Positions 1 to 64,000 of a stretch of 64,000 nt of DNA are shown here, one piece after another. Under the pieces are notes generated by a model, which saw only the letters and a list, made by a program, of their open reading frames with translations, did no database searches and had not been told where the DNA came from. Made by a program: the position numbers and the translations under genes. The stretch comes from Methylophaga sp. (GTDB lineage Bacteria; Pseudomonadota; Gammaproteobacteria; Nitrosococcales; Methylophagaceae): positions 1-64,000 of the forward strand of contig PAJP01000022.1 in assembly GCA_002706095.1 (NCBI GenBank), in the 5' to 3' direction. Positions within the stretch are counted from its first letter, which is position 1. Every line of letters starts with the position of its first letter.

Positions 1-126
1 ACCACCAGACATTTCACCCAACACTTTGGTGATCGCCGCTGTCAGCGTAGTTTTACCATGGTCAACGTGACCAATAGTGCCCACGTTGACGTGGGGTTTA
101 GAACGTTCAAATTTTGCTTTAGACAT
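1..126 (-). CDS. tuf: Elongation factor Tu, N-terminal 42 codons (cut by window edge)
   Basis: The reverse strand starts with ATG at 126 and encodes the well-conserved EF-Tu N-terminus, including the GTP-binding P-loop [10 protein letters not shown]-Tu delivers aminoacyl-tRNA to the ribosome. Only the first 42 codons are present and the gene runs off the left edge. It follows three tRNA genes on the same strand, the arrangement of tufB in many gammaproteobacteria, so it is probably cotranscribed with them. Confidence 0.97.
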
Positions 127-202
127 GAGTAGTATCCCCGGCACTAAATTTATTGAGCCAAAAAATCAAAACAGGCAGGAATACCCTGCCTAAGACAAAT
201 TG

Positions 203-278
203 TGGAGCCCGCAATCAGAATCGAACTGATGACCTCATCCTTACCATGGATGCGCTCTACCGACTGAGCTATGCGGGC
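203..278 (-). tRNA. tRNA-Thr (anticodon GGT)
   Basis: The reverse complement folds as a complete cloverleaf. The acceptor stem is GCCCGCA/TGCGGGC, the anticodon stem is CATCC/GGATG with loop ATGGTAA (anticodon GGT), the T arm contains GTTCGATTC, and the 3' CCA is encoded. It is the last tRNA before tuf. Confidence 0.96.
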
Positions 279-297
279 CTAAATTCTTCCAAAAAAA

Positions 298-371
298 TGG
301 AGCGGGTGATGGGAATCGAACCCACGTGATCAGCTTGGAAGGCTGGAGTTCTACCATTGAACTACACCCGC
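298..371 (-). tRNA. tRNA-Gly (anticodon TCC)
   Basis: The reverse complement gives a full cloverleaf with acceptor GCGGGTG/CACCCGC, anticodon loop CTTCCAA (anticodon TCC), T loop GTTCGATTC and an encoded CCA. It lies between tRNA-Tyr and tRNA-Thr in the same transcription unit. Confidence 0.96.
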
Positions 372-395
372 AATTCAGTCATCTTGTATATTAAA

Positions 396-480
<85 letters not shown>

Positions 481-494
481 ACTAAAGACGTGGC

Positions 495-523
495 ATTTTC
501 CGTAAAACCGAGACTAATGTCAA
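495..523 (-). promoter_or_regulatory. Candidate sigma-70 promoter of the tRNA-tuf operon
   Basis: On the minus strand a perfect -35 TTGACA (518-523) is followed after 17 nt by GAAAAT (495-500). This places the start a few bases upstream of tRNA-Tyr. The -10 matches the consensus in only 4 of 6 positions, but a good -35 with correct spacing is expected for a stable-RNA promoter. Confidence 0.45.
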
Positions 524-672
524 CACTTAAATCAGTAATTCTTATTTAGCTGCTGTCTTTGTACTCGAGATGGCTAAATCTATTCATGATTAACTGAAGT
601 AGAAAAGCATGAATAGTATACTATTGCGTTCTATAAATTTGTCACACTTTAAAAAATCAAACAGGAGTCTCT

Positions 673-1215
673 ATGGAGCAGTACCGCGGTACGACTATCC
701 TTTCCTATCGCCGTGACGGCCAAGTGGTCATTGGTGGTGATGGGCAGGTGAGTCTTGGCAATACCATCATGAAAGGCAATGCACGCAAAGTCAGACGTCT
801 TTATCACGGTAAAGTGATTGCTGGTTTTGCCGGTGGCACCGCAGATGCATTTACGTTGTTCGAACGCTTTGAAGCAAAGCTTGAAAAGCATCAAGGTAAC
901 TTAACTAGAAGTGCACTTGAGTTAGCTAAAGACTGGCGCACTGACCGGATGATGCGACGCTTAGAAGCTTTACTCGCTGTCGCCGATGCAGAAGCATCAC
1001 TGATTATTTCTGGTAATGGCGATGTAATCGAACCAGAACACGGTCTTATTGCTATTGGTTCTGGCGGTCCGTTTGCTCAAGCTGCTGCGACCGCTTTATT
1101 GCAAAACACTTCACTCAGTGCGAGGGAAATTGTTGAGAAAGGGTTGAATATTGCCGCTGATATCTGCATCTATACTAATCACAATCTTACAATCGAAACT
1201 CTGGAATCAAACTGA
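673..1215 (+). CDS. hslV: ATP-dependent protease subunit HslV (ClpQ)
   Basis: This is the proteolytic subunit of the HslUV (ClpYQ) cytoplasmic heat-shock protease, a proteasome-like dodecamer that works with the HslU ATPase. The 180-residue product has the family pattern [30 protein letters not shown] and GNGDV. The catalytic Thr is residue 7, so six residues must be removed to expose the N-terminal nucleophile. A good Shine-Dalgarno AGGAG precedes the ATG. It is 8 nt upstream of hslU, the usual operon. I found no convincing sigma-32 promoter in the 190 nt upstream. Confidence 0.97.
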
Positions 1216-1223
1216 CATCTACC

Positions 1224-2543
1224 ATGCAATCATTAACGCCAAAACAAATAGTCAACGAACTTGATAAACGCATCATCGGACAACAAGCGGCAAAAAAAGC
1301 GGTGGCTATCGCTTTGCGTAACCGCTGGCGCCGCCAACAATTAGATGCCTCACTTCAACATGAAGTCACGCCAAAAAACATTCTTATGATTGGCCCAACG
1401 GGTGTAGGCAAAACAGAAATTGCTCGTCGACTTGCCGCTCTCGCTAATGCCCCTTTCATTAAAGTCGAAGCCACAAAATTTACTGAGGTGGGTTATGTTG
1501 GCCGTGATGTTGAATCAATCATTCGCGACCTCGCTGAAACTGCGATGAAGATGTTACGTGAATCGGCAATATCCTCAGTTAAAACAAAAGCCGAAGATGC
1601 TGCAGAAGAACGAATTTTAGATGCCTTACTGCGACCAGCACGCGATGTTGATAGTGAAGATGAATCAGCCACTCGCCAACGTTTTCGCAAAATGCTGCGC
1701 GAAGGTAAGCTCGATGATCGCGAAATTGAACTTGAACTGAATGCGCCAAATGTTGGTGTAGAAATCATGTCTCCACCAGGCATGGAAGAGATGACCAGTC
1801 AGCTTCAGGAAATGTTTCAGAACATGGGAACAAACCGTAAGAGCACACGCAAGATTACTGTTGGTAATGCCATGCGCATACTGGCTGAAGAAGAAGCTCT
1901 AAAACTCATTAATGAAGAAGAGTTGAAAGCGGATGTGCTGGAGCGTGTCGAACAAAACGGCATCGTCTTCCTTGATGAAATTGATAAAATCACCGGTCGT
2001 GGTGAGAGTGGTAATAACGCTGATGTCTCCCGTGCAGGCGTTCAGCGGGATTTATTGCCTCTGGTTGAGGGCAGTACAGTTTCGACTAAATACGGCATGA
2101 TAAAAACCGATCATATTTTGTTCATTGCCTCTGGCGCCTTTCATTTGAGCAAACCTTCTGATCTTATTCCTGAACTTCAGGGTCGTTTACCCATACGCGT
2201 CGAACTTGATGCACTTTCTTCTGCGGATTTTGTCCGCATTCTGACCGAACCTGATGCCTCATTAACCGAGCAATATATTGCATTGCTGGCTACTGAGGGA
2301 GTGGAACTTCGTTTTACCGACGACGGTATCGAACGAATTGCCGAACTGGCCTGGGAAGTGAATGAGAAAACCGAAAATATTGGCGCACGACGCTTACATA
2401 CCATGCTTGAGAAATTGTTAGAAGACATTTCTTATGAAGCAGGGAGTGAACAGAATCTCTCCGTCGTCATTGATAGAGACTATGTCAATGAACAACTGTC
2501 CGTTGTAGCTGAAGACGAAGACTTATCACGCTATATTCTGTAA
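1224..2543 (+). CDS. hslU: ATP-dependent protease ATPase subunit HslU (ClpY)
   Basis: This AAA+ unfoldase feeds substrates to HslV. At 439 residues it has the usual length. The Walker [10 protein letters not shown] lies near residues 56-64 and the Walker B VFLDEID near 250. The protein ends in DLSRYIL, matching the C-terminal tail that docks into HslV. It has no clear Shine-Dalgarno site and starts 8 nt after hslV, which suggests translational coupling to hslV. Confidence 0.97.
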
Positions 2544-2554
2544 GGAATGCTTTA

Positions 2555-2917
2555 ATGGCAGAAACTCAATTACCAACAGACATCACCTTGCACAAACAAT
2601 CAAAGTGCCTATCTCTCAGTTATGGCGATAGGCAATATCGTCTTTCCGCTGAATATTTACGCGTTTACTCACCTTCTGCAGAGGTACGTGGGCACGGTCC
2701 CGGACAAGAAGTTCTGCAAACAGGTAAAGAAAATGTTGGTCTCGATAAAATCGAACCCGTAGGTCACTATGCGCTAAAGTTGTTTTTTGATGATGGTCAT
2801 GACAGTGGTTTGTTTACATGGGATTATTTATATGAACTTGCCATGCATGAAGAATCCCTCTGGCAAGACTATCTTAACCGGCTCGAAAAAGCCGGTTATC
2901 ATCGCCAACAGCAATAG
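2555..2917 (+). CDS. DUF971 / GBBH-like N-terminal domain protein
   Basis: The 120-residue protein is made up entirely of the DUF971 domain, also found at the N-terminus of gamma-butyrobetaine hydroxylases. Family features are the early LSYGD strand, the central [12 protein letters not shown] loop and the late [11 protein letters not shown] motif. The gene between hslU and ubiE is a recurrent gammaproteobacterial arrangement. AAGGA precedes the ATG. No catalytic role can be read from the sequence; the domain may bind metal or support Fe-S or quinone chemistry, which is inference. Confidence 0.85.
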
Positions 2918-2925
2918 GTCACGTT

Positions 2926-3672
2926 ATGGAAGTTAAAGAGACAACGCATTTCGGTTACAAAGAAGTGCCCACTGCGGAAAAAGCCAAGCATGTTGCTGAG
3001 GTTTTCCACTCCGTTGCCGGTAAATATGATCTGATGAACGACTTGATGTCGCTTGGCATTCATCGTTTCTGGAAACGATTTACCATTCTCAACAGTGGTG
3101 TACGGCGCGGAGCTACAGTTCTGGATATCGCAGGCGGAACAGGTGACTTGACGCGGAAATTTTCCAAGCTTGTTGGTGACACAGGTAAAGTGGTGTTAGC
3201 CGATATCAATGCCTCAATGCTCAATGTTGGTCGTGACCGTCTAACAGATGACGGTATTGTCGGTAATATCGAGTATGTTCAAGCCAATGCAGAAGCTCTG
3301 CCCTTTCCTGACAATAGTTTTAACTGTATTACCATCGCTTTTGGCTTGCGTAATGTCACGGATAAAGACAAAGCCTTAGCTTCAATGTATCGGGTTCTCA
3401 AACCCGGCGGTCAACTGATGGTCTTAGAGTTTTCTAAACCTGCTGAATGGATGGCCCCCGTTTACGACGCCTATTCCTTCAAGATATTGCCACAACTAGG
3501 AAAAGTATTTACTGGTGATGAAGACAGCTACCGCTATTTGGCTGAATCTATTCGTATGCACCCAGACCAAGAGACCTTGAAACAGATGATGGAAAATGTA
3601 GGATTTGAACGTTGCGAATATCACAATATGACTGCTGGCATCGTTTCACTTCATCGTGGTTACAAGTTCTAA
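2926..3672 (+). CDS. ubiE: Ubiquinone/menaquinone biosynthesis C-methyltransferase UbiE
   Basis: This class I SAM-dependent methyltransferase methylates the benzoquinol ring (and demethylmenaquinol in organisms that make menaquinone). It is 248 residues long with SAM motif [12 protein letters not shown] (about residues 66-76), FGLRNVTD and [13 protein letters not shown]. It begins 9 nt after the DUF971 gene and is followed directly by ubiJ and ubiB, the conserved ubiE-ubiJ-ubiB group. Confidence 0.97.
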
Positions 3673-3676
3673 CCCC

Positions 3677-4267
3677 ATGACTACACTATTGCGTCCTATC
3701 GAGTTTGCCATCAATCAGGGGTTAAAACAGGATCCTGAAACGTGTGAGCGCCTTGAGGCTTTCGAAAATCGCGTCATCGTTATCCATGTTGAAGACTGGC
3801 AGCAATATCTGCATGTCTCCTTCCATCAATCTACTGTCAAATTGTCACATAACGATGAAGAGAACGCTGACTTATTAATCACTGCGAAAGCCTTGAGTTT
3901 ATTAAAACTCGCCAAGCAGCCTGAGCATTTATTTTCTAATGAAATCCATATTCACGGTAATGTTCAGTTCGCTAAACAATTACAAGACGTACTGGATGGT
4001 TTCGATTTTGATTGGGAACAACAAATAGCCAACGTAACTGGTGACGTTATCGCCCAACCGCTTAGTTATGCGATTAAACACAGTTTCTCATGGCTGAATG
4101 CAACTCAACGTTCATTATCTATGTCACTTTCCGAGTACCTTCGTGAAGAAGCGCACATATTACCGGACAAGATTCAAATTGATGACTTTATGAATGATGT
4201 GGACAGGTTAACTGCGGATATCGATCGACTTGAAGCACGAATAAACAGGTTGGAAACAGAGTATTGA
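3677..4267 (+). CDS. ubiJ: Ubiquinone biosynthesis accessory factor UbiJ
   Basis: UbiJ is an SCP2-type lipid-binding accessory protein of the soluble Ubi complex and organises late ubiquinone hydroxylations. The product has an SCP2-like N-terminal two thirds, with alternating hydrophobic strands such as VIVIHVEDW and ADLLITAKAL. It ends in a heptad-patterned coiled coil (residues about 165-196). I chose the ATG at 3677 because it follows the ubiE stop; an in-frame ATG at 3656 would overlap ubiE by 17 nt. Neither start has a strong Shine-Dalgarno site. It lies between ubiE and ubiB as in other gammaproteobacteria. Confidence 0.88.
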   Translation: MTTLLRPIEFAINQGLKQDPETCERLEAFENRVIVIHVEDWQQYLHVSFHQSTVKLSHNDEENADLLITAKALSLLKLAKQPEHLFSNEIHIHGNVQFAKQLQDVLDGFDFDWEQQIANVTGDVIAQPLSYAIKHSFSWLNATQRSLSMSLSEYLREEAHILPDKIQIDDFMNDVDRLTADIDRLEARINRLETEY

Positions 4268-4310
4268 CATTGTCTCTTGACCGCAGTCATAACCATGTAA
4301 GGAGCCATTA

Positions 4311-5981
4311 ATGAAGGCTAATCAGTTATCCAGGCTGATTCAAATTAATCACGTCCTGGCAAAACATCGCCTGGACGAAGTGATCAAAGCAATCCATTTA
4401 TTGCGTCCGCTTCGGTATTTCAGTTTTTTATCGCCACATCGCTGGCGCAATAAACAATCGACACTGCCTCGAGGCGAAAGATTAAGACTGGCATTACAGG
4501 ACTTAGGACCTATCTTTGTAAAGTTTGGACAGGTGTTATCAACGCGTCGCGATCTCTTGCCGCCTGACATAGCCAATTCATTAGCTAAACTTCAAGACCA
4601 AGTAGCACCTTTTCCCGCTGAGCAAGCAAAACAACTGATTGATAAAGCCTATGAAGCAGAATCCATTGAGACATTATTTGCTCATATTGAACCTGAACCG
4701 CTTGCTTCAGCTTCCATCGCACAAGTACACGCAGCTACATTAAAAAGTGGTGAGCAAGTCGTTATAAAACTGGTTCGTCCTGGCATAGAGCCCATTATCA
4801 AGCGTGATATTGCTTTGTTGTATACCTTGGCATCTTTTGCTGAACGATACTGGTCTGAGGGAAAACGATTACGGCCCAGAGAGATCGTAGCTGAGCTTGA
4901 GAAGAACCTTTTTGATGAACTCGATATGTTGCGCGAGGCCTCTTCAGCCTCTCAACTGCAACGCAATTTTGAAGGCACCACCTTACTATATGTCCCCAAG
5001 ATATACTGGAAGCTGACCAAACCTAATATCCTGGTTCAAGAACGTATTTATGGCACGCCTATTAGCGATACTGAAGGTTTAATCGCGAAAGGTGTGGATA
5101 TGGCAAAACTGGCAGAAATGGGGGTCGAAATCTTTTTCACCCAAGTATTCAAGCATAGTTTTTTCCATGCGGACATGCATCCCGGTAATATCATGGTGGA
5201 TAGTCATGATCCGGCAAATCCACGTTATGTTGCTGTTGATTTTGGCATCATGGGGACATTATCTCCAGATGATCAGCGTTATTTAGCTGAAAATTTCCTT
5301 GCCTTTTTCAATCATGACTATCGCCGGGTTGCCGAGTTACATGTGCAATCAGGCTGGGTGCCGGCTGAGACTCGACTTGATGAGTTTGAAGCAGCCATAA
5401 GAAGTGTTTGTGAACCCATATTCGCTCGTCCTTTAAAAGAAATTTCTTTCGGACAACTGCTGCTGAGACTTTTCCAAACAGCGCGTCGTTTTAATATGGA
5501 AGTACAACCACAGTTGGTGCTGCTACAAAAAACCTTACTGAATATTGAAGGCTTGGGCCGTGACCTCTATCCAGATCTGGATCTATGGAAAACAGCCAAA
5601 CCCATTTTAGAATCATGGATGAAGGAAAAAATGGGCTGGCAAGCAGCGTTAAGAACGCTAAAGCAAGAAGCTCCTCATTGGGCTGAAACCTTACCCGAGA
5701 TGCCGCGTCTATTATATGACCTGACTAAGAGAGCCCAAGATGGTCAGCTGAACGTTAATTTAGCATCTCATGATATTCAACAGCTGCGTAAAGAAATCAA
5801 AAAAGCCAGTTATCGTAGTGCTGCTGCTACCTCTGGCGCTGCATTTTTGGTAGGCGCTGCCGTTATCACCGGTCTCGATGGTTACTCGACAACTATGTTT
5901 GCAGGGTTACCAGTACTGAGCTGGGTATTTGGGCTATGGGGGCTCGGTCTTATTTATTTTAGTATTTCAAACAAAAGTTAA
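4311..5981 (+). CDS. ubiB: Ubiquinone biosynthesis regulatory protein kinase-like UbiB
   Basis: UbiB is a membrane-anchored ABC1/ADCK-type atypical kinase or ATPase required for ubiquinone synthesis. The 556-residue product shows the diagnostic KFGQ motif in the N-terminal extension (about residues 71-74) and the ABC1 sequence ASIAQVHAA. The catalytic-loop equivalent is HADMHPGN, with VDFGIMG in the metal-binding position. Two hydrophobic segments close to the C-terminus (about 508-525 and 530-552) are the expected anchors. AAGGAG precedes the ATG. It is the last ubi gene of the operon. Confidence 0.96.
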
Positions 5982-5986
5982 TTGTT

Positions 5987-6820
5987 ATGTTTAAGTGGAT
6001 TGGCCTTATTCTAGGCTTTATATTACTCAGTACGATGAGTGTAGGATTACTCATTTTAGGAATTTTTGGCGCACTGATTGGCTTACTGTTTGGTGGTTTT
6101 GCTGACCGTATACGAGCGTATGGTCTGGGCGGTGCTAATCCATTTACAAGTCAAACCCGTCAAACAGTTTTTCTTGAAACTGTGTTTGTTTTGATGGGGA
6201 AACTAGCGAAGGCAGATGGTCGAATCAGCCAGATTGAAATCGATCACGTGGAAGCCTTTATCAAAAAAATGGGGATGTCGGGTGAGCATCGACAAGAAGC
6301 CATCCGCCAGTTTAAGCGAGGCGCAGAACCCGACTTTGATATTACAGACACAATGAATCAATTCAAACAACATTGTGGTAATACGTTTAATCTAAAACAA
6401 GTCTTACTGGTTTACCTGATAGTCATGGCCTTAGCCGATGGTAAGCTTGATCCACAAGAAAAAGATATTCTGGAACAAGTCTCTGCTCAGTTAGGATATA
6501 ACCGGGCCGAGTTTAACCGTATTCTGGATATGGTGATGAGCCAGGCAAGTTTCGCAAGAGGTCATCAGCAGCAATACTCTTCCGGTCCGCAGCGCTCTTA
6601 TTCTGATGAATTGGCCGACGCTTATAAAGCGCTTGGGTTGACTGAAAAGAGTTCTAATCAAGAAATTAAACGTGCTTATCGAAAACTGATGAGCCAATAT
6701 CATCCGGATAAACTCATGGGACAAGGCGTTCCAGAAGATATGATTGCCGTTGCCACAGAGCAAGCGAAAGAAATTCAGTTAGCATACGATTTAATAAAAA
6801 AACATCGAGAACAAAATTAA
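5987..6820 (+). CDS. djlA: DjlA-like co-chaperone with TerB and J domains
   Basis: This membrane-anchored DnaJ-family protein would stimulate DnaK at the inner membrane. The 277-residue product has a long hydrophobic segment with glycine-rich motif (residues 4-38) and a TerB-like helical domain (about 60-185). A short Q/S-rich linker leads to a C-terminal J domain with HPD at 239-241. This is the DjlA domain order. It starts 5 nt after ubiB without an obvious Shine-Dalgarno site, which suggests coupling to ubiB. Confidence 0.88.
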   Translation: MFKWIGLILGFILLSTMSVGLLILGIFGALIGLLFGGFADRIRAYGLGGANPFTSQTRQTVFLETVFVLMGKLAKADGRISQIEIDHVEAFIKKMGMSGEHRQEAIRQFKRGAEPDFDITDTMNQFKQHCGNTFNLKQVLLVYLIVMALADGKLDPQEKDILEQVSAQLGYNRAEFNRILDMVMSQASFARGHQQQYSSGPQRSYSDELADAYKALGLTEKSSNQEIKRAYRKLMSQYHPDKLMGQGVPEDMIAVATEQAKEIQLAYDLIKKHREQN

Positions 6821-6844
6821 CAATTTCGTTTTATTTATTATTAT
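6817..6844 (+). promoter_or_regulatory. Candidate sigma-70 promoter for the riboswitch/VPLPA-CTERM transcript
   Basis: TTAACA (6817-6822), overlapping the djlA stop codon, is followed after 16 nt by TATTAT (6839-6844). A transcript from here would begin around 6850-6852 and include the whole structured leader at 6870-6948. This is a pattern match only. Confidence 0.35.
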
Positions 6845-6869
6845 CTGTTTGGTACTATTTTTTCTGGAA

Positions 6870-6949
6870 ACACTTTAACCAAAGCCAAACTCGGTGTGAA
6901 CCAAGGACGGAAAGTTACAGACCTTATGATACTAAGGTGGCTGTACTGC
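6870..6949 (+). promoter_or_regulatory. Candidate class-I cyclic-di-GMP (GEMM) riboswitch
   Basis: The leader aligns with the GEMM-I consensus: AGCCAAAC (6883-6890) for GGGCAAAC, and AGGACGGAAAG (6904-6914) for GGGACGCAAAG. Stem P2 is 6890-6895 with 6900-6905, with one C-A mismatch and a GUGA (GNRA) tetraloop at 6896-6899. The second arm pairs ACAG/CUGU (6917-6920 with 6941-6944) and ACCUUA/UAAGGU (6921-6926 with 6933-6938), with a GG bulge. On my alignment the ligand-contacting G20 (6884) and A47 (6911) are kept, the 21-46 pair changes from G-C to C-G, and the 19 pair from G-C to A-U. The outer P1 helix is not convincing. SD AAGGA lies just downstream, so translational or transcriptional control is possible. 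Confidence 0.6.
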
Positions 6950-6972
6950 AATAATATCTAAGGAAAGAACAC

Positions 6973-7683
6973 ATGAACAAAATAGTTTTTATCGCACTGG
7001 CTTTATTTACTGGTTTAACTAACGCTGCTATAGCTGCAACAAGCTTATCAACTAATGGTTCATGGCAAACAGCTAATGGCGACCTAAGTTCATTGCTCGG
7101 CCAGTCTGCACCAGCTACATGGTCTTACGATACAGACCTAGCATCAGCGACCCTCTACTCATCATATGCTCTTCCAAGCACAGGCACAGTGAGTACATAC
7201 GTATCATCAAATTACGTTCTCTCAGGTACAGCTGCCCCCACTTTGTTTGATGGCAGCCAGTTTGCTCTCAGTATATTAGATAATACTATTGCAAACCTTG
7301 ATGCATTCAATACAGATATCGTTACATCAATGGTGAATAAAGGTCTCAATCCCGATATCACAGGTGATGCGATTCTATTTACAACTAGCACTCTTTTTCC
7401 GGTGTCTGAATTCACAGAAAGTTTTTCTCTGTCTGGCCTGATGATGTTTGATAAAGACTTTTTCACTGGCCCTATATCAACATTACCTTCTGCTGATATT
7501 CTGCTTGATAATGCATTATTCATTTATGCATCACTTTCACATGAAATTAACTTTGAAGAAACTGGCTTTGCTAGTTATATCCAAACGCCATCAGCAGTGC
7601 CTGTACCTGCTGCCTTATGGATGTTTGCTCCAGCATTGTTAGGTTTTCTTGGTTTGCGTCGCAAGGTGAATACTCAGGCTTAA
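6973..7683 (+). CDS. Secreted VPLPA-CTERM sorting-domain protein
   Basis: This predicted exported surface protein is 236 residues long. It has an N-terminal signal peptide (about residues 1-21, ending ..AIAA). The middle is Ser/Thr/Asn-rich and no enzymatic domain was recognised. The C-terminal tail is VPVP (209-212), then a hydrophobic helix, then RRK (229-231). This matches the VPLPA/PEP-CTERM sorting signal, which exosortase-type systems process before export to the matrix or cell surface. No exosortase gene lies in the window. It has SD AAGGA and sits alone behind the candidate c-di-GMP riboswitch, which suggests biofilm-linked expression. The function of the mature protein is unknown. 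Confidence 0.82.
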   Translation: MNKIVFIALALFTGLTNAAIAATSLSTNGSWQTANGDLSSLLGQSAPATWSYDTDLASATLYSSYALPSTGTVSTYVSSNYVLSGTAAPTLFDGSQFALSILDNTIANLDAFNTDIVTSMVNKGLNPDITGDAILFTTSTLFPVSEFTESFSLSGLMMFDKDFFTGPISTLPSADILLDNALFIYASLSHEINFEETGFASYIQTPSAVPVPAALWMFAPALLGFLGLRRKVNTQA

Positions 7684-7703
7684 AAAATTTAAGCACATAA
7701 AAG

Positions 7704-7739
7704 AAAAAAGCCGTAGTGATAAACCTCTACGGCTTTTTT
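7704..7739 (+). terminator. Bidirectional rho-independent terminator
   Basis: An A6 tract, stem GCCGTAG/CTACGGC and a T6 tract form an intrinsic terminator readable in both directions. It lies between the convergent VPLPA-CTERM gene and fhs and can serve both. Confidence 0.9.
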
Positions 7740-7772
7740 GCTTAACACCCTTAATATTTGAGCTTTTTTATA

Positions 7773-9443
7773 TCAAAACAGCCCGACTATTGAGCCATTA
7801 TCATCAATATCAATACGTTCAGCAGCTGGGTGCTTAGGTAATCCAGGCATAGTCATCACATCCCCACAAAGTACAACCAGAAAACCAGCACCGTTTGACA
7901 GACGAACATCACGAATTGTCAGCGTATGATTCTCAGCCGTGCCACGTAAGCTCGGGTCACTGCTAAAAGAATACGGTGTTTTTGCCATACAAACTGGAAT
8001 ATCCCCGTGCTGCTCGTTCAACATAGCGATCTTATCCATCACTTTTTTATCAGCAACGACTTCACCACTGCCATATAGACGTTTAGCAACCTGATTAATT
8101 TTGTCCCATAGCGGTAAACTATCAGGATATAACAGACGACAAGGCTCAGCAGGGCTATCCAGTATTTCGACAACACGTTCCGCCAGTGTTTCTGCACCGG
8201 CCCCACCTTGTGCCCAATGACGAGCAAGAATGGCTTCAGCTCCCATTTCTTTTACAGCCGTTGTAATTAGTTCTATTTCTGCATCGCTATCATTAACAAA
8301 GTGATTGATGGCAACAACACAGCGTAGACCAAACTCATTTTGTAAGTTGCTTAAATGCCGTTTTAAATTAGCCAGTCCCACCTTTAACGCATCGAGGTTT
8401 TCTTCGCCAAGCTCTTTCAGTTCCAGACCACCGTGATATTTCAAGGCTTTTACTGTGGCGACAACAACAGCCATATCTGGCTTAATCCCAGCTTTGCGAC
8501 ACTTAATATCAATAAATTTCTCAGCACCTAAATCCGCTCCAAAGCCCGCCTCAGTGACCACATAATCACTCAGCTTAAGTGCCATTTTGGTTGAGATAAC
8601 TGAATTACAACCATGCGCTATGTTCGCAAATGGACCACCATGAACAAAGGCTGGATTATTTTCTAAGGTCTGCACAAGATTGGGTTTTATCGCTTCTTTT
8701 AGTAATGCAGCCATAGCACCGTGGGCCATGATTTCTCGAGCATATCTTGGTGTCCCATCAACGGAATAGCCGATCAGGATATCTCCCAAGCGTTGCTTCA
8801 GCTCAGGCAAAGAATTAGCTAGGCAAAAGATAGCCATAACTTCCGAAGCAACAACAATATCAAAACGCTCTTCACGCAAATAACCATTGGCAGGACCACC
8901 CATACCCACCACGATATCCCGCAATGCACGGTCATTCATATCCATGACTCGCTGCCAAACAATACGTCTGGCATCCAACTGTAAGGCATTTCCATGATGG
9001 ATATGATTATCAATCATCGCTGATAATAAATTGTGGGCTGAAGCTATTGCATGCAGATCGCCCGTGAAGTGAAGATTGATATCCTCCATGGGTACTACCT
9101 GAGCATAACCACCACCGGCAGCCCCGCCTTTCAAACCAAAGCATGGCCCCATAGAAGGTTCGCGTACACAGACAATGGATTTCTTACCAATTCGGTTTAG
9201 CGCATCACTCAGGCCGATCGTGGTTGTCGTTTTTCCCTCACCAGCAGGAGTCGGGCTAATAGCAGTTACTAGGATTAACTTACCATCGGGCCGGTTTGCC
9301 AACTCATCCATGACATCTAATGATACTTTCGCTTTGAAATGTCCGTATGGGTCAATATGTTGAGAGGCAAGACCCAGCTTTTTCTCGGCGAGCTGGATGA
9401 CTTCCTGCATGGCAGCCTGTTGGGCAATTTCAATATCAGACAT
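7773..9443 (-). CDS. fhs: Formate-tetrahydrofolate ligase
   Basis: This enzyme condenses formate and tetrahydrofolate to 10-formyl-THF with ATP, feeding or draining the C1 pool, and is common in methylotrophs. The 556-residue product has the ATP-binding loop [14 protein letters not shown] and family motifs [22 protein letters not shown] and [10 protein letters not shown] (read in parts). I chose the ATG at 9443 because AGGA lies at the right distance. An upstream in-frame ATG at 9461 has no ribosome site. It appears monocistronic, ending at the shared terminator. Confidence 0.96.
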
Positions 9444-9512
9444 GGTTTTCCTGAACGGCATTAAATTTAAGCCACATTATACGTGAGTTAACGACGAATC
9501 CCGAATAACCCA

Positions 9513-10121
9513 TTACTCACCCCATCGCGGCATCAAGTCATGCTCTATCTTGGCTTGGTCAAGTATTCTCGCGACAACAAAATCGACCACTTCAGCTAAG
9601 GATGTTGGATTAAAATAAAATCCAGGATTGGGTGGCAAAATACAGACTCCCAGTTTAGCTAACTTCAACATATTTTCGAGATGAATCACAGAAAATGGCG
9701 CTTCTCTTGGAACCACGATCAATTTCCGATCTTCTTTAAGCATGACGTCGGCAGCGCGGTTGATTAAATTATCACTCTGACCACAAGCAATTGCTGATAA
9801 CGTTCCCATGGTACATGGGCACACAATCATGGCGGGCACGCGATGTGAACCACTTGCCAGTGGTGATGACCATTGTTGTTCACCATAAACCTGCAATTGT
9901 TCAGGAATACAGTCGAATTCCTGACTCAGCTTTTCCTGCACATCCGATGCTCTTGCAGGCAACTTCCAATTGAGTTCATCAGCGAGCACAATTCTACCAG
10001 CGGTAGAAATCATTAAATGTACCGTAAGCCCTTGCTTGAGTAATACCTGCAATAAACGCTTCGCGTAAGGCGCGCCAGAAGCACCGGTAATGGCTAATGC
10101 AATTTGTTGCTGATCCAACAT
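9513..10121 (-). CDS. ubiX: Flavin prenyltransferase UbiX
   Basis: UbiX makes prenylated FMN, the cofactor of the UbiD decarboxylase in ubiquinone synthesis. The 202-residue product starts with the family's ITGASGAPYAKRLL flavin-binding segment. It also has the PCTMGTLSAIA motif (about 105-115), REAPFS and the C-terminal ..PGFYFNP region. It lies 2 nt after the mpl stop codon and is therefore probably translated from the same mRNA. Confidence 0.95.
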   Translation of the reverse strand: MLDQQQIALAITGASGAPYAKRLLQVLLKQGLTVHLMISTAGRIVLADELNWKLPARASDVQEKLSQEFDCIPEQLQVYGEQQWSSPLASGSHRVPAMIVCPCTMGTLSAIACGQSDNLINRAADVMLKEDRKLIVVPREAPFSVIHLENMLKLAKLGVCILPPNPGFYFNPTSLAEVVDFVVARILDQAKIEHDLMPRWGE

Positions 10122-10123
10122 TC

Positions 10124-11467
10124 TTAAGCTATCGCCTCTAAAATTCTCTGATGAATACCGCCAAAACCACCATTACTCATTACTAAAATCTCATCACCCG
10201 CTTGTGCTTCCTGGCTGATCGTCTTCACAATAGCATCAATCGAGTCAAAGACACTAACATGTTCGCCCAGTGTTTCAGTCACGTTTTTTAATGACCATTT
10301 CAAGTCGCTATCTTGTAACAACAATACTCTATCTGCCTGAATAAGTGACTGAGCCAAAGTATCTTGGTGAATTCCCATCTTCATCGTATTTGAACGAGGC
10401 TCCAATACAGCTACCAGACGACGGTTACCTATTTTGGCTCTCAGCCCAGCAATTGTTGTTGCTATCGCTGTCGGATGATGGGCAAAATCATCATAAACAC
10501 GAATATTCTTGATTTCACCTTTTAACTCTAAACGACGCTTCACACCAGCAAACACGGATAAAGCCTCACAGGCATGCTCAACCGTGACACCAACATGATG
10601 GGCAGCAGCAATAGCGGCAAGCGCATTATTCACATTGTGTTGGCCGAGCATATCCCAACTGACTCGGGCTGTAGACTCACCATATCTGACTTCAAACTCA
10701 CTGCCATCATTTTTCAATAATGTCGCACACCAATCAGCATCAACACCCAATGTCTGTCTTGGCGTCCAACACCCCATATTAAAGACATGGTCAATCGTCT
10801 TATCCTGAGGTGAAATAATCAAACCCTGTTCAGGTACCGTTCGTACCAGATGGTGGAATTGCTTTTGAATTGCAGCCAGATCATCAAAGATATCAGCATG
10901 ATCAAACTCAAGATTATTAATAATCAGTGTTCTGGGCATGTAATGCACAAATTTTGAACGTTTATCAAAAAAGGCCGTGTCGTACTCATCTGCCTCAATC
11001 ACAAAAAATGGCGTATTACCTAAACGTGCTGTTTCGCCAAAATTATCAGGGACACCGCCTATCAAGAAACCTGGCTGCATACCTGCATGCTCCAGAATCC
11101 ATGCTAATAGACTACTCGTCGTCGTTTTTCCATGTGTACCCGAGACCGCTAATACCCATTTGCCTTGAAGGACATGTTCATTTAACCATTGAGGGCCAGA
11201 CACATAAGGCAGACCTTTGTTTAAAACATACTCCACAGCCGGGTTGCCACGCGACATGGCATTGCCCATCACCACTAAATCAGGTGCAGGGTCTAAATGC
11301 TCAGGTTTATAGCCTTCTTTTACATCAATACCTGCAGCGGCAAGTTGGTCACTCATAGGCGGATAGACATTGGCATCAGAACCACTGACTGTCATGCCTA
11401 ACTCCCTCGCAAGAATCGCCAGCCCCCCCATGAAGGTGCCGCAAATCCCCAGTATATGAATGTGCAT
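10124..11467 (-). CDS. mpl: UDP-N-acetylmuramate:L-Ala-gamma-D-Glu-meso-DAP ligase (Mpl)
   Basis: Mpl reattaches recycled murein tripeptide to UDP-MurNAc in peptidoglycan recycling. The 447-residue Mur-ligase-type protein has the N-terminal glycine-rich segment (ILGICGTFMGGLA), the ATP loop SGTHGKTTTSSLL (about 109-121) and the C-terminal VLEPRSNTMKMG motif that separates Mpl from MurC. Its start codon overlaps the stop of the upstream membrane-protein gene (TAATG), so the two are probably coupled. Confidence 0.95.
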   Translation of the reverse strand: MHIHILGICGTFMGGLAILARELGMTVSGSDANVYPPMSDQLAAAGIDVKEGYKPEHLDPAPDLVVMGNAMSRGNPAVEYVLNKGLPYVSGPQWLNEHVLQGKWVLAVSGTHGKTTTSSLLAWILEHAGMQPGFLIGGVPDNFGETARLGNTPFFVIEADEYDTAFFDKRSKFVHYMPRTLIINNLEFDHADIFDDLAAIQKQFHHLVRTVPEQGLIISPQDKTIDHVFNMGCWTPRQTLGVDADWCATLLKNDGSEFEVRYGESTARVSWDMLGQHNVNNALAAIAAAHHVGVTVEHACEALSVFAGVKRRLELKGEIKNIRVYDDFAHHPTAIATTIAGLRAKIGNRRLVAVLEPRSNTMKMGIHQDTLAQSLIQADRVLLLQDSDLKWSLKNVTETLGEHVSVFDSIDAIVKTISQEAQAGDEILVMSNGGFGGIHQRILEAIA

Positions 11468-11982
11468 TAAGTCACTCCTGAAATAGTAAGTCCAACAACT
11501 ATCAACGATACGATGACATATGCCACCGTGATAACGGCTGCCAGCCCCGGTCCGATATCTAGTGCATACCTGAAGATATGTGCAACAACAAATAAACTCC
11601 AGAAAATGATAATAAGCACCATCAATAGAATGATGCTGGTCAGTTGACTATGTGGTTCGACCAACCTGAATACAGAAAAAACAGGCCAACTCACCAGACC
11701 TACGATAGCGCCAGTACTGGCCATCGCTGTAACAGTTTGTTCAAAGCGATGAGATAAACCTCTACTGGCTAATAATAGTTTTGTCACGATGATCAACATA
11801 ACTGTGTCGGCTATACTCGTCACGAGACTGATAATCCAGTTGTGATCGATATGACTGACCAGCACGCCGACCATAAAGTAACAGACGATACTGATATTAA
11901 CTAATACTGATGATGCTGGAATATCTGCAGGGCTGGCCTGGAACAAACAAATCTGCAAAAAACGCTTAATCACTTTATTCAT
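11467..11982 (-). CDS. Small polytopic membrane protein, unrecognised
   Basis: The 171-residue product is strongly hydrophobic with about four to five membrane segments (roughly residues 24-42, 48-69, 84-104, 114-136 and 143-167). A Yip1-like fold is possible, but I do not recognise a family with confidence. Its stop codon overlaps the mpl start, so it heads an mpl-ubiX transcription unit. No clear Shine-Dalgarno site is seen. A role in envelope maintenance would be guesswork from the neighbour alone. Confidence 0.75.
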   Translation of the reverse strand: MNKVIKRFLQICLFQASPADIPASSVLVNISIVCYFMVGVLVSHIDHNWIISLVTSIADTVMLIIVTKLLLASRGLSHRFEQTVTAMASTGAIVGLVSWPVFSVFRLVEPHSQLTSIILLMVLIIIFWSLFVVAHIFRYALDIGPGLAAVITVAYVIVSLIVVGLTISGVT

Positions 11983-12045
11983 CGAGGCATAATAACGTGT
12001 CAGTAATTGCTAACAAAGTATTTAATGATCTTTTTCATCACAAAC

Positions 12046-12076
12046 AAAAAAGCCCGGCTTTATAACCGGGCTTTTT
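12046..12076 (-). terminator. Rho-independent terminator downstream of the beta-propeller gene
   Basis: AGCCCGG/CCGGGCT stem with loop CTTTATAA and flanking A and T tracts. On the minus strand it ends the transcript of the beta-propeller/substrate-binding pair before the mpl unit begins. Confidence 0.9.
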
Positions 12077-12097
12077 CTAAGAAGGTTTAACTATAAA

Positions 12098-13051
12098 TCA
12101 ATCGTCAACCACTACGCCCCATGGGAATTTTCCAACGTTGATAGTTTTGATATTTTTGTTTGTCGCTGTATCAACCACAGAAACCGTGCCACTCACGCCA
12201 TCTGCTGTGTATAAACGCGAACCATCACGAGTCATTCCTAAGCCCCATACACGTTTGCCTACAGGGATATTAGCCTGCATCTCAAGCGTTTTGGCATCAA
12301 GTACTGCGACAGAATTACCACGACCAGTTGTCACGTAGATTGTTTTATCATCAGGACTAACCGCTATGTCCATCGGTTTTGAATTAGGTAAGTCGATTTC
12401 TGCTTGTTTGATAATGGACAGCGTTTTGGTGTCGATAATAGTGACTTCATTACCCACTTCACTGCTTGAATAAGCCAATGAACCGTCACTGTTAAATGCT
12501 AGACCACGAGGACGCGCAGCAACCAAAATATTTTTCACCACTTTATGTTTTGCAGTATCGATAACATGCACCATGTTGGTGGACTCGCTGGTGACCAATA
12601 CCAGACTTCCGTCAGGTGAAACAGCGACACCTTCTGGTTCCAGACCAACGGGAATCACTTCAATGGTTTCGCCTGTTTTGGGATCAATCACACTGGCTTG
12701 TGCGTCATCTTCATTAGAAATGTAGATATTGCCATTAGGTGCCACATCAAATGTTTCCGGATCATCACCTGCATCCAGTTTTTTTACCACTTCTAATGTA
12801 TCAAGATTTACAACGGCAATAGCGCCTTCCTCACTGATGGCAACATAAAGCTGTTTTTGGTCTGGCGATAAACCGATACCTCTAGGACGTTCTCCGATAT
12901 TGATGGTATTGATTACCTCATTGGTTTTTGTATCAATAACACTGACTGTATTGTCTTTTTCATTGGTCACAAATGCACGGTGTGAAGGTTCAGCCCAGGC
13001 CGCTGTGCTGGCTAAAACCAATGTCGTTAACAAAATACTTTTTAATTTCAT
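12098..13051 (-). CDS. PQQ-associated YVTN beta-propeller repeat protein
   Basis: The 317-residue exported protein has a signal peptide (about residues 1-20, ending AWA). It then carries about seven YVTN-type repeats of roughly 42 residues with patterns such as VSVIDTKTNEVI and PRGIGLSPDGS, forming a beta propeller. It resembles the PQQ-dependent catabolism-associated beta-propeller proteins encoded beside PQQ alcohol dehydrogenases. The ATG at 13051 is chosen because AAGGA lies about 7 nt upstream; the longer frame to 13072 has no ribosome site. It follows the substrate-binding gene by about 20 nt. No PQQ dehydrogenase or pqq gene is in the window. Confidence 0.82.
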   Translation of the reverse strand: MKLKSILLTTLVLASTAAWAEPSHRAFVTNEKDNTVSVIDTKTNEVINTINIGERPRGIGLSPDQKQLYVAISEEGAIAVVNLDTLEVVKKLDAGDDPETFDVAPNGNIYISNEDDAQASVIDPKTGETIEVIPVGLEPEGVAVSPDGSLVLVTSESTNMVHVIDTAKHKVVKNILVAARPRGLAFNSDGSLAYSSSEVGNEVTIIDTKTLSIIKQAEIDLPNSKPMDIAVSPDDKTIYVTTGRGNSVAVLDAKTLEMQANIPVGKRVWGLGMTRDGSRLYTADGVSGTVSVVDTATNKNIKTINVGKFPWGVVVDD

Positions 13052-13073
13052 TATGCTTCCTTCTTCTCTCAAA

Positions 13074-13871
13074 TTATTTACAGCTGATTAGTCCAAGACT
13101 ATCCAGCCCACCCTTAACACCTCTTAAAGGTGCTTCGGCAACGATGTTGTCATCTTTATCTATTAGCAGAACAATCTGACGTAATTGTCCAGTATCTCTG
13201 AATGTGGCGGTGTCACCTTTTTGTCCATCAAAAGACAAGTCCTTCTTGAGGTAGTTCAGCATAGCTGCAGAATCCGTTTTTTGAGTTCTCGCTACAGTAT
13301 CAGACAACATTTTGATAGCAGCCCATCCGGCCCATGCATCATCCGTCATTTGTGTTTTATGGTTTCTGGTAAAACGATTATTGAGTTGTGACGCTGCAAA
13401 TTTTACAAAGTCATGATGCCAGGCATGCGCTGTTACTAATTTATCTGGGTTTTTATTTTGCCATTGAGCTAATGCATCCTGCTTCATTTGCTTACTCAGG
13501 GGAATATTTAATAAGTTTGGCAAACAAACCTGTCGCAGACTGTCAGCATCTGAACTCAAATTAAAGACCGGTACAGTAGTCAACTTATTCAGTTTAGCTA
13601 TTTCCAGCATATGCTTTGCATCAGTGCCAACCAGAACCGCCGTTATCTCAGACGCTGGTAATGCCTCAACCTCTTCTTCCGTGATGTTTTTAACATCATA
13701 TGTCTGGCCTAGAAACTGACCTTGCAAATTAGCCTCTGTTAGACCTTGCTGAATACCAGCCCACACTTGGCCATCTGTAGGTCCTATGTAGTGAAGCGTC
13801 ACATTAATAGTATTGGCAAAAATGATTTGGGGCCATAACAGCAGCATGGCAATCCCGAGATTCTTCAGCAT
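13074..13871 (-). CDS. Shortened ABC-type substrate-binding protein of the PQQ alcohol dehydrogenase system
   Basis: The 265-residue exported protein has a signal peptide (about 1-19). Its N-terminal part includes IGPTDGQVW and a ..GQFLGQTY segment. Its C-terminal part (TAHAWHHDF, MTDDAWAGWAAIKML, FDGQKGDTATFRD, GQLRQIVLL) resembles the PQQ-linked periplasmic binding proteins found next to YVTN propellers. Members I know are nearer 350-400 residues. Here the protein passes directly from DALAQW to TAHAWH (about residues 132-151), so the central lobe seems missing in frame. The start at 13871 has GGAG upstream. It is probably cotranscribed with the propeller gene. Confidence 0.7.
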   Translation of the reverse strand: MLKNLGIAMLLLWPQIIFANTINVTLHYIGPTDGQVWAGIQQGLTEANLQGQFLGQTYDVKNITEEEVEALPASEITAVLVGTDAKHMLEIAKLNKLTTVPVFNLSSDADSLRQVCLPNLLNIPLSKQMKQDALAQWQNKNPDKLVTAHAWHHDFVKFAASQLNNRFTRNHKTQMTDDAWAGWAAIKMLSDTVARTQKTDSAAMLNYLKKDLSFDGQKGDTATFRDTGQLRQIVLLIDKDDNIVAEAPLRGVKGGLDSLGLISCK

Positions 13872-14156
13872 ATTTAAACTCTCCGTTATTATTCTTTGTT
13901 TGTTGCCTGTGACAATACACAATCACATGGCTAAATAAATCAGCAAATTCCCTAATTTTATAGAGCAATCATCACTCCATAAGGTTCGCTTCTAAACCAT
14001 TGTGTCAGTAAAACACCCTTTTTACCTCTAGGAGTTTTTCCTGTTTTTTCTGACTAAGATCACAATTCACTAATCACGGCCATCTTTTCGATCGGTTTTC
14101 ATCTCAAGAAATCAGGACCTGTGTCGATATCTTGATTATCACAACAGGTAGTTTTT

Positions 14157-14414
14157 ATGAATAAACAATTCCGCTCTTTACAGATGCAGCAAACACAGGA
14201 AAGCCTCGAAGAATTTATGAATTTTATGAGCTTTCGTAGTGATTGTAGTGGTGTAAGAATATTGTCTATTGAAACAACAGAACAGGCTGCCATTAGAGAT
14301 GAAGCAGAACGTTCAGGTAAGGTGGTCTCAATCGGAACTCGTCGCAGAACCAAACCCGTGACAGTAACTATCAGTAAAGAGCTGCGGTTTAACGATCAAA
14401 ATATACACTCATAA
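14157..14414 (+). CDS. Hypothetical 85-residue protein
   Basis: This short ORF is not recognised. It has a plausible ribosome site (CAGGTAG), a polar Gln/Met-rich N-terminus with helical character (residues 1-30) and a basic segment TRRRTKP near residue 62. It ends just before an intrinsic terminator. The opposite strand also has an open frame (14099-14353), but that one has no terminator or ribosome site. It stands alone between divergent and convergent units, consistent with an independent small gene. A nucleic-acid or protein-binding role would be speculation. Confidence 0.55.
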   Translation: MNKQFRSLQMQQTQESLEEFMNFMSFRSDCSGVRILSIETTEQAAIRDEAERSGKVVSIGTRRRTKPVTVTISKELRFNDQNIHS

Positions 14415-14441
14415 AAAAAGCCCGATTGCTCGGGCTTTTTT
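14413..14441 (+). terminator. Bidirectional rho-independent terminator
   Basis: A7 tract, stem AGCCCG/CGGGCT with loop ATTGCT, then T6. It lies between the convergent 85-residue ORF and secF and can end both transcripts. Confidence 0.9.
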
Positions 14442-14442
14442 A

Positions 14443-15393
14443 TTAAACCTGGCTACCATCTTCACCAATTTCCTGGTCACTCTCCTTCACTGGTGGTAGC
14501 AAATCTTCTTTACTTACCCCCATAAAGAGCACAGCAGAGCTTGCTACGTAGATCGATGAATAAGTACCAATCATGATGCCTAACAGTAACGCCTCTGCAA
14601 AGGAATGAATGACTTCACCTCCAAGCACAAATAAGGCAAAAACAACCAGCAGCGTCGTAAATGAAGTCATCAGCGTACGACTCAAGGTTTCATTTAAAGA
14701 TGAATCAATCACTTCTTGTGGTGAGGCCTTACGCGCTTTTAAAAATCCTTCCCTGACTCTGTCAAAAACCACAATGGTGTCGTTGAGAGAATAACCAATG
14801 ATTGCCAATACAGCGGCAAGTACCGTTAGATCAAACTCAACATGGGTTATGGAAAAGAAACCTAGAGTGATAATAACGTCATGCACCAAGGCGGCAACAG
14901 AGGCGATAGCAAAACGATATTCAAAACGGAAAGCCACATAAATCAAAATACCAATTAAGGCATATAAAACCGCTAAACCGCCTTGTTCAGTTAAATCATC
15001 GCCTACCTGAGGGCCAACAAACTCGACACGACGCACATCGATGGCATTACTGGAATCGACTTGTAGCAGCGAGACAACATTGTTACTGATTTCAGCCATA
15101 TTCTCAGTTTCGATTATCGGCAAACGAACTAAAACATCATGGATAGAACCAAAATTCTGAACAACAGCCTGAGGATAGCCACCGTTTTGAAGGGTTGATC
15201 GGATGTTATCTAGATTAGCCGGTTCCTGATAACCGAGCTCGATCATGGTTCCACCTGTAAAGTCGATACCAAAGGTTAAGCCTTGTGTTATCAACGAACC
15301 GATAGAAACAATCAATAATATGCTCGAGAACACCAGCGCAGGCCAGCGTTTCGACATAAATTTGATATGCGTTTGTTTATTAAAAAACTGCAT
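14443..15393 (-). CDS. secF: Protein translocase subunit SecF
   Basis: SecF works with SecD and YajC on the SecYEG translocon, using the proton gradient to complete protein export. The 316-residue product has TM1 (about 18-38) followed by the periplasmic FGIDFTGGTMIELGY segment. Five further membrane segments follow, with the conserved GYSLNDTIVVFDRVRE motif (about 205-220). SD AGGA precedes the start, 11 nt after secD. It is the last gene of tgt-yajC-secD-secF. Confidence 0.97.
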   Translation of the reverse strand: MQFFNKQTHIKFMSKRWPALVFSSILLIVSIGSLITQGLTFGIDFTGGTMIELGYQEPANLDNIRSTLQNGGYPQAVVQNFGSIHDVLVRLPIIETENMAEISNNVVSLLQVDSSNAIDVRRVEFVGPQVGDDLTEQGGLAVLYALIGILIYVAFRFEYRFAIASVAALVHDVIITLGFFSITHVEFDLTVLAAVLAIIGYSLNDTIVVFDRVREGFLKARKASPQEVIDSSLNETLSRTLMTSFTTLLVVFALFVLGGEVIHSFAEALLLGIMIGTYSSIYVASSAVLFMGVSKEDLLPPVKESDQEIGEDGSQV

Positions 15394-15404
15394 GAAAATG
15401 ATTC

Positions 15405-17258
15405 CTAAATTGATAGCTTAGGTTTATGTTTACGACCGTAAAACAGATTCACTAAGGCACGTGTGCCCATAATTGCCGTAAACATAGAGGTTAAAATACC
15501 GAGTGATAAGGTGACCGCAAAACCTTTAATTGCACCTGTACCAAAACCAAACAAGACAATTGCAGCAATGAGTGTCGTGATATTCGCATCGGCAATGGTC
15601 GAAAAGGCTTTGTCATAACCTGAGCTGATACTGGCTTGCGGGCTATTGCCATTGCGTAGCTCTTCTCTAATACGCTCATAAATCAACACATTGGCATCCA
15701 CAGCCATACCAACGGTGAGAACGATACCGGCGATACCTGGCAAGGTAAGTGTCGCTTGGAGTAATGAGAGTAATGCCACGATAAATATCAGGTTCGCAGC
15801 CAGTGCCATATTGGCAAACACACCAAATACTCGATACCAGATAATCATGAAAACAAGCACTAAAATAAAGCCGATAATGACAGATTCAAAACCCTGCTCG
15901 ATATTTTGCTGTCCCATGCTTGGGCCAACCGTGCGCTCCTCAACGATTTCTATCGGCGCAGCCAATGCACCAGCGCGTAATAGTAGTGATAAGTCTCGTG
16001 CTTCCGTAGTGCTGTCCAGTCCGGTAATCTGAAACTTCTTGCTCAACTGATCTCGTATAGTGGCTACATTGATAATTTCAGGTACCTGGCGACGTACAGA
16101 TACCAGCTCACCATCAATTTCTTTTGTTTCCATTTTAGACTCAATGAAAACCACCGCCATTGGGTTACCAATATTATCGCGAGTGACATTACTGAAAGCG
16201 CGCGCGCCTTTCCCATCTAAAGTCACGGAGACGGCAGGCGAACCAGACTGACCATCTAGTGTTGATGCCGCATTGATAACATGCTCACCCGTTAACATCA
16301 CACGCTTATCAAGAAGGTATGGGCGACCATCACGACTGTAATAAAGCTCCGTGTTTGGTGGGATACGGCCATTGAGTGCATCTTTTACATCATGCTCGAT
16401 ATCAACCAGTCTAAACTCAAGTGTTGCCGTCGCTCCCAGGATTTTCTTTGCTTGAGCAGTATCTTGCACACCAGGTAGCTGGACGACGATTCGGTCTTCG
16501 CCTTGCTGTTGCACAGTCGGCTCTGCCACACCCAGTTCGTTTATGCGATTTCTCAAGGTGGTGATATTTTGTTGTAAGGCTAATTGTTTTGTTTCACGAA
16601 TGCTCTGTTCAGACACATTCATAATGAGCTCAGGGTTAGCTTCATCTTCTGAGACGGTCACTTGAAGATCATTGAAATCATTGTTGATTAATGCTTCCGC
16701 TTTATCTCTGTCCTCAGTATTTCGCAGAACCAGAACGATAGTCTGCCCTTCTACTTTGATTTGTTTATAACGAATTTTTTCATCACGAAGTGATAAACGG
16801 ATATCGCTACCATAGCTATCTAAGCTTTGCTTAACCGCAGCATCCATATCGACTTGCATCAAGAAATGAACGCCCCCTCTTAAGTCCAAGCCCAGATTCA
16901 TCGGCTCCGCGCCCATAGAAGCTAACCAATGAGGCGTTGTAGAGGCTAAATTCAATGCGATGATGTAATCACCGACTAAGGTTTTACTTAAGACATCTTT
17001 TGCCTTTAATTGGTTATCAGCAGAGGTCAGCCGGATGAGTAACTTATCATCTTCAAGCTGAACACCTTTATAATCAATCCCAGCCTCTTTTAAAGCCTTT
17101 TCTGCTTTGTCTGCTAGATCCAAGTCCACTGTGGCCGTTCTGCCAGCAGAAATCTGGACTGCCGGGTCATCCCCATAAAGATTGGGTAGCGCGTAGAGCC
17201 CTGCGACCAGTAACACAACAAGAACGAGTAGATTTTTCCACAGTGGATATCGGTTCAT
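15405..17258 (-). CDS. secD: Protein translocase subunit SecD
   Basis: This is the large RND-type partner of SecF. The 617-residue product has TM1 near residues 9-27, a big periplasmic domain with LGLDLRGGVHFL and RNRINELGVAEP, and a C-terminal block of membrane segments including GMAVDANVLIYERIREE. Length and motifs fit full-length proteobacterial SecD. It lies between yajC and secF. Confidence 0.97.
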   Translation of the reverse strand: MNRYPLWKNLLVLVVLLVAGLYALPNLYGDDPAVQISAGRTATVDLDLADKAEKALKEAGIDYKGVQLEDDKLLIRLTSADNQLKAKDVLSKTLVGDYIIALNLASTTPHWLASMGAEPMNLGLDLRGGVHFLMQVDMDAAVKQSLDSYGSDIRLSLRDEKIRYKQIKVEGQTIVLVLRNTEDRDKAEALINNDFNDLQVTVSEDEANPELIMNVSEQSIRETKQLALQQNITTLRNRINELGVAEPTVQQQGEDRIVVQLPGVQDTAQAKKILGATATLEFRLVDIEHDVKDALNGRIPPNTELYYSRDGRPYLLDKRVMLTGEHVINAASTLDGQSGSPAVSVTLDGKGARAFSNVTRDNIGNPMAVVFIESKMETKEIDGELVSVRRQVPEIINVATIRDQLSKKFQITGLDSTTEARDLSLLLRAGALAAPIEIVEERTVGPSMGQQNIEQGFESVIIGFILVLVFMIIWYRVFGVFANMALAANLIFIVALLSLLQATLTLPGIAGIVLTVGMAVDANVLIYERIREELRNGNSPQASISSGYDKAFSTIADANITTLIAAIVLFGFGTGAIKGFAVTLSLGILTSMFTAIMGTRALVNLFYGRKHKPKLSI

Positions 17259-17304
17259 ATTTAATTCCTGACATTTTCAAGCCATCTGAAGCGATGGCCA
17301 GACT

Positions 17305-17640
17305 TTATAGCTTTTTCAATGTACCTTTTGGCAAAACAGCATTCACTGATTCACGACGCACTTTCACTTCAACATTTTCAGCAATCTGAACAGCGATAGC
17401 GTTATCAGTGATTTCAATAATTTTCCCCATCAGGCCACCATCGGTAACGACTTCATCACCTTTTGCCAATGCAGACTGCATAGCCTTGTGTTCTTTAGCG
17501 CGTTTTTGCTGCGGTCTGATTAACATGAAATAGAACAACACCAGCAAAATAATAGGAAATGCGAAATCCATCATGCCTGGAGAAGCAGCCGTTGTTGTCG
17601 CTGCATCAGCAGCAGCGGCCGGAGAGATAAAAAAGTCCAT
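17305..17640 (-). CDS. yajC: Preprotein translocase accessory subunit YajC
   Basis: This is a 111-residue single-span protein of the SecDF-YajC complex. The membrane segment (about 25-42) is followed by the family's FYFMLIRPQQKRAKEH and KGDEVVTDGGLMGKI motifs. It lies between tgt and secD, its standard place. Confidence 0.96.
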   Translation of the reverse strand: MDFFISPAAAADAATTTAASPGMMDFAFPIILLVLFYFMLIRPQQKRAKEHKAMQSALAKGDEVVTDGGLMGKIIEITDNAIAVQIAENVEVKVRRESVNAVLPKGTLKKL

Positions 17641-17719
17641 CGTTAATCCTCAAAATCAACAAGAAAAAAGAAACCGATTATGCCACAGCAGACCCAGTGT
17701 TCGATAGCATTGAAGCGTT

Positions 17720-18826
<1,107 letters not shown>

Positions 18827-18948
18827 TCATTCATTCTCAGCAAAAAACGCCCGACAGCATATCATTTTCTTGATCTAAACGGCGAAACAGACGCAATTCT
18901 GATCTTCTTAAGGTAGGATCACGGTCATTATCAGTAATGGAGATATCA

Positions 18949-19641
18949 ATGTCCGACTCTAGAATCATTGTTGCCCTTGACTATGCTAACGCGAGTGACG
19001 CCCTGCAAATGGCCGATCAAATTGATCCAAAACGTGCGCGAGTGAAAGTGGGAAAAGAACTTTTCACCCGTTCAGGTCCTCAAGTTGTCACTGACTTAGT
19101 CTCGCGTGGGTTTGATGTCTTCCTCGATCTGAAATATCACGACATTCCACATACAGTGGCAAAAGCCTGTGCTGCGGCGGCTGACTTAGGCGTTTGGATG
19201 TTAAATGTACATACGCTCGGCGGGCCAGCCATGATGCGTGCTGCCAGAGAAGCAGTTGAACAATCATCCAATAAACCTTTATTAATAGGTGTAACGTTAT
19301 TAACTAGTATGGATCAAACGACTTTTGATCAGATTGGCCTTACCGGCAATATGTCTGATACTGTCACCCGACTTGCTCAATTGGCAAAACAAAGTGGTCT
19401 TGATGGCGTCGTCTGCTCGGCTCAGGAAGCCAGTGCCCTCCGAGATACGCTGGGTAATACCTTTCAACTTATTACTCCTGGCATAAGACCGGAAGGCAGT
19501 GAAAAAGGCGATCAACATCGAATCATGACACCCAAACAAGCATTAGACGCGGGAAGCCATTACCTTGTGATTGGCCGTCCAATTACCAAAGCACCCGATC
19601 CGATGCAGGCACTTGAAGAGATAGAACAAAGTCTACGTTAA
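18949..19641 (+). CDS. pyrF: Orotidine 5'-phosphate decarboxylase
   Basis: PyrF carries out the last step of UMP synthesis. The TIM-barrel product (230 residues) starts RIIVALDYANA and has the catalytic DLKYHDIPHTV motif and the phosphate-binding ITPGIRP / GRPITKA loops. I chose the ATG at 18949 because GGAG lies 6 nt upstream; the ATG at 18937 is upstream of that site. It stands alone between tgt (divergent) and an MCP gene (convergent). Confidence 0.96.
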   Translation: MSDSRIIVALDYANASDALQMADQIDPKRARVKVGKELFTRSGPQVVTDLVSRGFDVFLDLKYHDIPHTVAKACAAAADLGVWMLNVHTLGGPAMMRAAREAVEQSSNKPLLIGVTLLTSMDQTTFDQIGLTGNMSDTVTRLAQLAKQSGLDGVVCSAQEASALRDTLGNTFQLITPGIRPEGSEKGDQHRIMTPKQALDAGSHYLVIGRPITKAPDPMQALEEIEQSLR

Positions 19642-19643
19642 AT

Positions 19644-19672
19644 AAAAAAAGCCCGGTTACCCGGGCTTTTTT
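19644..19672 (+). terminator. Bidirectional rho-independent terminator
   Basis: A7, stem GCCCGG/CCGGGC with loop TTAC, T6. It lies between pyrF and the convergent MCP gene and can end both. Confidence 0.92.
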
Positions 19673-19689
19673 ATGAACTGTATGACACG

Positions 19690-20883
19690 TTATACCTTAA
19701 ACTTACTCGCCGCTTCCTGAAGTTGGGTAGCAAGGTTACTCAAGGTTTCGACAGCGACTGAAGACTCTCTCGCGCCCTCCGCTGTATGCTCAGCCACTTG
19801 GCTGATATTGACTATACCTCGGTTAATATCTTCAGCAACGGAAGATTGCTCATTCGCAGCACTGGAGATCTGTGCGCTCATTTCATCCATGGTGGAAATC
19901 ATAGCAGTAATAGAATCTAAGGCAGCACCAGCACTTGATGCCTTTTCCACACTATGTTTTGCTCTTTCACGACCTTCGTTCATGACCTTAACAGCCACTT
20001 GAGCGCCTTGCTGTAGTCGTTCAACCATCTCTTCAATTTCATGCGTGGAGGATTGCGTTCTCGCTGCCAGTGTACGAACTTCATCAGCAACAACAGCAAA
20101 GCCTCGACCATGTTCGCCTGCGCGTGCCGCCTCGATCGCAGCGTTCAGTGCAAGGAGATTGGTTTGTTCTGTAATACCACGAATGACATCAACTATCGCG
20201 CCGATATTACCAATATCTGACTCCAAACTACTTAATTGCTCTGCTGCTTTTTCGACTTCAGTGGCTAATGAGTCAATGGCCTGCATTGTTTCCATAACAA
20301 CTTGTTTACCAGCCTTGGCCTCGATATCCGCATTACGAGCTGCTTCAGCAGCGCTTGATGCCGTTCTGGCTACTTCTTGAACTGACGCTGTCATCTCATT
20401 CATGGCGGTCGCTACCTGAGTCGTTTCAGACTGCTGACGCAACACTCCATCCACTGTCTCTTTGCTGATAGCTTGCATATTTTGGCTGGCTGAAGTGAGC
20501 TGCGTTACGCCGCCAACCAATGTATGAACCAGGTTCGCCACATTTTTTCTGGCACTGTCTAATTCAAATGCCATCCAACTAAAGTCGCTTTTACCTGATA
20601 TAGCCACTTTATTAGTGAGATCACCTTTTTTGATGTTTTGAATCGCACCGACCAAGGTGGTAGCACGTTTATCACCAAAACGGCCTATGTAGTGTGCAAT
20701 GCCAATCACCGTAATGCTAGCGATGACGACATATATCGCAGCGATATAAATCGCTTCAATTTCCTTGATATCAGAATGGTACATATAGCCTTCAAGAACA
20801 AGTAGTCCCAATAAGGCAAATACACCCAGCCCACCAATGATATACATGCGTTTTCTCAAAGAGAAATTTTCAAGTTTAAACAC
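19690..20883 (-). CDS. Methyl-accepting chemotaxis protein without a periplasmic sensor domain
   Basis: This 397-residue chemoreceptor has two membrane segments (about 12-31 and 41-63) joined by only about ten residues, so no periplasmic ligand domain exists. A HAMP-like segment (about 68-125) and a full signalling domain with hairpin tip [21 protein letters not shown] (read in parts, about 247-267) follow. It ends KFKV and lacks a CheR-tethering pentapeptide. It lies 43 nt downstream of fliK and probably shares its transcript. It may sense membrane or cytoplasmic state. Confidence 0.9.
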
Positions 20884-20926
20884 GCCCGTCTCTCCCGGAT
20901 TGAACTTAATATTATTGTTTTATGCC

Positions 20927-22330
20927 TTAGACGTATAAACTCAGGCCGCTATCCTGCGTAACTGAACCTGCTGTTTCGTCGGCTTCACTCATTATATCGT
21001 CACTTTGACGATTGGCTTGAGTAAAATTCTGAGAATTCTGCATTTGCTGTGGCTGCTCATCTCTTTGCTGTTGCTGCTGTTGCTGACCTACTTCAGCGTG
21101 AGTCAATTGCATACCGTTTTCGGCAAAACTCTCTCGTAATTTTGGTAAAGCTTGTTCCAGCGCATCGCGCGTCGTCGAATGCTGTGCTAAGAAAGTTACA
21201 CTGGCTTGTTCATTTTGTACATGGAGTTTTACTTCAACAGGGCCTAAATTTGCCGGGTTCATTTTCATTTCTGCCTGTTGAATACCCTCTTTAGCCATCC
21301 AGACCACACGGCTATTCATCACCTGTGACCATGCTGAGCTTTGTATGTTGGGCTGAACAGGCAAACTCACTACTGCACTGGCTGAGGCCGAAGCTGATGA
21401 ACCTGATGTTGATGCTACGCTGCTAGCTGTCGATGTATTCGTTGTCGGGGTCGCTCCAAATAAACGCTCCTGAAGCGTTTTGTCTGCCCGAATACCAGAC
21501 AAATCTATCTCTGTTCTATCTTTATTTTCTGTTTGTGCGGCGATCATATTACGAACAGTCATATTCTGTTCACCATCGGCTTTTTGGCGCTGTCTGTTAA
21601 TGGCATCCATAATATCAGCACGAATTTCGCTGGTTTTACCGTCGGCCTCATTCATGGATTGTAATGCCTTGGCGAAATTAGGTACCTTGTCACCCTCGGC
21701 AGCATGTTGAGTTTGTTTGATAACCGCTTTTTCTGTATCTGTCACTGTTACCAGGCTGGCATCAGGCTGTTTTTTGCTAATAACAGAAGACTCAGAAGAA
21801 GCCTCATTAGTCGATTTTGCTTGAGTCGAAGCGGCAGTGTTAGGCGTTGTTGGCTCAGCAACGGCTTGCTTGCCTACAGATTTCTCAGCCACCCCAGCAG
21901 TGCTCACTTTGTTATCACTGTTTACTACTTTCGTTTCAGAGGCGGATACCGACACAACGTTTTTTTGCTCAGGCTCAACACTCACATTAGTTTGAGTGTC
22001 CGATGAGACTACATTGCTTTCGGCATTATCACTTTCACTATCTTGGTCATCAGACGGCAATTTGTTGCCGTCATCAGCGTCAGTTTTTTCCGTTTTCCCC
22101 TCTGCCTCGGCAGTGACTTTATCATCACTATCAGATTGTTCGTTGAGTTTATTCTCGGAAGCTTCAGAGGACTTCGACGGGGCCTTAGTGGATTCAGCAG
22201 GCTTATGCTCAGCTGTATTGATATGCTTGTCTAACGTCTCAGAGAAGGTATTATCTTTTGATACTTCTCTGGCCTTTGCAGGCTTTGTATTGACGACATT
22301 ATCAGTCTGTATAGAAACACTTTGTGGCAT
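20927..22330 (-). CDS. fliK: Flagellar hook-length control protein FliK
   Basis: FliK measures hook length and switches the export gate from hook to filament substrates. The 467-residue product has a long low-complexity N-terminal region rich in Ser, Glu, Lys and Asp. A globular C-terminal Flg_hook domain follows (about 345-430, with MNPANLGPVEVKLH), and the tail is Gln-rich with a run of seven Gln. The ATG at 22330 has AGGAG 7 nt upstream; a longer frame would need a TTG at 22348. A near-perfect sigma-54 promoter lies upstream. Confidence 0.9.
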   Translation of the reverse strand: MPQSVSIQTDNVVNTKPAKAREVSKDNTFSETLDKHINTAEHKPAESTKAPSKSSEASENKLNEQSDSDDKVTAEAEGKTEKTDADDGNKLPSDDQDSESDNAESNVVSSDTQTNVSVEPEQKNVVSVSASETKVVNSDNKVSTAGVAEKSVGKQAVAEPTTPNTAASTQAKSTNEASSESSVISKKQPDASLVTVTDTEKAVIKQTQHAAEGDKVPNFAKALQSMNEADGKTSEIRADIMDAINRQRQKADGEQNMTVRNMIAAQTENKDRTEIDLSGIRADKTLQERLFGATPTTNTSTASSVASTSGSSASASASAVVSLPVQPNIQSSAWSQVMNSRVVWMAKEGIQQAEMKMNPANLGPVEVKLHVQNEQASVTFLAQHSTTRDALEQALPKLRESFAENGMQLTHAEVGQQQQQQQRDEQPQQMQNSQNFTQANRQSDDIMSEADETAGSVTQDSGLSLYV

Positions 22331-22379
22331 ACCGCCTCTCCTACTCAATCGTCGTTATCGACTTGTTCATGTAGATAAG

Positions 22380-22395
22380 AGCAAGCAATGTGCCA
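22380..22395 (-). promoter_or_regulatory. Sigma-54 promoter upstream of fliK
   Basis: Minus-strand TGGCACATTGCTTGCT differs from the -24/-12 consensus TGGCACG-N4-TTGCT at one position and has the required GG-N10-GC spacing. It lies about 50 nt upstream of the fliK ATG. Confidence 0.85.
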
Positions 22396-22403
22396 GATAT
22401 GCT

Positions 22404-23579
22404 TTAGAAGAGTTCGATATCCCCTGCATCGACATTTTTTTGAGTAACTGATCTGTGTTGAGTTTCGTCAATTTTTTTGTGCAGCTCAGCTACAGTTTTT
22501 TTGACCTCGAGAAATTGCTGTTGGCATGCCGCCAGATCAGCATCACTCTCTGATGACGAAGGCAAATCATTGATAACCTGAATAAGGTCCGAGACAGTAT
22601 TTAAACGCTTGTCCATGTGTTCGCTTAATTGATGACACATGTCTTCAAACTGCAAAGACGTGACCGCCTGATTTACTAAACCCGAGATTTGCTGACTAAT
22701 TTCGCTTGTGCCAGAGATAACAGATAAGGTTTTATTGTTAAGAGATGACATAGTCGTCATCATTTCAGCGACTTTCGCTTCACTATTTGTGACCAGATCC
22801 GTATCCGCAGTCACTAACTCTGCAATAACTGAGCTTGCCTCATCAATAGTTGATTTTACATTCATTGTGATCTTATTTATCTGATCACTAAACTCATCTG
22901 ATTTTTGTGATAGTTTTCTAACTTCATCAGCAACTACAGCAAAACCACGACCAGCATCTCCGGCTCTGGCAGCTTCAATGGCTGCGTTTAAGGCGAGTAA
23001 ATTTGTCTGAGAAGCAATATCTTTGACGTCATCAAGCAGAGAAATAACACCATCTACTCTTCGATTAATTTCATCTAACTTTGCCATCACCAAACGACTG
23101 TCGTCTGTGTTTTTTAGCAATGTCTGCACAAGAAAGCTCATCACAGACTCAGTCTCTTTGATAAACTCAGACAAGCCCTGCTCACCATCTTTTTGGTCAA
23201 TCAAGCTATGGAGCATATCGTCCTCGTTTGAAGCCTGTTCATTCAATCCTTGGAAACTGTCTCCCAGTGACCGCACAGCATCATTTAAAAGCGTAGCTAT
23301 TTGCTCATTTTCTGCACGTATATTTTCGATCTGCAAGCTGATATCAGTGACGACGTCTTTTTTTAAATTGTCTATATCTGCTGATTCAAACCGTGATGTG
23401 TTGACCGCTGCCTGACTCTGAACTGGCATGTTCTGAAACTGTAATAAAAACACCGAAACTGTGGCGAGCAGAACAAGCAATGCCGCCAGCCAATTCACCA
23501 AGAATAGGGCGACAAGAACAAATCCCAAGGACGATAGTGAAGCAATAACAAATTTTTTATTCAGTAATTTTTTCATCAT
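22404..23579 (-). CDS. Methyl-accepting chemotaxis protein with C-terminal GDIELF
   Basis: This 391-residue receptor has two closely spaced N-terminal membrane segments (about 10-29 and 31-47) and no periplasmic domain. A cytoplasmic coiled coil and the signalling hairpin [20 protein letters not shown] (about 192-211) follow. After the hairpin comes [10 protein letters not shown] and a helical tail ending GDIELF. The signalling domain is shorter than in the other two receptors of the window. It is the last gene of the che cluster, 36 nt after cheB. Two adjacent ATG codons (23579 and 23576) are possible starts. Confidence 0.88.
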
Positions 23580-23615
23580 ATCGTCCTTAATTAACTATCG
23601 AACCAGTAACAAAGC

Positions 23616-24683
23616 TTATCGACCCTGCTTCATGATCTCTTGAGCGATTTTATCCAGTGGCAGCATGAGTTCAGCGGCACCTAGCTTATAAGCTGCACCT
23701 GGCATACCCCAGACTACGCTGCTTTTTTCATCCTGAACCATGTTACTCGCTCCATTCTCCCTCATCTCCAACATCCCTCTAGCACCATCATCACCCATGC
23801 CGGTCAACATAACCCCAATGGCATTGGCCCCGACATTTTGAGCAATCGAACGAAAGAGAACATCCACGGAGGGTTTATGGCGTGAGACTGCAGGTCCATC
23901 ATTCAAGCGGCAATAGTAACGAGCACCGCTACGCTCGACTAAAAGATGCTTATCACCAGGCGCAATGTATGCATGCCCAGGGAGAATCTGTTCTCCATCA
24001 GTGGCCTGGCTAACATTAAGGGCTGACATTTTATTTACCCTTTCAGCAAAAGGGGCACTGAAGCTAGCTGGAATATGCTGAGTAATAACAATGCCCGGCG
24101 CATTCGCTGGTAAAGCACATAAGACTGTTTTTATTGCTTCTGTTCCGCCCGTAGAAGCGCCAATGGCAACGATTTTTTCTGTGGTTTTTAAGGGGATGTT
24201 TTTGGTGCTCTTGGCAATAACAGCATCAGCCGTTAAGCGTTCCTCCACTTCAAGTACTGATTTTTGGTTCAGCTTTTCAGGCTGAAAGCCTGCCGCCGCT
24301 TTAATCTTACTGATAATTTCTTCTGAGTAGGAGGACAATGTTTGAGATAAATCTAATTTGGGTTTTTCTACGAAATCAAATGCACCTAAAGCCATCGCTT
24401 CAAGGGTAATTTGTGCGCCTTTTTCAGTTAGGGTTGACACCATAACAACTGGCATTGGTCTGAGCCGCATCAGATTACGTAAAAATGTCACCCCGTCCAT
24501 CTTTGGCATTTCAACATCCAGCGTTAACACATCTGGATTAAACTGTTTAATCTTGTCTCTCGCCTGATAAGGGTCCCCAGCAGTGGCAACAACTTCTAGC
24601 TCAGGATCAGAATTGAGAATTTCTGTTAGCAACTTACGAACTAGAGCTGAATCATCAATAACAATGACGGAAATCTTTTTCAT
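23616..24683 (-). CDS. cheB: Chemotaxis protein-glutamate methylesterase CheB
   Basis: CheB demethylates (and deamidates) receptor glutamates for adaptation when phosphorylated by CheA. The 355-residue product has an N-terminal receiver domain with phospho-acceptor Asp56 in LTLDVEMPKMDG. A linker leads to the methylesterase domain with catalytic Ser177 (GASTGGTE), His203 (TQHIPASFS) and Asp299 (GMGDDGA). AAGGT precedes the start, 9 nt after cheD. Confidence 0.97.
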   Translation of the reverse strand: MKKISVIVIDDSALVRKLLTEILNSDPELEVVATAGDPYQARDKIKQFNPDVLTLDVEMPKMDGVTFLRNLMRLRPMPVVMVSTLTEKGAQITLEAMALGAFDFVEKPKLDLSQTLSSYSEEIISKIKAAAGFQPEKLNQKSVLEVEERLTADAVIAKSTKNIPLKTTEKIVAIGASTGGTEAIKTVLCALPANAPGIVITQHIPASFSAPFAERVNKMSALNVSQATDGEQILPGHAYIAPGDKHLLVERSGARYYCRLNDGPAVSRHKPSVDVLFRSIAQNVGANAIGVMLTGMGDDGARGMLEMRENGASNMVQDEKSSVVWGMPGAAYKLGAAELMLPLDKIAQEIMKQGR

Positions 24684-24692
24684 GGCTGACCT

Positions 24693-25328
24693 TTACTCAA
24701 ACAATTCCACGCCACCGCTAAGCGATGTTTCTTTTAAGCGTTCATGATACTGAGACTCGCGAACCAGGATTGTATCGTTGTATAAATGTTGAATACGTTT
24801 GATAAACATTTTTCCTGTTTGAGGGTAATACATTAATTTTCGCGGGTAGATATCACCTAAATCATAGGCAATAACAGGAATGCCTTCGAGTTTTGCAAAA
24901 TTAAGTACAAACTCACTATTCTGGTGACCAATATCATTGGAAATCCCATCAATAATTTTGCCACCACCACAGACTTTCATTTCCAGATTTTTACGCGTAC
25001 CGCCCGCCTTTAGAATTTCGTTAATCAATGCTTCCATAGCATAGCTACCATATCGCGTCCCTAATTTTTTCCAACACTCACTCGTACCATCGCCTTCACA
25101 GGGCAACATAAAGTGATTCATGCCAGCGATACCAGCCACAGGATCACGAATACAGGCTGCAACGCACGATCCCAGTGTGGTCGCAATCAGTTCTTTCGCA
25201 CCACGATTAACATAAATTTCACCAGGCAAAATTTTCGCCACCCAGGCTTGGCGAGAGTTATCCCAATAACGGTTTATATTTTCAAATCCAGCTAATGCCT
25301 GAGGCATATCCGTTTTTAATGCCATCAT
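24693..25328 (-). CDS. cheD: Chemoreceptor glutamine deamidase CheD
   Basis: CheD deamidates specific receptor glutamines. The 211-residue product has the catalytic Cys in TTLGSCVAACIRDP (about residue 53) and the paired His in GMNHFMLP (about 71). It ends GGVELFE, which resembles the C-terminus of the neighbouring MCP (GDIELF). Its start overlaps the cheR stop (ATGATG), indicating translational coupling. Confidence 0.95.
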   Translation of the reverse strand: MMALKTDMPQALAGFENINRYWDNSRQAWVAKILPGEIYVNRGAKELIATTLGSCVAACIRDPVAGIAGMNHFMLPCEGDGTSECWKKLGTRYGSYAMEALINEILKAGGTRKNLEMKVCGGGKIIDGISNDIGHQNSEFVLNFAKLEGIPVIAYDLGDIYPRKLMYYPQTGKMFIKRIQHLYNDTILVRESQYHERLKETSLSGGVELFE

Positions 25329-26164
25329 GTAATACGCCGATATATCGTATTGCCATCAGAAACAAACTGGTTACTGATATTGAATAAGGTTTCTGAGTGA
25401 CCGATAAAGAGATATCCACCAGGTAACATTTTTTCAGCGAAACGATGAAAAAGACCAACCTGCGTTGTTTTATCAAAATAGATAATGACGTTTCGGCAGA
25501 AAATCACATCAAACGTTCCTTTCATTGGGAAAGGGTGTAAAAGGTTAAGGCGCCTGAAGGAGATAAACTCTTTTAAAAAAGACTTCACTTTAACCAGCCC
25601 ATTATTTTCAGCTTTTCCACGTGAGAACCAAGCATGTTTCTCGTCCTCTGAAAATTGACTTACCCGCTCAATGGTGTAAATCCCGGAAGCAGCTTGTTCT
25701 AGTACGTTCGCATCTAAATCTGTCGCCAGTACTTTGACATCCCAACCAGGGTGTCCTTTAAAAAACTGATGTAAGCAGATAGCCAAGCTATATGGTTCCT
25801 CACCAGTGGAACAACCCGCTGACCATATTCGTATTTTTTTAGTCGCCTGATTTTTAATCAACAGTTCAGGAAGTACATGTTGTTTCAAATAATCAAAATG
25901 ATGTTTTTCACGAAAAAAGGCGGTTAAATTCGTTGTGATGGCATTGATTAATAACTCAATGGTGTCAGGGTCACCGTTATCAACTGCCAGACAAAATGCG
26001 TCAAAACTCCCACCATAGTTTCTACGAACATGTTTAGATAAGCGGCTATAAACCATATCTTTTTTTGCCGCAGGCAGCAGGATGCCTGTCTGCGCTGTGA
26101 CGAAGCTACTTATTCGAGCAAAATGTTTATCTGAGAACTCAAATTCTCGTGCCGCTTTATCCAT
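25325..26164 (-). CDS. cheR: Chemotaxis protein methyltransferase CheR
   Basis: CheR methylates receptor glutamates with SAM. The 279-residue product has the N-terminal helical domain and a SAM-binding region with WSAGCSTGEEPYSLA, followed by VLATDLDANVLEQA and FDVIFCRNVIIYFD. A longer frame starts at 26221 inside the last codons of the upstream receptor gene. I chose the ATG at 26164 because homologous CheR proteins begin at about this position, although neither start has a strong ribosome site. The upstream receptor ends in EWEEF, a CheR-tethering motif. Confidence 0.94.
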   Translation of the reverse strand: MDKAAREFEFSDKHFARISSFVTAQTGILLPAAKKDMVYSRLSKHVRRNYGGSFDAFCLAVDNGDPDTIELLINAITTNLTAFFREKHHFDYLKQHVLPELLIKNQATKKIRIWSAGCSTGEEPYSLAICLHQFFKGHPGWDVKVLATDLDANVLEQAASGIYTIERVSQFSEDEKHAWFSRGKAENNGLVKVKSFLKEFISFRRLNLLHPFPMKGTFDVIFCRNVIIYFDKTTQVGLFHRFAEKMLPGGYLFIGHSETLFNISNQFVSDGNTIYRRIT

Positions 26165-26205
26165 AAAACAGTCTTTCTCATTGGAAGGATTAATTGATGA
26201 GTGGG

Positions 26206-28974
26206 CTAGAACTCTTCCCATTCATCACTTTCCTGCTCTTTAGTCATTACCTGCCTTTTTGTTGGTAATGATGGCTGAGGAGGAGTCTTAGCATGAGTCG
26301 CTATTTGGCGCTTTACATGAGAAGTAGAGGCTTTAGGCGTCGTAACCTGGCGCGGTGTATGCTGTTCAGTAGCATTTGTTGTGAAAAATTGCATCATTTC
26401 TTCCAGATGCTTGCCTTGTTCATCTAGAGATTCGCTCGCCGCTGCTGCTTGCTCCACTAGTGCAGCATTTTGCTGTGTCATTTCATCCATTTGTGTCACA
26501 GCCTGGTTGACTTGCTCAATACCCGATGTCTGTTCAGTACCTGCTGCCGCGATTTCAGAAATAATATCGCCGACTTTTTTTGCACCTTCAACAATTTCTT
26601 CCAGTGTCTTCCCTGACTCATTTACAAGAGTAGAGCCCTCTCTCACTTTCTCACCACTATCATTAATGAGCTCTTTTATCTCTTTGGCAGCAGCAGCAGA
26701 TCGTTGGGCTAAATTACGGACTTCAGAAGCCACTACAGCAAAACCTCGGCCTTGTTCTCCAGCACGAGCAGCTTCCACAGCCGCATTGAGTGCCAACAAG
26801 TTAGTCTGAAACGCAATCTCATCAATCACGCCAATGATATCTGCTACACGCTTACTCGAAGTACTGATAGCAGCCATGGCCTGAATCGCTTCCTGGATAA
26901 CATTGCCACCTTTTTCAGCTTTGCTTCTGGCGTCTACAGCAAGTTGATTAGCCTGACGTGCATTGTCGGAATTTTGTCTGACTGTGCTGGTGAGCTCTTC
27001 CATACTCGCCGCTGTTTCTTGTAATGACGACGCTTGCTCTTCTGTTCGCTGACTTAAATCCGTATTGCCTTGGGAAATTTCACTCGCCGCGGAAGAAATA
27101 CTGATCGATGCTTCGATAATGTCCTGCACAATCGTTGAAATTTTGCTGATTGAACCATTGACCGCTTGTTGAAGCAGTGCGAACTCTCCTTCAAACTCAC
27201 CATCCATTAGCTTAGTGAGGTCACCTTGCGCCAATGCATTCATAACCATGGATGTCGCTGATAAGGCCTTCTGAACGTCAAACTGTAAATGTTTCTCTTC
27301 AGTGATATCTGAAGCGTATTTCACCACTTTATAGGGCTTACCGTTCAGGTCAAAAATCGGATTGTAACTGGCCTGTAACCAAATATCTTTGCCATCTTTA
27401 CCAACGCGCTGATACTCACCAGAATCAAACTCACCCCGGTTTAGTTTTGCCCAAAACTCTGTGTATTCAACACTCTGTGCCAGTGCAGGTGTAGCAAACA
27501 TACGGTGATGCTTGCCTATAACTTCCTCTCGTTGATACCCCACAACATTAAGGAAATTATCATTCACACTGCGAATGGTGCCATCCATATTAAAACTGAT
27601 CACCCCCATCGCCTTGTTAATAGCAGAAATTTGACCTTCGAAATTGGCACGTTGTAATTTTGTTTCAGTAATATCTGTGGCAAATTTCACCACTTTGAAT
27701 GGTTTACCATTCATATCAAGAATAGGATTGTAGCTGGCTTGTAACCAGATTTCCTTGCCACCATTGGCAATTCGTTTGTATTCACCACTATCAAACTCAC
27801 CACGATTGAGTTTTGCCCAGAACTCAGCATACTCAGCACTTTGAGCTAGCTCAGGTGTGGCAAACATTCGATGATGCTTACCGATGACATCTTCACGACT
27901 ATAGCCCACTACTTTGAGAAAGTTTTCATTTACATCAATGATGGTGCCATCCATTTCAAAGCTAATCACTCCCATCACTTTGTTGATGGCATCAAATTGA
28001 CCATGAATATCAGCATTACGAAGTTTTTCTTCAGTGACATTATGCCATTCAAGCATATTGCCGATATAGTTATCCTCTTGATCTAACATGGCTGTTACAT
28101 TTAGACGAAAGGCAAGTGGACCGACTTTGATGTCTGCTTGATGAGGTAAATTATCGGGATTACTGAGCATTTGCCTTTGATGAGCAGGATTTTTATGGAA
28201 CATATCAATATTACTTCCGACCAATCCTTTTATGGAAAATCCAGGGTAGATTCTTCTTAACGTCTCTTCATGCTCTCCCAACATATTTAATGTTGATTGA
28301 TTGGCATATGTAATAGTGAAGTCTCTATCAATCATCATTACCGCCGTGACCGCATTATCAAGTGCGTTGGCTCTATTTAAGATGTCTTTATCTGCCTTTT
28401 CATTAACAGCCATGTCTCTCTCCTCCATGGGATATGCTCCCGTCGTCATTTTTTTAATAACGTTATCTAATGTTTCGTTCCATGCTGATGCAACAGGTTC
28501 TGACCATGATGACTCAGCATATTTTTCCAGCACCTTTAACAAGCAACTTTTGACAGCCTGATAATCTGGCTCTTTCACGCCATATGAAATGTGACGTTCA
28601 CCTAATTCAGTCAAATAACTATCTAGTAAGGCTGGGTGACGCAGGTTTTGTACCAATAACACTAAAGCAGCTAATAATTTTTTCTGTTGCCCTTGCTGCG
28701 AGACACTTTTAAACAAGCCTTTTAGCTCCGGGTGCTGTTGAAAAAGCAACGTGTAAAAGTCGGCAACGACATATTCACCACGAGCGGCAATAGGAATGAA
28801 GCTCTCTTCTACCAGCTCGATATTCGTTTTAGGCGGTAATGACACTTCAGCCATAGCGTCTTCTGGTAATGATGATGTATCAGCAGATCTGTTCGTTGAT
28901 TGTGTCGGGGGTTGATTATCTGCAGTCAACCAGGCAAGAGGATCGTTGCCCATTACATTTTTACTCTTGGCCAT
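26206..28974 (-). CDS. Soluble globin-PAS-PAS-PAS methyl-accepting chemotaxis protein
   Basis: This 922-residue cytoplasmic receptor has no membrane segment. Its order is a flexible N-terminal tail (1-50, [16 protein letters not shown] start) and a globin domain (about 50-178) with proximal-His candidate His128 in [15 protein letters not shown] divergent PAS (about 203-318) and two nearly identical PAS domains (328-440 and 450-562) follow. Next comes a short helical linker and the signalling domain with hairpin tip around 721-750. The last five residues, EWEEF, match the NWETF-type CheR/CheB tether. It overlaps parA by 14 nt and is followed by cheR, cheD and cheB. Haem-based oxygen or redox sensing is likely but inferred. 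Confidence 0.92.
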
Positions 28975-29746
28975 CAGCCACTCTCCTCTCTAAGACATCG
29001 CTAGCCAAAGAAAAATAGTCTTCTGCACCGGAGCTCTTTTTCCGATAGTCGAAAATAGTTTTACCAAAGCTAGGGCATTCTGCTAACGCCACGTTTTCAC
29101 GAATAGGTGTGAATAGCACTCTACTAGGAAAATATTTCAGTACGCGTTTACGCACTTCTGCTGTGAGTTTTCTACGTAACTGCATCCGCGTTGATACCAG
29201 CCATAATCGAATACGGTGCCCAGAGATTTCTTCTGAACGTTTAAGGATCTGCATCATGCGTGATAGGCCTTGTAATGACAGATAGTCTCCAGATACGGGC
29301 ACAATCAATTCACTAGAAGCAAACATCGCATTAACACCCAGTAAACCTGATGAGGGCGGACAATCTATCAACACAAAATCATAAGCTGATAATGACGACG
29401 CTTCGATTGCTTTTCTTAAGCGATGACCGCGCTCTACCCCACCTTCATTCAGGTGTTCAAACTCATTCAAGCGTGGCCCTGCCGGCACGACATCAAGGTT
29501 GTCCCGGGCATGCAGCTTGACGGTATCAATGGTCTCCCCCTCCAACAGCACAACATCAATGCCGAGCTGCTGATTGTCCAATCCTAAACTGGTGGCCACT
29601 TGCCCTTGAGGATCCATATCAATCATGGCTACTTGTTTGCCTTGGATAGCGAGTGCATGCCCAAGATTGACGGTTGTTGTCGTTTTCCCAACGCCCCCTT
29701 TTTGGTTCATAATCGCAATGATGCGAACGTGTTCAGAAGTCATCAT
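28961..29746 (-). CDS. ParA/Soj-family ATPase in the chemotaxis operon
   Basis: The 261-residue ParA-type P-loop ATPase has deviant Walker [14 protein letters not shown] (about 15-27), the A' segment MIDMDPQGQ, and Walker B VLIDCPPS. No ParB, parS or replication gene is near. It is translationally coupled to cheW (TAATG) and overlaps the soluble receptor gene. In Rhodobacter sphaeroides the ParA homologue PpfA segregates cytoplasmic chemosensory clusters, and in Vibrio ParC places polar arrays. A similar positioning role is inferred here. Confidence 0.9.
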
Positions 29747-30252
29747 TAGCCTATTTGCTCTACGCTGAGAAGCTTATCGATATCCAGTAACATCAACATA
29801 CATTCATCGATGTCAGCAATCCCTTTAATAAAGCTGGTATCAACGATACTGCCTAAGTCTGGTGCATTTGAAATCATATCTGGATGAACATTGTATGCAT
29901 CAGACACAGCATCAACGACTATACCTACAATTCGGTCAGTTATACCTTCCACTTTGACAACAACGACAACAGTAGTCTTGGTGTAGGCATTGAAAGGCAT
30001 ACCGAATAGCAATCGAAGATCGATAATCGGCACAATCACGCCACGCAAATTTAATACACCACAGACATGTTCTGGTGTATTTGGAATCGATGTCACCGAC
30101 CCCCAGCCTTTTATCTCCTGCACACGGAGAATCTCCACACCATAATGTTCGCTATCCAACTCAAATGTCAGGTACTGCTGGGAACCATCGTCGATGCTGT
30201 CAGCAATATCAAGAATATCCAGAATCTCATTTTCTGTGTTCATCTCAACCAT
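29746..30252 (-). CDS. cheW: Chemotaxis coupling protein CheW
   Basis: CheW links receptors to the CheA kinase. The 168-residue product is a single CheW-like domain with YLTFELDSEHYGVEILRVQEI, IPNTPEHVCGVLNLRGVIVPIIDLR (read in parts) and the late GIVVDAVSDA segment. It starts 3 nt after the cheA stop and overlaps the parA start. Confidence 0.96.
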   Translation of the reverse strand: MVEMNTENEILDILDIADSIDDGSQQYLTFELDSEHYGVEILRVQEIKGWGSVTSIPNTPEHVCGVLNLRGVIVPIIDLRLLFGMPFNAYTKTTVVVVVKVEGITDRIVGIVVDAVSDAYNVHPDMISNAPDLGSIVDTSFIKGIADIDECMLMLLDIDKLLSVEQIG

Positions 30253-30255
30253 GAC

Positions 30256-32388
30256 TCAAACCACACTCTTGAGAGAAGTTTGTTTTATTATTGATGGCTC
30301 TTTGTGCATTGCCATCACCCCTGCAATATCCAGGATTAAAGCAACTGTTCCATCACCTAGGATGGTTGCGCCAGCGAGACCTTTCACTTTACGGAAGTTC
30401 GTCTCTAGACTCTTGATGACAACTTGTTGTTGTGCCAGAAGCTCATCAACAAACAAACCAATTTTGTAATCCTCACAGTCCACAATCACCAGCAAACCAT
30501 GTTCTAGATCTTCAATACCGCCATCCAGGTTAAACACATTTCGCAATCGGATAAGCGGTACGTATTCGTCCCTGATTTTGTATAACTCTCCTTTACCAGT
30601 CACTTTTTTTACTTTGCTGATATCCACTTCAACAGACTCAATAATGGAAATCAGAGGAATGATGTAACGTTGGTCTGCAACCTGAATAATCTGACCATCC
30701 ATGATCGCCAATGTCAGAGGTAGCCTAATAGTGAATGTTGACCCGATTCCTGACTCAGATTTCACCTCAACAGCCCCTCCCAGGCTGTTAATATTTTTCC
30801 TCACCACATCCATGCCGACACCACGGCCAGAGAGATCACTTACTTGATCGGCAGTAGAAAAGCCCGGTAAGAATATAAGTTCATGTATTTTCTCAGGTGA
30901 AAGTGATTCATTCGGCTCGACCAGACCTTTTTCGATTGCCTTCTGTAAAATCTTCTCTTCGTTTAACCCTGCACCATCATCACTAATCTCAATCACAATA
31001 TTGCCACCCTGATGATAGGCGTTGAGTTTTAGAACACCGGTTTCAGATTTGTTAGCCGCCAGGCGTTTTTCGGGTGTTTCCAGGCCATGATCCAGGGAGT
31101 TGCGAACAAGATGAACAAGTGGATCACCAATTTTTTCCATCACTGTTTTATCAAGTTCGGTTTGCTCGCCGGTCAGCACCAGTTCCACCTGCTTTCCAAG
31201 TTTGCTGGTCATATCATGGACAAGGCGAGGGAAGCGATTAAACACAAAACTGATGGGCAACATACGAATACGCATGATGCTTTCTTGCAACTCTCGGGTA
31301 TTACGCTCTAACTGCTCTAAGCCATCAATTAGTTGTGGCAGCATACTGACATCAAAATTATCACCGATCTGACCTAACATCGACTGAGTAATAACCAACT
31401 CACCGACTAAGTTGACGAGTGAGTCGACTTTATCTGTACCCACGCGTATAGAAGCTGTAGAGGCATCACTGCTGACTGTTTTCTTTTTAGGTGCGACGTC
31501 ACTTTTGATTGGTGTTTTTGATGGAGCATCAACGGCTATAGAGGCGTGGTCAGTCGCCATGGGTTGAGATACAGCTTCAACAACCTCAGGTTTATCATGG
31601 CTCTGTTGCTCCTGTAACAGTTCAGGTGAGTCTGAAGCTTCATTTTCTTGAAGTCGTTCAATTGTTAGCTCACAATCACCATCCACCCATTCGAAGACTT
31701 CATTTATCTGAGCTTCATCCATTTCGCCAGTAAGCGTCAGTTCCCAACTGAAGTAACATATTTCAGGATCAAGGTCTGTAAAAGGGGGCAACTCCTCATC
31801 ATTCACAGTTACAGCTAATTCACCAAGTTCAGCTAGCTCACGGAACATACGTATGGGTTCATTACCCGTTTGAAGCAGGTGAGGTAGTGGTTTGAAGTGA
31901 ATCAACCAAGACTGTTGCTGAGTATTCGTTTCAGTAGTATCAGACTCATGGCTCTCTGGTAAGGAGGTATCCTCAACATTCATCCCAGTTTCAGCCACAG
32001 CAGCATCTAATATCTTCTCAAGCGCGTGAGAAACTTGAGCTACTTTTTCCTCATCAACATCTGAGCTGTTTTGAACAGCTGTCAACATTTCACGTAAGGT
32101 ATCGACAGCGGAGAGTAATGTTTCAATGACCTCATGAGTTGCTTCACGCTCACCGTTGCGAATTTGGTCTAAAAGGGTTTCTAGACCATGCGTGAACTCA
32201 GAAATATGGCTAAAGCCGAACGTGCCAGCCCCACCTTTAATTGAGTGTGCAGCACGAAAAATGCCATTAACCGTATCATCATCGATCTCCCCTTGAGACA
32301 TGCTCAGCAGGCCTGTTTCCATAATATCGAGGCCTTCGAAGCTTTCTTCGAAGAATACGCCATGAAATTGGGTAACATCGATGCTCAT
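30256..32388 (-). CDS. cheA: Chemotaxis histidine kinase CheA
   Basis: The 710-residue kinase phosphorylates CheY and CheB. The Hpt domain carries His48 in AAHSIKGGAGTFGF. An intermediate domain follows (about 155-250), with a GNEPIRMFRELAELGE segment seen in several alternative-class CheA proteins. Next are the dimerisation domain (VGTDKVDSLVNLVGEL) and the ATPase domain with HLVRNSLDHG, DDGAGLN and GRGVGMDVV. A C-terminal CheW-like domain completes it. It lies between cheY and cheW. The window holds no cheZ. Confidence 0.97.
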   Translation of the reverse strand: MSIDVTQFHGVFFEESFEGLDIMETGLLSMSQGEIDDDTVNGIFRAAHSIKGGAGTFGFSHISEFTHGLETLLDQIRNGEREATHEVIETLLSAVDTLREMLTAVQNSSDVDEEKVAQVSHALEKILDAAVAETGMNVEDTSLPESHESDTTETNTQQQSWLIHFKPLPHLLQTGNEPIRMFRELAELGELAVTVNDEELPPFTDLDPEICYFSWELTLTGEMDEAQINEVFEWVDGDCELTIERLQENEASDSPELLQEQQSHDKPEVVEAVSQPMATDHASIAVDAPSKTPIKSDVAPKKKTVSSDASTASIRVGTDKVDSLVNLVGELVITQSMLGQIGDNFDVSMLPQLIDGLEQLERNTRELQESIMRIRMLPISFVFNRFPRLVHDMTSKLGKQVELVLTGEQTELDKTVMEKIGDPLVHLVRNSLDHGLETPEKRLAANKSETGVLKLNAYHQGGNIVIEISDDGAGLNEEKILQKAIEKGLVEPNESLSPEKIHELIFLPGFSTADQVSDLSGRGVGMDVVRKNINSLGGAVEVKSESGIGSTFTIRLPLTLAIMDGQIIQVADQRYIIPLISIIESVEVDISKVKKVTGKGELYKIRDEYVPLIRLRNVFNLDGGIEDLEHGLLVIVDCEDYKIGLFVDELLAQQQVVIKSLETNFRKVKGLAGATILGDGTVALILDIAGVMAMHKEPSIIKQTSLKSVV

Positions 32389-32392
32389 CTGT

Positions 32393-32755
32393 CTACCCCA
32401 GGACTTTTTTCACCGTTGCTAAAAGCTGATCTGGATTAAAAGGTTTAATCAACCAGCCCGTAGCACCGGCAGCACGTCCTTCTTGTTTCTTTTCAGGGCC
32501 TGCCTCGGTTGTCAAAACAAGAATGGGAGCAAACTTAAAACTAGGTAACTTTCTTAATTCTCGAGTTAGCGTCAGGCCGTCCATCACTGGCATATTGACG
32601 TCTGTAATCACGAGATCAAAAGATTGTCTTTGAGCAATCTCCAGTGCTTGTTTACCATCATCTGCTAGCGTGACTTTATGCCCTGCTCCTTGCAAAGTGA
32701 ATGTCACCATTTGGCGCATTGAGGCAGAATCATCGACTGCGAGAATATTAGCCAT
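32393..32755 (-). CDS. cheY: Chemotaxis response regulator CheY
   Basis: The 120-residue stand-alone receiver has the acidic pair DD (8-9), phospho-acceptor Asp52 in ITDVNMPVMDG, Thr82/83 and Lys104 in LIKPFNP. It lies 4 nt upstream of cheA. It could act on the flagellar motor or as a phosphate sink; the sequence does not settle which. Confidence 0.96.
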   Translation of the reverse strand: MANILAVDDSASMRQMVTFTLQGAGHKVTLADDGKQALEIAQRQSFDLVITDVNMPVMDGLTLTRELRKLPSFKFAPILVLTTEAGPEKKQEGRAAGATGWLIKPFNPDQLLATVKKVLG

Positions 32756-32795
32756 AACAAAAAAGCTCCTTCTTTAACTTTAGTTTTTTTATATT

Positions 32796-33074
32796 TTATT
32801 GTGCGTAAAATGCTTTGATACCCAATCTATCGACAGCTTCACAAAAAAGTTGACTAGGATTTGACCAAATGACTACCAGCCCCTGAAGTTGGGCATTCCG
32901 AGAGAATGAATAAAAAAGCTGAATAACGGCCGTGTCGATACGTTCAATATCACTTAAATTAATTTGAATAGCCTGACCTTCAGCTATGGCCATTAAGAGC
33001 TGGGCATATAAATCTGCAACTTGTGCGATGGTGACAGACTCAGCACAGTTTATTTCGACAATCGACTCAGCCAT
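32796..33074 (-). CDS. STAS-domain protein at the head of the che operon
   Basis: The 92-residue product is one STAS (anti-sigma-factor antagonist-like) domain with strand-helix pattern and the IERIDTAVIQLFYSFSR segment. In canonical STAS regulators the corresponding position carries a phosphorylated Ser within DSSG; here it is DTAV, so phosphorylation there is doubtful. STAS genes head several alternative chemotaxis clusters, but their role is poorly defined. It is the first gene after the sigma-28-type promoter. Confidence 0.85.
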   Translation of the reverse strand: MAESIVEINCAESVTIAQVADLYAQLLMAIAEGQAIQINLSDIERIDTAVIQLFYSFSRNAQLQGLVVIWSNPSQLFCEAVDRLGIKAFYAQ

Positions 33075-33163
33075 TTTTCTATTCCCTCTATTTCTATAGA
33101 CGATAGATGATGATTTTTCTCACTTGACTCATCTTCACTATTGTTTTTCATATCGTTTTACTA

Positions 33164-33190
33164 ATATCGGCCAGTAATGAGAAAAAATTA
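33164..33190 (-). promoter_or_regulatory. Sigma-28 (FliA) promoter of the chemotaxis cluster
   Basis: On the minus strand TAATTTTT (33183-33190), 11 nt, then GCCGATAT (33164-33171) fits the flagellar sigma-28 consensus TAAAGTTT-N11-GCCGATAA with three mismatches and correct spacing. It is about 90 nt upstream of the STAS gene, in the 154-nt gap after fliJ. No terminator is visible in that gap. Confidence 0.7.
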
Positions 33191-33228
33191 TCTTGTTTTT
33201 CAATTATCTAAAATTTAAGTATCTATAT

Positions 33229-33675
33229 TTATTTATTTCGATTTCTCAACCATGCACTATTGGTATGTTCATCCATTTCAACCTGCTCCCTCTTTAACTG
33301 TTTCTTGAGCTCAGTTGCTTCGTAGCGGGCCATTAAAGCATCAATTGCCTGCTCTTTATTTCTTGCTTGCAACCACAGTTTCTGTTGTCTTTCTACATTG
33401 GCATTGGCTGATTTAACTTGGGATTCTTGGCTGAGAATAGCCTGATCTAGTTTTGCTAAAAAGCTTCTTAAATCGAGAGCTTTTTTGGCCGTCATGACCA
33501 TAGGATCATCCTGGCGAAATCGCGCCAAGTATTCGGCTCTGTATTGACAGAGATCATCCAATTGGAATTGCTCCTGTTGAAGTAAGGCATTTTGCTGGCC
33601 GAGTTTTTGTAATTCTGACTCCGTTGCCTTTCTTGCCATTTCTATCACGGGATCAAGTTTACGACTACGACTCAT
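33229..33675 (-). CDS. fliJ: Flagellar export chaperone FliJ
   Basis: The 148-residue product is a nearly continuous charged coiled coil, as expected for FliJ. FliJ forms the stalk of the flagellar type III ATPase and recycles export chaperones. Identification rests on the coiled coil, the length and its place directly after fliI. It is the last gene of fliE-F-G-H-I-J. Confidence 0.88.
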   Translation of the reverse strand: MSRSRKLDPVIEMARKATESELQKLGQQNALLQQEQFQLDDLCQYRAEYLARFRQDDPMVMTAKKALDLRSFLAKLDQAILSQESQVKSANANVERQQKLWLQARNKEQAIDALMARYEATELKKQLKREQVEMDEHTNSAWLRNRNK

Positions 33676-33702
33676 GTATTGACTCCACGTTAAGCACGAA
33701 CA

Positions 33703-35130
33703 TTAAAAACGCCGGGTATTTCCATCCATCAGCATTGGGGCTTGTGATACGTTTTGTTGCTGCTGATTCTGTAATTGCTTTCTTAACTCAAGCACCTGTT
33801 TCAGACGTTGATCACTTTGCTCCCAGTTCACCGCTTCATTCATTCCCTGTCGTAACAGCTGAAGTAAAGCAGGGAACATCGCTATCGACTCATCAATAGC
33901 AGGATCACTTCCCTTACTATAAGCGCCTACACTGATAAGATCTTGATTTTGTCGGTAAGTGGAATAAATCTGTTTGAACTGCTGGGCCTGTTTCAGGTGG
34001 TCTTCACTGACTATATTTGGCATCACCCGACTAATCGAGGCTTCCACATCAATCGCAGGATAATGGCCCGACTCGGCCAGCTGTCTTGATAACACTATAT
34101 GACCATCCAAAATTGCACGAGCCGCGTCTGCAACCGGATCCTGTTGATCGTCACCTTCGGTTAACACCGTATAAATAGCAGTGATAGCCCCACCATTAAG
34201 TGGACCATTCCCTGCACGCTCCACTAATTGCGGTAATAAGGAAAAAACGGAGGGTGGATAACCTTTAGTTGCCGGAGGTTCGCCAATCGCTAATGCAATT
34301 TCACGCTGTGCCTGGGCAAAGCGAGTCAACGAATCCATCAGCAATAATACTTGCTTACCCTGGTCGCGAAAGTATTCTGCAATACTGGTAGACAACATCG
34401 CACCGTGCAATCGCATCAAAGGCGAATGGTCGGCAGGTGAGGCAACAACAACCGACCGTGACATTCCTTCCTCACCAAGAATATCTTCAATAAATTCTTT
34501 TACTTCTCGACCACGTTCCCCAATCAAACCCACCACAATGACATCGGCTTCAGTGAATCGTGTCATCATGCCCAACAACACACTTTTACCCACACCACTG
34601 CCAGCGAACAGGCCCATACGTTGGCCTCGGCCTACGCTGAGCAAGGCATTAATGCTCTGGACTCCCACATCCAGATGCTGACGAACAGGAGAGCGTGCTA
34701 GTGGGTTTACCGGTTCACCGTGTAAGGGAACCTTATCTTGAACACGAAGTGGGCCTTTACCATCTAAGGGTTTACCAGCGCCATCCACAACACGGCCAAG
34801 CATCGCTTCGCCGACAGGCACTTGAGAATCACTGCGGACCGGTCTGACTTTCGCATTAGGTACCAAGCCACGCATATCACCTGTCGGCATGAGAAACGTC
34901 GTTTCGCCAGAAAAGCCGACCACTTCCGCTTCTATCGGTTTTTGTCCCTTACCAATAATCTCACAACGACTACCAATAGGCACCTGAAAGCCTACCGCTT
35001 CCAATGTTAACCCCACCATTCTGGTCAACCGCCCTTCAATCAATACATCCTGCTCGTCACCAGAATCCAATCGCTGCTGATATTGCATCAGTTTATTTTG
35101 TAGTCGCGATTGGCGTTCCGCATTAGTCAT
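33703..35130 (-). CDS. fliI: Flagellum-specific ATPase FliI
   Basis: FliI is the ATPase of the flagellar type III export apparatus. It is 475 residues from the chosen start, with Walker [30 protein letters not shown] and Walker [18 protein letters not shown]. The ATG at 35130 overlaps the fliH stop by 8 nt. The longer frame to 35154 overlaps fliH further. Confidence 0.97.
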
Positions 35131-35815
35131 TGTCAGCGTCTCTCTCATCGCCAAGGACTTTACTAATGATGCTATTCAATCTTGATTCAACGGTTGCATC
35201 CACACTAGTGTCAGACGTTTCCAGTCTTAATCCACCCCGGGTTAATAAAGGATCTTCTATCCATTGGTATTTGTTTGAATCATGCTCAAGAGATAAGCCT
35301 TTCTGAATAATCAAAAGATCATCTGGATGAACATAAATTTTGAGTTGACGGTCACTGATGGGTAAAGCTTCCAACGCCGCACGCATAGCACCGATAACAT
35401 GCTCGGGTTGATGCTTAAGTTCGCGACGAACCAACTGGCGAGTCATGGTTATCGCTAGATTGACCAGATCTTTTTCTAAAAGCTCATCGAGTTCTGTCAG
35501 GGGTTGCTGTAATGTTTGGAGCATTTGCTGGAGCTTTTCAACCTGCAGCTGAATATCTTTCAGCCCAGCTTCCTGACCGTCTGCAAAACCCGCCTGGTGT
35601 CCTTCTTCGTAACCCGCCTTATAACCTTCTTCTTGCGCTTGTTGCTGAAGCGCTTCAATAGCTTTGATATCGAGTACTTGGGGCGCATCCTTATCTTCAA
35701 CGTCCGTCACCGACACCATTCTTGGTGCCTCCCAACGTTTTATCGCATCAGCAATCTCATCGGCAGATAAGACATCAGCTTGTTTAGTAACAACTGTGTC
35801 ATCAGACGAAGTCAT
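35123..35815 (-). CDS. fliH: Flagellar assembly protein FliH
   Basis: FliH binds and regulates FliI and ties it to the export gate. The 230-residue product has a central glycine-repeat helix with [21 protein letters not shown] (GxxxG-type repeats, about 83-103, read in parts), typical of FliH, and a C-terminal FliI-binding domain. The ATG at 35815 has GGAGGT 7 nt upstream; a GTG at 35824 is also in frame. The start lies within the end of fliG. Confidence 0.93.
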
Positions 35816-36812
35816 CACCTGCACCTCCGCCTAGCATAATTTCGCCTTTATCAGACAAGCTTCGTGCTGTGGCAAGAATGGCTTTTTGTGCAGCCTCAAC
35901 ATCACTCAAACGAACCGGCCCCATGGCCTCTAAATCATCACGCATCATCTCGCCTGCACGTTGTGACATATTACGCAGGAATTTCTCTTTTAATGCGTCA
36001 TCAGCGCCTTTCAAGGCAAGCTGTAACTGATCTGTCTGAATTTCACGCATCAAGGTTTGCATACCACGATCATCGACATCAATAAGGTTTTCAAAGACAA
36101 ACATAAGATCTTCGATATTTTGACCAAGATCGGGTTCACTTTCTTTGATTTTTTCCATGATAGCGGCTTCAGATGTGCCATCAACAAAGTTGAGAATATC
36201 GGCAGCCGTTTTGAGACCACCCACCATTGTTGATTGTGCACCAGCCGCACCACTGAATTGTTTTTCCAGAATTTCGTTTAGCTCCGTCAAGGCTGAGGGT
36301 TGTACCCCATCAAGCGTGGCTATCCGTAGAATGATGTTAGCTTGATCACGAGCAGGGAACTGCGACAAAACCCCCGCTGCCTGATCGGCATCAAGAAATG
36401 AGCAAACAATCGCGATAATCTGAGGATGTTCAAGTCGGATAACTTCATAAATGCCTCTAGCATCCATCCACTTAAGCTGTTCCAGGCCGTTGGTATTACT
36501 ACCTGATAGAATACGGTCCAATAGGCTGCCAGCACGATCTTCACCTAAAGCACCCACCAGCATTTTACGGACATAATCATGTGAGCCGATACCCAGTCCG
36601 GTTTCTTGCTCCACCGTGGTAACAAAACTATTCAGAACGGATTGCACTTCCTCTCGGGTGACATTTTGTAAGGTCGCCATTGCCTGACCGACTTTTTGAA
36701 CCTCTTTCGGCCCCATATGCTTGAGGATAGCCGCCGCTTCCTCTTCACCAATAGAGCGTAAAAAAACAGCCGCTTTTTCAGTGCCTGTCAGTTTTCTGAG
36801 TTCTTCTGCCAT
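35802..36812 (-). CDS. fliG: Flagellar motor switch protein FliG
   Basis: FliG is the rotor protein that contacts the stator and sits on the FliF ring. The 336-residue product has the expected FliG N, middle (with ..EHPQIIAIVCSFL) and C domains, and the charged torque helix with LALKGADDALKEKFLRNMSQRA (read in parts). Its start overlaps the fliF stop (TAATG). Confidence 0.97.
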   Translation of the reverse strand: MAEELRKLTGTEKAAVFLRSIGEEEAAAILKHMGPKEVQKVGQAMATLQNVTREEVQSVLNSFVTTVEQETGLGIGSHDYVRKMLVGALGEDRAGSLLDRILSGSNTNGLEQLKWMDARGIYEVIRLEHPQIIAIVCSFLDADQAAGVLSQFPARDQANIILRIATLDGVQPSALTELNEILEKQFSGAAGAQSTMVGGLKTAADILNFVDGTSEAAIMEKIKESEPDLGQNIEDLMFVFENLIDVDDRGMQTLMREIQTDQLQLALKGADDALKEKFLRNMSQRAGEMMRDDLEAMGPVRLSDVEAAQKAILATARSLSDKGEIMLGGGAGDDFV

Positions 36813-38494
36813 TAGGCATCACCCGCCGTCCAATTTTTGACTACTTGCGCCACCAGTGCAGGATCTTGCTGCACTAAACTTCGGACATTAGATAGTTGCT
36901 CTTCCATCTTTTCCGAACCAGTGGTCAGTTTAGCAATCTCTTCACCGCTTGCGCTACTTCTAGCTAAAACTTCTTCTGGTGATAAATTGTCATTATCACT
37001 CTCGGTGACGGGCACTTTTGTCATATCTCTGAATGCTGGACGAATCACACCAAAGATAAGGAACAGAACAACCAGTGCACCACCCACTTGTTTGGCTAGA
37101 TTCCAGACCCAAGGTTCTTCCCAGATTGGTTTTTCAGGCAAGGCTTCAACCGTTTCAGGTGCCATGAATGGGGCATTGACCACATTCAAACTGTCGCCTC
37201 GCGCTTTGCTAAAGCCAATGGCATCCATGACTAAGGCATTGATACGGGTCATTTCTGATTCAGACAATGGTACGGAAGTAACATTACCTTCTGCATCCAC
37301 TGTTCTTCTCTCGTCAACCAATACGGCCACACTCAGTTTTCTGACATTACCAGGTGCCATTCGGGTATGACTGATAGTGCGGTCTAACTCAAAATTACGT
37401 GTCGTGCTTTTTCTGCTTGAACCGGGCGCTGTTGTCGTAGTGGCCGCTTCATCAGCACCTTCTTCTGGAAGCGCTTGCTCAGGTGCAACACCACCACCAG
37501 GAGGTTGATTACTGAGTGCGCCGGGCACGCCAAACGGTCCACCATTACCAACACGCTCTTCTTCTTGCAGCTGCTCACTTCTCACTGCTGTCATGTCCGG
37601 GTTATAACTTTCGTGTGTTTGTTCAGACATTGTAAAGTCAACATCGGCCACGACCTGTGCACGCACCCCATTCATACCCACAATGGGTGACAAGATATTT
37701 TCTATACGGTCGATATAGATTTGTTCAACCTTACGTGTGTATTCAAGCTGGGTATCACTCATTGCCACACCCGCCGCACGCTCTGGTTGAGTTAATAAGT
37801 TGCCACGCTGATCCACAATAGTGACATCGGCATTTTTCATATCTGGCACACTGGAGGCGACCATGTGTGTGATGGCTGCCACCTGAGATTGATCAAGTGT
37901 TCTGCCAGCATAAAGATGAACCACCACAGAAGCGGTAGGATCTTTACGATCGCGAACAAAAACAGATTGTTTAGGAATAGCAAGATGCACTCGCGCACTT
38001 CTGACGTTATTGAGTTCAGCAATGGAGCGAGATAACTCTTCTTCCATTGCACGCTGGTAACGGGCTCGCTCGATAAACTGACTGGTACCAAACCCTTGAT
38101 CCTGATTCAGCATCTCCATGCCCAGGGCAGCACTTCTGGGTAGGCCTTCAGCAGCAAGTTTCATTCGCAGTGTTTGCACATCACCAGCAGGTACTAACAA
38201 TGCGCCAGTGGACGGATCCAATTTGTAATCGACATTCATCTGCTGCAAGACGTCAACCACTTCAGTCGATTCTGCAGGTGCCATATTCGCGAAAAGGACC
38301 TGATATGAGGGCGTTTGTGACCACAACAGCACATAACCACCCACGGCGATACTGGCTGCAATTGCCAATAAGAACAACATCTGTTTCACAACAGGTTGTT
38401 GAGAGATGTTTGCCTGCATAGCGCCCAATGCTGTTGTGGGTCGTGCTGTTGGCATATTGGCTTGTGAGCCGGTGGTGGCAGGTGCGTTTTCCAT
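36812..38494 (-). CDS. fliF: Flagellar MS-ring protein FliF
   Basis: FliF forms the inner-membrane MS ring that starts flagellar assembly. The 560-residue product has an N-terminal membrane segment (about 40-57) and ring-building motifs around LAAEGLPRS and RARYQRAMEEELSRSI. A second membrane segment lies near residue 470, and the C-terminal cytoplasmic tail binds FliG. It is 30 nt downstream of fliE. Confidence 0.97.
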   Translation of the reverse strand: MENAPATTGSQANMPTARPTTALGAMQANISQQPVVKQMLFLLAIAASIAVGGYVLLWSQTPSYQVLFANMAPAESTEVVDVLQQMNVDYKLDPSTGALLVPAGDVQTLRMKLAAEGLPRSAALGMEMLNQDQGFGTSQFIERARYQRAMEEELSRSIAELNNVRSARVHLAIPKQSVFVRDRKDPTASVVVHLYAGRTLDQSQVAAITHMVASSVPDMKNADVTIVDQRGNLLTQPERAAGVAMSDTQLEYTRKVEQIYIDRIENILSPIVGMNGVRAQVVADVDFTMSEQTHESYNPDMTAVRSEQLQEEERVGNGGPFGVPGALSNQPPGGGVAPEQALPEEGADEAATTTTAPGSSRKSTTRNFELDRTISHTRMAPGNVRKLSVAVLVDERRTVDAEGNVTSVPLSESEMTRINALVMDAIGFSKARGDSLNVVNAPFMAPETVEALPEKPIWEEPWVWNLAKQVGGALVVLFLIFGVIRPAFRDMTKVPVTESDNDNLSPEEVLARSSASGEEIAKLTTGSEKMEEQLSNVRSLVQQDPALVAQVVKNWTAGDA

Positions 38495-38524
38495 AGTGTT
38501 TCTCTACTCAGGCATATTCGTCAA

Positions 38525-38860
38525 TTAAACAGACATACGCATAACTTCTTGGTAAGCCTCAATCAGTTTATTTCTGACTTGTAAGGTTGCCTCAAAAGCG
38601 ACACTGGCTTTTTGCGATGCAATCATGACATCAGCCAGATTGACATTCGGGTCACCTAACTCAAATGCCGTTTTTAAATCACCGGAGTTTTTTTGCAGAT
38701 CATTCACCTCATTCACAGCTTTTTGCATTACGCTGCCGAAATCCACTCGACCATTGCTCTCAGCCTCACCAGAAGGCATGGGTTGTGTTGCTGGTGAAGC
38801 CTGAGCTTGTAAAGCTCGCATCTGAGTTAGTAATTGGTTAGGGTCGATAGCTTTAATCAT
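38525..38860 (-). CDS. fliE: Flagellar hook-basal body complex protein FliE
   Basis: The 111-residue rod-MS-ring adaptor contains FGSVMQKAVNEVNDLQ and the C-terminal MIASQKASVAFEATLQVRNK family segment (read in parts). It heads the fliE-F-G-H-I-J operon and is preceded by a sigma-54-type promoter inside the end of fleR. Confidence 0.95.
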   Translation of the reverse strand: MIKAIDPNQLLTQMRALQAQASPATQPMPSGEAESNGRVDFGSVMQKAVNEVNDLQKNSGDLKTAFELGDPNVNLADVMIASQKASVAFEATLQVRNKLIEAYQEVMRMSV

Positions 38861-38902
38861 CTTTCTCTCTGCTCCGCTATAAAAATGACGCTGATAGTTG
38901 CT

Positions 38903-40288
38903 TTATGCAGACTTCTTGCCAAGTTTTTCAGGGATTTCCACCCCTTGCTCACGGAATTTGGCGATTTTGTAACGTAAGGTACGTTCACTTATACCTAGCT
39001 CTTTTGCAGTCAGTCTTCGGCTGCCTTGATATTTTTCCAGCATGTCGAGAATATGACGTTGCTCTTGGGACCGTAAATCGAATCCCTCTACAGCGCTTTT
39101 ACTGCTTTCTGTAGATGAACTGACTTCAGTTTGACTCACTGAGGTATTCAATTCCTGGCCAGACACCGCCTCAAAAATAATATCTTTTGCTGTAATTGAT
39201 TGACCCGATTGCAAAATTAACGCCCGCTGCAAGACATTATCCAACTCACGAACATTACCTGGCCAGTTGTGAGAAATTAAGCGAGACTTAGCCGCAGCAT
39301 CCAGTAAAGGCGCAACGCGTCGTGATTGACTGGCATGTCGCGTCAACAGGCGCTGAGATAAAGGAAGAATATCATCCTGACGTTGTCTGAGAGGTGAAAT
39401 TTCCAATGGAAACACATTCAAACGATAATATAAATCCTCACGAAAACGGCCGGCTTTGACCTCCTCTCGTAAAGTTCTATTGGTGGTGGCTAACACTCTG
39501 ACATCCAGCGGTATTACCTTCCTACCACCAATACGTTCAACTTCACGCTCCTGCAAAACACGTAAGAGTTTTGCTTGTAGTGATAAGTCCATTTCAGAGA
39601 TTTCGTCTAATAAAATCGTGCCATGATTAGCTTGTTCAAACTTACCGGCATAGGCTTGGCTGGCGCCTGTAAACGCCCCTTTCTCATATCCAAATAGAGT
39701 AGCTTCCAACATATTTTCTGGAATAGCCGCACAGTTAATCGCTACAAAAGGATGTGAAGATCGGGGGGAATGAACATGAAGGTAGCGAGCTAACACTTCT
39801 TTACCGGTACCACTCTCGCCATTGATAAGTACAGTGGCATCACTGTCGGCCACACGCTTGGCGATAGCTTGAAGCTCTTTCGATGCCTGGGCCTGCGCCA
39901 CCATGTCATCTTCTTCAGTACCAATATCGTTGATATAGCGCTGTACGCGCTGTAAGAGTTCATCGGCTTCAAATGGCTTTAATAAATAGTCAGACGCCCC
40001 CTGATGCATGGCATCGACAGCACTTTGAACGGTACCGTAGGCTGTCATCATCACGACAGGTAAATCAGGCATCATGGCTTTTGCCCGCTGCAGTAAGGTG
40101 TGTCCATCCATCGGTGACATCTGTAAGTCACTTAATAGTAAACCTACAGGCTCGCTGGCTATCTTATCCAGTGCAGACTGACCATGCTCCATACCAACGA
40201 CTCGATAACCAGCGAGCTCAAGTGTGTCGCATAATGCCGTGCGAAGGTTAGCATCATCCTCAACCACTAAGATATTTGAGTGATTCAT
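38903..40288 (-). CDS. fleR: Sigma-54-dependent flagellar response regulator FleR/FlrC
   Basis: This NtrC-type activator is 461 residues long. The receiver has phospho-acceptor Asp54. The AAA+ domain has Walker A GESGTGKE and the sigma-54 contact loop GAFTGA, followed by a C-terminal Fis-type helix-turn-helix. It is coupled to the upstream kinase gene fleS by a 4-nt overlap. In Pseudomonas and Vibrio the pair activates middle (class III) flagellar genes. Confidence 0.94.
   Translation of the reverse strand: MNHSNILVVEDDANLRTALCDTLELAGYRVVGMEHGQSALDKIASEPVGLLLSDLQMSPMDGHTLLQRAKAMMPDLPVVMMTAYGTVQSAVDAMHQGASDYLLKPFEADELLQRVQRYINDIGTEEDDMVAQAQASKELQAIAKRVADSDATVLINGESGTGKEVLARYLHVHSPRSSHPFVAINCAAIPENMLEATLFGYEKGAFTGASQAYAGKFEQANHGTILLDEISEMDLSLQAKLLRVLQEREVERIGGRKVIPLDVRVLATTNRTLREEVKAGRFREDLYYRLNVFPLEISPLRQRQDDILPLSQRLLTRHASQSRRVAPLLDAAAKSRLISHNWPGNVRELDNVLQRALILQSGQSITAKDIIFEAVSGQELNTSVSQTEVSSSTESSKSAVEGFDLRSQEQRHILDMLEKYQGSRRLTAKELGISERTLRYKIAKFREQGVEIPEKLGKKSA
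38906..38921 (-). promoter_or_regulatory. Sigma-54 promoter upstream of fliE
   Basis: Minus-strand TGGCAAGAAGTCTGCA has GG-N10-GC spacing and 5/7 of the -24 block (TGGCA). It overlaps the last codons of fleR and lies about 47 nt before the fliE ATG, so RpoN plus FleQ or FleR probably drives the fliE operon. Confidence 0.72.
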
Positions 40289-41475
40289 AATGCGACCTCC
40301 TCTGCTGCTTGCTCTGGCGATGTATTTGCTGATGTATAAATAGGAAACAATAATTTTACTGAGCTGCCTTTTTTGGGTTCACTTTCGATCGCAAGTAAAC
40401 CTCTATGGGCTTTGACAATTGACTGAACAACGGCAAGCCCAAGTCCTGTGCCATTAGAACGAGTGGTGTAGAAAGGCGTTAACACTTTATTTAGCTCAGC
40501 TTCAGACATGCCCTCACCATTGTCATTTACGCTGATCTGGATGCATTGTTCTTTGGCGTTATTTTCAGCGTACTCTGCCATCACCTCAATCTGACCATGA
40601 CCTTCACATGCTTGACGAGCATTATTGAGTAAATTGGTAATAGCGCTGATTAATGCAGATTGACTACCATAGATGTAATCGTCATTAACCTGGTTGACGA
40701 GCGTCATCGTCACTGTGCTGTTTTCTACATCATTTTGAGCAGAAAACTGTTGTTCTAATTCACTTAATAAATCACTCACTGCTACCGGTGAGGGTGATGC
40801 CATATTCCCTCTTGAGAAAGATAAAAGATCACGAATCAACTGCTCCATATGGGTGAGACTGTCTTTTACTCTTGTCGCAAAACGCTGCTTAACTTGTTCA
40901 TCAGCCCCCTCTTTCAGTAAAGGTGAAAGATAGAGCATGGCAGAGGACAGAGGGGTTCTGATTTGATGAGCCAGTCTTGCTGTAACTTCACCGATGGTCG
41001 ATAAACGCTGCAAATGGGAAACTTTGCTTTGCAGTGCTCGAGTATCCGTTACATCCTGTAATAAGATAATTTGTCCCGGTTCATGGCCAAGTGGATTCGT
41101 TGAGATGTGTACCAGGCGACCGTCTTTTAAGGAGACATCATGACCATCACTTGGCTTGGGATCAAAAGCCCGTTCAATGACATTTACCCAACGCTCACCT
41201 GACAAAGGTTCACCCAACAAGGAGATCGCTGCCTCATTGGCTTCCTGAATAAAGCCGGAACCATCAATCACCACCACGCCTGCGGGTAGCACAGCCAATA
41301 AACGACTATGACGATTGGCGAGTTGGTCCGCATCGGTATTAGTGGATTGTTGAATATGTTCAGCTGAGATATGGCTGACATTTGAAATAGTGCTGAGATC
41401 GATGTCTCGTGAAAAGGGTTGCGACTGATAATTCGATTGTTGAAAATCGTCACCCAGTGATAATTTCAGATTCAT
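40285..41475 (-). CDS. fleS: Flagellar sensor histidine kinase FleS/FlrB
   Basis: This cytoplasmic two-component kinase phosphorylates FleR. The 396-residue product has a PAS domain (about 55-150), a HisKA segment with the phospho-accepting His in RLAHQIRTPLSSAM, and a HATPase domain with N box and GTGLGLAVVQ. It has no membrane segment. The ATG at 41475 has AGGAG upstream; the longer frame to 41496 has none. A sigma-54 promoter lies about 45 nt upstream. Confidence 0.93.
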   Translation of the reverse strand: MNLKLSLGDDFQQSNYQSQPFSRDIDLSTISNVSHISAEHIQQSTNTDADQLANRHSRLLAVLPAGVVVIDGSGFIQEANEAAISLLGEPLSGERWVNVIERAFDPKPSDGHDVSLKDGRLVHISTNPLGHEPGQIILLQDVTDTRALQSKVSHLQRLSTIGEVTARLAHQIRTPLSSAMLYLSPLLKEGADEQVKQRFATRVKDSLTHMEQLIRDLLSFSRGNMASPSPVAVSDLLSELEQQFSAQNDVENSTVTMTLVNQVNDDYIYGSQSALISAITNLLNNARQACEGHGQIEVMAEYAENNAKEQCIQISVNDNGEGMSEAELNKVLTPFYTTRSNGTGLGLAVVQSIVKAHRGLLAIESEPKKGSSVKLLFPIYTSANTSPEQAAEEVAL

Positions 41476-41518
41476 GTTTCTTGCTCCTACATGCACTATT
41501 GCATCGTATTAGAGCCTG

Positions 41519-41534
41519 AGCAATTACCATGCCC
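41519..41534 (-). promoter_or_regulatory. Sigma-54 promoter upstream of fleSR
   Basis: Minus-strand GGGCATGGTAATTGCT matches TGGCACG-N4-TTGCT with two mismatches and has exact GG-N10-GC spacing. It lies in the fleQ-fleS gap, consistent with FleQ activating fleSR as in Pseudomonas and Vibrio. Confidence 0.78.
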
Positions 41535-41602
41535 AAAACATAAAATCTTATTTATCAAATACTTAAATAGAAAACGTCAAAAGATCGACGTTGCTTCTTC
41601 GA

Positions 41603-43084
41603 TTATTCAGTATCGCGTTGAATCCCGTATTTACGCATTTTCTCTACTAGCGTTGTTCTACGCATTTTCAGTTTATTCGCTGCATGAGCAACCACGCCCT
41701 CAGCATCATCTATGGCTTGTTTTATCAATAGATATTCAAGATTGGCAAGATGTTCTTTCAGATCAATACCATCTTCTGGCAACACCATATCTTCTGGGCC
41801 AGAAGATGAATTAACTGGGTCAGAGGATGTCTCTGGCACGGGTTTAATCTCTGGCGATGTCTCAGGTAGATTCCTTGAAGCTTCTTGCTGTGGGCCAGCG
41901 GCAATGATGCTGGTAATTTCTTCAGGTAACTCATCACCTTCTAGCTGATACTTTTCTGGAAGGTCATCAAAATCGACCGTGCCGTATGGATAGAGAATCA
42001 CTAATCGTTCGACCACATTCGCTAATTCACGTACATTTCCAGGCCATGGGTAACGGCATAATGAGGTAATCGCAGCAGGGGTGAGTCGAATAGTGCCTCT
42101 GTTTTCATGTTCAATACGTTTAATCAATTCATGAATAAGCAGCGGAATATCTTCTGGTCTGTCTCTTAATGCTGGCATTTCAATAGGAAAGACATTCAGT
42201 CGGTAAAATAAATCTTCACGGAACCGACCATCAGCAATATGCTCTTCGAGGTTACGATGTGTGGCGGCAATCACGCGAACATTGGCTGTTTGTGTTTTAT
42301 TACTACCTACTTTTTCATAGGTTCTTTCTTGCAATACACGTAACAGTTTGACCTGCATAGGCAGTGGCATATCGCCTATTTCATCCAGAAATAATGTGCC
42401 ACCTTCAGCCATTTCAAAACGTCCTTTTCTGGCCGTTATCGCCCCAGTGAAAGCGCCTTTTTCGTGACCAAATAACTCACTTTCCAGTAACTCTCCTGGA
42501 ATGGCCCCACAATTGACTGGCACAAAGGGTTTATCTCTTCTGGATGAAAAGTGATGTAAGTTACGAGCAACGACTTCTTTGCCAGTTCCTGACTCGCCCA
42601 GAATGAGCACATTGGCTTCTGAATCAGAGACCTGATCAATCATCCGCTGCACATTCTTAATGAGCCGACTATTACCTACCAGTGACCGAAATAAGTTATT
42701 GGGTGTGCTAGCTTCAGCCGCCATACCCCGATAGATGGTCGCCTGCTGTAACGCATTGCTGAGTTGAGGATATTTAATGGGGTAACGAATAGAACCGATG
42801 GTGCCTGGAAAGTCTAATGCTTCGCCAGATGGAGATTCAAGAACAAAGACGGGAACCCGTGAGTCATGATTAACCAGTTCTCGAAGTAACTGCTTAGTTT
42901 GATTTTGCCCGCCACAGTCACCCACAATGGCCATCACCACGTCATCAAGGTTTTCTACATGCTCAAACCAAAGGTCTGATTCTGAAATCACAACCGGCTG
43001 ACAATTTATAAACTCAATGAGTGTGCTTAACATCTCGCATCGGTCAATATCACTTTCCACGACCAATACATTATTTACACTCAT
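41603..43084 (-). CDS. fleQ: Flagellar master regulator FleQ/FlrA (sigma-54-dependent)
   Basis: The 493-residue enhancer-binding protein has a divergent receiver-like N-terminal domain without the usual phospho-Asp context. The AAA+ domain has Walker A GESGTGKE (163-170) and GAFTGA (210-215), and a Fis-type helix-turn-helix closes the C-terminus. The c-di-GMP contacts described for Pseudomonas FleQ are present: LFRS (131-134), Arg-Asn (174-175) and an ExxxR, EHENR (325-329). The ATG at 43084 has GGAG upstream; a GTG at 43090 is also in frame. It probably controls the fleSR, fliE, fliD and flagellin promoters. Confidence 0.94.
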
Positions 43085-43206
43085 ACTCACTCCATCTCTT
43101 CACTGGGTTTTGAACTGGCGATAAGCCTTGAATAACTGGAGTTAAGCATTTTCTGGCAGACATTGTCAAAATTATGACGGGTTAATTTTAAGCAAGATGT
43201 GACGTA

Positions 43207-43509
43207 CTAGTTAGATTGGTAGGCTGCTGCCACTTTTTTGTTTTTATTAAACTGGCCTAACTCGGTTTGGATCGTTTGTCTTGCATCACGACAACGTTGT
43301 TCAACATTTTGATTTAACGTCACAATTTGTTCTATTAATGGACGCGCTTCTGACTGGTCAACATGACTATCAAGAGGAAAGATACTTTCCATTAAATCTG
43401 CTCGTAGCTTTGTCAAAGTGGAGACATCACTCCATTTGCCAGCATTCACTGCAGCACTCATGTCCTCAGTTAATCTTAATACCTGTTTTAGACGTGTTAT
43501 CTCAGACAT
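43207..43509 (-). CDS. fliT: FliT-like flagellar export chaperone
   Basis: The 100-residue, all-helical, charged protein resembles FliT, which holds the filament cap FliD before export. The sequence alone gives a weak family signature; its place 2 nt after fliS, downstream of fliD, supports the call. Confidence 0.7.
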   Translation of the reverse strand: MSEITRLKQVLRLTEDMSAAVNAGKWSDVSTLTKLRADLMESIFPLDSHVDQSEARPLIEQIVTLNQNVEQRCRDARQTIQTELGQFNKNKKVAAAYQSN

Positions 43510-43511
43510 AA

Positions 43512-43910
43512 CTAGTGAAACTCAGGGGGAATCCCGTCCCACCCAGCTTTTATTTCTTCAAGAAGTTTAGTGACTTCGTCTAATATAGCGACATCGTTAC
43601 TCACATTCGCTTCGAGTAAGCGGCGAGTAATATAGTCATATAATGAATCCAGGTTCTCGGCAATTTCGCCACCTTTCTCAGCATCCAAACTGGTTTTTAA
43701 ACCATCTATGATACGGATACACCAAGAAATTTGATGACCTTTTTCAGCAATTTCATTACGGGCAATACAGCCTTTTGCAGTGGCGACGCGAGCAAGCGCA
43801 CCTTCCATCAGCATCTGAATAATTCGATAGGGCGAGGCATAATTTACTTCCGACTCTATGGCATTGCGGCCATAACCTTCCATCGCTTTTTTATTCACCA
43901 TTACCTGCAT
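43512..43910 (-). CDS. fliS: Flagellin export chaperone FliS
   Basis: FliS binds the flagellin C-terminus and prevents early polymerisation. The 132-residue product has the family's N-terminal YGRNAIESEVNYASPYRIIQMLMEGAL pattern (read in parts) and LYDYITRRLLEAN. It lies 34 nt after fliD. Confidence 0.95.
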   Translation of the reverse strand: MQVMVNKKAMEGYGRNAIESEVNYASPYRIIQMLMEGALARVATAKGCIARNEIAEKGHQISWCIRIIDGLKTSLDAEKGGEIAENLDSLYDYITRRLLEANVSNDVAILDEVTKLLEEIKAGWDGIPPEFH

Positions 43911-43944
43911 ACTCCAATCCTTAATGCCTAGGGATCATACTACT

Positions 43945-45303
43945 TTATTTTGAATTCAAGGCGGATAGTTGCGAAATCAAATAATTGCCTTGTGATTGTA
44001 AACTGCTGACCAAGGTATCCATGGCTGCATACTGAGCTCGTAAACGTGTTTCCGTCATTTCAAGACGTGCTTCCATCTGCTCTTTTTGCGAATCCATTCT
44101 TTTTAAACGCGAATTGAGCCCTTCTTCTCTTGAGTCAATCAGTCCATCTGTTTGTAACCAGGTATCAGCTAGAGACTCTAAACGATTAGCAAAACCTTCA
44201 CCTTCAGCTGAAAACAGGTTCGCAAATGAGTTAAAGTCAGAACTTAAGACCTCATTGACTTTATCTTCATCAACCGTCATCACACCATTTTTATCAAAAG
44301 AAATGCCTGCTTCAACTAAATAACTAAAGCTCGAGCCGGTAATACTGGCTCCCGAGTTGAAGACATCTCTGACTTGGCGTTCAATTGTAAGTAGTGTGCT
44401 GTCCGCCTCTAATTGACCACTTCGCTGAGATTTAATTTCTGTCATCAACGCATTGTATGCCGAAGCAAACTCGTTTACTGACTCTAAGATAGCCTCATCA
44501 TTTCTTGTGATATCGAGTGTCGAACTACCCACATCTTTTACGTTTAATGTCACTCCATCAATAGCATTGGCTATGGAGTTTGAACTACTGGTAGTCGTGA
44601 AGCCATCAATATTAACAATCGCGTCTTTTGCCGTGGAGATAGATGACAAGTTTTGTGTACCGCCAGAGCTATAAACAAAAGCCGATAGACCTGATGTATC
44701 GGTATTATTACCATCACTATCACCGCTCACAGAGACACTGATCGCGTTTTCAGTCCCGGTTTCGTTTGATGTCAGAACCAATCTGGCACCACTATCATCT
44801 GTAATGATTGATGCCGTTACGCCAGTGTTATCAGAAGCATTATTGATGGCGGTACGAATTCCTGCGAGGGTGCTATTACTGGAGTCTATCGCGACATCGA
44901 AGCTCTCACTTCCCACACTGATACTCAGTGTGCCTTCGCCAATTACTGAGTTGTAATCAGTAAATGCAGATGACGCTAACTTATCTCGACTGGCAACTTG
45001 GGTGACATTAATATTGTAGGAACCAGCCGATGCTGAACTGGTCGATGTCGCTGTGAATAAGTCTTCATCTTGTGAATTAGCTTGGAACACCTTAAAACTG
45101 GATGCACTTGCCAACGACGCCATGGCCGTTTGAAAAGAATCGAGTTTACTCTTAAATGAACCATAAGCACTGATCTGTGCGTTGATAATACTCTGCTTGC
45201 TCTCGAGTCTGTCGAGCGGTTGACGCTCAAGATCCATTAAGCCCGTAACAATGCTCTCCAGATCGAGTCCCGTTCCTACGCCTAATGATGAAATTGTCGC
45301 CAT
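43945..45303 (-). CDS. fliD: Flagellar filament cap protein FliD
   Basis: The 452-residue cap protein starts with the FliD signature SSLGVGTGLDLESIVTGLMDLERQPL (read in parts, residues 4-29), has a Ser/Thr/Asn-rich variable middle, and ends with a coiled coil and YLISQLSALNSK. It helps fold flagellin at the filament tip. A sigma-54 promoter lies directly upstream. Confidence 0.96.
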   Translation of the reverse strand: MATISSLGVGTGLDLESIVTGLMDLERQPLDRLESKQSIINAQISAYGSFKSKLDSFQTAMASLASASSFKVFQANSQDEDLFTATSTSSASAGSYNINVTQVASRDKLASSAFTDYNSVIGEGTLSISVGSESFDVAIDSSNSTLAGIRTAINNASDNTGVTASIITDDSGARLVLTSNETGTENAISVSVSGDSDGNNTDTSGLSAFVYSSGGTQNLSSISTAKDAIVNIDGFTTTSSSNSIANAIDGVTLNVKDVGSSTLDITRNDEAILESVNEFASAYNALMTEIKSQRSGQLEADSTLLTIERQVRDVFNSGASITGSSFSYLVEAGISFDKNGVMTVDEDKVNEVLSSDFNSFANLFSAEGEGFANRLESLADTWLQTDGLIDSREEGLNSRLKRMDSQKEQMEARLEMTETRLRAQYAAMDTLVSSLQSQGNYLISQLSALNSK

Positions 45304-45338
45304 GTCAATTCTCCGCCTAAACTTAATTGCAAAATTGC

Positions 45339-45354
45339 AGCAAGTTTTGAGCCA
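45339..45354 (-). promoter_or_regulatory. Sigma-54 promoter upstream of fliD
   Basis: Minus-strand TGGCTCAAAACTTGCT matches the -24/-12 consensus except at two positions of the -24 block and has GG-N10-GC spacing. It lies between flaG and fliD, about 36 nt before the fliD ATG. Confidence 0.78.
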
Positions 45355-45355
45355 A

Positions 45356-45754
45356 TCAAGCCTTTGTTTCTAGCAATATACCGCGATACTTTTCAGCAGC
45401 ATGTCTAGCTTCAAGTATCTCTTCTGAAGGGATCTGCCTGACCACTTCCTCAGTTTCTGAGTCAATTACTTTAATCACCGTATCACCACTCGTATCATCG
45501 ACACTAAATTGCAGGTTACGGTTCATATTCTGCATATAATCGTTAAGTTGAGCCACCTTATCACGCAAATCGTCTGCACGTTGTTGCTGCTGGCTATTCT
45601 GTTTCTCAGCTTCTTTCTGAAGAGCTTGAGATTGAACAGATAATTCAGTAACAGTCTCAGTCTGAACAGATTGCGTAACCGGTTTAGACTGACTAGTAAC
45701 ATTGTTTTGCACTGATTGAAGGGCAGATTGCACTAACAGATCATTATTAGCCAT
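45356..45754 (-). CDS. flaG: FlaG-family flagellar protein
   Basis: The 132-residue protein has a Gln-rich helical N-terminal half and a C-terminal FlaG domain with LQFSVDDTSGDTVIKVIDSETEEVVRQIPSEE (read in parts). FlaG proteins influence filament length. AGGAGG precedes the ATG. It lies between the second flagellin and fliD, a common arrangement. Confidence 0.93.
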   Translation of the reverse strand: MANNDLLVQSALQSVQNNVTSQSKPVTQSVQTETVTELSVQSQALQKEAEKQNSQQQQRADDLRDKVAQLNDYMQNMNRNLQFSVDDTSGDTVIKVIDSETEEVVRQIPSEEILEARHAAEKYRGILLETKA

Positions 45755-45794
45755 TGTCTTCCTCCTAATCTAACTACTTTGTAAACGGCATAAA

Positions 45795-45821
45795 GCCTGG
45801 AGAGTAGTTTACCCACCAGGC
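45795..45821 (-). terminator. Possible terminator or attenuator after the second flagellin
   Basis: GCCTGG/CCAGGC (45795-45800 with 45816-45821) forms a GC-rich 6-bp stem with a 15-nt loop. It is followed on the minus strand only by TTTAT, so termination would be partial. It lies between the second flagellin and flaG. Confidence 0.35.
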
Positions 45822-45844
45822 CCATGCGCTTCATCCTTTTGTTA

Positions 45845-46636
45845 TTATCCCAACAGTGATAATGCTGACTGAGGAATAACGTTCGCTTGCGATACGATGG
45901 ATACACCAGCCTGTTGCAGAATTTGCGCTTTGGTTAAAGCAGCAGTTTCAGCAGCAAAGTCAGCATCAACAATACGGCTACGGGCAGCAGAAGTATTTTC
46001 TGAGAAGCTTTGTAAATTTGAGATTACAGCTTCAAAACGATTCTGAATTGAACCGAATGTTGCACGCAATGTACTAACGGTGTTGATGTCAGTATCTAAT
46101 GTTCCTAAGGATGTTGATGCAGCAGTAGATGATGAAACATCAGCGGTTGTGTTGCTTAATGCAGATGCAGATACAGCTACTGTATCACCACTGTCTTGAC
46201 CCACTTGAATTGAGATACTCAAGCCGCTCAAAACTGCAGTACCATTGAACTTAGTACTATTCACGATACGAGTATTTTCAGCTTCAAGCTGAGTAACCTC
46301 AGCAGATAGACCTGTACGGTCAGTTACAGTACCGTTAGCAGACTGCACGGCAATTTCACGGATACGTTGTAGGTTATTACTGATTTCAGCTAATGCACCC
46401 TCTGCTACCTGCGCAAGGGAGATACCATCAGCAGCATTACGAGCTGCTTGGTTCGCACCACGGATATCTGCTGTCATTTGCTGCGCGGTGTATAGACCAG
46501 CCGCATCATCTTTTGCACTGTTGATACGAAGACCTGAAGACAAACGCTGTAGAGATGTATTCAGTGTGCTTTGAGATTTGTTTAAGTTACGTTGTGCGTT
46601 TAATGATGCAATGTTTGTGTTAACTACTAATGCCAT
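45845..46636 (-). CDS. fliC: Flagellin (second copy, sigma-28-type promoter)
   Basis: The 263-residue flagellin has conserved D0/D1 ends ([15 protein letters not shown] at the start, SALSLLG at the end) and a very short Ser/Thr/Ala-rich centre. It is closely similar to the upstream flagellin. I chose the ATG at 46636 because GGGAG precedes it and it gives the standard flagellin N-terminus; the longer frame to 46690 adds a non-flagellin leader. The Ser/Thr-rich core is the likely O-glycosylation region. Confidence 0.95.
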
Positions 46637-46727
46637 GAGATTTACTCCCTCATAGGGTCGAGCTAGGCTCGCTTTATACATGGCGGACAAACTATGAATT
46701 TTCTAGTTTTTACCGCCTCCGAAAACA

Positions 46728-46755
46728 TTAGCGGCAGGGAGTGAGATTTTCTTTA
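46728..46755 (-). promoter_or_regulatory. Sigma-28 (FliA) promoter of the second flagellin
   Basis: On the minus strand TAAAG (46751-46755), 15 nt, then GCCGCTAA (46728-46735). This fits TAAAG...GCCGATAA with one -10 mismatch and a spacer one base longer than the E. coli consensus. It gives a roughly 85-nt leader. Confidence 0.68.
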
Positions 46756-46766
46756 AGACAATTTAC

Positions 46767-46800
46767 AAAAAAAAAGGTCAGACTTTGCAAAAGTCTGACC
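46767..46800 (-). terminator. Strong rho-independent terminator after the first flagellin
   Basis: An 11-bp perfect stem GGTCAGACTTT/AAAGTCTGACC with a 3- to 4-nt loop is followed on the minus strand by nine T. It separates the first flagellin transcript from the sigma-28 promoter of the second. Confidence 0.95.
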
Positions 46801-46826
46801 CAGTTCACATTTTACTTTTTTTCAGC

Positions 46827-47621
46827 TTAGCCCTGAAGAAGCGATAAAGCGTTCTGTGGCAAGGTATTCGCCTGTGCGAGGATAGATGTACCCGCTTGCT
46901 GTAAAATCTGAGCGCGTGTTAGTTTTGCTGTTTCTTCAGCAAAGTCGGCATCCATAATTCGGCTACGTGCAGCACTGGTATTTTCAGCCAAACTTTGCAG
47001 GTTAGAAATAACGGCCTCAAATCTATTTTGAATAGAACCGAAGGTCGCACGCAGTTGGCTTAGGTTATTAATGTCAGTATCTAATGTTCCCAGTGCCGTT
47101 GAAGCGCCCGTTGAAGTGGAAACGTCAGCGGTGGTTGTGGTAGCAGCGGTAGCAGCCACTGTGACAGTATCCGCAGCATCGGCTCCAACCTGGAATGTCA
47201 AAGAGACGCCACCCAGGACCTGAGTACCGTTAAACTGGGTACTTGCAATAATACGGGCATTTTCTGATTCAAGCTGCGTTACCTCGGCTTGCAGACCATT
47301 TCTATCTGTGACTGTGCCGTTAGCTGACTGTACCGCTATTTCACGAATACGTTGAAGGTTGTTAGTGATTTCAGCCAAGGCCCCTTCAGCAACCTGAGCA
47401 AATGAGATGCCGTCTGCAGCATTTCTTGCCGCTTGATTAGCACCACGAATATCCGCAGTCATTTGTTCGGCAGTATATAAGCCTGCAGCATCGTCTTTGG
47501 CGCTGTTAACACGAAGACCAGAAGATAAACGTTGTAATGCAGTGTTCAAATCACCTTGCGATTTTGTTAAGTTCCGCTGCGCATTAAGCGACGCAAGGTT
47601 AGTATTTACGATTAATGGCAT
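46827..47621 (-). CDS. fliC: Flagellin (first copy, sigma-54-type promoter)
   Basis: The 264-residue flagellin starts [17 protein letters not shown] and ends in NALSLLQG with the normal D0/D1 helices, and has a short Ala/Thr/Ser-rich centre. It shares most of its sequence with the flagellin at 45845. It has its own terminator and a -24/-12 promoter, like the sigma-54-dependent flaA among Vibrio flagellins. It lies next to the glycosylation gene set. Confidence 0.96.
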
Positions 47622-47689
47622 TTGAATTCTCCCATTTCAAATATTATTTGCCTGTAGCCACAAAGGGTTACCAGACTCGATGGGAGTAA

Positions 47690-47705
47690 AGCAGTTTGCG
47701 TACCA
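47690..47705 (-). promoter_or_regulatory. Sigma-54 promoter of the first flagellin
   Basis: Minus-strand TGGTACGCAAACTGCT has two mismatches to TGGCACG-N4-TTGCT and exact GG-N10-GC spacing. It is about 70 nt upstream of the flagellin ATG. No terminator is visible between the glycosyltransferase gene and this site. Confidence 0.72.
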
Positions 47706-47737
47706 GTTTTTTAACCAGCTGCGACAAAAATCATTAA

Positions 47738-50700
47738 CTAATTGTTTTTATTAAAATTAAACACCTTCAACCACTCATCCAAGTGTTCTTCAAGGATAAA
47801 TTTTTGACATACCCAGTTTTTAAGCTGCCGACCTTGAGCGGCAATTTTCTCCGGTTCGGCTAAAGCGGCAAGGATCGTTTCTACCCACACAGCCTCATCA
47901 TTTGGAATTAACGTCACAGGCGCGCCATCTTGCTGGTATGGATAGATGTCACTGGCAATCACAGGCCAGCCCATGACGCCATACTCAAGCAGACGTAAAT
48001 TACTTTTCGCTTCGTTAAAAGGGTGTTCCTCTAGAGGTGCGAGAGCCAAATCTAAATCAAGATCGGCTAAAGCCTGTGGATATTGATTAAACGACACAAA
48101 TTGATGGAACTCTTTGACATAAGGCCTCAGTTCAAGCGGGCACATCCCCATAAAAACCCAATCCACTTTATCTGCCAATGATTCAACAACATGAGCCATT
48201 AAAGCCAAATCGCCCGCATGCTGATTCGCCCCCGCCCAACCCACTCGGGGCTTTTGGTGAGCTTTTTTCTGTGGTAAGGATAGATTTAACCAGCGTTGTG
48301 ACTCCAACCTATTAGGAATAACCGTCACATTGTCAGTATATTGACGACATAGCTCCGCTAATGGCTCGGTAGAGACGATTGTATGGTCACATAAAGCGAG
48401 TGTTTTTCTGAGCCTTGAACGCATGTCCCGAAATACTAGTTTTTTTCTGTCACTCAATTTTGGCAAGTTGGTGACCAGATCATCCAAGGAAAAAACGATA
48501 TTGATTGACGTATGCTGTTTGACCCCTTTCAGAAATTCGTAGCTGATATCATTCAACATTTGCTGCACGTAGAGCACATCGGGTTTCAATCGCATCAACT
48601 CAAATAAAGTCGGCAATAAGGGCTGTTCTTTAAACTCATGAAACGGCATCCATGTGAGTTCTACATCACCTCGTTCTGCCAAAGCCTGCATTGGTGCAAT
48701 CATGCGATACTGGCCAGTGCCAGAACCATTAAGAGGAAAAACAACAACCCGTGTTTTTAAATTAAACCTCGGGTCCCATTGCCGCTGGATATCTACCTCG
48801 GCGGCAAAAAAACGTGATCGCAGACTCAGGTTGTCATTATAGAAAGGATCGTGTGTAAACAAATCAGACCACTTTTCGACGATGAATTCTTCTCTGCCAG
48901 AATTGTAATCGGCCACACCATTTGACTGCTCCGCCAGCTTTTTGTCCTGAAACAAGGTCACATAAGGTGACCAGATAACGTTTTTACCTTGCTGCTGGAT
49001 AGTGAGACATAAATCCATAACGGTATAGCGTGTATCAGAGAATGAATTTTCACACAGGCCACCAGCCTTGATGAATGTCTGTTTTTCAATCCCGAAACAA
49101 GCTGATGACACCGAGGAATATTGCTGAATACAATGTGCACGCTCCATATAACCAGAATCTGTAATATCCAGCCCTTGGAACATACCACTAACGTCATCAG
49201 TAATTCCGAAAACGCCACCAGCATGAATGACATGATTTTTGTCATCGAGGATTCGAGAGCCAACAATACCCACATCCTCTCTGGCCAACAATGGCATCAT
49301 CTCATTTAGCCAATTGCCGTTCACAGCCATAGCAAAGCAGGACATAACAACAATATAATCACCACTAGCGATGTTCACACCATGGTTAATAGCTGCCGAG
49401 TAGTTTTTCTGCTCAAAACGCGTTGAGACAAAACGTTCCCCCCACATTTCTGACATCTCAGCATACACATCTTCGAGATCTTCGACATCACTCATGACAT
49501 CTACAACGACCACTTCATAGTTAATATAGGTCGTGTTGAGCTCTAACTCTTCCAAACATCGGGCAAGGTAGGAAACATAGTTATGATGAGCAACGATAAT
49601 AGAGACTTTGGGCTGATTTTTCGTACTGTAGACCGTCTGGAATCGCGGCTTGTTTTTGGGGTTCGATATTGTGGCAGAAATACCGGACCTGTTTAGATGC
49701 GCATGGCGGGTCAACCATTCATTTTCGGCCAATTGCTCTCTATTAATATCTAATGGAATTGATGTGAGCAAGACATCGGGGACATGAGAAAACGCTAATT
49801 GCTGATACTGCTCATACACCTTAAATGCCATATCTGTGGCATGAACGTAAGCAAGATTCGAATACCCACCGACCTGTTCAAAGGCTTCTCTACTGACAAT
49901 AAATGAACGCCCTAAATATGAATAGGCCCTCAAATAATCAAGACTAAACTCCGGTTTGAACCAGATATCAGCTTTTGACTCATCGACTAACTCATCACTA
50001 TAGATAAACTGTGCTTGTGTCTCTAAGTTAATCGTATCAGCAAAGCTCAATAAGGCATGTGGGGCTAATTTATCTCCAGGGATTAATTGCATAATCCAGT
50101 CAAGCTGAGCGGCTGTGACAACTTGCTCAATGTCTTGATTGATATTTTCCCCTGATATCTGAACCCATTCAATATTTTCTGGCACAGCGGAAAAAGCATC
50201 AGGGGCCGGAATATTACTCAGGATAGTCAAACCCCAAGCCTGATAGAGCTGTTGTTCAAGAGAGTCAATCGTATTGGAGAGAGCATGCAGCTCCCTAGGA
50301 TTAACAATGAGCAGTAAATGAAAACTCGGTTGTTGTTGCCATTGGTTCACCATACGCTCGGCAAGATGTGAGACTTGTGACGCAACAAAGCTTGAGTTTG
50401 ACAGCCATCTTTTTGCAGACAAAACTGGACCAAACTTTGGTATATCATGTGGCTTACAAGATACTGATGAAAGAAATTTTTGAGTCTTTTCGTACCATAT
50501 TTGGTCGCTCAGTTCGATCGAAAGTGGCAGTTGTTGACTAGTCCGAATAAATTCTTCAACCCCTTCCCAACAGTACTGCAGAAAATCATCGTTTTGTTCT
50601 TCTACTATATGGATTGTCTGCTTAGCGCGCTCAATTTCTTCTTCATCAGGAAAGCTGGCAATACCATGACCAGCGATCGGATGACTTAAGTTATCTTCAA

Positions 50701-52249
50701 GAAGAGGGTTAGGAATCATCACCACGGGACAGCCGCAGAGTAGTGCCTCCCTTATAATCGCAGAAGGCTCATAGCAAAATAGTAACTCAGCTTTCCGTAA
50801 GACTTCGGCAAGCTCATGGTGTGTAATTTTAACGTCTTGGCAGAGACTTTTTGCATCACCAATATCTGATGTTAATTTGCCACCCTTGAGAAGATATTTA
50901 TTAGCGTAAAAGTAACGCCCCTCTCGATGTTTATCGTCAGGGTTGTTTTTATTGTTAAAAATATTATTGTCAACGATAGGCACGGTCAGCAGAGGAAGAG
51001 AGCGCCCCATAGGAATATAATCACTGGTGAAAGCGTATACCAACTCACTATCAGATATGACCTCGTCACCTGCTAAAAAACCAGGCTTATTGAGCAACCA
51101 CCTCACTACAAATGGTAATTGCAGTGGATTACCACTTATCACCTCAGGATAGATAACAATGGGTAGTCTATTTTGCTCAATATGTTCGTTGAGTTGCTGC
51201 TCAGTTAGTAAGGGGGTTCTTAAATTATTTTCAGTTTCGATATGCCCGACAAGGAATGCCTCGGCACCTTTTACGTTAAGTGCATGACATAAGTAATAAA
51301 GTGCACGCATGCCTGCCGACTTCTGACTAAATCCCATATCACCGACATAAATATAGTAGGGTTGTGAGGTAGTTTTGAAGAAGCTCAGCCTTGAGACGTC
51401 TGTCTCGTGCTTAATTTTAATATTGTTCCAAAGTGATTTAAGCACTTTATGGTAAGCACGCCATGGGCCCTCAGGCTCGGAATTTTCTATGAATTTGTCG
51501 AGGTGACTTCTGCTGTAGAAAATTTGGCTCTGAGTGAATTCAAGATGCGTACTATCACTGATCAGATAAAAGTTGCTTTTTTCTGACTCTAAAGCCTCTA
51601 CTTTAGAATCACTTGAGAAAAAGTCACACAGCTCAAACCACTCTAAAGCTCTGGTTGTGACAACACTTCTTTGACAAACACGAGTAAAAAGTTCTGATAG
51701 GAATAGTGATGGACTTTTACTCTCCAAATTATCAGCAATTAATGGCAAGCTTGACTCAAGCTCTGGTACAAACTCATCTCGAAGTATGGCAAACAAGTCT
51801 GAAGTACCAATTATCAACCTCGGTGAATATAGTTTTTCGCCCGTTTTCACCTTACTTTCTGCATAACGAGATAAGATTAAGCGATTACCCTGCTGACTTT
51901 CTAAAAGAATAGAGGCACTATCAGTTGCAACCAACATGTGGGGAGAAGCAAGAATAACAATATCGTCATCAAAACTATCTTTCAGTATAGATAATGGCCA
52001 ATAGTCGCCAAATACCTCGTAATTCTGTGGCGGTACAATCTTTACTTCAATTGAATAAAGTTGTTCTAAATGATGAAGATATAATTGCTGCTGCTTTGAT
52101 ATATCTTTAAGCGTATAGAGTGTAAGGGAGATATTTTCTGGGTTAATACCACAGTTAGCCCGCCATGATTCAAAAAAACAATGTATAGCGACTAAAAATG
52201 AAGGATGATTGGCTAAATAAGTAATAACTCTTATTTTTGTCCCATTCAT
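47738..52249 (-). CDS. Giant multi-domain glycosyltransferase, probably acting on flagellin
   Basis: The 1503-residue protein has several modules. Residues 1-260 are unrecognised and 295-600 are GT-B-like with AELLFCYEPSAIIREALLCGCPVVM. A GT2-like module spans about 640-840 (FIYSDELVDE, FKPEFSLDYLRAYSYLG). A second GT2 module covers 880-1100, starting KVSIIVAHHNYVSYL. A C-terminal GT-B/GT4 module follows (about 1165-1495, with GWAGANQHAGD and LRLLEYGVMGWPVIAS). Neither GT2 module has a clear DxD: IPGDKL and VMSCFAM occupy the expected sites. Its position beside flagellin resembles Pseudomonas FgtA-type transferases. It overlaps the sulfotransferase gene by 4 nt. Confidence 0.85.
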   Translation of the reverse strand: MNGTKIRVITYLANHPSFLVAIHCFFESWRANCGINPENISLTLYTLKDISKQQQLYLHHLEQLYSIEVKIVPPQNYEVFGDYWPLSILKDSFDDDIVILASPHMLVATDSASILLESQQGNRLILSRYAESKVKTGEKLYSPRLIIGTSDLFAILRDEFVPELESSLPLIADNLESKSPSLFLSELFTRVCQRSVVTTRALEWFELCDFFSSDSKVEALESEKSNFYLISDSTHLEFTQSQIFYSRSHLDKFIENSEPEGPWRAYHKVLKSLWNNIKIKHETDVSRLSFFKTTSQPYYIYVGDMGFSQKSAGMRALYYLCHALNVKGAEAFLVGHIETENNLRTPLLTEQQLNEHIEQNRLPIVIYPEVISGNPLQLPFVVRWLLNKPGFLAGDEVISDSELVYAFTSDYIPMGRSLPLLTVPIVDNNIFNNKNNPDDKHREGRYFYANKYLLKGGKLTSDIGDAKSLCQDVKITHHELAEVLRKAELLFCYEPSAIIREALLCGCPVVMIPNPLLEDNLSHPIAGHGIASFPDEEEIERAKQTIHIVEEQNDDFLQYCWEGVEEFIRTSQQLPLSIELSDQIWYEKTQKFLSSVSCKPHDIPKFGPVLSAKRWLSNSSFVASQVSHLAERMVNQWQQQPSFHLLLIVNPRELHALSNTIDSLEQQLYQAWGLTILSNIPAPDAFSAVPENIEWVQISGENINQDIEQVVTAAQLDWIMQLIPGDKLAPHALLSFADTINLETQAQFIYSDELVDESKADIWFKPEFSLDYLRAYSYLGRSFIVSREAFEQVGGYSNLAYVHATDMAFKVYEQYQQLAFSHVPDVLLTSIPLDINREQLAENEWLTRHAHLNRSGISATISNPKNKPRFQTVYSTKNQPKVSIIVAHHNYVSYLARCLEELELNTTYINYEVVVVDVMSDVEDLEDVYAEMSEMWGERFVSTRFEQKNYSAAINHGVNIASGDYIVVMSCFAMAVNGNWLNEMMPLLAREDVGIVGSRILDDKNHVIHAGGVFGITDDVSGMFQGLDITDSGYMERAHCIQQYSSVSSACFGIEKQTFIKAGGLCENSFSDTRYTVMDLCLTIQQQGKNVIWSPYVTLFQDKKLAEQSNGVADYNSGREEFIVEKWSDLFTHDPFYNDNLSLRSRFFAAEVDIQRQWDPRFNLKTRVVVFPLNGSGTGQYRMIAPMQALAERGDVELTWMPFHEFKEQPLLPTLFELMRLKPDVLYVQQMLNDISYEFLKGVKQHTSINIVFSLDDLVTNLPKLSDRKKLVFRDMRSRLRKTLALCDHTIVSTEPLAELCRQYTDNVTVIPNRLESQRWLNLSLPQKKAHQKPRVGWAGANQHAGDLALMAHVVESLADKVDWVFMGMCPLELRPYVKEFHQFVSFNQYPQALADLDLDLALAPLEEHPFNEAKSNLRLLEYGVMGWPVIASDIYPYQQDGAPVTLIPNDEAVWVETILAALAEPEKIAAQGRQLKNWVCQKFILEEHLDEWLKVFNFNKNN

Positions 52250-53181
52250 TGTTGGTGCCTATTAGATTCAGGAATGTATAGACTGTATGGCATTTTAACT
52301 TCAGACGAAAGATAGCCGTACATTTTCCTCACGGCCATTGCATTCACATCTATCTTCTCTGCTAATACCTCATCAACCAAGGCTTTATGCTTGTTTGCTG
52401 TGTTTCTCTGAACATCTTTCACGGCATACTCATAAGGCGCCAACTCACAAAAATCATCGATTTTTTTTAACATCTCATTTGGATTTTCAATTAAGTCTTC
52501 ATATCGAATAGTCAAGAGTTGACTAGGGCACACCTTCATCTCATTTGGAATTGCTTTATTCACCTTGCACCAATAATCAATAAAAACAGCACCATCCCCA
52601 CCCGGATAGATATGTGGATGTTTATCTAGAAGCTCCCTTGCAGTTTTATCTTCTGGCCGAGGCATTAACCAAAAACATGGATTCTCTTCATCAGGAGGAA
52701 GATACAACAACACACTATTAATGGCATTCATGATAGCTTTCCAACTAGCTACCACAGCAGGACAATCCCGAATTATGTGGATAATTTTTGCATCTGGAAA
52801 TATCTTGAGAAGGTAATGTAGTTTGTTAGAGAGATGAGGTTGTTTATTAATTACCCGTAGCGAGGTATCACCATTTAGAACCGAATTAAAATAGTACTGA
52901 TGCATACGAGAGATTGTCTTATCAGTAACATCATTATCTGACATAGGTAAACACACCTGAAACCCGTTAATTCCAGTTCCAAACTGTGGTGCTGTGTGGT
53001 TGCCAATACCTGCCATGACACAATTCCCATGCTCCACCCACCCCAGATGGTCTTCACCATCAGGATATCCCATAGTCTTAACTAAACTTGGATGTTGTCC
53101 TAATAAATCAAACAGCAGCCCTGTCCCTGAGCGACCACACCCTATGATAAAAACTGGCTTTTTTATTTGAATTTTATTCAT
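52246..53181 (-). CDS. Sulfotransferase family protein
   Basis: The 311-residue P-loop-like sulfotransferase has the 5'-phosphosulfate-binding motif GCGRSGTGLLFDLL (residues 14-27) and a 3'-phosphate-binding segment IIRDCPAVVASWK. Such enzymes transfer sulfate from PAPS to sugars, lipids or tyrosine. It lies between two glycosyltransferase genes with short overlaps on each side, so a glycan (possibly flagellin-attached) is the likely acceptor; this is inference. Confidence 0.85.
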   Translation of the reverse strand: MNKIQIKKPVFIIGCGRSGTGLLFDLLGQHPSLVKTMGYPDGEDHLGWVEHGNCVMAGIGNHTAPQFGTGINGFQVCLPMSDNDVTDKTISRMHQYYFNSVLNGDTSLRVINKQPHLSNKLHYLLKIFPDAKIIHIIRDCPAVVASWKAIMNAINSVLLYLPPDEENPCFWLMPRPEDKTARELLDKHPHIYPGGDGAVFIDYWCKVNKAIPNEMKVCPSQLLTIRYEDLIENPNEMLKKIDDFCELAPYEYAVKDVQRNTANKHKALVDEVLAEKIDVNAMAVRKMYGYLSSEVKMPYSLYIPESNRHQQ

Positions 53182-54682
53182 TGAGTTTTTGTTTCAGTTC
53201 ATGCAAACCTAGGCTAGCAATGGCTTGTTTAATGCCATTTTCAATATCCATTATCATTATTGAAGGATCATTATGTTTATTTGCAAGCAGTGATGATTTC
53301 TTGCGCGCCTCTTCATAATATGTGTGGTCACTGTATAACTGACATGCAATTTGTAGGTATTCATTATGTGAACTGGCTAGCGTCGTCAAATCTCTCTGTT
53401 CCTTTAACAGCTCATCCCACTCACCTGCAAGCATTGATACGACAGGTATGCCATAAGACATCATTTCTCGACAAGCCAACCCTCCCACGAACGGAAAGGT
53501 GTCAAGAAAAACCTTTACTCTGTCTTTATAGCATTGCAACTCAACCATCTGATTTATAAACGTTACACGTGCAGAAAAGGTAGATTCAGACAACCAGTTA
53601 GCAATTAAATCACTATTTCCACTACCCACAATAAGCAGCTTGGCCTCAGGCAACGTCTCCATTAACTCACTCAGAATGTGTAATAACTCACTATTCACTT
53701 TCACGAGGCGAGTAAACAAACCAAAACTAAATTCGAAATCATCTGAAATATCAATGCATGCATCTTTAATGTTTGGAAAAACCTGATCTGTAATAGCAAT
53801 CCGAACACTGCTCGCGCGATTTCTTGGAATATCAAATCCTGACTGAAATGACTTTCCTGGTAATAACACCCAATCTAACTCGGGGATATTCCAATGCGGA
53901 TATCCCGGATCAAGATACATTTGCAGCCTAGCCACTCTTTGGCTGTACAACCAAGTAGCAACTGGCGAAGCTACATCAGAAATAATGACATCAGGATTGG
54001 CCTCACCCAAAACGTGTTTCAGCTCATCCAGCCTTTTATAACTGATTTCTTGTGGAATGACTCTTACCCTAACTCCAGCATCGACTAATTCATCGATATA
54101 ACGTTGCTCAGCCCATTGAACACAAAAACAAGTAATATTAAAGACACTTTGCTGGTTATGATTGATGATCAAATCTTTCATCATTGGCCCTAGGGCATTG
54201 CCCCTGTTCATATCAGCATAATGAACCATATAGACAATATTTAAATTCTCTACTTGGTTTTGATGATGTGAGCTCGTGTTTATTTTTGACCCGCTTTGTG
54301 TTTGCTTGAGATAGTGATAGAAAGGCTGAACACCAGCTCTGTTGTATCCACGCATATCGAACAAACTAACAGCGCCGACCCAATTCAGGCCATGAATGGC
54401 CTCTAGGAGTCTGCATGCATCAGATAAATTAAGCTCTGGTAAGGAAAAAAGTCGCTGAGCATGATATTCAACCAAACTTTTTACTACTACAGCATTATTT
54501 AAACCATGATTTACCACTGCTTGGAAGCTATCAAAAAGCCAATTTACCTGCTCATGTAAAGTGATCTCATCAAATGAATGTTCTGACAGCAACTTCACAA
54601 TGATATTTTTAAGCTCAGGATGATTTTGTTCAAACAAAACTTTCCGTGCTTGTTCAGTGAGTTGAATATCATTGGAGTTCAT
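53174..54682 (-). CDS. GT41/SPINDLY-like glycosyltransferase without TPRs
   Basis: The C-terminal part of this 502-residue protein resembles the catalytic domain of O-GlcNAc-transferase-like (SPINDLY) enzymes. Matching segments are IISDVASPVATWLYSQRVA, FGLFTRLVKVNSELLHIL and VFLDTFPFVGGLACREMM with PVVSM. Such enzymes often add sugars to protein Ser/Thr. The N-terminal 150 residues are helical but show no obvious TPR consensus. The ATG at 54682 has GAGAG upstream; the longer frame needs a TTG at 54703. It overlaps the sulfotransferase start by 8 nt. Confidence 0.82.
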   Translation of the reverse strand: MNSNDIQLTEQARKVLFEQNHPELKNIIVKLLSEHSFDEITLHEQVNWLFDSFQAVVNHGLNNAVVVKSLVEYHAQRLFSLPELNLSDACRLLEAIHGLNWVGAVSLFDMRGYNRAGVQPFYHYLKQTQSGSKINTSSHHQNQVENLNIVYMVHYADMNRGNALGPMMKDLIINHNQQSVFNITCFCVQWAEQRYIDELVDAGVRVRVIPQEISYKRLDELKHVLGEANPDVIISDVASPVATWLYSQRVARLQMYLDPGYPHWNIPELDWVLLPGKSFQSGFDIPRNRASSVRIAITDQVFPNIKDACIDISDDFEFSFGLFTRLVKVNSELLHILSELMETLPEAKLLIVGSGNSDLIANWLSESTFSARVTFINQMVELQCYKDRVKVFLDTFPFVGGLACREMMSYGIPVVSMLAGEWDELLKEQRDLTTLASSHNEYLQIACQLYSDHTYYEEARKKSSLLANKHNDPSIMIMDIENGIKQAIASLGLHELKQKLNE

Positions 54683-54714
54683 TAAAGTGCTCTCGTGTTC
54701 CAACGTTCTTGTTT

Positions 54715-55419
54715 TCAGGGAATGATAATCTGATTTGGCGACAGACTGGATATAAAGTCTCGCGCGCCAGGGCCTTGATTCGCAATCAGATCTATTATTG
54801 ATAAGCCTGCATCATAACCATCCCAAAGTTGTCTGTACTCTGGGTAATCATAAGATTTGTACTCTAAGCTAACCCCATTTTCTCTAAACATGCTTTTCTT
54901 TAGATAATCATCAGCTGATGCACCACTCAGATAAGTGCAGCCGTTAACTTTTTTTAGTATTTCAATCAAACGTTCTGTTTTTTTTCCAGTGACTTGCAAC
55001 TCAGAAGACATAATCATTGGCGTCGTAATATTTAGGTAATGACAAATTTGCTTAATGAGAAAAATATTCAGCCCACTAATTGTGTTAAATTCACGTGTAT
55101 TAATGGTAGACATTATGTCTATGACGTCGCTTAGATAGGGAGCGCCTCGATAGTTTGCTTGTATTTGAGCAAGGTGTTTCTTTGGCCAAGCTCTTGAGTA
55201 ATCAATCTCCGTATTCAAAATCAGCTGTTCTACTTTGGAGTAGTGCACTGGTACTGTAAGCCAGTTCATCCCTTTTTGAGTTTTTATTCTATTCCTATTT
55301 CTCCAATCTCCCTTTGTGTATTGCAAATCATCATGAAAAATAAATAGGTCAACAGAATTAATAAAATCAAAATAACCACGCCAAGGGATGTAACAAGACT
55401 GAATGATGCCAACCCTCAA
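54715..55419 (-). CDS. WbqC-family protein
   Basis: The 234-residue product starts GIIQSCYIPWRGYFDFI and has DLFIFHDDLQYTKGDWRNRNRI, the WbqC-like signature (read in parts). It also contains TYLSGASADDYL and a late DAGLSIIDLIANQGP segment. WbqC proteins occur in O-antigen and glycan clusters and are thought to modify amino sugars, but the reaction is not established. It lies 3 nt after the acyltransferase gene. Confidence 0.85.
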   Translation of the reverse strand: MRVGIIQSCYIPWRGYFDFINSVDLFIFHDDLQYTKGDWRNRNRIKTQKGMNWLTVPVHYSKVEQLILNTEIDYSRAWPKKHLAQIQANYRGAPYLSDVIDIMSTINTREFNTISGLNIFLIKQICHYLNITTPMIMSSELQVTGKKTERLIEILKKVNGCTYLSGASADDYLKKSMFRENGVSLEYKSYDYPEYRQLWDGYDAGLSIIDLIANQGPGARDFISSLSPNQIIIP

Positions 55420-55422
55420 GAG

Positions 55423-56040
55423 TTAATCCTCCAGCTGTCTTACAAGTGAAGCAGGATTCCCTGCAAAAAAGCTCATTGATGGCACATCTTTTGTAACAAC
55501 ACTTCCAGCACCTATGACAGCCCCATCCCCAATATTAACTCCTTTGAGTATTGTCACACCTGCCCCAATCCAGACATCATTACCAATATTGACAGGACGA
55601 CGTTTCACCTCATTAGCATCAGTTTTTTCACCATTCAACTGGCTTCGCCGTACGCTTGGAGATAATGAATGAAGATCAGTATCTGTAATCCATGTCGCTG
55701 GTCCTATTTGAACATAGTCACCAATAACAACGCTTTCATAAGCCGTTATACAACAGCCGTTCAGATCACATGAGTCACCGATTTGTATAATTGCATTTCT
55801 TCCTAATGCAAACTTTACTGGATGGGAAATAGGCACAAAGGCGGCATTGTTATCAGAGTTAAGAACGGTATTGATACCGATCATCAAAGTAGAGGCATAC
55901 GGATTAACTATTGTGGGCATCATTCCTCTGACAACAGCACTCTCCTTCACTGTTGCATAGTTATCTAAAAAATAAGCTTTTTCACTGTCAGATAACTGAG
56001 AGTTGATCAGGTCTTGTCGATTTTTCATTTTCAACTTCAA
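55423..56040 (-). CDS. Left-handed beta-helix (hexapeptide) acyltransferase
   Basis: The 205-residue product has hexapeptide repeats with [25 protein letters not shown] and a C-terminal [17 protein letters not shown] / [22 protein letters not shown] run typical of maltose/galactoside O-acetyltransferase-type enzymes. The C-terminal half is the catalytic trimeric helix. In this context it probably acetylates or formylates a sugar amine or hydroxyl. It overlaps the methyltransferase gene by 4 nt. Confidence 0.88.
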
Positions 56041-56765
56041 CGCTTTCTAGCAACAAATAACTTTCTAGTTAGTTGTTGATATACATCGTACTGATTACTT
56101 TCTATTATTTTTTCACGTATCGCTTTATCTACACCATCATAACTAGAAAAAGCATCATCAAAACATAACCATCCGCCACTCACCAGTCTCGTTTCAATAA
56201 GACTAATATCGGAACAAACCGATTCGTAACTATGATCCCCATCAATAAAAGCCATACGAACTTTAAATTCAGGCGATACAGACTCCAGAAAAGTGGTCAG
56301 ATTTCCTTTATGTGGAGAAATATAATTACCCAATCCGCAATGCCTTGTGTTGTGGCGAAATATCTCTTCACTTTCTTCATGAATCTCATAAACAGGCAAG
56401 ACTTCTTGATGGAAAGGTTCAGCCCAAACAGTCTGGTCCTGGTATGCCTCTATGAGCTTTTCCTTAACCTGAACTTTGAATGAGTAGCTACCATCAACGT
56501 TTTTATACCAATCTCTTTTTGCTGGAAAAAGATCAACGCAATGCAAGTGAGCATTCTTTAGTTGCTTGATAGCAAATCCAATCGCAATTGCAGATCTACC
56601 ACACCATGAACCCACTTCAATAATATCGCCGTCTAGGTGAGCCGTTGCTAACGTCAAGTTAAATAAACTCATCAGTTGTTCTTGTGAAGTCCAGCCAGGG
56701 ATAAGTTCTACAGCATCCGAAATTTGATCACTTGCTGAAACCGTCAACTGCCAATCATGCCTCAT
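56037..56765 (-). CDS. Class I SAM-dependent methyltransferase
   Basis: The 242-residue product has SAM motif [19 protein letters not shown] (about 47-64), an acidic LHCVDLFPA and a later [13 protein letters not shown] resembling the Methyltransf_24 family. A variant C-terminal lid follows. It is translationally coupled to the radical SAM gene upstream and the acyltransferase downstream (4-nt overlaps). The substrate is probably a sugar or its amine, inferred from context. Confidence 0.85.
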
Positions 56766-57742
56766 GATTGAAACTCCGTAATCATGTCTGCATAGCTAAG
56801 ACCTTCATGAGGCCAACGTGTTGAAGCCCAATCAGGACAATTTCCACAAAACGAATGTCTAGAATATTCATTATTTAAATGGGCTTGTCTTAGCGCCTTA
56901 TAGAAGTCACTTTGCCAGACTTCATTAATGGATGTATCTCGATAATCTTGTATCGTTGAACCATGCACCCAATCAGAGGGGCAAAAAGCAAGTTCTCCTT
57001 TTGCGTTAACGACAATTCGCTCCCATGGATACAAACAGGGTTTTCGTGGCTTATCTAATTGAATTTCTCGACGTTGTGTTGCAAGCTCTCCTAACGCGCC
57101 TGAACAAGAATGCATCCTTCTTATGACAACCCTATCAATGCCGGCGTCATACCAGAATTTCTCAAAATCAGATACTTCATCGGCGTTGTTGGGCTGTTCG
57201 ACAAAGCTGACTACAACCTTTGTTTGTGATTTTGACTCCTTGACCCATTTTAATAGTCTCAACACGTTATCCCGTGTCACATTTAAATCACCGTTAACCC
57301 TGATAGCTTTATAAGTTTCTTCTCTATATGCATCAATACTGATATCTATCATGTGTACACCCGCATCGAGAAGCCTCTGCGTGCGTTTTTCATTCATTAT
57401 GGTTCCATTGGTCGTTAGCGTGACATAAACCCCTGAATGTTTTACGGCAGACTCAATCATGTCATACCCTTGAGGATGAACTAAAGGCTCGCCATTACTG
57501 GCATACCGGATATATTGAGTGCTGCCTTTACCATAATGTTTGACTTCATCAATCATTTTTTCATTAAGTTCGACATCTAGGAATCGTCCGGCATAGTGTG
57601 CTGAATTTTTAAAGCTGGGATGCGGGCAGTGTACGCAAGCGAGGTTACACACTTCGGTAATGTCCATCAGAATCTGTGAGGGAAATACTGATGATAAGCG
57701 TCCGCCAAAGCCATATTCGGTGTTTAAATTCTCAACACTCAT
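56762..57742 (-). CDS. Radical SAM/SPASM-domain protein
   Basis: The 326-residue enzyme has the CxxxCxxC cluster at Cys32, Cys36 and Cys39 (CNLACVHC), which binds the 4Fe-4S radical SAM cluster. A C-terminal SPASM-like region with LAFCPSDW and FCGNCPDW could hold auxiliary clusters. Radical SAM/SPASM proteins modify peptides or sugars by difficult C-H chemistry. It lies 1 nt after the aminotransferase stop, within the glycan operon. The substrate cannot be read from sequence. Confidence 0.88.
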   Translation of the reverse strand: MSVENLNTEYGFGGRLSSVFPSQILMDITEVCNLACVHCPHPSFKNSAHYAGRFLDVELNEKMIDEVKHYGKGSTQYIRYASNGEPLVHPQGYDMIESAVKHSGVYVTLTTNGTIMNEKRTQRLLDAGVHMIDISIDAYREETYKAIRVNGDLNVTRDNVLRLLKWVKESKSQTKVVVSFVEQPNNADEVSDFEKFWYDAGIDRVVIRRMHSCSGALGELATQRREIQLDKPRKPCLYPWERIVVNAKGELAFCPSDWVHGSTIQDYRDTSINEVWQSDFYKALRQAHLNNEYSRHSFCGNCPDWASTRWPHEGLSYADMITEFQS

Positions 57743-57743
57743 C

Positions 57744-58904
57744 TTATGTATTCTTTCTATTTAGGATGGAATCGAGAGTACCGACGACATAATCTATATC
57801 CTCAAATGTCATGCGAGCACTCATTGGTAGTGTCATGATTTCCTCAGATAATCTCATAGTAACAGGTAAAGATTCTTTCATTTGGGAGTAGAGAGGCTGA
57901 ATATGCAAAGGTAAATAATGGATGCTGACCCCCACGTTCGCCTCTCTTAAATATTTAAACAGTTCATCTCGTGTCAGTCGGAATTGTTTCTGACAAAAAC
58001 GCACCACAAATAAATGAACTGCGTGTTTATCACTAAATACATCTCGCTGAAAAGCTACCTCAATACCAGCTTGGTCCAAACATTTTTTGTAATAGCGTGC
58101 CAAGTTATGACGATGGCTTGTCATCTCTTTCAGACGACTCAATTGAACCCTGCCAATCGCGGCCTGTAGATCTGTGTAGTTCATCTTATAACCAAGCTCT
58201 GTCAGAAGCTCTGTTTTCTGTAAAGAAGGAGAAGAATACCTAGACCATGCATTAGAGCCCATACCACTCATCCTAAGTCTTCTGAGCTTTTCAGCAACGT
58301 TGTCATCATTGAGCGCAATGGCTCCACCATCAGCTGTAGATAGGTTTTTGTTCGCGTAAAAGCTAAAACAGGTTAAATTTCCTGATGATCCCACATAATC
58401 ATTTCCACTGTATCGAGCTCCCATAGCATGAGCTGCATCCTCTATAATGAGGATGGATTCGGGAAGAAACTGGCGAAGTTTCACAACATCCGTGGCCAAC
58501 CCACCATAATGTACAATGATAACGGCACGTGTTTTGGGAGTGACCTTAGCAAGAATAGATTCGGCTGTAACTGACATGGTTTCGATATCAACATCACAGA
58601 AAACTGCTTTAGCCCCCAAATACATCACAGAATTTGCGGTAGCACACCAAGTCAGACTGGGGACAATTACCTCATCTCCCTCTCCAACCCCACCAATCAA
58701 CAGTGATAAAAATAATGCTGATGTGCAAGAGTTGACGGATACAACATGCTTAACACCAAGATAGCTTGCAAGCTCTTTCTCAAACTCTAAAGTCTCATTT
58801 CCCATTCCAACCCAACCTGTTCGCATCACTCTAGCTACAGCATCAATTTCATGTTCCGTGAAATCAGGGGTACCAAATGCTAAGTAAGGTCTATTGTTCT
58901 CCAT
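57744..58904 (-). CDS. DegT/DnrJ/EryC1-family sugar aminotransferase
   Basis: This PLP enzyme puts an amino group on a keto-sugar nucleotide. The 386-residue product has the active-site Lys in FSFYANKNLSTADGG, IIEDAAHAMGA, and the N-terminal RTGWVGMGNETLEFEKELASYLG (read in parts). I chose the ATG at 58904 because it avoids the 56-nt overlap created by the longer frame from 58976; neither has a strong ribosome site. It is typical of enzymes making amino-dideoxy sugars. Confidence 0.92.
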   Translation of the reverse strand: MENNRPYLAFGTPDFTEHEIDAVARVMRTGWVGMGNETLEFEKELASYLGVKHVVSVNSCTSALFLSLLIGGVGEGDEVIVPSLTWCATANSVMYLGAKAVFCDVDIETMSVTAESILAKVTPKTRAVIIVHYGGLATDVVKLRQFLPESILIIEDAAHAMGARYSGNDYVGSSGNLTCFSFYANKNLSTADGGAIALNDDNVAEKLRRLRMSGMGSNAWSRYSSPSLQKTELLTELGYKMNYTDLQAAIGRVQLSRLKEMTSHRHNLARYYKKCLDQAGIEVAFQRDVFSDKHAVHLFVVRFCQKQFRLTRDELFKYLREANVGVSIHYLPLHIQPLYSQMKESLPVTMRLSEEIMTLPMSARMTFEDIDYVVGTLDSILNRKNT

Positions 58905-58920
58905 ATTTGACAGATTAAAC

Positions 58921-60333
58921 TCAGATGGCTGACGCATTTTTACGAAGGAATAGTTGTTCAACATGACAGTGCTCATGTGAAGCTGCTGAAAAAAATGGCC
59001 AACGTGAAGGTTGTCTAGCTAGCAACTGAAAGTCTTTTAGCTCTGGAAAACAATCGATTGGGTAATAAGTATAGGCTTGACCATTATTAATGAGGTTTTC
59101 ATGATAAAAATAGCTTTTAGTTGTTCTCTGAATTTGTTTGAGATATTCATTTATCGTTTCAAAGCTCATCTCAGATAAGCTAATAGTGTTGATGAAGCAA
59201 TCGATCGATAGGTCCGGTAACTGAGGTAAACAAAAGTGTGGTAACAGGACAATATCAAATTCAGCGATCAAGTCTCTTAAATCTTCCTCTCCAGTGTAAT
59301 AATGCGTTTTCAACTCAGGGTAAATGATGGATAGGTAATATGAAGAAATGAGCAAGTTTTCAGGCAAATCAAAATTTACGTAACAGCATGACTGACTGAA
59401 TTTCTTTAAATAATAGGCAAGCCCACCATAGCCAGCACCAATTTCAGCAATCACAGGTCTAGCGAGTTCACCTACTAACTGACTAATGTAGCGACCTCGG
59501 TAATGGTTGAGAAAATTATTTGGGTGGACAAGAGAGTCTTCAATAAGATGACCGTATGGATTGCCGACTTTCGGCGAATCTAGCTCCTTAATGGGTGCCT
59601 CGCCCAAACTATATGCCCAAATATTAAATAAACTTCTGAAACCAGCTGACATATCAGGATGTTTCACATAATCATCGAACCCATGTTTGCCACCAAAAAT
59701 ACCTGTGCTCAAATCATTACGAAAAAAATTAGCTAACAATGGTGCCAAATTAGACTTATTTTCTTTGAGAGAACGATAGAATTCTGGTCGCGTATTTTTT
59801 AGGAACTGCTCCCAATTTTGACCTGTTTGATAAGGTGCGGATACATCTTTTGCATTTTCCTTTGCTAACTCATAAGCCTTTAACAAATCGGAAATGAGTG
59901 AATAGTGACTTTTAGTTTCCATTGTGACATGTGAGTAGTCATCTGAAATGACGTCGCCAAGCTCAAATGTCTCAATCCAACTGTCTAAAGTTTGTGTTTT
60001 GGCTTCGAAGTTATCATGGCGATAATTCAAGCAACGTCCACCTTGAAGATCTTCTCTTTTTAAATGACTGAAGATCAGAATATTTTCTCGCTTAATACCT
60101 AGCGCGACTAATTGCTCTGTCATTTTTTCATGATGCTTTTCACTAGCAATTAATATTCTGTCGTAATTTTTTTCAAGTACCTCCTGTGGAGGGAGAATTT
60201 CAAGACCCAGACGTTTTTTGTACCATTTGGACTGGTCGTTATCGATGTAACATAGAATCTTAAAACCTAATTGAATCGACTGATATTCAATTCTTACAGA
60301 ACAGGCTCCAGCTCCAAATACGACATACTTCAT
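58921..60333 (-). CDS. Putative sugar O-methyltransferase with N-terminal Rossmann module
   Basis: The 470-residue protein has an N-terminal nucleotide-binding-like module (VVFGAGACSVRIEYQ, residues 3-17). A long middle region follows, then a SAM-binding domain with VIAEIGAGYGGLAYYLKKFSQSCCYVNFDLPE (about 304-335, read in parts), a pattern seen in putative sugar O-methyltransferases (NanM-like). It ends 16 nt before the aminotransferase. It probably methylates the carried sugar; the acceptor is unknown. Confidence 0.8.
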   Translation of the reverse strand: MKYVVFGAGACSVRIEYQSIQLGFKILCYIDNDQSKWYKKRLGLEILPPQEVLEKNYDRILIASEKHHEKMTEQLVALGIKRENILIFSHLKREDLQGGRCLNYRHDNFEAKTQTLDSWIETFELGDVISDDYSHVTMETKSHYSLISDLLKAYELAKENAKDVSAPYQTGQNWEQFLKNTRPEFYRSLKENKSNLAPLLANFFRNDLSTGIFGGKHGFDDYVKHPDMSAGFRSLFNIWAYSLGEAPIKELDSPKVGNPYGHLIEDSLVHPNNFLNHYRGRYISQLVGELARPVIAEIGAGYGGLAYYLKKFSQSCCYVNFDLPENLLISSYYLSIIYPELKTHYYTGEEDLRDLIAEFDIVLLPHFCLPQLPDLSIDCFINTISLSEMSFETINEYLKQIQRTTKSYFYHENLINNGQAYTYYPIDCFPELKDFQLLARQPSRWPFFSAASHEHCHVEQLFLRKNASAI

Positions 60334-60349
60334 TCTCTAAATTCCTAAT

Positions 60350-60703
60350 TTATCTTCTGTGAATATCAGGAGCCTCATTATCAAATTTTTTAGATAATGC
60401 ATTGATCCATTTTGTGTCAGACTTACAATAAAAGGTATGATTTTCACCTGGCTCTATAACAAACAAATCTTTGGGTTTAAAAGGGTATTCTGTCACTAGC
60501 CCGAACTCATCTTGTATGTGTATTTCACCCTCACCTTCAATAATGAAGAAAAATTCTCTCGTGAGTTTATGATAGTGATTGCCTCGAGATAAACCAGACT
60601 TGGTCTCTAGGTAATTGAATTCTTCCCAATTACCTTCATTCAGTAGCCCAAGTAATATACCCCGCTCATCTTCAAAGGTTTGATACGGCGATAGAATTTT
60701 CAT
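60350..60703 (-). CDS. Cupin/WxcM-like sugar-nucleotide modifying protein
   Basis: The 117-residue single cupin contains GLSRGNHYHKLTREFFFIIEGEGEIHI (read in parts) with metal/His-binding positions and PGENHTFYC, similar to WxcM/FdtA-type keto-sugar isomerases and epimerases. It starts 31 nt inside the upstream RmlD-like gene with a strong GGAGGT site, so the overlap is real. It could be a 3,4-ketoisomerase or epimerase. Confidence 0.8.
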   Translation of the reverse strand: MKILSPYQTFEDERGILLGLLNEGNWEEFNYLETKSGLSRGNHYHKLTREFFFIIEGEGEIHIQDEFGLVTEYPFKPKDLFVIEPGENHTFYCKSDTKWINALSKKFDNEAPDIHRR

Positions 60704-61550
60704 CGAGTACCTCCAGTGAGTTCAGGTACGCATGATGTGTGCCAACGGTGACATCAAGTGACTCACAGGTCATGGTATTTTCTAACGACAAATCACCGAA
60801 TAAAAATGGCACTTCACCATGCAGTCGACTGGCTTGAAGAATTAATTCATCATCAAAACCAGCACTTCTGGCAAATAACTTAGCAAAGAAAAATCGCGAT
60901 ATTCTCTGTCCACAGACGTGATAGACCCGATTAGATAATTTTGGCGTCATCACGAGTTTATCTAGAACGTTCAAGAAATCTTTATAAAAAGTAGGTGAGT
61001 AGAAGGCATCATCGAAACAGTCGACCGCTTTACCGCTTTGTAACTGCTCCCGGAGAAATCTCAAGAAGGTCGCTTCTCCATCATAAAGTGCACTTAGTCT
61101 TAAGACATAAAATTGGTCGCTCAAGATTAAACCATTCAGTTCAGCTGAGGCCTTTGTTTTCCCATAAACTGTTAGAGGAGAAATAGGATCAGTTTCTCTG
61201 TATCCACCTCGGTCACCTGAAAACACATAGTCACTTGAAATATAGATTATTTTTGCATCAGGAAAGGCTTTTATAAGATTGAGCGTTGTTTGTACATTCG
61301 CCTGATAAGCCAGACTAGGATCACGCTCACATCGCTGTATATTCTTATCACCCGCCGCGTGAATAATCACATCTGGAGAGACTGTTTGTGTCAGCTCAAC
61401 AACTGCATGTTCATCAGACAAATCACAAGCGGCTATATTTTGGTCAATATCACCATGCTGACTAACACCTAAAATCTGCCATTCGCTATCAAATGCCGTT
61501 TTAATGTGTTGGCCGACATAACCTGTGGCACCCGTTAACAGAATACTCAT
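60672..61550 (-). CDS. RmlD-like NAD(P)-dependent sugar reductase/epimerase
   Basis: This short-chain dehydrogenase is 292 residues long with N-terminal TGATGYVGQHI nucleotide loop, IIYISSDYVFSG and catalytic YGKTK, like dTDP-4-dehydrorhamnose reductase. The ATG at 61550 overlaps the upstream stop (ATGA); a longer frame to 61604 lies within the upstream gene. It provides a reduced or epimerised nucleotide sugar for the cluster. Confidence 0.88.
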   Translation of the reverse strand: MSILLTGATGYVGQHIKTAFDSEWQILGVSQHGDIDQNIAACDLSDEHAVVELTQTVSPDVIIHAAGDKNIQRCERDPSLAYQANVQTTLNLIKAFPDAKIIYISSDYVFSGDRGGYRETDPISPLTVYGKTKASAELNGLILSDQFYVLRLSALYDGEATFLRFLREQLQSGKAVDCFDDAFYSPTFYKDFLNVLDKLVMTPKLSNRVYHVCGQRISRFFFAKLFARSAGFDDELILQASRLHGEVPFLFGDLSLENTMTCESLDVTVGTHHAYLNSLEVLDENSIAVSNL

Positions 61551-63505
61551 AGCCCCATTGTGCTCCATACAGGGTGAGCTAGATCGTATAACGGTAGGAT
61601 GCATACCTTTCCTTCTAAGTAGTTTATATCCTGATAAATACTTGGTCCTGAAGCACCTGCTGTCAAAATGAGGATATCCATCTCAACCTGCTCTAACTCA
61701 GTCATTGCAAAGACAGGAAGCCCCATAAACTCACTCGATTTTAGAGAACGGTCCACAATGCCAATAATTTGTAGATTAGGTGTGATGTTACTGATGAGAT
61801 CGAGTGTTGTCTGCCCCATTCCAGAGATACCATAAATGACCACTCTCATCTTTTGTTCGGCAAAAACAGGGAGCAATCTTCTCAACCTTTTTACGTACTC
61901 AAAGTTATCAATGTAGGGAAATGCAGAACTCAAATATTCAGGCACTGAAATTACAGCCTCGGTGACGATACGCCCTGTTGGTATGGTAGCCAGCTCTTCT
62001 TGACTGCTTGTATCAAAGAAATAATCTAGGAATGATGCAAGTTTATTCCCAGGCACAATATAGTTGATCAGCAAATGTATCTTGGCATTTTTCTTGATTC
62101 CAAGAAGGATTGTGGTCTTCTCATCACCCAGAAGAGGAAAGAGAATTTCATCGTCGACAGCACCATCAAGCAAGGTAGAGTGCTTCTCAACCAGTTTTGG
62201 TTGAAGCGGGTTGTATGTGAGATTACCTTCAAAATCAATATAGCTACTGACCTCGAGTATTTGATCAGGAAACCGCTTTAAAAAAGGACTTAATGTAGAG
62301 TAGGAAACAATGAGCTTGTCGAACCTGCCGGCTTGAATATGAATCCACTGGTCATCTCTAAAATGAACTGTCTTATCTTTAATTTGCTGGTGAAATGTCT
62401 GCAATGCTTGCTGTGAGGTAATCGAGATAACTTCAACGTCAGGTAATGATGGTGAAGTTTGCTTCTCTAATGGGTAAAGCTTCTCCATTGTGTCAAAGAG
62501 CATGCCCACACGATGATCCAGGGTATGTTCAGCCAAACTCCGCTGATAAGCCGCATCGGCTATCTGTTCTCGTTCGTTATTATTTTCGAGGAAATATTCT
62601 ACTTTGGAGAATAAAGCTTCATCATTATCATAGAAAACGATTTCTTTATCCGGCTCATAAAGCTCTGCCAGTTCCGAATTAGTATTGGTAATTTGGAAAG
62701 CTCCACAGCCAGGCACTTCGAAGTGACGAAGTTTTGTTTGAACAGCATCAGTTCCATCCGATGACCAAGCAGGATTAAAAACAATCTTTGTTGAATTAAG
62801 AATCTTAACCATCTCTACCTGCGATGGCACACCACCAGCATACTCGGACAGCGTTGGATGTTTATCCCATCCATAGCCGAATATTTTAAAAAGCCAACCA
62901 CGGGACTTTGCAAGCGTTGCTAATTCTTCAAGAATTTTTTCTCTTTGCTGTCCATCCTCTAAATAGGATTTGTCATCAAGCTCATTCACTTTATGTTTAC
63001 CGAAAAAGACGATATCAATCGATTTCGGAACATCATCCAAGCGATAACATTGACGTTGATTGTAGCCCCATGGCAGGTATATCACCCTATCTGCCCAGCC
63101 ACTTTGCTTCCTTCTCTCTACACCACGAGATGAGTGAGAAGCAATTACATCATAATGATGATCAAACTGTGTGTTTCTTTGGTACCAAACCTCTGGCTCA
63201 TCATCTGGAAGAAAGGTAACGATCTTGATACCTGCTGAACGTATCTTTTCAAAAAACGTATCTGGGTAATCAGCAAAAATCCAATCATGATAGAAGAATA
63301 TGTAGTCAATATGCTCACGACGAACCAAGTCGTATATATAGGCACAATGAAAACTCTCAGGCTGAGTCGAGTAACGTTCTTTGTTTACCAACAACGGTGC
63401 AGCATTGACACAAATAACTTGCTCACCCAATACTGCCTGAAGTGCATCAAACCAATTTTCTCGTATATATGGAACCCATAATGCTCCAATTGCCAATACC
63501 CTCAT
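61547..63505 (-). CDS. CgeB-like glycosyltransferase with C-terminal Rossmann module
   Basis: The 652-residue protein has an N-terminal CgeB/DUF3880-type GT-B fold (about 1-345). It includes GIKIVTFLPDDEPEVWY, LPWGYNQ and LRHFEVPGCGAFQIT with the donor-site E. A middle region of unknown function (about 370-540) and a C-terminal nucleotide-binding-like module (about 555-650, MRVVIYGISGMGQ) follow. Its stop overlaps the RmlD-like start. It probably adds a sugar to the growing glycan or protein. Confidence 0.82.
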   Translation of the reverse strand: MRVLAIGALWVPYIRENWFDALQAVLGEQVICVNAAPLLVNKERYSTQPESFHCAYIYDLVRREHIDYIFFYHDWIFADYPDTFFEKIRSAGIKIVTFLPDDEPEVWYQRNTQFDHHYDVIASHSSRGVERRKQSGWADRVIYLPWGYNQRQCYRLDDVPKSIDIVFFGKHKVNELDDKSYLEDGQQREKILEELATLAKSRGWLFKIFGYGWDKHPTLSEYAGGVPSQVEMVKILNSTKIVFNPAWSSDGTDAVQTKLRHFEVPGCGAFQITNTNSELAELYEPDKEIVFYDNDEALFSKVEYFLENNNEREQIADAAYQRSLAEHTLDHRVGMLFDTMEKLYPLEKQTSPSLPDVEVISITSQQALQTFHQQIKDKTVHFRDDQWIHIQAGRFDKLIVSYSTLSPFLKRFPDQILEVSSYIDFEGNLTYNPLQPKLVEKHSTLLDGAVDDEILFPLLGDEKTTILLGIKKNAKIHLLINYIVPGNKLASFLDYFFDTSSQEELATIPTGRIVTEAVISVPEYLSSAFPYIDNFEYVKRLRRLLPVFAEQKMRVVIYGISGMGQTTLDLISNITPNLQIIGIVDRSLKSSEFMGLPVFAMTELEQVEMDILILTAGASGPSIYQDINYLEGKVCILPLYDLAHPVWSTMGL

Positions 63506-64000
63506 GAGTTATACGAAAAAATCTGACCACGCCGGCTCACACCAGCGGTAATGTTGCCTGCCAAGTATGAAGCGACACTCTCTACCTCTTGATACCCATC
63601 TCGATTCTCAAATGTGTATGGAATAAAAGCACCTTTAAAATTGATATCATTTTTCAGCACGTCCAACTCAGGTTTAAGCATGTCGCTAAGAAAATGACTA
63701 TTGCCGGAGAAAGCATGAATCTTATCTTCTGATAGCACGGGAGAGAATTCATCTTTAAATCGAACAGGTGTTAAGACATGTACATCCAGACCTAACTTCG
63801 CAAGAGAGGTAATAATCCAACGAGTAAGATGAACACGTGAGGATTGCATAACAACGACGCTATCGCCCTTGTTTAGATGACTTAGTGTTTGTTTCAGTTT
63901 TATGGTGACTTCTTCTGCCGGAAACGCTCTCTCTACCTGGGCTTGGTCGAAACGACGATATGCCTCTTTGACATAAGCCTCAAGCTCTTCTGCAGTGAAG
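63502..64000 (-). CDS. Partial gene of the glycan cluster, unrecognised (5' end beyond window)
   Basis: The frame is open from the stop at 63502 to the right edge, giving 166 complete codons, so the true start lies beyond 64000. An internal ATG at 63849 is in frame but is not a likely start because coding extends upstream of it. The visible part has KGDSVVVMQSSRVHL and LGLDVHVLTPVRF with alternating strands and helices, suggesting a Rossmann-like fold. I do not recognise the family. It overlaps the CgeB-like gene by 4 nt and belongs to the same operon. Confidence 0.8.
   Translation of the reverse strand, partial: FTAEELEAYVKEAYRRFDQAQVERAFPAEEVTIKLKQTLSHLNKGDSVVVMQSSRVHLTRWIITSLAKLGLDVHVLTPVRFKDEFSPVLSEDKIHAFSGNSHFLSDMLKPELDVLKNDINFKGAFIPYTFENRDGYQEVESVASYLAGNITAGVSRRGQIFSYNS

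Follow-up and report, generated by a model that had tools for sequence, protein, structure and literature searches.

A c-di-GMP-I riboswitch before a gene for a VPxPA-tailed protein in Methylophaga, and the recurrence of this arrangement in the genus

A stretch of 64,000 nucleotides from Methylophaga sp. (contig PAJP01000022.1 of assembly GCA_002706095.1), a methanol-using bacterium of marine type, hereafter the window, carries a c-di-GMP-I riboswitch aptamer, for the biofilm signal c-di-GMP, upstream of a gene whose product ends in a VPxPA sorting tail. The leader is very probably a true c-di-GMP-I riboswitch, in a form that is standard in Methylophaga and its family, and sensing of c-di-GMP by it is well supported by sequence comparison. 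It would bind c-di-GMP through G20, A47 and C92, with the GUGA loop of P2 predicted to dock on a CU:AG step in P3; lying just before the ribosome-binding site, the aptamer would most likely control translation of a protein tagged for sorting by the exosortase XrtD to the cell surface or matrix, with a putative matrix function. The genome holds 14 copies of the aptamer, each followed by a gene whose product ends in a tail of this kind, which suggests that c-di-GMP may set the supply of this class of sorted cargo.

The window aptamer and its locus

A covariance-model search gave a match to RF01051 (Rfam c-di-GMP-I) of 53.7 bits, above the gathering score of 35 and with an E-value of 1.1e-7 for the window, in agreement with the original prediction of a c-di-GMP-I riboswitch before an exported protein with a sorting tag, for which this very search had been proposed as a check. 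The aptamer had been placed at 6870-6949, shifted by 4 bases from its actual position (Table 1), and position 6817, taken as the start of the feature, falls in the end of djlA. The score with our lineage model R1 is high by construction, because the window sequence is itself part of R1. Numbering and the roles of the pocket bases are those that we take to hold for the V. cholerae aptamer Vc2, with positions mapped via the Rfam alignment. The ligand-contact bases G20 and A47 are kept, as had been noted, and so is C92; the 21-46 pair is indeed swapped to C-G. The P2 loop and the CCUU/AAGG duplex of P3 are present as described, so that by sequence and pairing a GNRA loop faces a P3 receptor with which it may make contact.

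Table 1. Features of the leader, the gene and their surroundings, in window coordinates
Feature	Position	Strand	Remarks
djlA	5987-6820		On the 5' side of the aptamer
Weak promoter-like site TTAACA-16-TATTAT	6817..6844	+	Overlaps the end of djlA; 10/12 consensus bases
c-di-GMP-I riboswitch aptamer	6874..6953	+	RF01051 53.7 bits; lineage model R1 78.4 bits
Ligand pocket G20, C21, C22	6884..6886	+	Window sequence and RF01051 match
Pocket pairs C21/C22 with G46/G45; A47; C92	6885/6886 with 6910/6909; 6911; 6949	+	
P2 hairpin	6890..6905	+	RF01051 match; GUGA loop 6896-6899
P3 arm	6913..6947	+	Tandem CU:AG step, 6923-6924 with 6935-6936
Shine-Dalgarno (SD) AAGGA	6960..6964	+	8 nt before the ATG
236-aa protein	6973..7683	+	Signal-peptide-like N-terminus, by eye
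VPxPA C-terminal sorting tail (VPVPAALWMFAPALLGFLGLRRK)	7567..7680	+	Profile A1 75.8 bits; this tail is row 1 of A1
Terminator-like stem GCCGUAG/CUACGGC	7710..7733	+	T run to 7739; by eye; its loop of 10 is outside the limit of the terminator scan

The promoter-like site is not established, because four such sites occur in the region and 3.2 are expected by chance. The protein had been described as a VPLPA-CTERM protein, a description that stands as regards its tail family (with 120 genus matches scoring 60 bits or more) and the presence of XrtD in the genome, and fails at the curated models, the tail scoring 10.5 with NCBIfam TIGR03370 (VPLPA-CTERM; cut-off 25.35) and 13.4 with Pfam PEP-CTERM (cut-off 20.7). 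In a comparison of switch-linked ORFs only, the protein groups with three from another genus of the family (G026_C77, G028_C1 and G028_C2), all behind a switch. Searches gave no full-length match within the genus outside its own species, no match to plasmid relatives and no PDB relative at E up to 1. The three species most similar in djlA have djlA and fhs side by side, with the switch and the gene both absent from the interval; both are present in another genome of the window's own species. Gain or loss has probably affected the two as a unit. Strong djlA-type matches are found in 12 of the 24 genus genomes (on two contigs in G004), the others having weak J-domain matches only.

A family-wide form of the aptamer

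RF01051 matches occur in 26 of the 58 genomes searched (the window's own and 57 relatives); of the 115 matches listed, one (G050 C124) was left out for want of a flanking stretch and 114 were analysed. All 82 aptamers of the genus have G20 and C21-G46, with P2 loops that are either GUGA (70) or GCGA (12), and C21-G46 is also found in 20 of 21 aptamers from other genera of the family, the 11 from outside the family being mixed. The window aptamer had been regarded as an unusual variant, a reading that is wrong because this pair and these loops are universal among the 82. Across all 102 aptamers with C21-G46, A47 is invariant, C92 is kept in 99 and a GYGA loop in 101, and P3 fits one of two sequence patterns compatible with CU:AG in every one.

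The proposed covariation of the leader was borne out in an alignment (A2) of 40 of 46 diverse aptamers, five with an alternative P3 and G026_C84_4596 having been left out. Its structure has 98.5% of cells paired and both partners altered in 12 of 20 pairs, including, somewhere in the alignment, all six pairs of P2; among 500 shuffles none scored equally high on four measures and two did on a fifth, and slid versions of the structure reached at most 49.9% paired. The CU:AG step is invariant in 40/40 with variable flanking pairs, as are G49-C81 (alignment columns) and two core pairs. By contrast, a claimed change of the 19 pair to A-U found no counterpart: the column itself varies, and scanning the 5' flanks against the 3' flanks gave neither a covarying partner for position 19 nor any clearly covarying register. 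A conserved P1 helix was rejected in the same flank scan, its best 5-pair registers being about 0.5 complementary.

Docking of the GUGA loop on the P3 CU:AG step, which had been put forward as a receptor in place of the 11-nt motif, thus finds support as a trait of the lineage, the contact in three dimensions being a prediction. A crystal-structure survey describes GYGA loops as going with AG/CU-type receptors, if inexactly (PMC3494683). A looser loop/receptor sorter labelled four genus or family aptamers as 11-nt-like and was set aside because CUAAG within the P3 strand of the window aptamer satisfies its pattern as well. The family also provides dozens of natural copies, diverse in sequence, in which GYGA/CU:AG stands in for the GAAA form of this RNA.

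Two kinds of departure were seen within the collection. An alternative P3 (CAGCUGU...CAGGGCUG) with the same GYGA loops occurs in 12 genus aptamers, for example G000:C21:218559 and G000:C23:11176. Position 20 is A, the base of cGAMP (GEMM-Ib) riboswitches, in G039:C1:3676232, G050:C83:212, L282, L286 and L287, the first two of which combine it with C21-G46.

Pairing with sorting tails and the exosortase

In a whole-genome tail profile search, 93 of the 96 switches in 15 genus genomes precede a VPxPA-tail gene and the other three are at contig ends; the count used the 136 tail rows that scored 38 bits or more and excluded those below this or unlisted, and a truncated tail of 33.3 bits at the G018 C140 switch was counted as a miss. 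In the window's own genome the pairing is complete (14/14). Seen from the tails, 93 of 120 scoring at least 60 bits have a switch and none of the 16 weaker ones used does, a division biased towards pairing because the profile, A1, was built from 20 switch-linked tails. A tail HMM run on adjacent ORFs recognised 76 of the 82 genus cases, which shows consistency and is no independent test, since 74 of the same ORFs went into it; in the remaining six the ORF is cut by the end of the retrieved stretch or contig, four of them being genes of 1125-1163 aa whose tails are listed in other searches. A tail ORF also follows 18 of 21 switches in other genera of the family, and 0 of 11 outside it, one of which has no readable ORF. 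The nine genus genomes without a switch, several of them incomplete, are the same nine without a tail match. Among 20 tail loci without an RF01051 match, a set that falls short of all 43 unpaired tail rows, R1 revealed one missed switch, a degenerate one in L245.

One exosortase match was found in the window's own genome, to XrtD (TIGR04152, 557.7 bits; cut-off 400), the VPLPA-CTERM-specific type, so that the partner expected for TIGR03370 members is present; GGDEF matches number 51. Two switches lie some 30 kb from XrtD, next to genes that resemble members of PEP-CTERM exopolysaccharide loci, some of these below curated cut-offs. Of 24 genus genomes, 14 have both XrtD above its cut-off and a switch, eight have neither, and one each has XrtD alone or a switch alone. 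The switch without XrtD above cut-off is in G021; XrtD alone is G015:C37:4179-5609 (561 bits), in a genome 83% complete where neither tail nor switch was found. In G005, G008 and G013, counted as lacking XrtD, exosortase matches do not reach the XrtD cut-off and have stops in what is a single frame in XrtD; neither tail nor switch appears.

Over a wider range the picture is more scattered. Among 80 named loci chosen for their tails, 29 hold c-di-GMP-I matches, 36 in all, of which 34 are followed by a tail-like ORF (by eye, in a sample picked for tails), including cases from Methylomonas, Methylobacter, Cycloclasticus, a Muproteobacteria record and a Geobacteraceae record. Position 21 is C in every one of the 36, with an offset of one base in the output for four RF03167 matches. 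One Methylomonas record (L239:665-3555) packs four c-di-GMP-I switches, each with a tail-like ORF after it, into about 3 kb. An even draw of 369 genomes of the class gave RF01051 in 67, a tail in 82 and both in 21 (hand count), a weak co-occurrence (Fisher p 0.052). At 29 class loci read, no tail was found after the switch in any of 26 readable ORFs, and all 29 have G21 and mostly GAAA loops, these loci being the highest-scoring switches, which favours the G21-C46 form. One class genome (G159) has a tail on the same strand as a switch, some 800 bases away. The weak co-occurrence and the tail-less class loci together indicate that tight pairing is characteristic of this family and occurs sporadically outside it.

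Taken together, we think it somewhat probable that most Methylophaga genes with strong XrtD tails have a c-di-GMP-I subtype dedicated to them (C21-G46, GYGA loop on CU:AG), over mature domains that seem unrelated to one another, and that c-di-GMP directly sets the supply of this cargo class. If so, the riboswitch regulon would be defined by the sorting tag of the cargo itself and would permit a direct test of exosortase cargo function, in which c-di-GMP or one switch is altered and the surface then followed.

Alternative readings and mode of control

Three other readings bear on the identity of the switch and its pairing. That the window RNA is a c-di-GMP-I-GGC variant (RF03167), or senses another cyclic dinucleotide, is highly improbable: RF03167 does match all 14 copies in the genome, three of them above its cut-off of 59, and its one-genome E-value for the window (1.9e-10) is lower than that of RF01051 (1.4e-9), but the window score of 49.2 falls below that cut-off and, within a shared clan and overall fold, the model consensus has G47 where all 102 aptamers with C21-G46, the window's included, have A47, just as the window and all 82 genus aptamers carry G20 and not the cGAMP-type A20. 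Decay of the window copy with loss of switching is very improbable too; two non-standard pairs relative to R1, and a location in a stretch limited to its species at the djlA-fhs place, are to be set against intact pocket bases and a leader (6851-6975) that recurs without a difference in another genome of the species. The switch-tail pairing could also be the by-product of one ancestral cassette duplicating, with no regulon being maintained, and tandem switch-gene copies do occur. When 93 proteins from genus and family were trimmed of 25 N-terminal and 40 C-terminal residues, one group held 34 of them, but they split into 23 groups in all (phmmer E 1e-4, single linkage), a procedure that could miss deep homology of the mature parts, and the window gene lacks both a full-length match in other species of the genus and a counterpart between djlA and fhs in three of them. 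We consider duplication alone improbable as the source of the pairing, and retain a c-di-GMP-I switch maintained before tail genes as the preferred reading.

How the switch acts is less firmly indicated. Control of the window gene at the level of translation is likely, as judged from the layout of its leader: the aptamer-to-ATG gap is short, 19 nt (13-48 nt in 94 leaders, selected for gaps of 11-59; four more have gaps of 1-4 via an upstream ATG), and the scan found no forward-strand terminator in it, which together point to translation. Action through transcription termination or mRNA decay is unlikely given the same two features, but Bc1, a c-di-GMP-I switch elsewhere, is described with terminators in its expression platform (PMC11218506), and no clear SD switch was found in the leaders. 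The whole window leader folds no better than shuffles (z 0.02), and a conserved SD-sequestering helix was rejected, SD pairing with the 40 nt upstream averaging 0.062 against 0.100 in shuffles (92 leaders); with the aptamer folded, modelled SD accessibility is higher in 14 of the 92 and lower in seven. With translation as the favoured level, the direction of control is a guess that leans slightly to ON over OFF, and the switch to matrix production that had been suggested is putative. In the free fold of the window the SD pairs with an upstream U run, as would suit an OFF switch, with a probability of 0.66 that 8 of 20 shuffles also attain. In M. nitratireducenticrescens GP59 only one riboswitch, Ribo5, before a PEP-CTERM gene, is described as not higher in biofilm (PMC12530212), a pattern that agrees with ON for most c-di-GMP switches and is no demonstration of it.

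A sequence-variable hairpin directly before the aptamer was seen in the 41 of 94 leaders examined (gap of at least 24 nt), with a median z of -2.04 against -0.37 for controls further upstream and values below -1.5 in 25/41 against 7/41; the window leader has no such hairpin.

Relation to known systems

The window switch is a further member of the c-di-GMP-I class, and for one Methylophaga species such switches have already been published in front of VPLPA-CTERM or PEP-CTERM genes. M. nitratireducenticrescens GP59 is described as having seven c-di-GMP riboswitches, four of them before such genes (PMC12530212), and three adjacent c-di-GMP switches are described in which the gene of the first is among the most expressed (PMC5918138). 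As recorded for GP59/JAM1, Ribo4 precedes a VPLPA-CTERM gene and Ribo5-7 precede PEP-CTERM genes beside exopolysaccharide genes (PMC12530212, PMC5918138); the genus is that of the window, whereas species and gene differ, and the available parts of these accounts report no general tail pairing, XrtD or RNA subtype. A general pairing of c-di-GMP-I with XrtD cargo, the regulon pattern surrounding the window switch, was not found in print in the literature searched, which covered few subscription journals.

With RF01051 the window switch shares a score above gathering, the pocket bases and the P2/P3 architecture; it departs from the model, like the rest of its family, in having C21-G46 where the consensus is G21-C46 and a GYGA loop plus CU:AG step where it is GAAA. 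From RF03167 it is separated by A47, even though some paralogues in its own genome pass the cut-off of that model. With respect to the XrtD/VPLPA-CTERM system (TIGR04152, TIGR03370), the window tail scores below the TIGR03370 cut-off, whereas XrtD is above its own cut-off in the genome and the order of the tail, P-x-P-A followed by a hydrophobic stretch and RRK, is the same.

Follow-up and report, generated by a model that had tools for sequence, protein, structure and literature searches.

A class I c-di-GMP riboswitch before an exported PEP-CTERM/VPLPA-type protein gene of Methylophaga sp., with a candidate switching helix and a family-wide gene link

The leader between djlA and the open reading frame at 6973-7683 in a 64,000-nucleotide stretch of Methylophaga sp. 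DNA (the whole stretch analysed, hereafter the window) is, as judged from its sequence, a genuine class I c-di-GMP riboswitch and an ordinary member of the Rfam family RF01051, for which c-di-GMP is the expected ligand. It belongs to a PEP-CTERM regulon that extends across the bacterial family of the genome, Methylophagaceae (hereafter the host family), as the computed link between riboswitch and gene showed. The riboswitch probably controls the translation of an exported PEP-CTERM/VPLPA-type protein, most likely as an ON switch, with subsequent processing of the protein by the exosortase XrtD. The points of interest are this regulon and a helix formed by the aptamer base C92 (Vc2 numbering), rather than the window copy itself.

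The aptamer in the window and in its relatives

A search with Rfam covariance models gave a significant match to RF01051 (c-di-GMP-I) at 6874-6953 of the forward strand, with 53.7 bits against a gathering score of 35 (E = 1.1e-7 for the 64-kb window), as expected from a preceding sequence-only reading, which had placed a c-di-GMP-I riboswitch in this leader. No other Rfam match exceeded its cut-off in the leader. The model RF03167 (c-di-GMP-I-GGC), which belongs to the same clan and whose consensus has G in the column of the window A47, scored 49.2 bits, under its cut-off of 59, when 6600-7100 was searched. The layout of the locus is shown in Table 1.

Table 1 Features of the riboswitch locus in the window.
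Feature	Position	Strand	Basis
djlA	5987-6820		Open reading frame and family match
c-di-GMP-I riboswitch aptamer	6874-6953	+	RF01051 match
P2 helix with GUGA loop (6896-6899)	6890-6905	+	Alignment to RF01051; P2 covaries in the host family
P3 helix; CU:AG step (C6923-G6936, U6924-A6935) opposite the P2 loop	6913-6947	+	Pair listing
Candidate alternative helix between 6922-6931 (5' strand and loop of P3, one base bulged) and 6955-6963	6922-6963	+	Minimum-energy fold of 6864-7000
Shine-Dalgarno-like UAAGGA	6959-6964	+	Sequence; picked by script
Exported PEP-CTERM/VPLPA-type protein, 236 aa	6973-7683	+	Open reading frame; tail common to regulon proteins
C-terminal sorting tail: VPVPA motif, hydrophobic stretch, RRK	7591-7680	+	Tail model A1; BLAST to other regulon tails
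Probable intrinsic terminator (7-pair stem, 10-base loop, T run)	7710-7739	+	By eye

Vc2 numbering was placed on the window sequence by our own count of the register. In Vc2, c-di-GMP is contacted by G20, A47, and C92 (PMC4744006). All three bases are present in the window, at 6884, 6911, and 6949, respectively, and the interhelix pair C44-G83 of Vc2 (PMC3764141) is found at 6908-6940. The 21-46 pair is C-G (C21-G46 at 6885-6910), which is a double change against G21-C46; this swap and the retention of G20 and A47 had both been read correctly from the sequence. Positions 19 and 93 are A6883 and A6950, and the A-U pair that the same reading had assigned to position 19 does not exist. A conserved P1 helix found no clear support in the host family, where P1 in the Vc2 register N14-93 paired at 0.433 against 0.437 in shuffles; among the seven registers tried, N11-93 was slightly over its shuffles (0.484 against 0.431, sd 0.018). 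One mismatch was found in each of the other helices of the window copy, C.A in P2 (6892/6903) and U.U in P3 (6916/6944).

The GUGA loop on P2 and the plain P3 duplex with a CU:AG step facing it, both noted in the sequence-only reading, are present as a candidate loop and receptor, and the consensus receptor CUAAG/UAUG is absent from the window. GUGA loops are expected to favour CU:AG receptors. In Vc2, A34 and A35 of the P2 loop dock on A78-U60 and G79-C59 (PMC3764141), and these are, in our register, the same two P3 pairs as the CU:AG step of the window. The window is thus like RF01051/Vc2 in its fold, in the three contact bases, in C44-G83, and in a GNRA loop on P2 facing P3, whereas it differs in having C21-G46 for G21-C46, A93 for C93, and GUGA with a plain CU:AG step for the consensus receptor; the host family as a whole also differs in having no conserved P1 in the Vc2 register.

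At least one RF01051 match was found in 40 of the 95 genomes searched, the genome of the window included. Among the matches listed, 150 copies were analysed, 74 from the genus, 66 from the rest of the family, 5 from the order, and 5 from the class. The 21-46 pair was C-G in 138 and G-C in 2 of the 140 host-family copies among these matches; G20 and A47 occurred in all 140, and position 92 was C in 138 and U in 2. For the 138 host-family copies of the variant among the matches listed, C44-G83 was found in 137 (T-G in the remaining one), the CU:AG step in 126, the GUGA loop in 112, and A at position 93 in 126, where the Rfam consensus has C. Furthermore, P2 and P3 covaried in 113 variant copies (93 distinct) that are free of N and have a standard-length P2 arm: the mean pairing was 0.945 as compared with 0.843 after reshuffling of the 3' strands (maximum 0.857 in 300 rounds). 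The covariation, together with four relatives of the window protein that keep the same riboswitch, bore out the assignment in a comparison of leaders. The strict variant pattern was found in at least 115 stretches of GTDB species genomes, and the variant was carried, among the matches listed, by many Sulfurovum, Sulfurimonas, Thiomicrorhabdus, Desulfobacterota, and Methylococcales. The variant is therefore a common natural form, and its earlier description as unusual was overstated.

It is very improbable that the variant senses a different ligand, for example cGAMP or some other cyclic dinucleotide. Such a change in specificity might be suspected from the swapped pair adjacent to the pocket and from the prevalence of A93, but the three Vc2 contact bases are kept and G20A, the signature of cGAMP switches, is absent. 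GEMM-Ib cGAMP riboswitches, which are of the same fold class, have A at position 20, in contrast to G6884 of the window and to the invariant G20 of the host-family copies among the matches listed.

Genes behind the riboswitches and the sorting system

The genome of the window (3.57 Mb, 25 contigs) has 14 RF01051 matches over the cut-off, and all 14 precede a gene with a PEP-CTERM-type tail, although in one of the downstream proteins, of about 1150 residues, the tail was seen only in a longer stretch. The link between the riboswitch and an exported sorting-domain protein was thus stronger than had been claimed from the window alone. Across the host family, a complete frame lies downstream of 133 variant copies among the matches listed, and in 127 of these it is a PEP-CTERM-type gene; in five further copies, the downstream frame runs past the fetched stretch. 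The six exceptions consist of two copies before genes with diverged tails (G054:C4 and G027:C16), three copies without a downstream frame, and one copy before a short frame (G045:C17). As for the two host-family copies with G21-C46 among the matches listed, one is followed by a complete frame that lacks the tail and the other by an open frame.

Outside the host family, 84 complete frames follow the variant among the matches listed, and 16 of them have a PEP-CTERM-type tail, as compared with 6 of the 678 remaining frames of these stretches (Fisher p = 5.3e-12, kinship ignored, with several matches per genome and with spurious frames included in the background). The variant had no complete frame behind it at 32 more places. 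For this comparison, 11 loci were set apart as members of the host family, those after L276 by sequence identity. The analysis of the class-wide search leaves out 29 loci (L168-L196).

The tail model detected 19 genes in the genome of the window, of which five have no riboswitch (G000:C17:1786, C10:49856, C12:35421, C10:111770, and C10:345718). A degraded aptamer before these five genes was considered and rejected, as RF01051 matched nowhere in the stretches fetched with E of up to 1; a part of the exosortase substrates therefore escapes riboswitch control. Because 51 GGDEF matches were found in the same genome, c-di-GMP is probably made in this organism.

The C-terminal end of the protein encoded at 6973-7683 is SAVPVPAALWMFAPALLGFLGLRRKVNTQA. 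Tail model A1, in which this tail was recognised, was built from 15 rows with the window tail among them. Against the curated models, the window tail scored 10.5 bits with VPLPA-CTERM (TIGR03370; cut-off 25.35) and 13.4 bits with PEP-CTERM (PF07589; cut-off 20.7), below both cut-offs. When eight other regulon proteins were scanned, one passed TIGR03370 (37.3 bits) and none passed PF07589 (best 20.3 bits). The genome of the window encodes an XrtD exosortase (TIGR04152, VPLPA-specific) with 557.5 bits against a cut-off of 400. Compared with VPLPA-CTERM/XrtD sorting (TIGR03370, TIGR04152), the window is thus alike in XrtD, the VPVPA motif, the hydrophobic stretch, and the basic end, and differs in the scores of its tail under the curated cut-offs. 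The name VPLPA-CTERM protein, given in the sequence-only reading, needs qualification in that the tail stays under both curated cut-offs, although XrtD is encoded in the genome.

Among the host-family genomes, an exosortase match above 170 bits was found in 26 of the 32 that carry the variant riboswitch and in 5 of the 24 that lack it (p = 8.7e-6, kinship ignored). This count covers 56 family genomes, several of them incomplete, and a weak match in G024 (30.3 bits, over its cut-off) was excluded. The four relatives of the window protein mentioned above, with 44-52% identity, each lie behind the same riboswitch. An AlphaFold2 model of the window protein had a mean pLDDT of 62, with a beta-rich middle and a C-terminal helix, and no PDB match to the model was obtained at E of 0.001 or better. 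The DNA gave no match to plasmid records. The probable terminator behind the gene (Table 1) is absent from the listing of our scan, which allows loops of at most eight bases. Elsewhere in the window, at 12098-13922, a gene for a PQQ-associated beta-propeller protein was observed (TIGR03866, 343.6 bits against 287.3), along with a partial match to TIGR03863, a substrate-binding protein from the PQQ alcohol dehydrogenase system (125.8 against 413.6), which is in keeping with a methylotroph.

Pairing of C92 with the initiation region

Shine-Dalgarno-like sequences lie 1 to 35 bases 3' of the aptamer, with a median of 7 (129 copies), and a scan of the coding strand from aptamer to gene in the window gave no terminator. 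Translation is therefore the likely regulated step. We searched the leaders for contiguous helices of at least seven pairs that contain C92 and whose partner lies at base 17 after the start or earlier. Among the matches listed, 67 of 123 distinct leaders have such a helix with the ribosome-binding or start region, as compared with 11.7 expected from shuffled downstream stretches (sd 3.2, maximum 21 in 200 rounds), and about half of the distinct leaders have none. Five control segments of the aptamer gave no excess of downstream helices in the same test. The partner of C92 lies at +14 from the start, within codons 3-6, in 39 leaders; at -3 to -5, over the Shine-Dalgarno region, in 23; at +2, in the start codon, in three; and elsewhere in two. 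When the +14 type was set aside, the helix was found in 28 of 79 leaders against 8.4 in shuffles (maximum 18).

Both main helix types showed compensatory changes. Their paired fractions were reached by 2 and 12 of 2000 shuffles of the partners (11 and 8 distinct strand pairs), and their counts of double-change pairs by 89, for the commonest type, and 12 of 2000. A test based on folding energies agreed, with a smaller contrast: the computed probability that C92 pairs downstream exceeded 0.5 in 98 of 133 leaders as compared with 67.1 with shuffled tails. When the aptamer was forced with C92 left free, the mean accessibility of the Shine-Dalgarno sequence was almost unchanged (0.58 to 0.60, 129 copies).

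The C92 helix with the initiation region, which is a new point of the present analysis, suggests a translational ON switch. Without c-di-GMP, the strand starting at C92 would block initiation by base pairing to the Shine-Dalgarno sequence, to the start codon, or to the first codons. As c-di-GMP needs C92, binding and masking are mutually exclusive, and an ON switch is therefore predicted: c-di-GMP would take C92 and lock the aptamer, so that the initiation region is freed. The protein would then be exported and processed by XrtD, with a possible role in the matrix or at the surface.

In the window copy, the C92 helix is absent (two contiguous pairs, probability 0.02). The P3 5' strand may replace the C92 strand as the masking partner there, through the candidate alternative helix in Table 1. 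This helix would comprise nine pairs and one bulge, and its strand 6955-6963 holds most of the Shine-Dalgarno sequence. Its computed probability in the window was modest (0.18-0.36 over five lengths), and the fold of the 137-base leader was no better than that of shuffles (z = -0.31). As a general switch, the pairing of P3 with the Shine-Dalgarno sequence was rejected, being found in only 3 of 129 copies.

The effect of a forced aptamer on the window copy depended on the stretch that was folded. With 6864-7000, the accessibility of the Shine-Dalgarno sequence rose from 0.66 to 0.73, whereas with 6840-7020 it dropped from 0.58 to 0.32, which is against an ON switch. The latter result would fit an OFF switch in the window copy, in which the bound fold pairs flanking sequence with the Shine-Dalgarno region; inspection by eye shows a possible pairing of 6873-6877 (CUUUA) and 6959-6963 (UAAGG), and class I switches of both signs have been described (PMC9262584). 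We regard this reading as unlikely, since the shorter stretch shows the opposite change and the C92 helices across the family would occlude the initiation region when no ligand is bound.

The weak alternative helix, the missing C92 helix, and the single mismatches in P2 and P3 might also mean that the window copy is decaying or weakly responding, so that the aptamer fold is kept and switching is lost. We consider this somewhat less likely still than an OFF switch. Every contact base is kept, and the four relatives of the protein, which are found in other genomes, have the same leader in the same place. In two of these four, C92 pairs with the start codon with a computed probability above 0.5 (0.99 in G026:C77 and 0.64 in G028:C2); in the other two, the values were 0.34, with base +14 as the partner (G046:C41), and 0.09 (G028:C1). 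Control of translation remains our preferred reading for the window copy, which may act as an ON switch.

Relation to known riboswitches and wider occurrence

A link of PEP-CTERM genes to c-di-GMP riboswitches has already been published for several genes of one species, Methylophaga nitratireducenticrescens. In this species, three adjacent similar genes each have a c-di-GMP-I riboswitch, and the first of them is among the most highly expressed genes (PMC5918138). In strain GP59, seven c-di-GMP riboswitches were reported, and PEP-CTERM or VPLPA-CTERM genes adjoin four of these; for 10 of 11 riboswitches, the relative level was higher in the reactor biofilm, and planktonic anoxic culture gave the higher level of one riboswitch that precedes a PEP-CTERM gene (PMC12530212). 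Genome G007 has RF01051 matches no more than about 160 bases away from five of the seven GP59 positions in print. The window shares with these riboswitches the genus and the link to PEP-CTERM/VPLPA-CTERM genes. Both reports concern one species, and the sections of them consulted here do not treat the aptamer variant, a switching helix, or a family-wide regulon (PMC5918138, PMC12530212). In Geobacter, GEMM-I genes and substrates of the PEP-motif exosortase both appear among expression changes and are not linked to each other in the part of the report consulted (PMC10599522). Among the matches listed from open-licence PMC texts, no account of a wider riboswitch/PEP-CTERM regulon was found.

On a broader scale, we see an even chance that a class of exosortase substrates is under c-di-GMP ON riboswitches in which C92 anchors the masking helix. 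One subtype would pair codons 3 to 6, so that the switch extends into the coding sequence, and the link to PEP-CTERM genes would recur in several lineages of Proteobacteria and Desulfobacterota. In the host family, where nearly all of the fetched riboswitches of this kind stand before a PEP-CTERM-type gene, the second messenger of the biofilm switch appears to be coupled directly to protein sorting. Should the C92 helix be right, more than 100 natural variants of one switch are at hand in which a base is common to the aptamer and the masking strand, and they would serve well to test how sign and threshold are set in riboswitches. Control of PEP-CTERM proteins by c-di-GMP is also predicted for other methylotrophs and for Desulfobacterota, in which PEP-CTERM-type genes likewise stand behind this aptamer variant.

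Several unusual arrangements of the aptamer were observed in the course of the searches. Outside the host family, two copies (G060:C1:3676232-3676307 and G071:C83:212-325) combine A20 with C21-G46; G20A can shift the specificity towards cGAMP. Three variant copies without a downstream frame occur in one related genus (L321:1942-2028, L322:1961-2048, and L323:1926-2013), each with a same-strand gene of about 292 aa on its 5' side and a strong hairpin with a T run directly on its 3' side, followed by a convergent gene. These copies resemble stand-alone or 3'-end riboswitches that carry a terminator, and they might act in trans. Pairs of variant aptamers about 160-200 bases apart, before one frame, were found at L198, L233, L239, L264, and L270 of Thiomicrorhabdus/Campylobacterota, and these are likely tandem riboswitches. 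On a contig of an uncultured Methylomonas (L231:2315-5148), four variant copies follow one another, each before its own PEP-CTERM-type gene.
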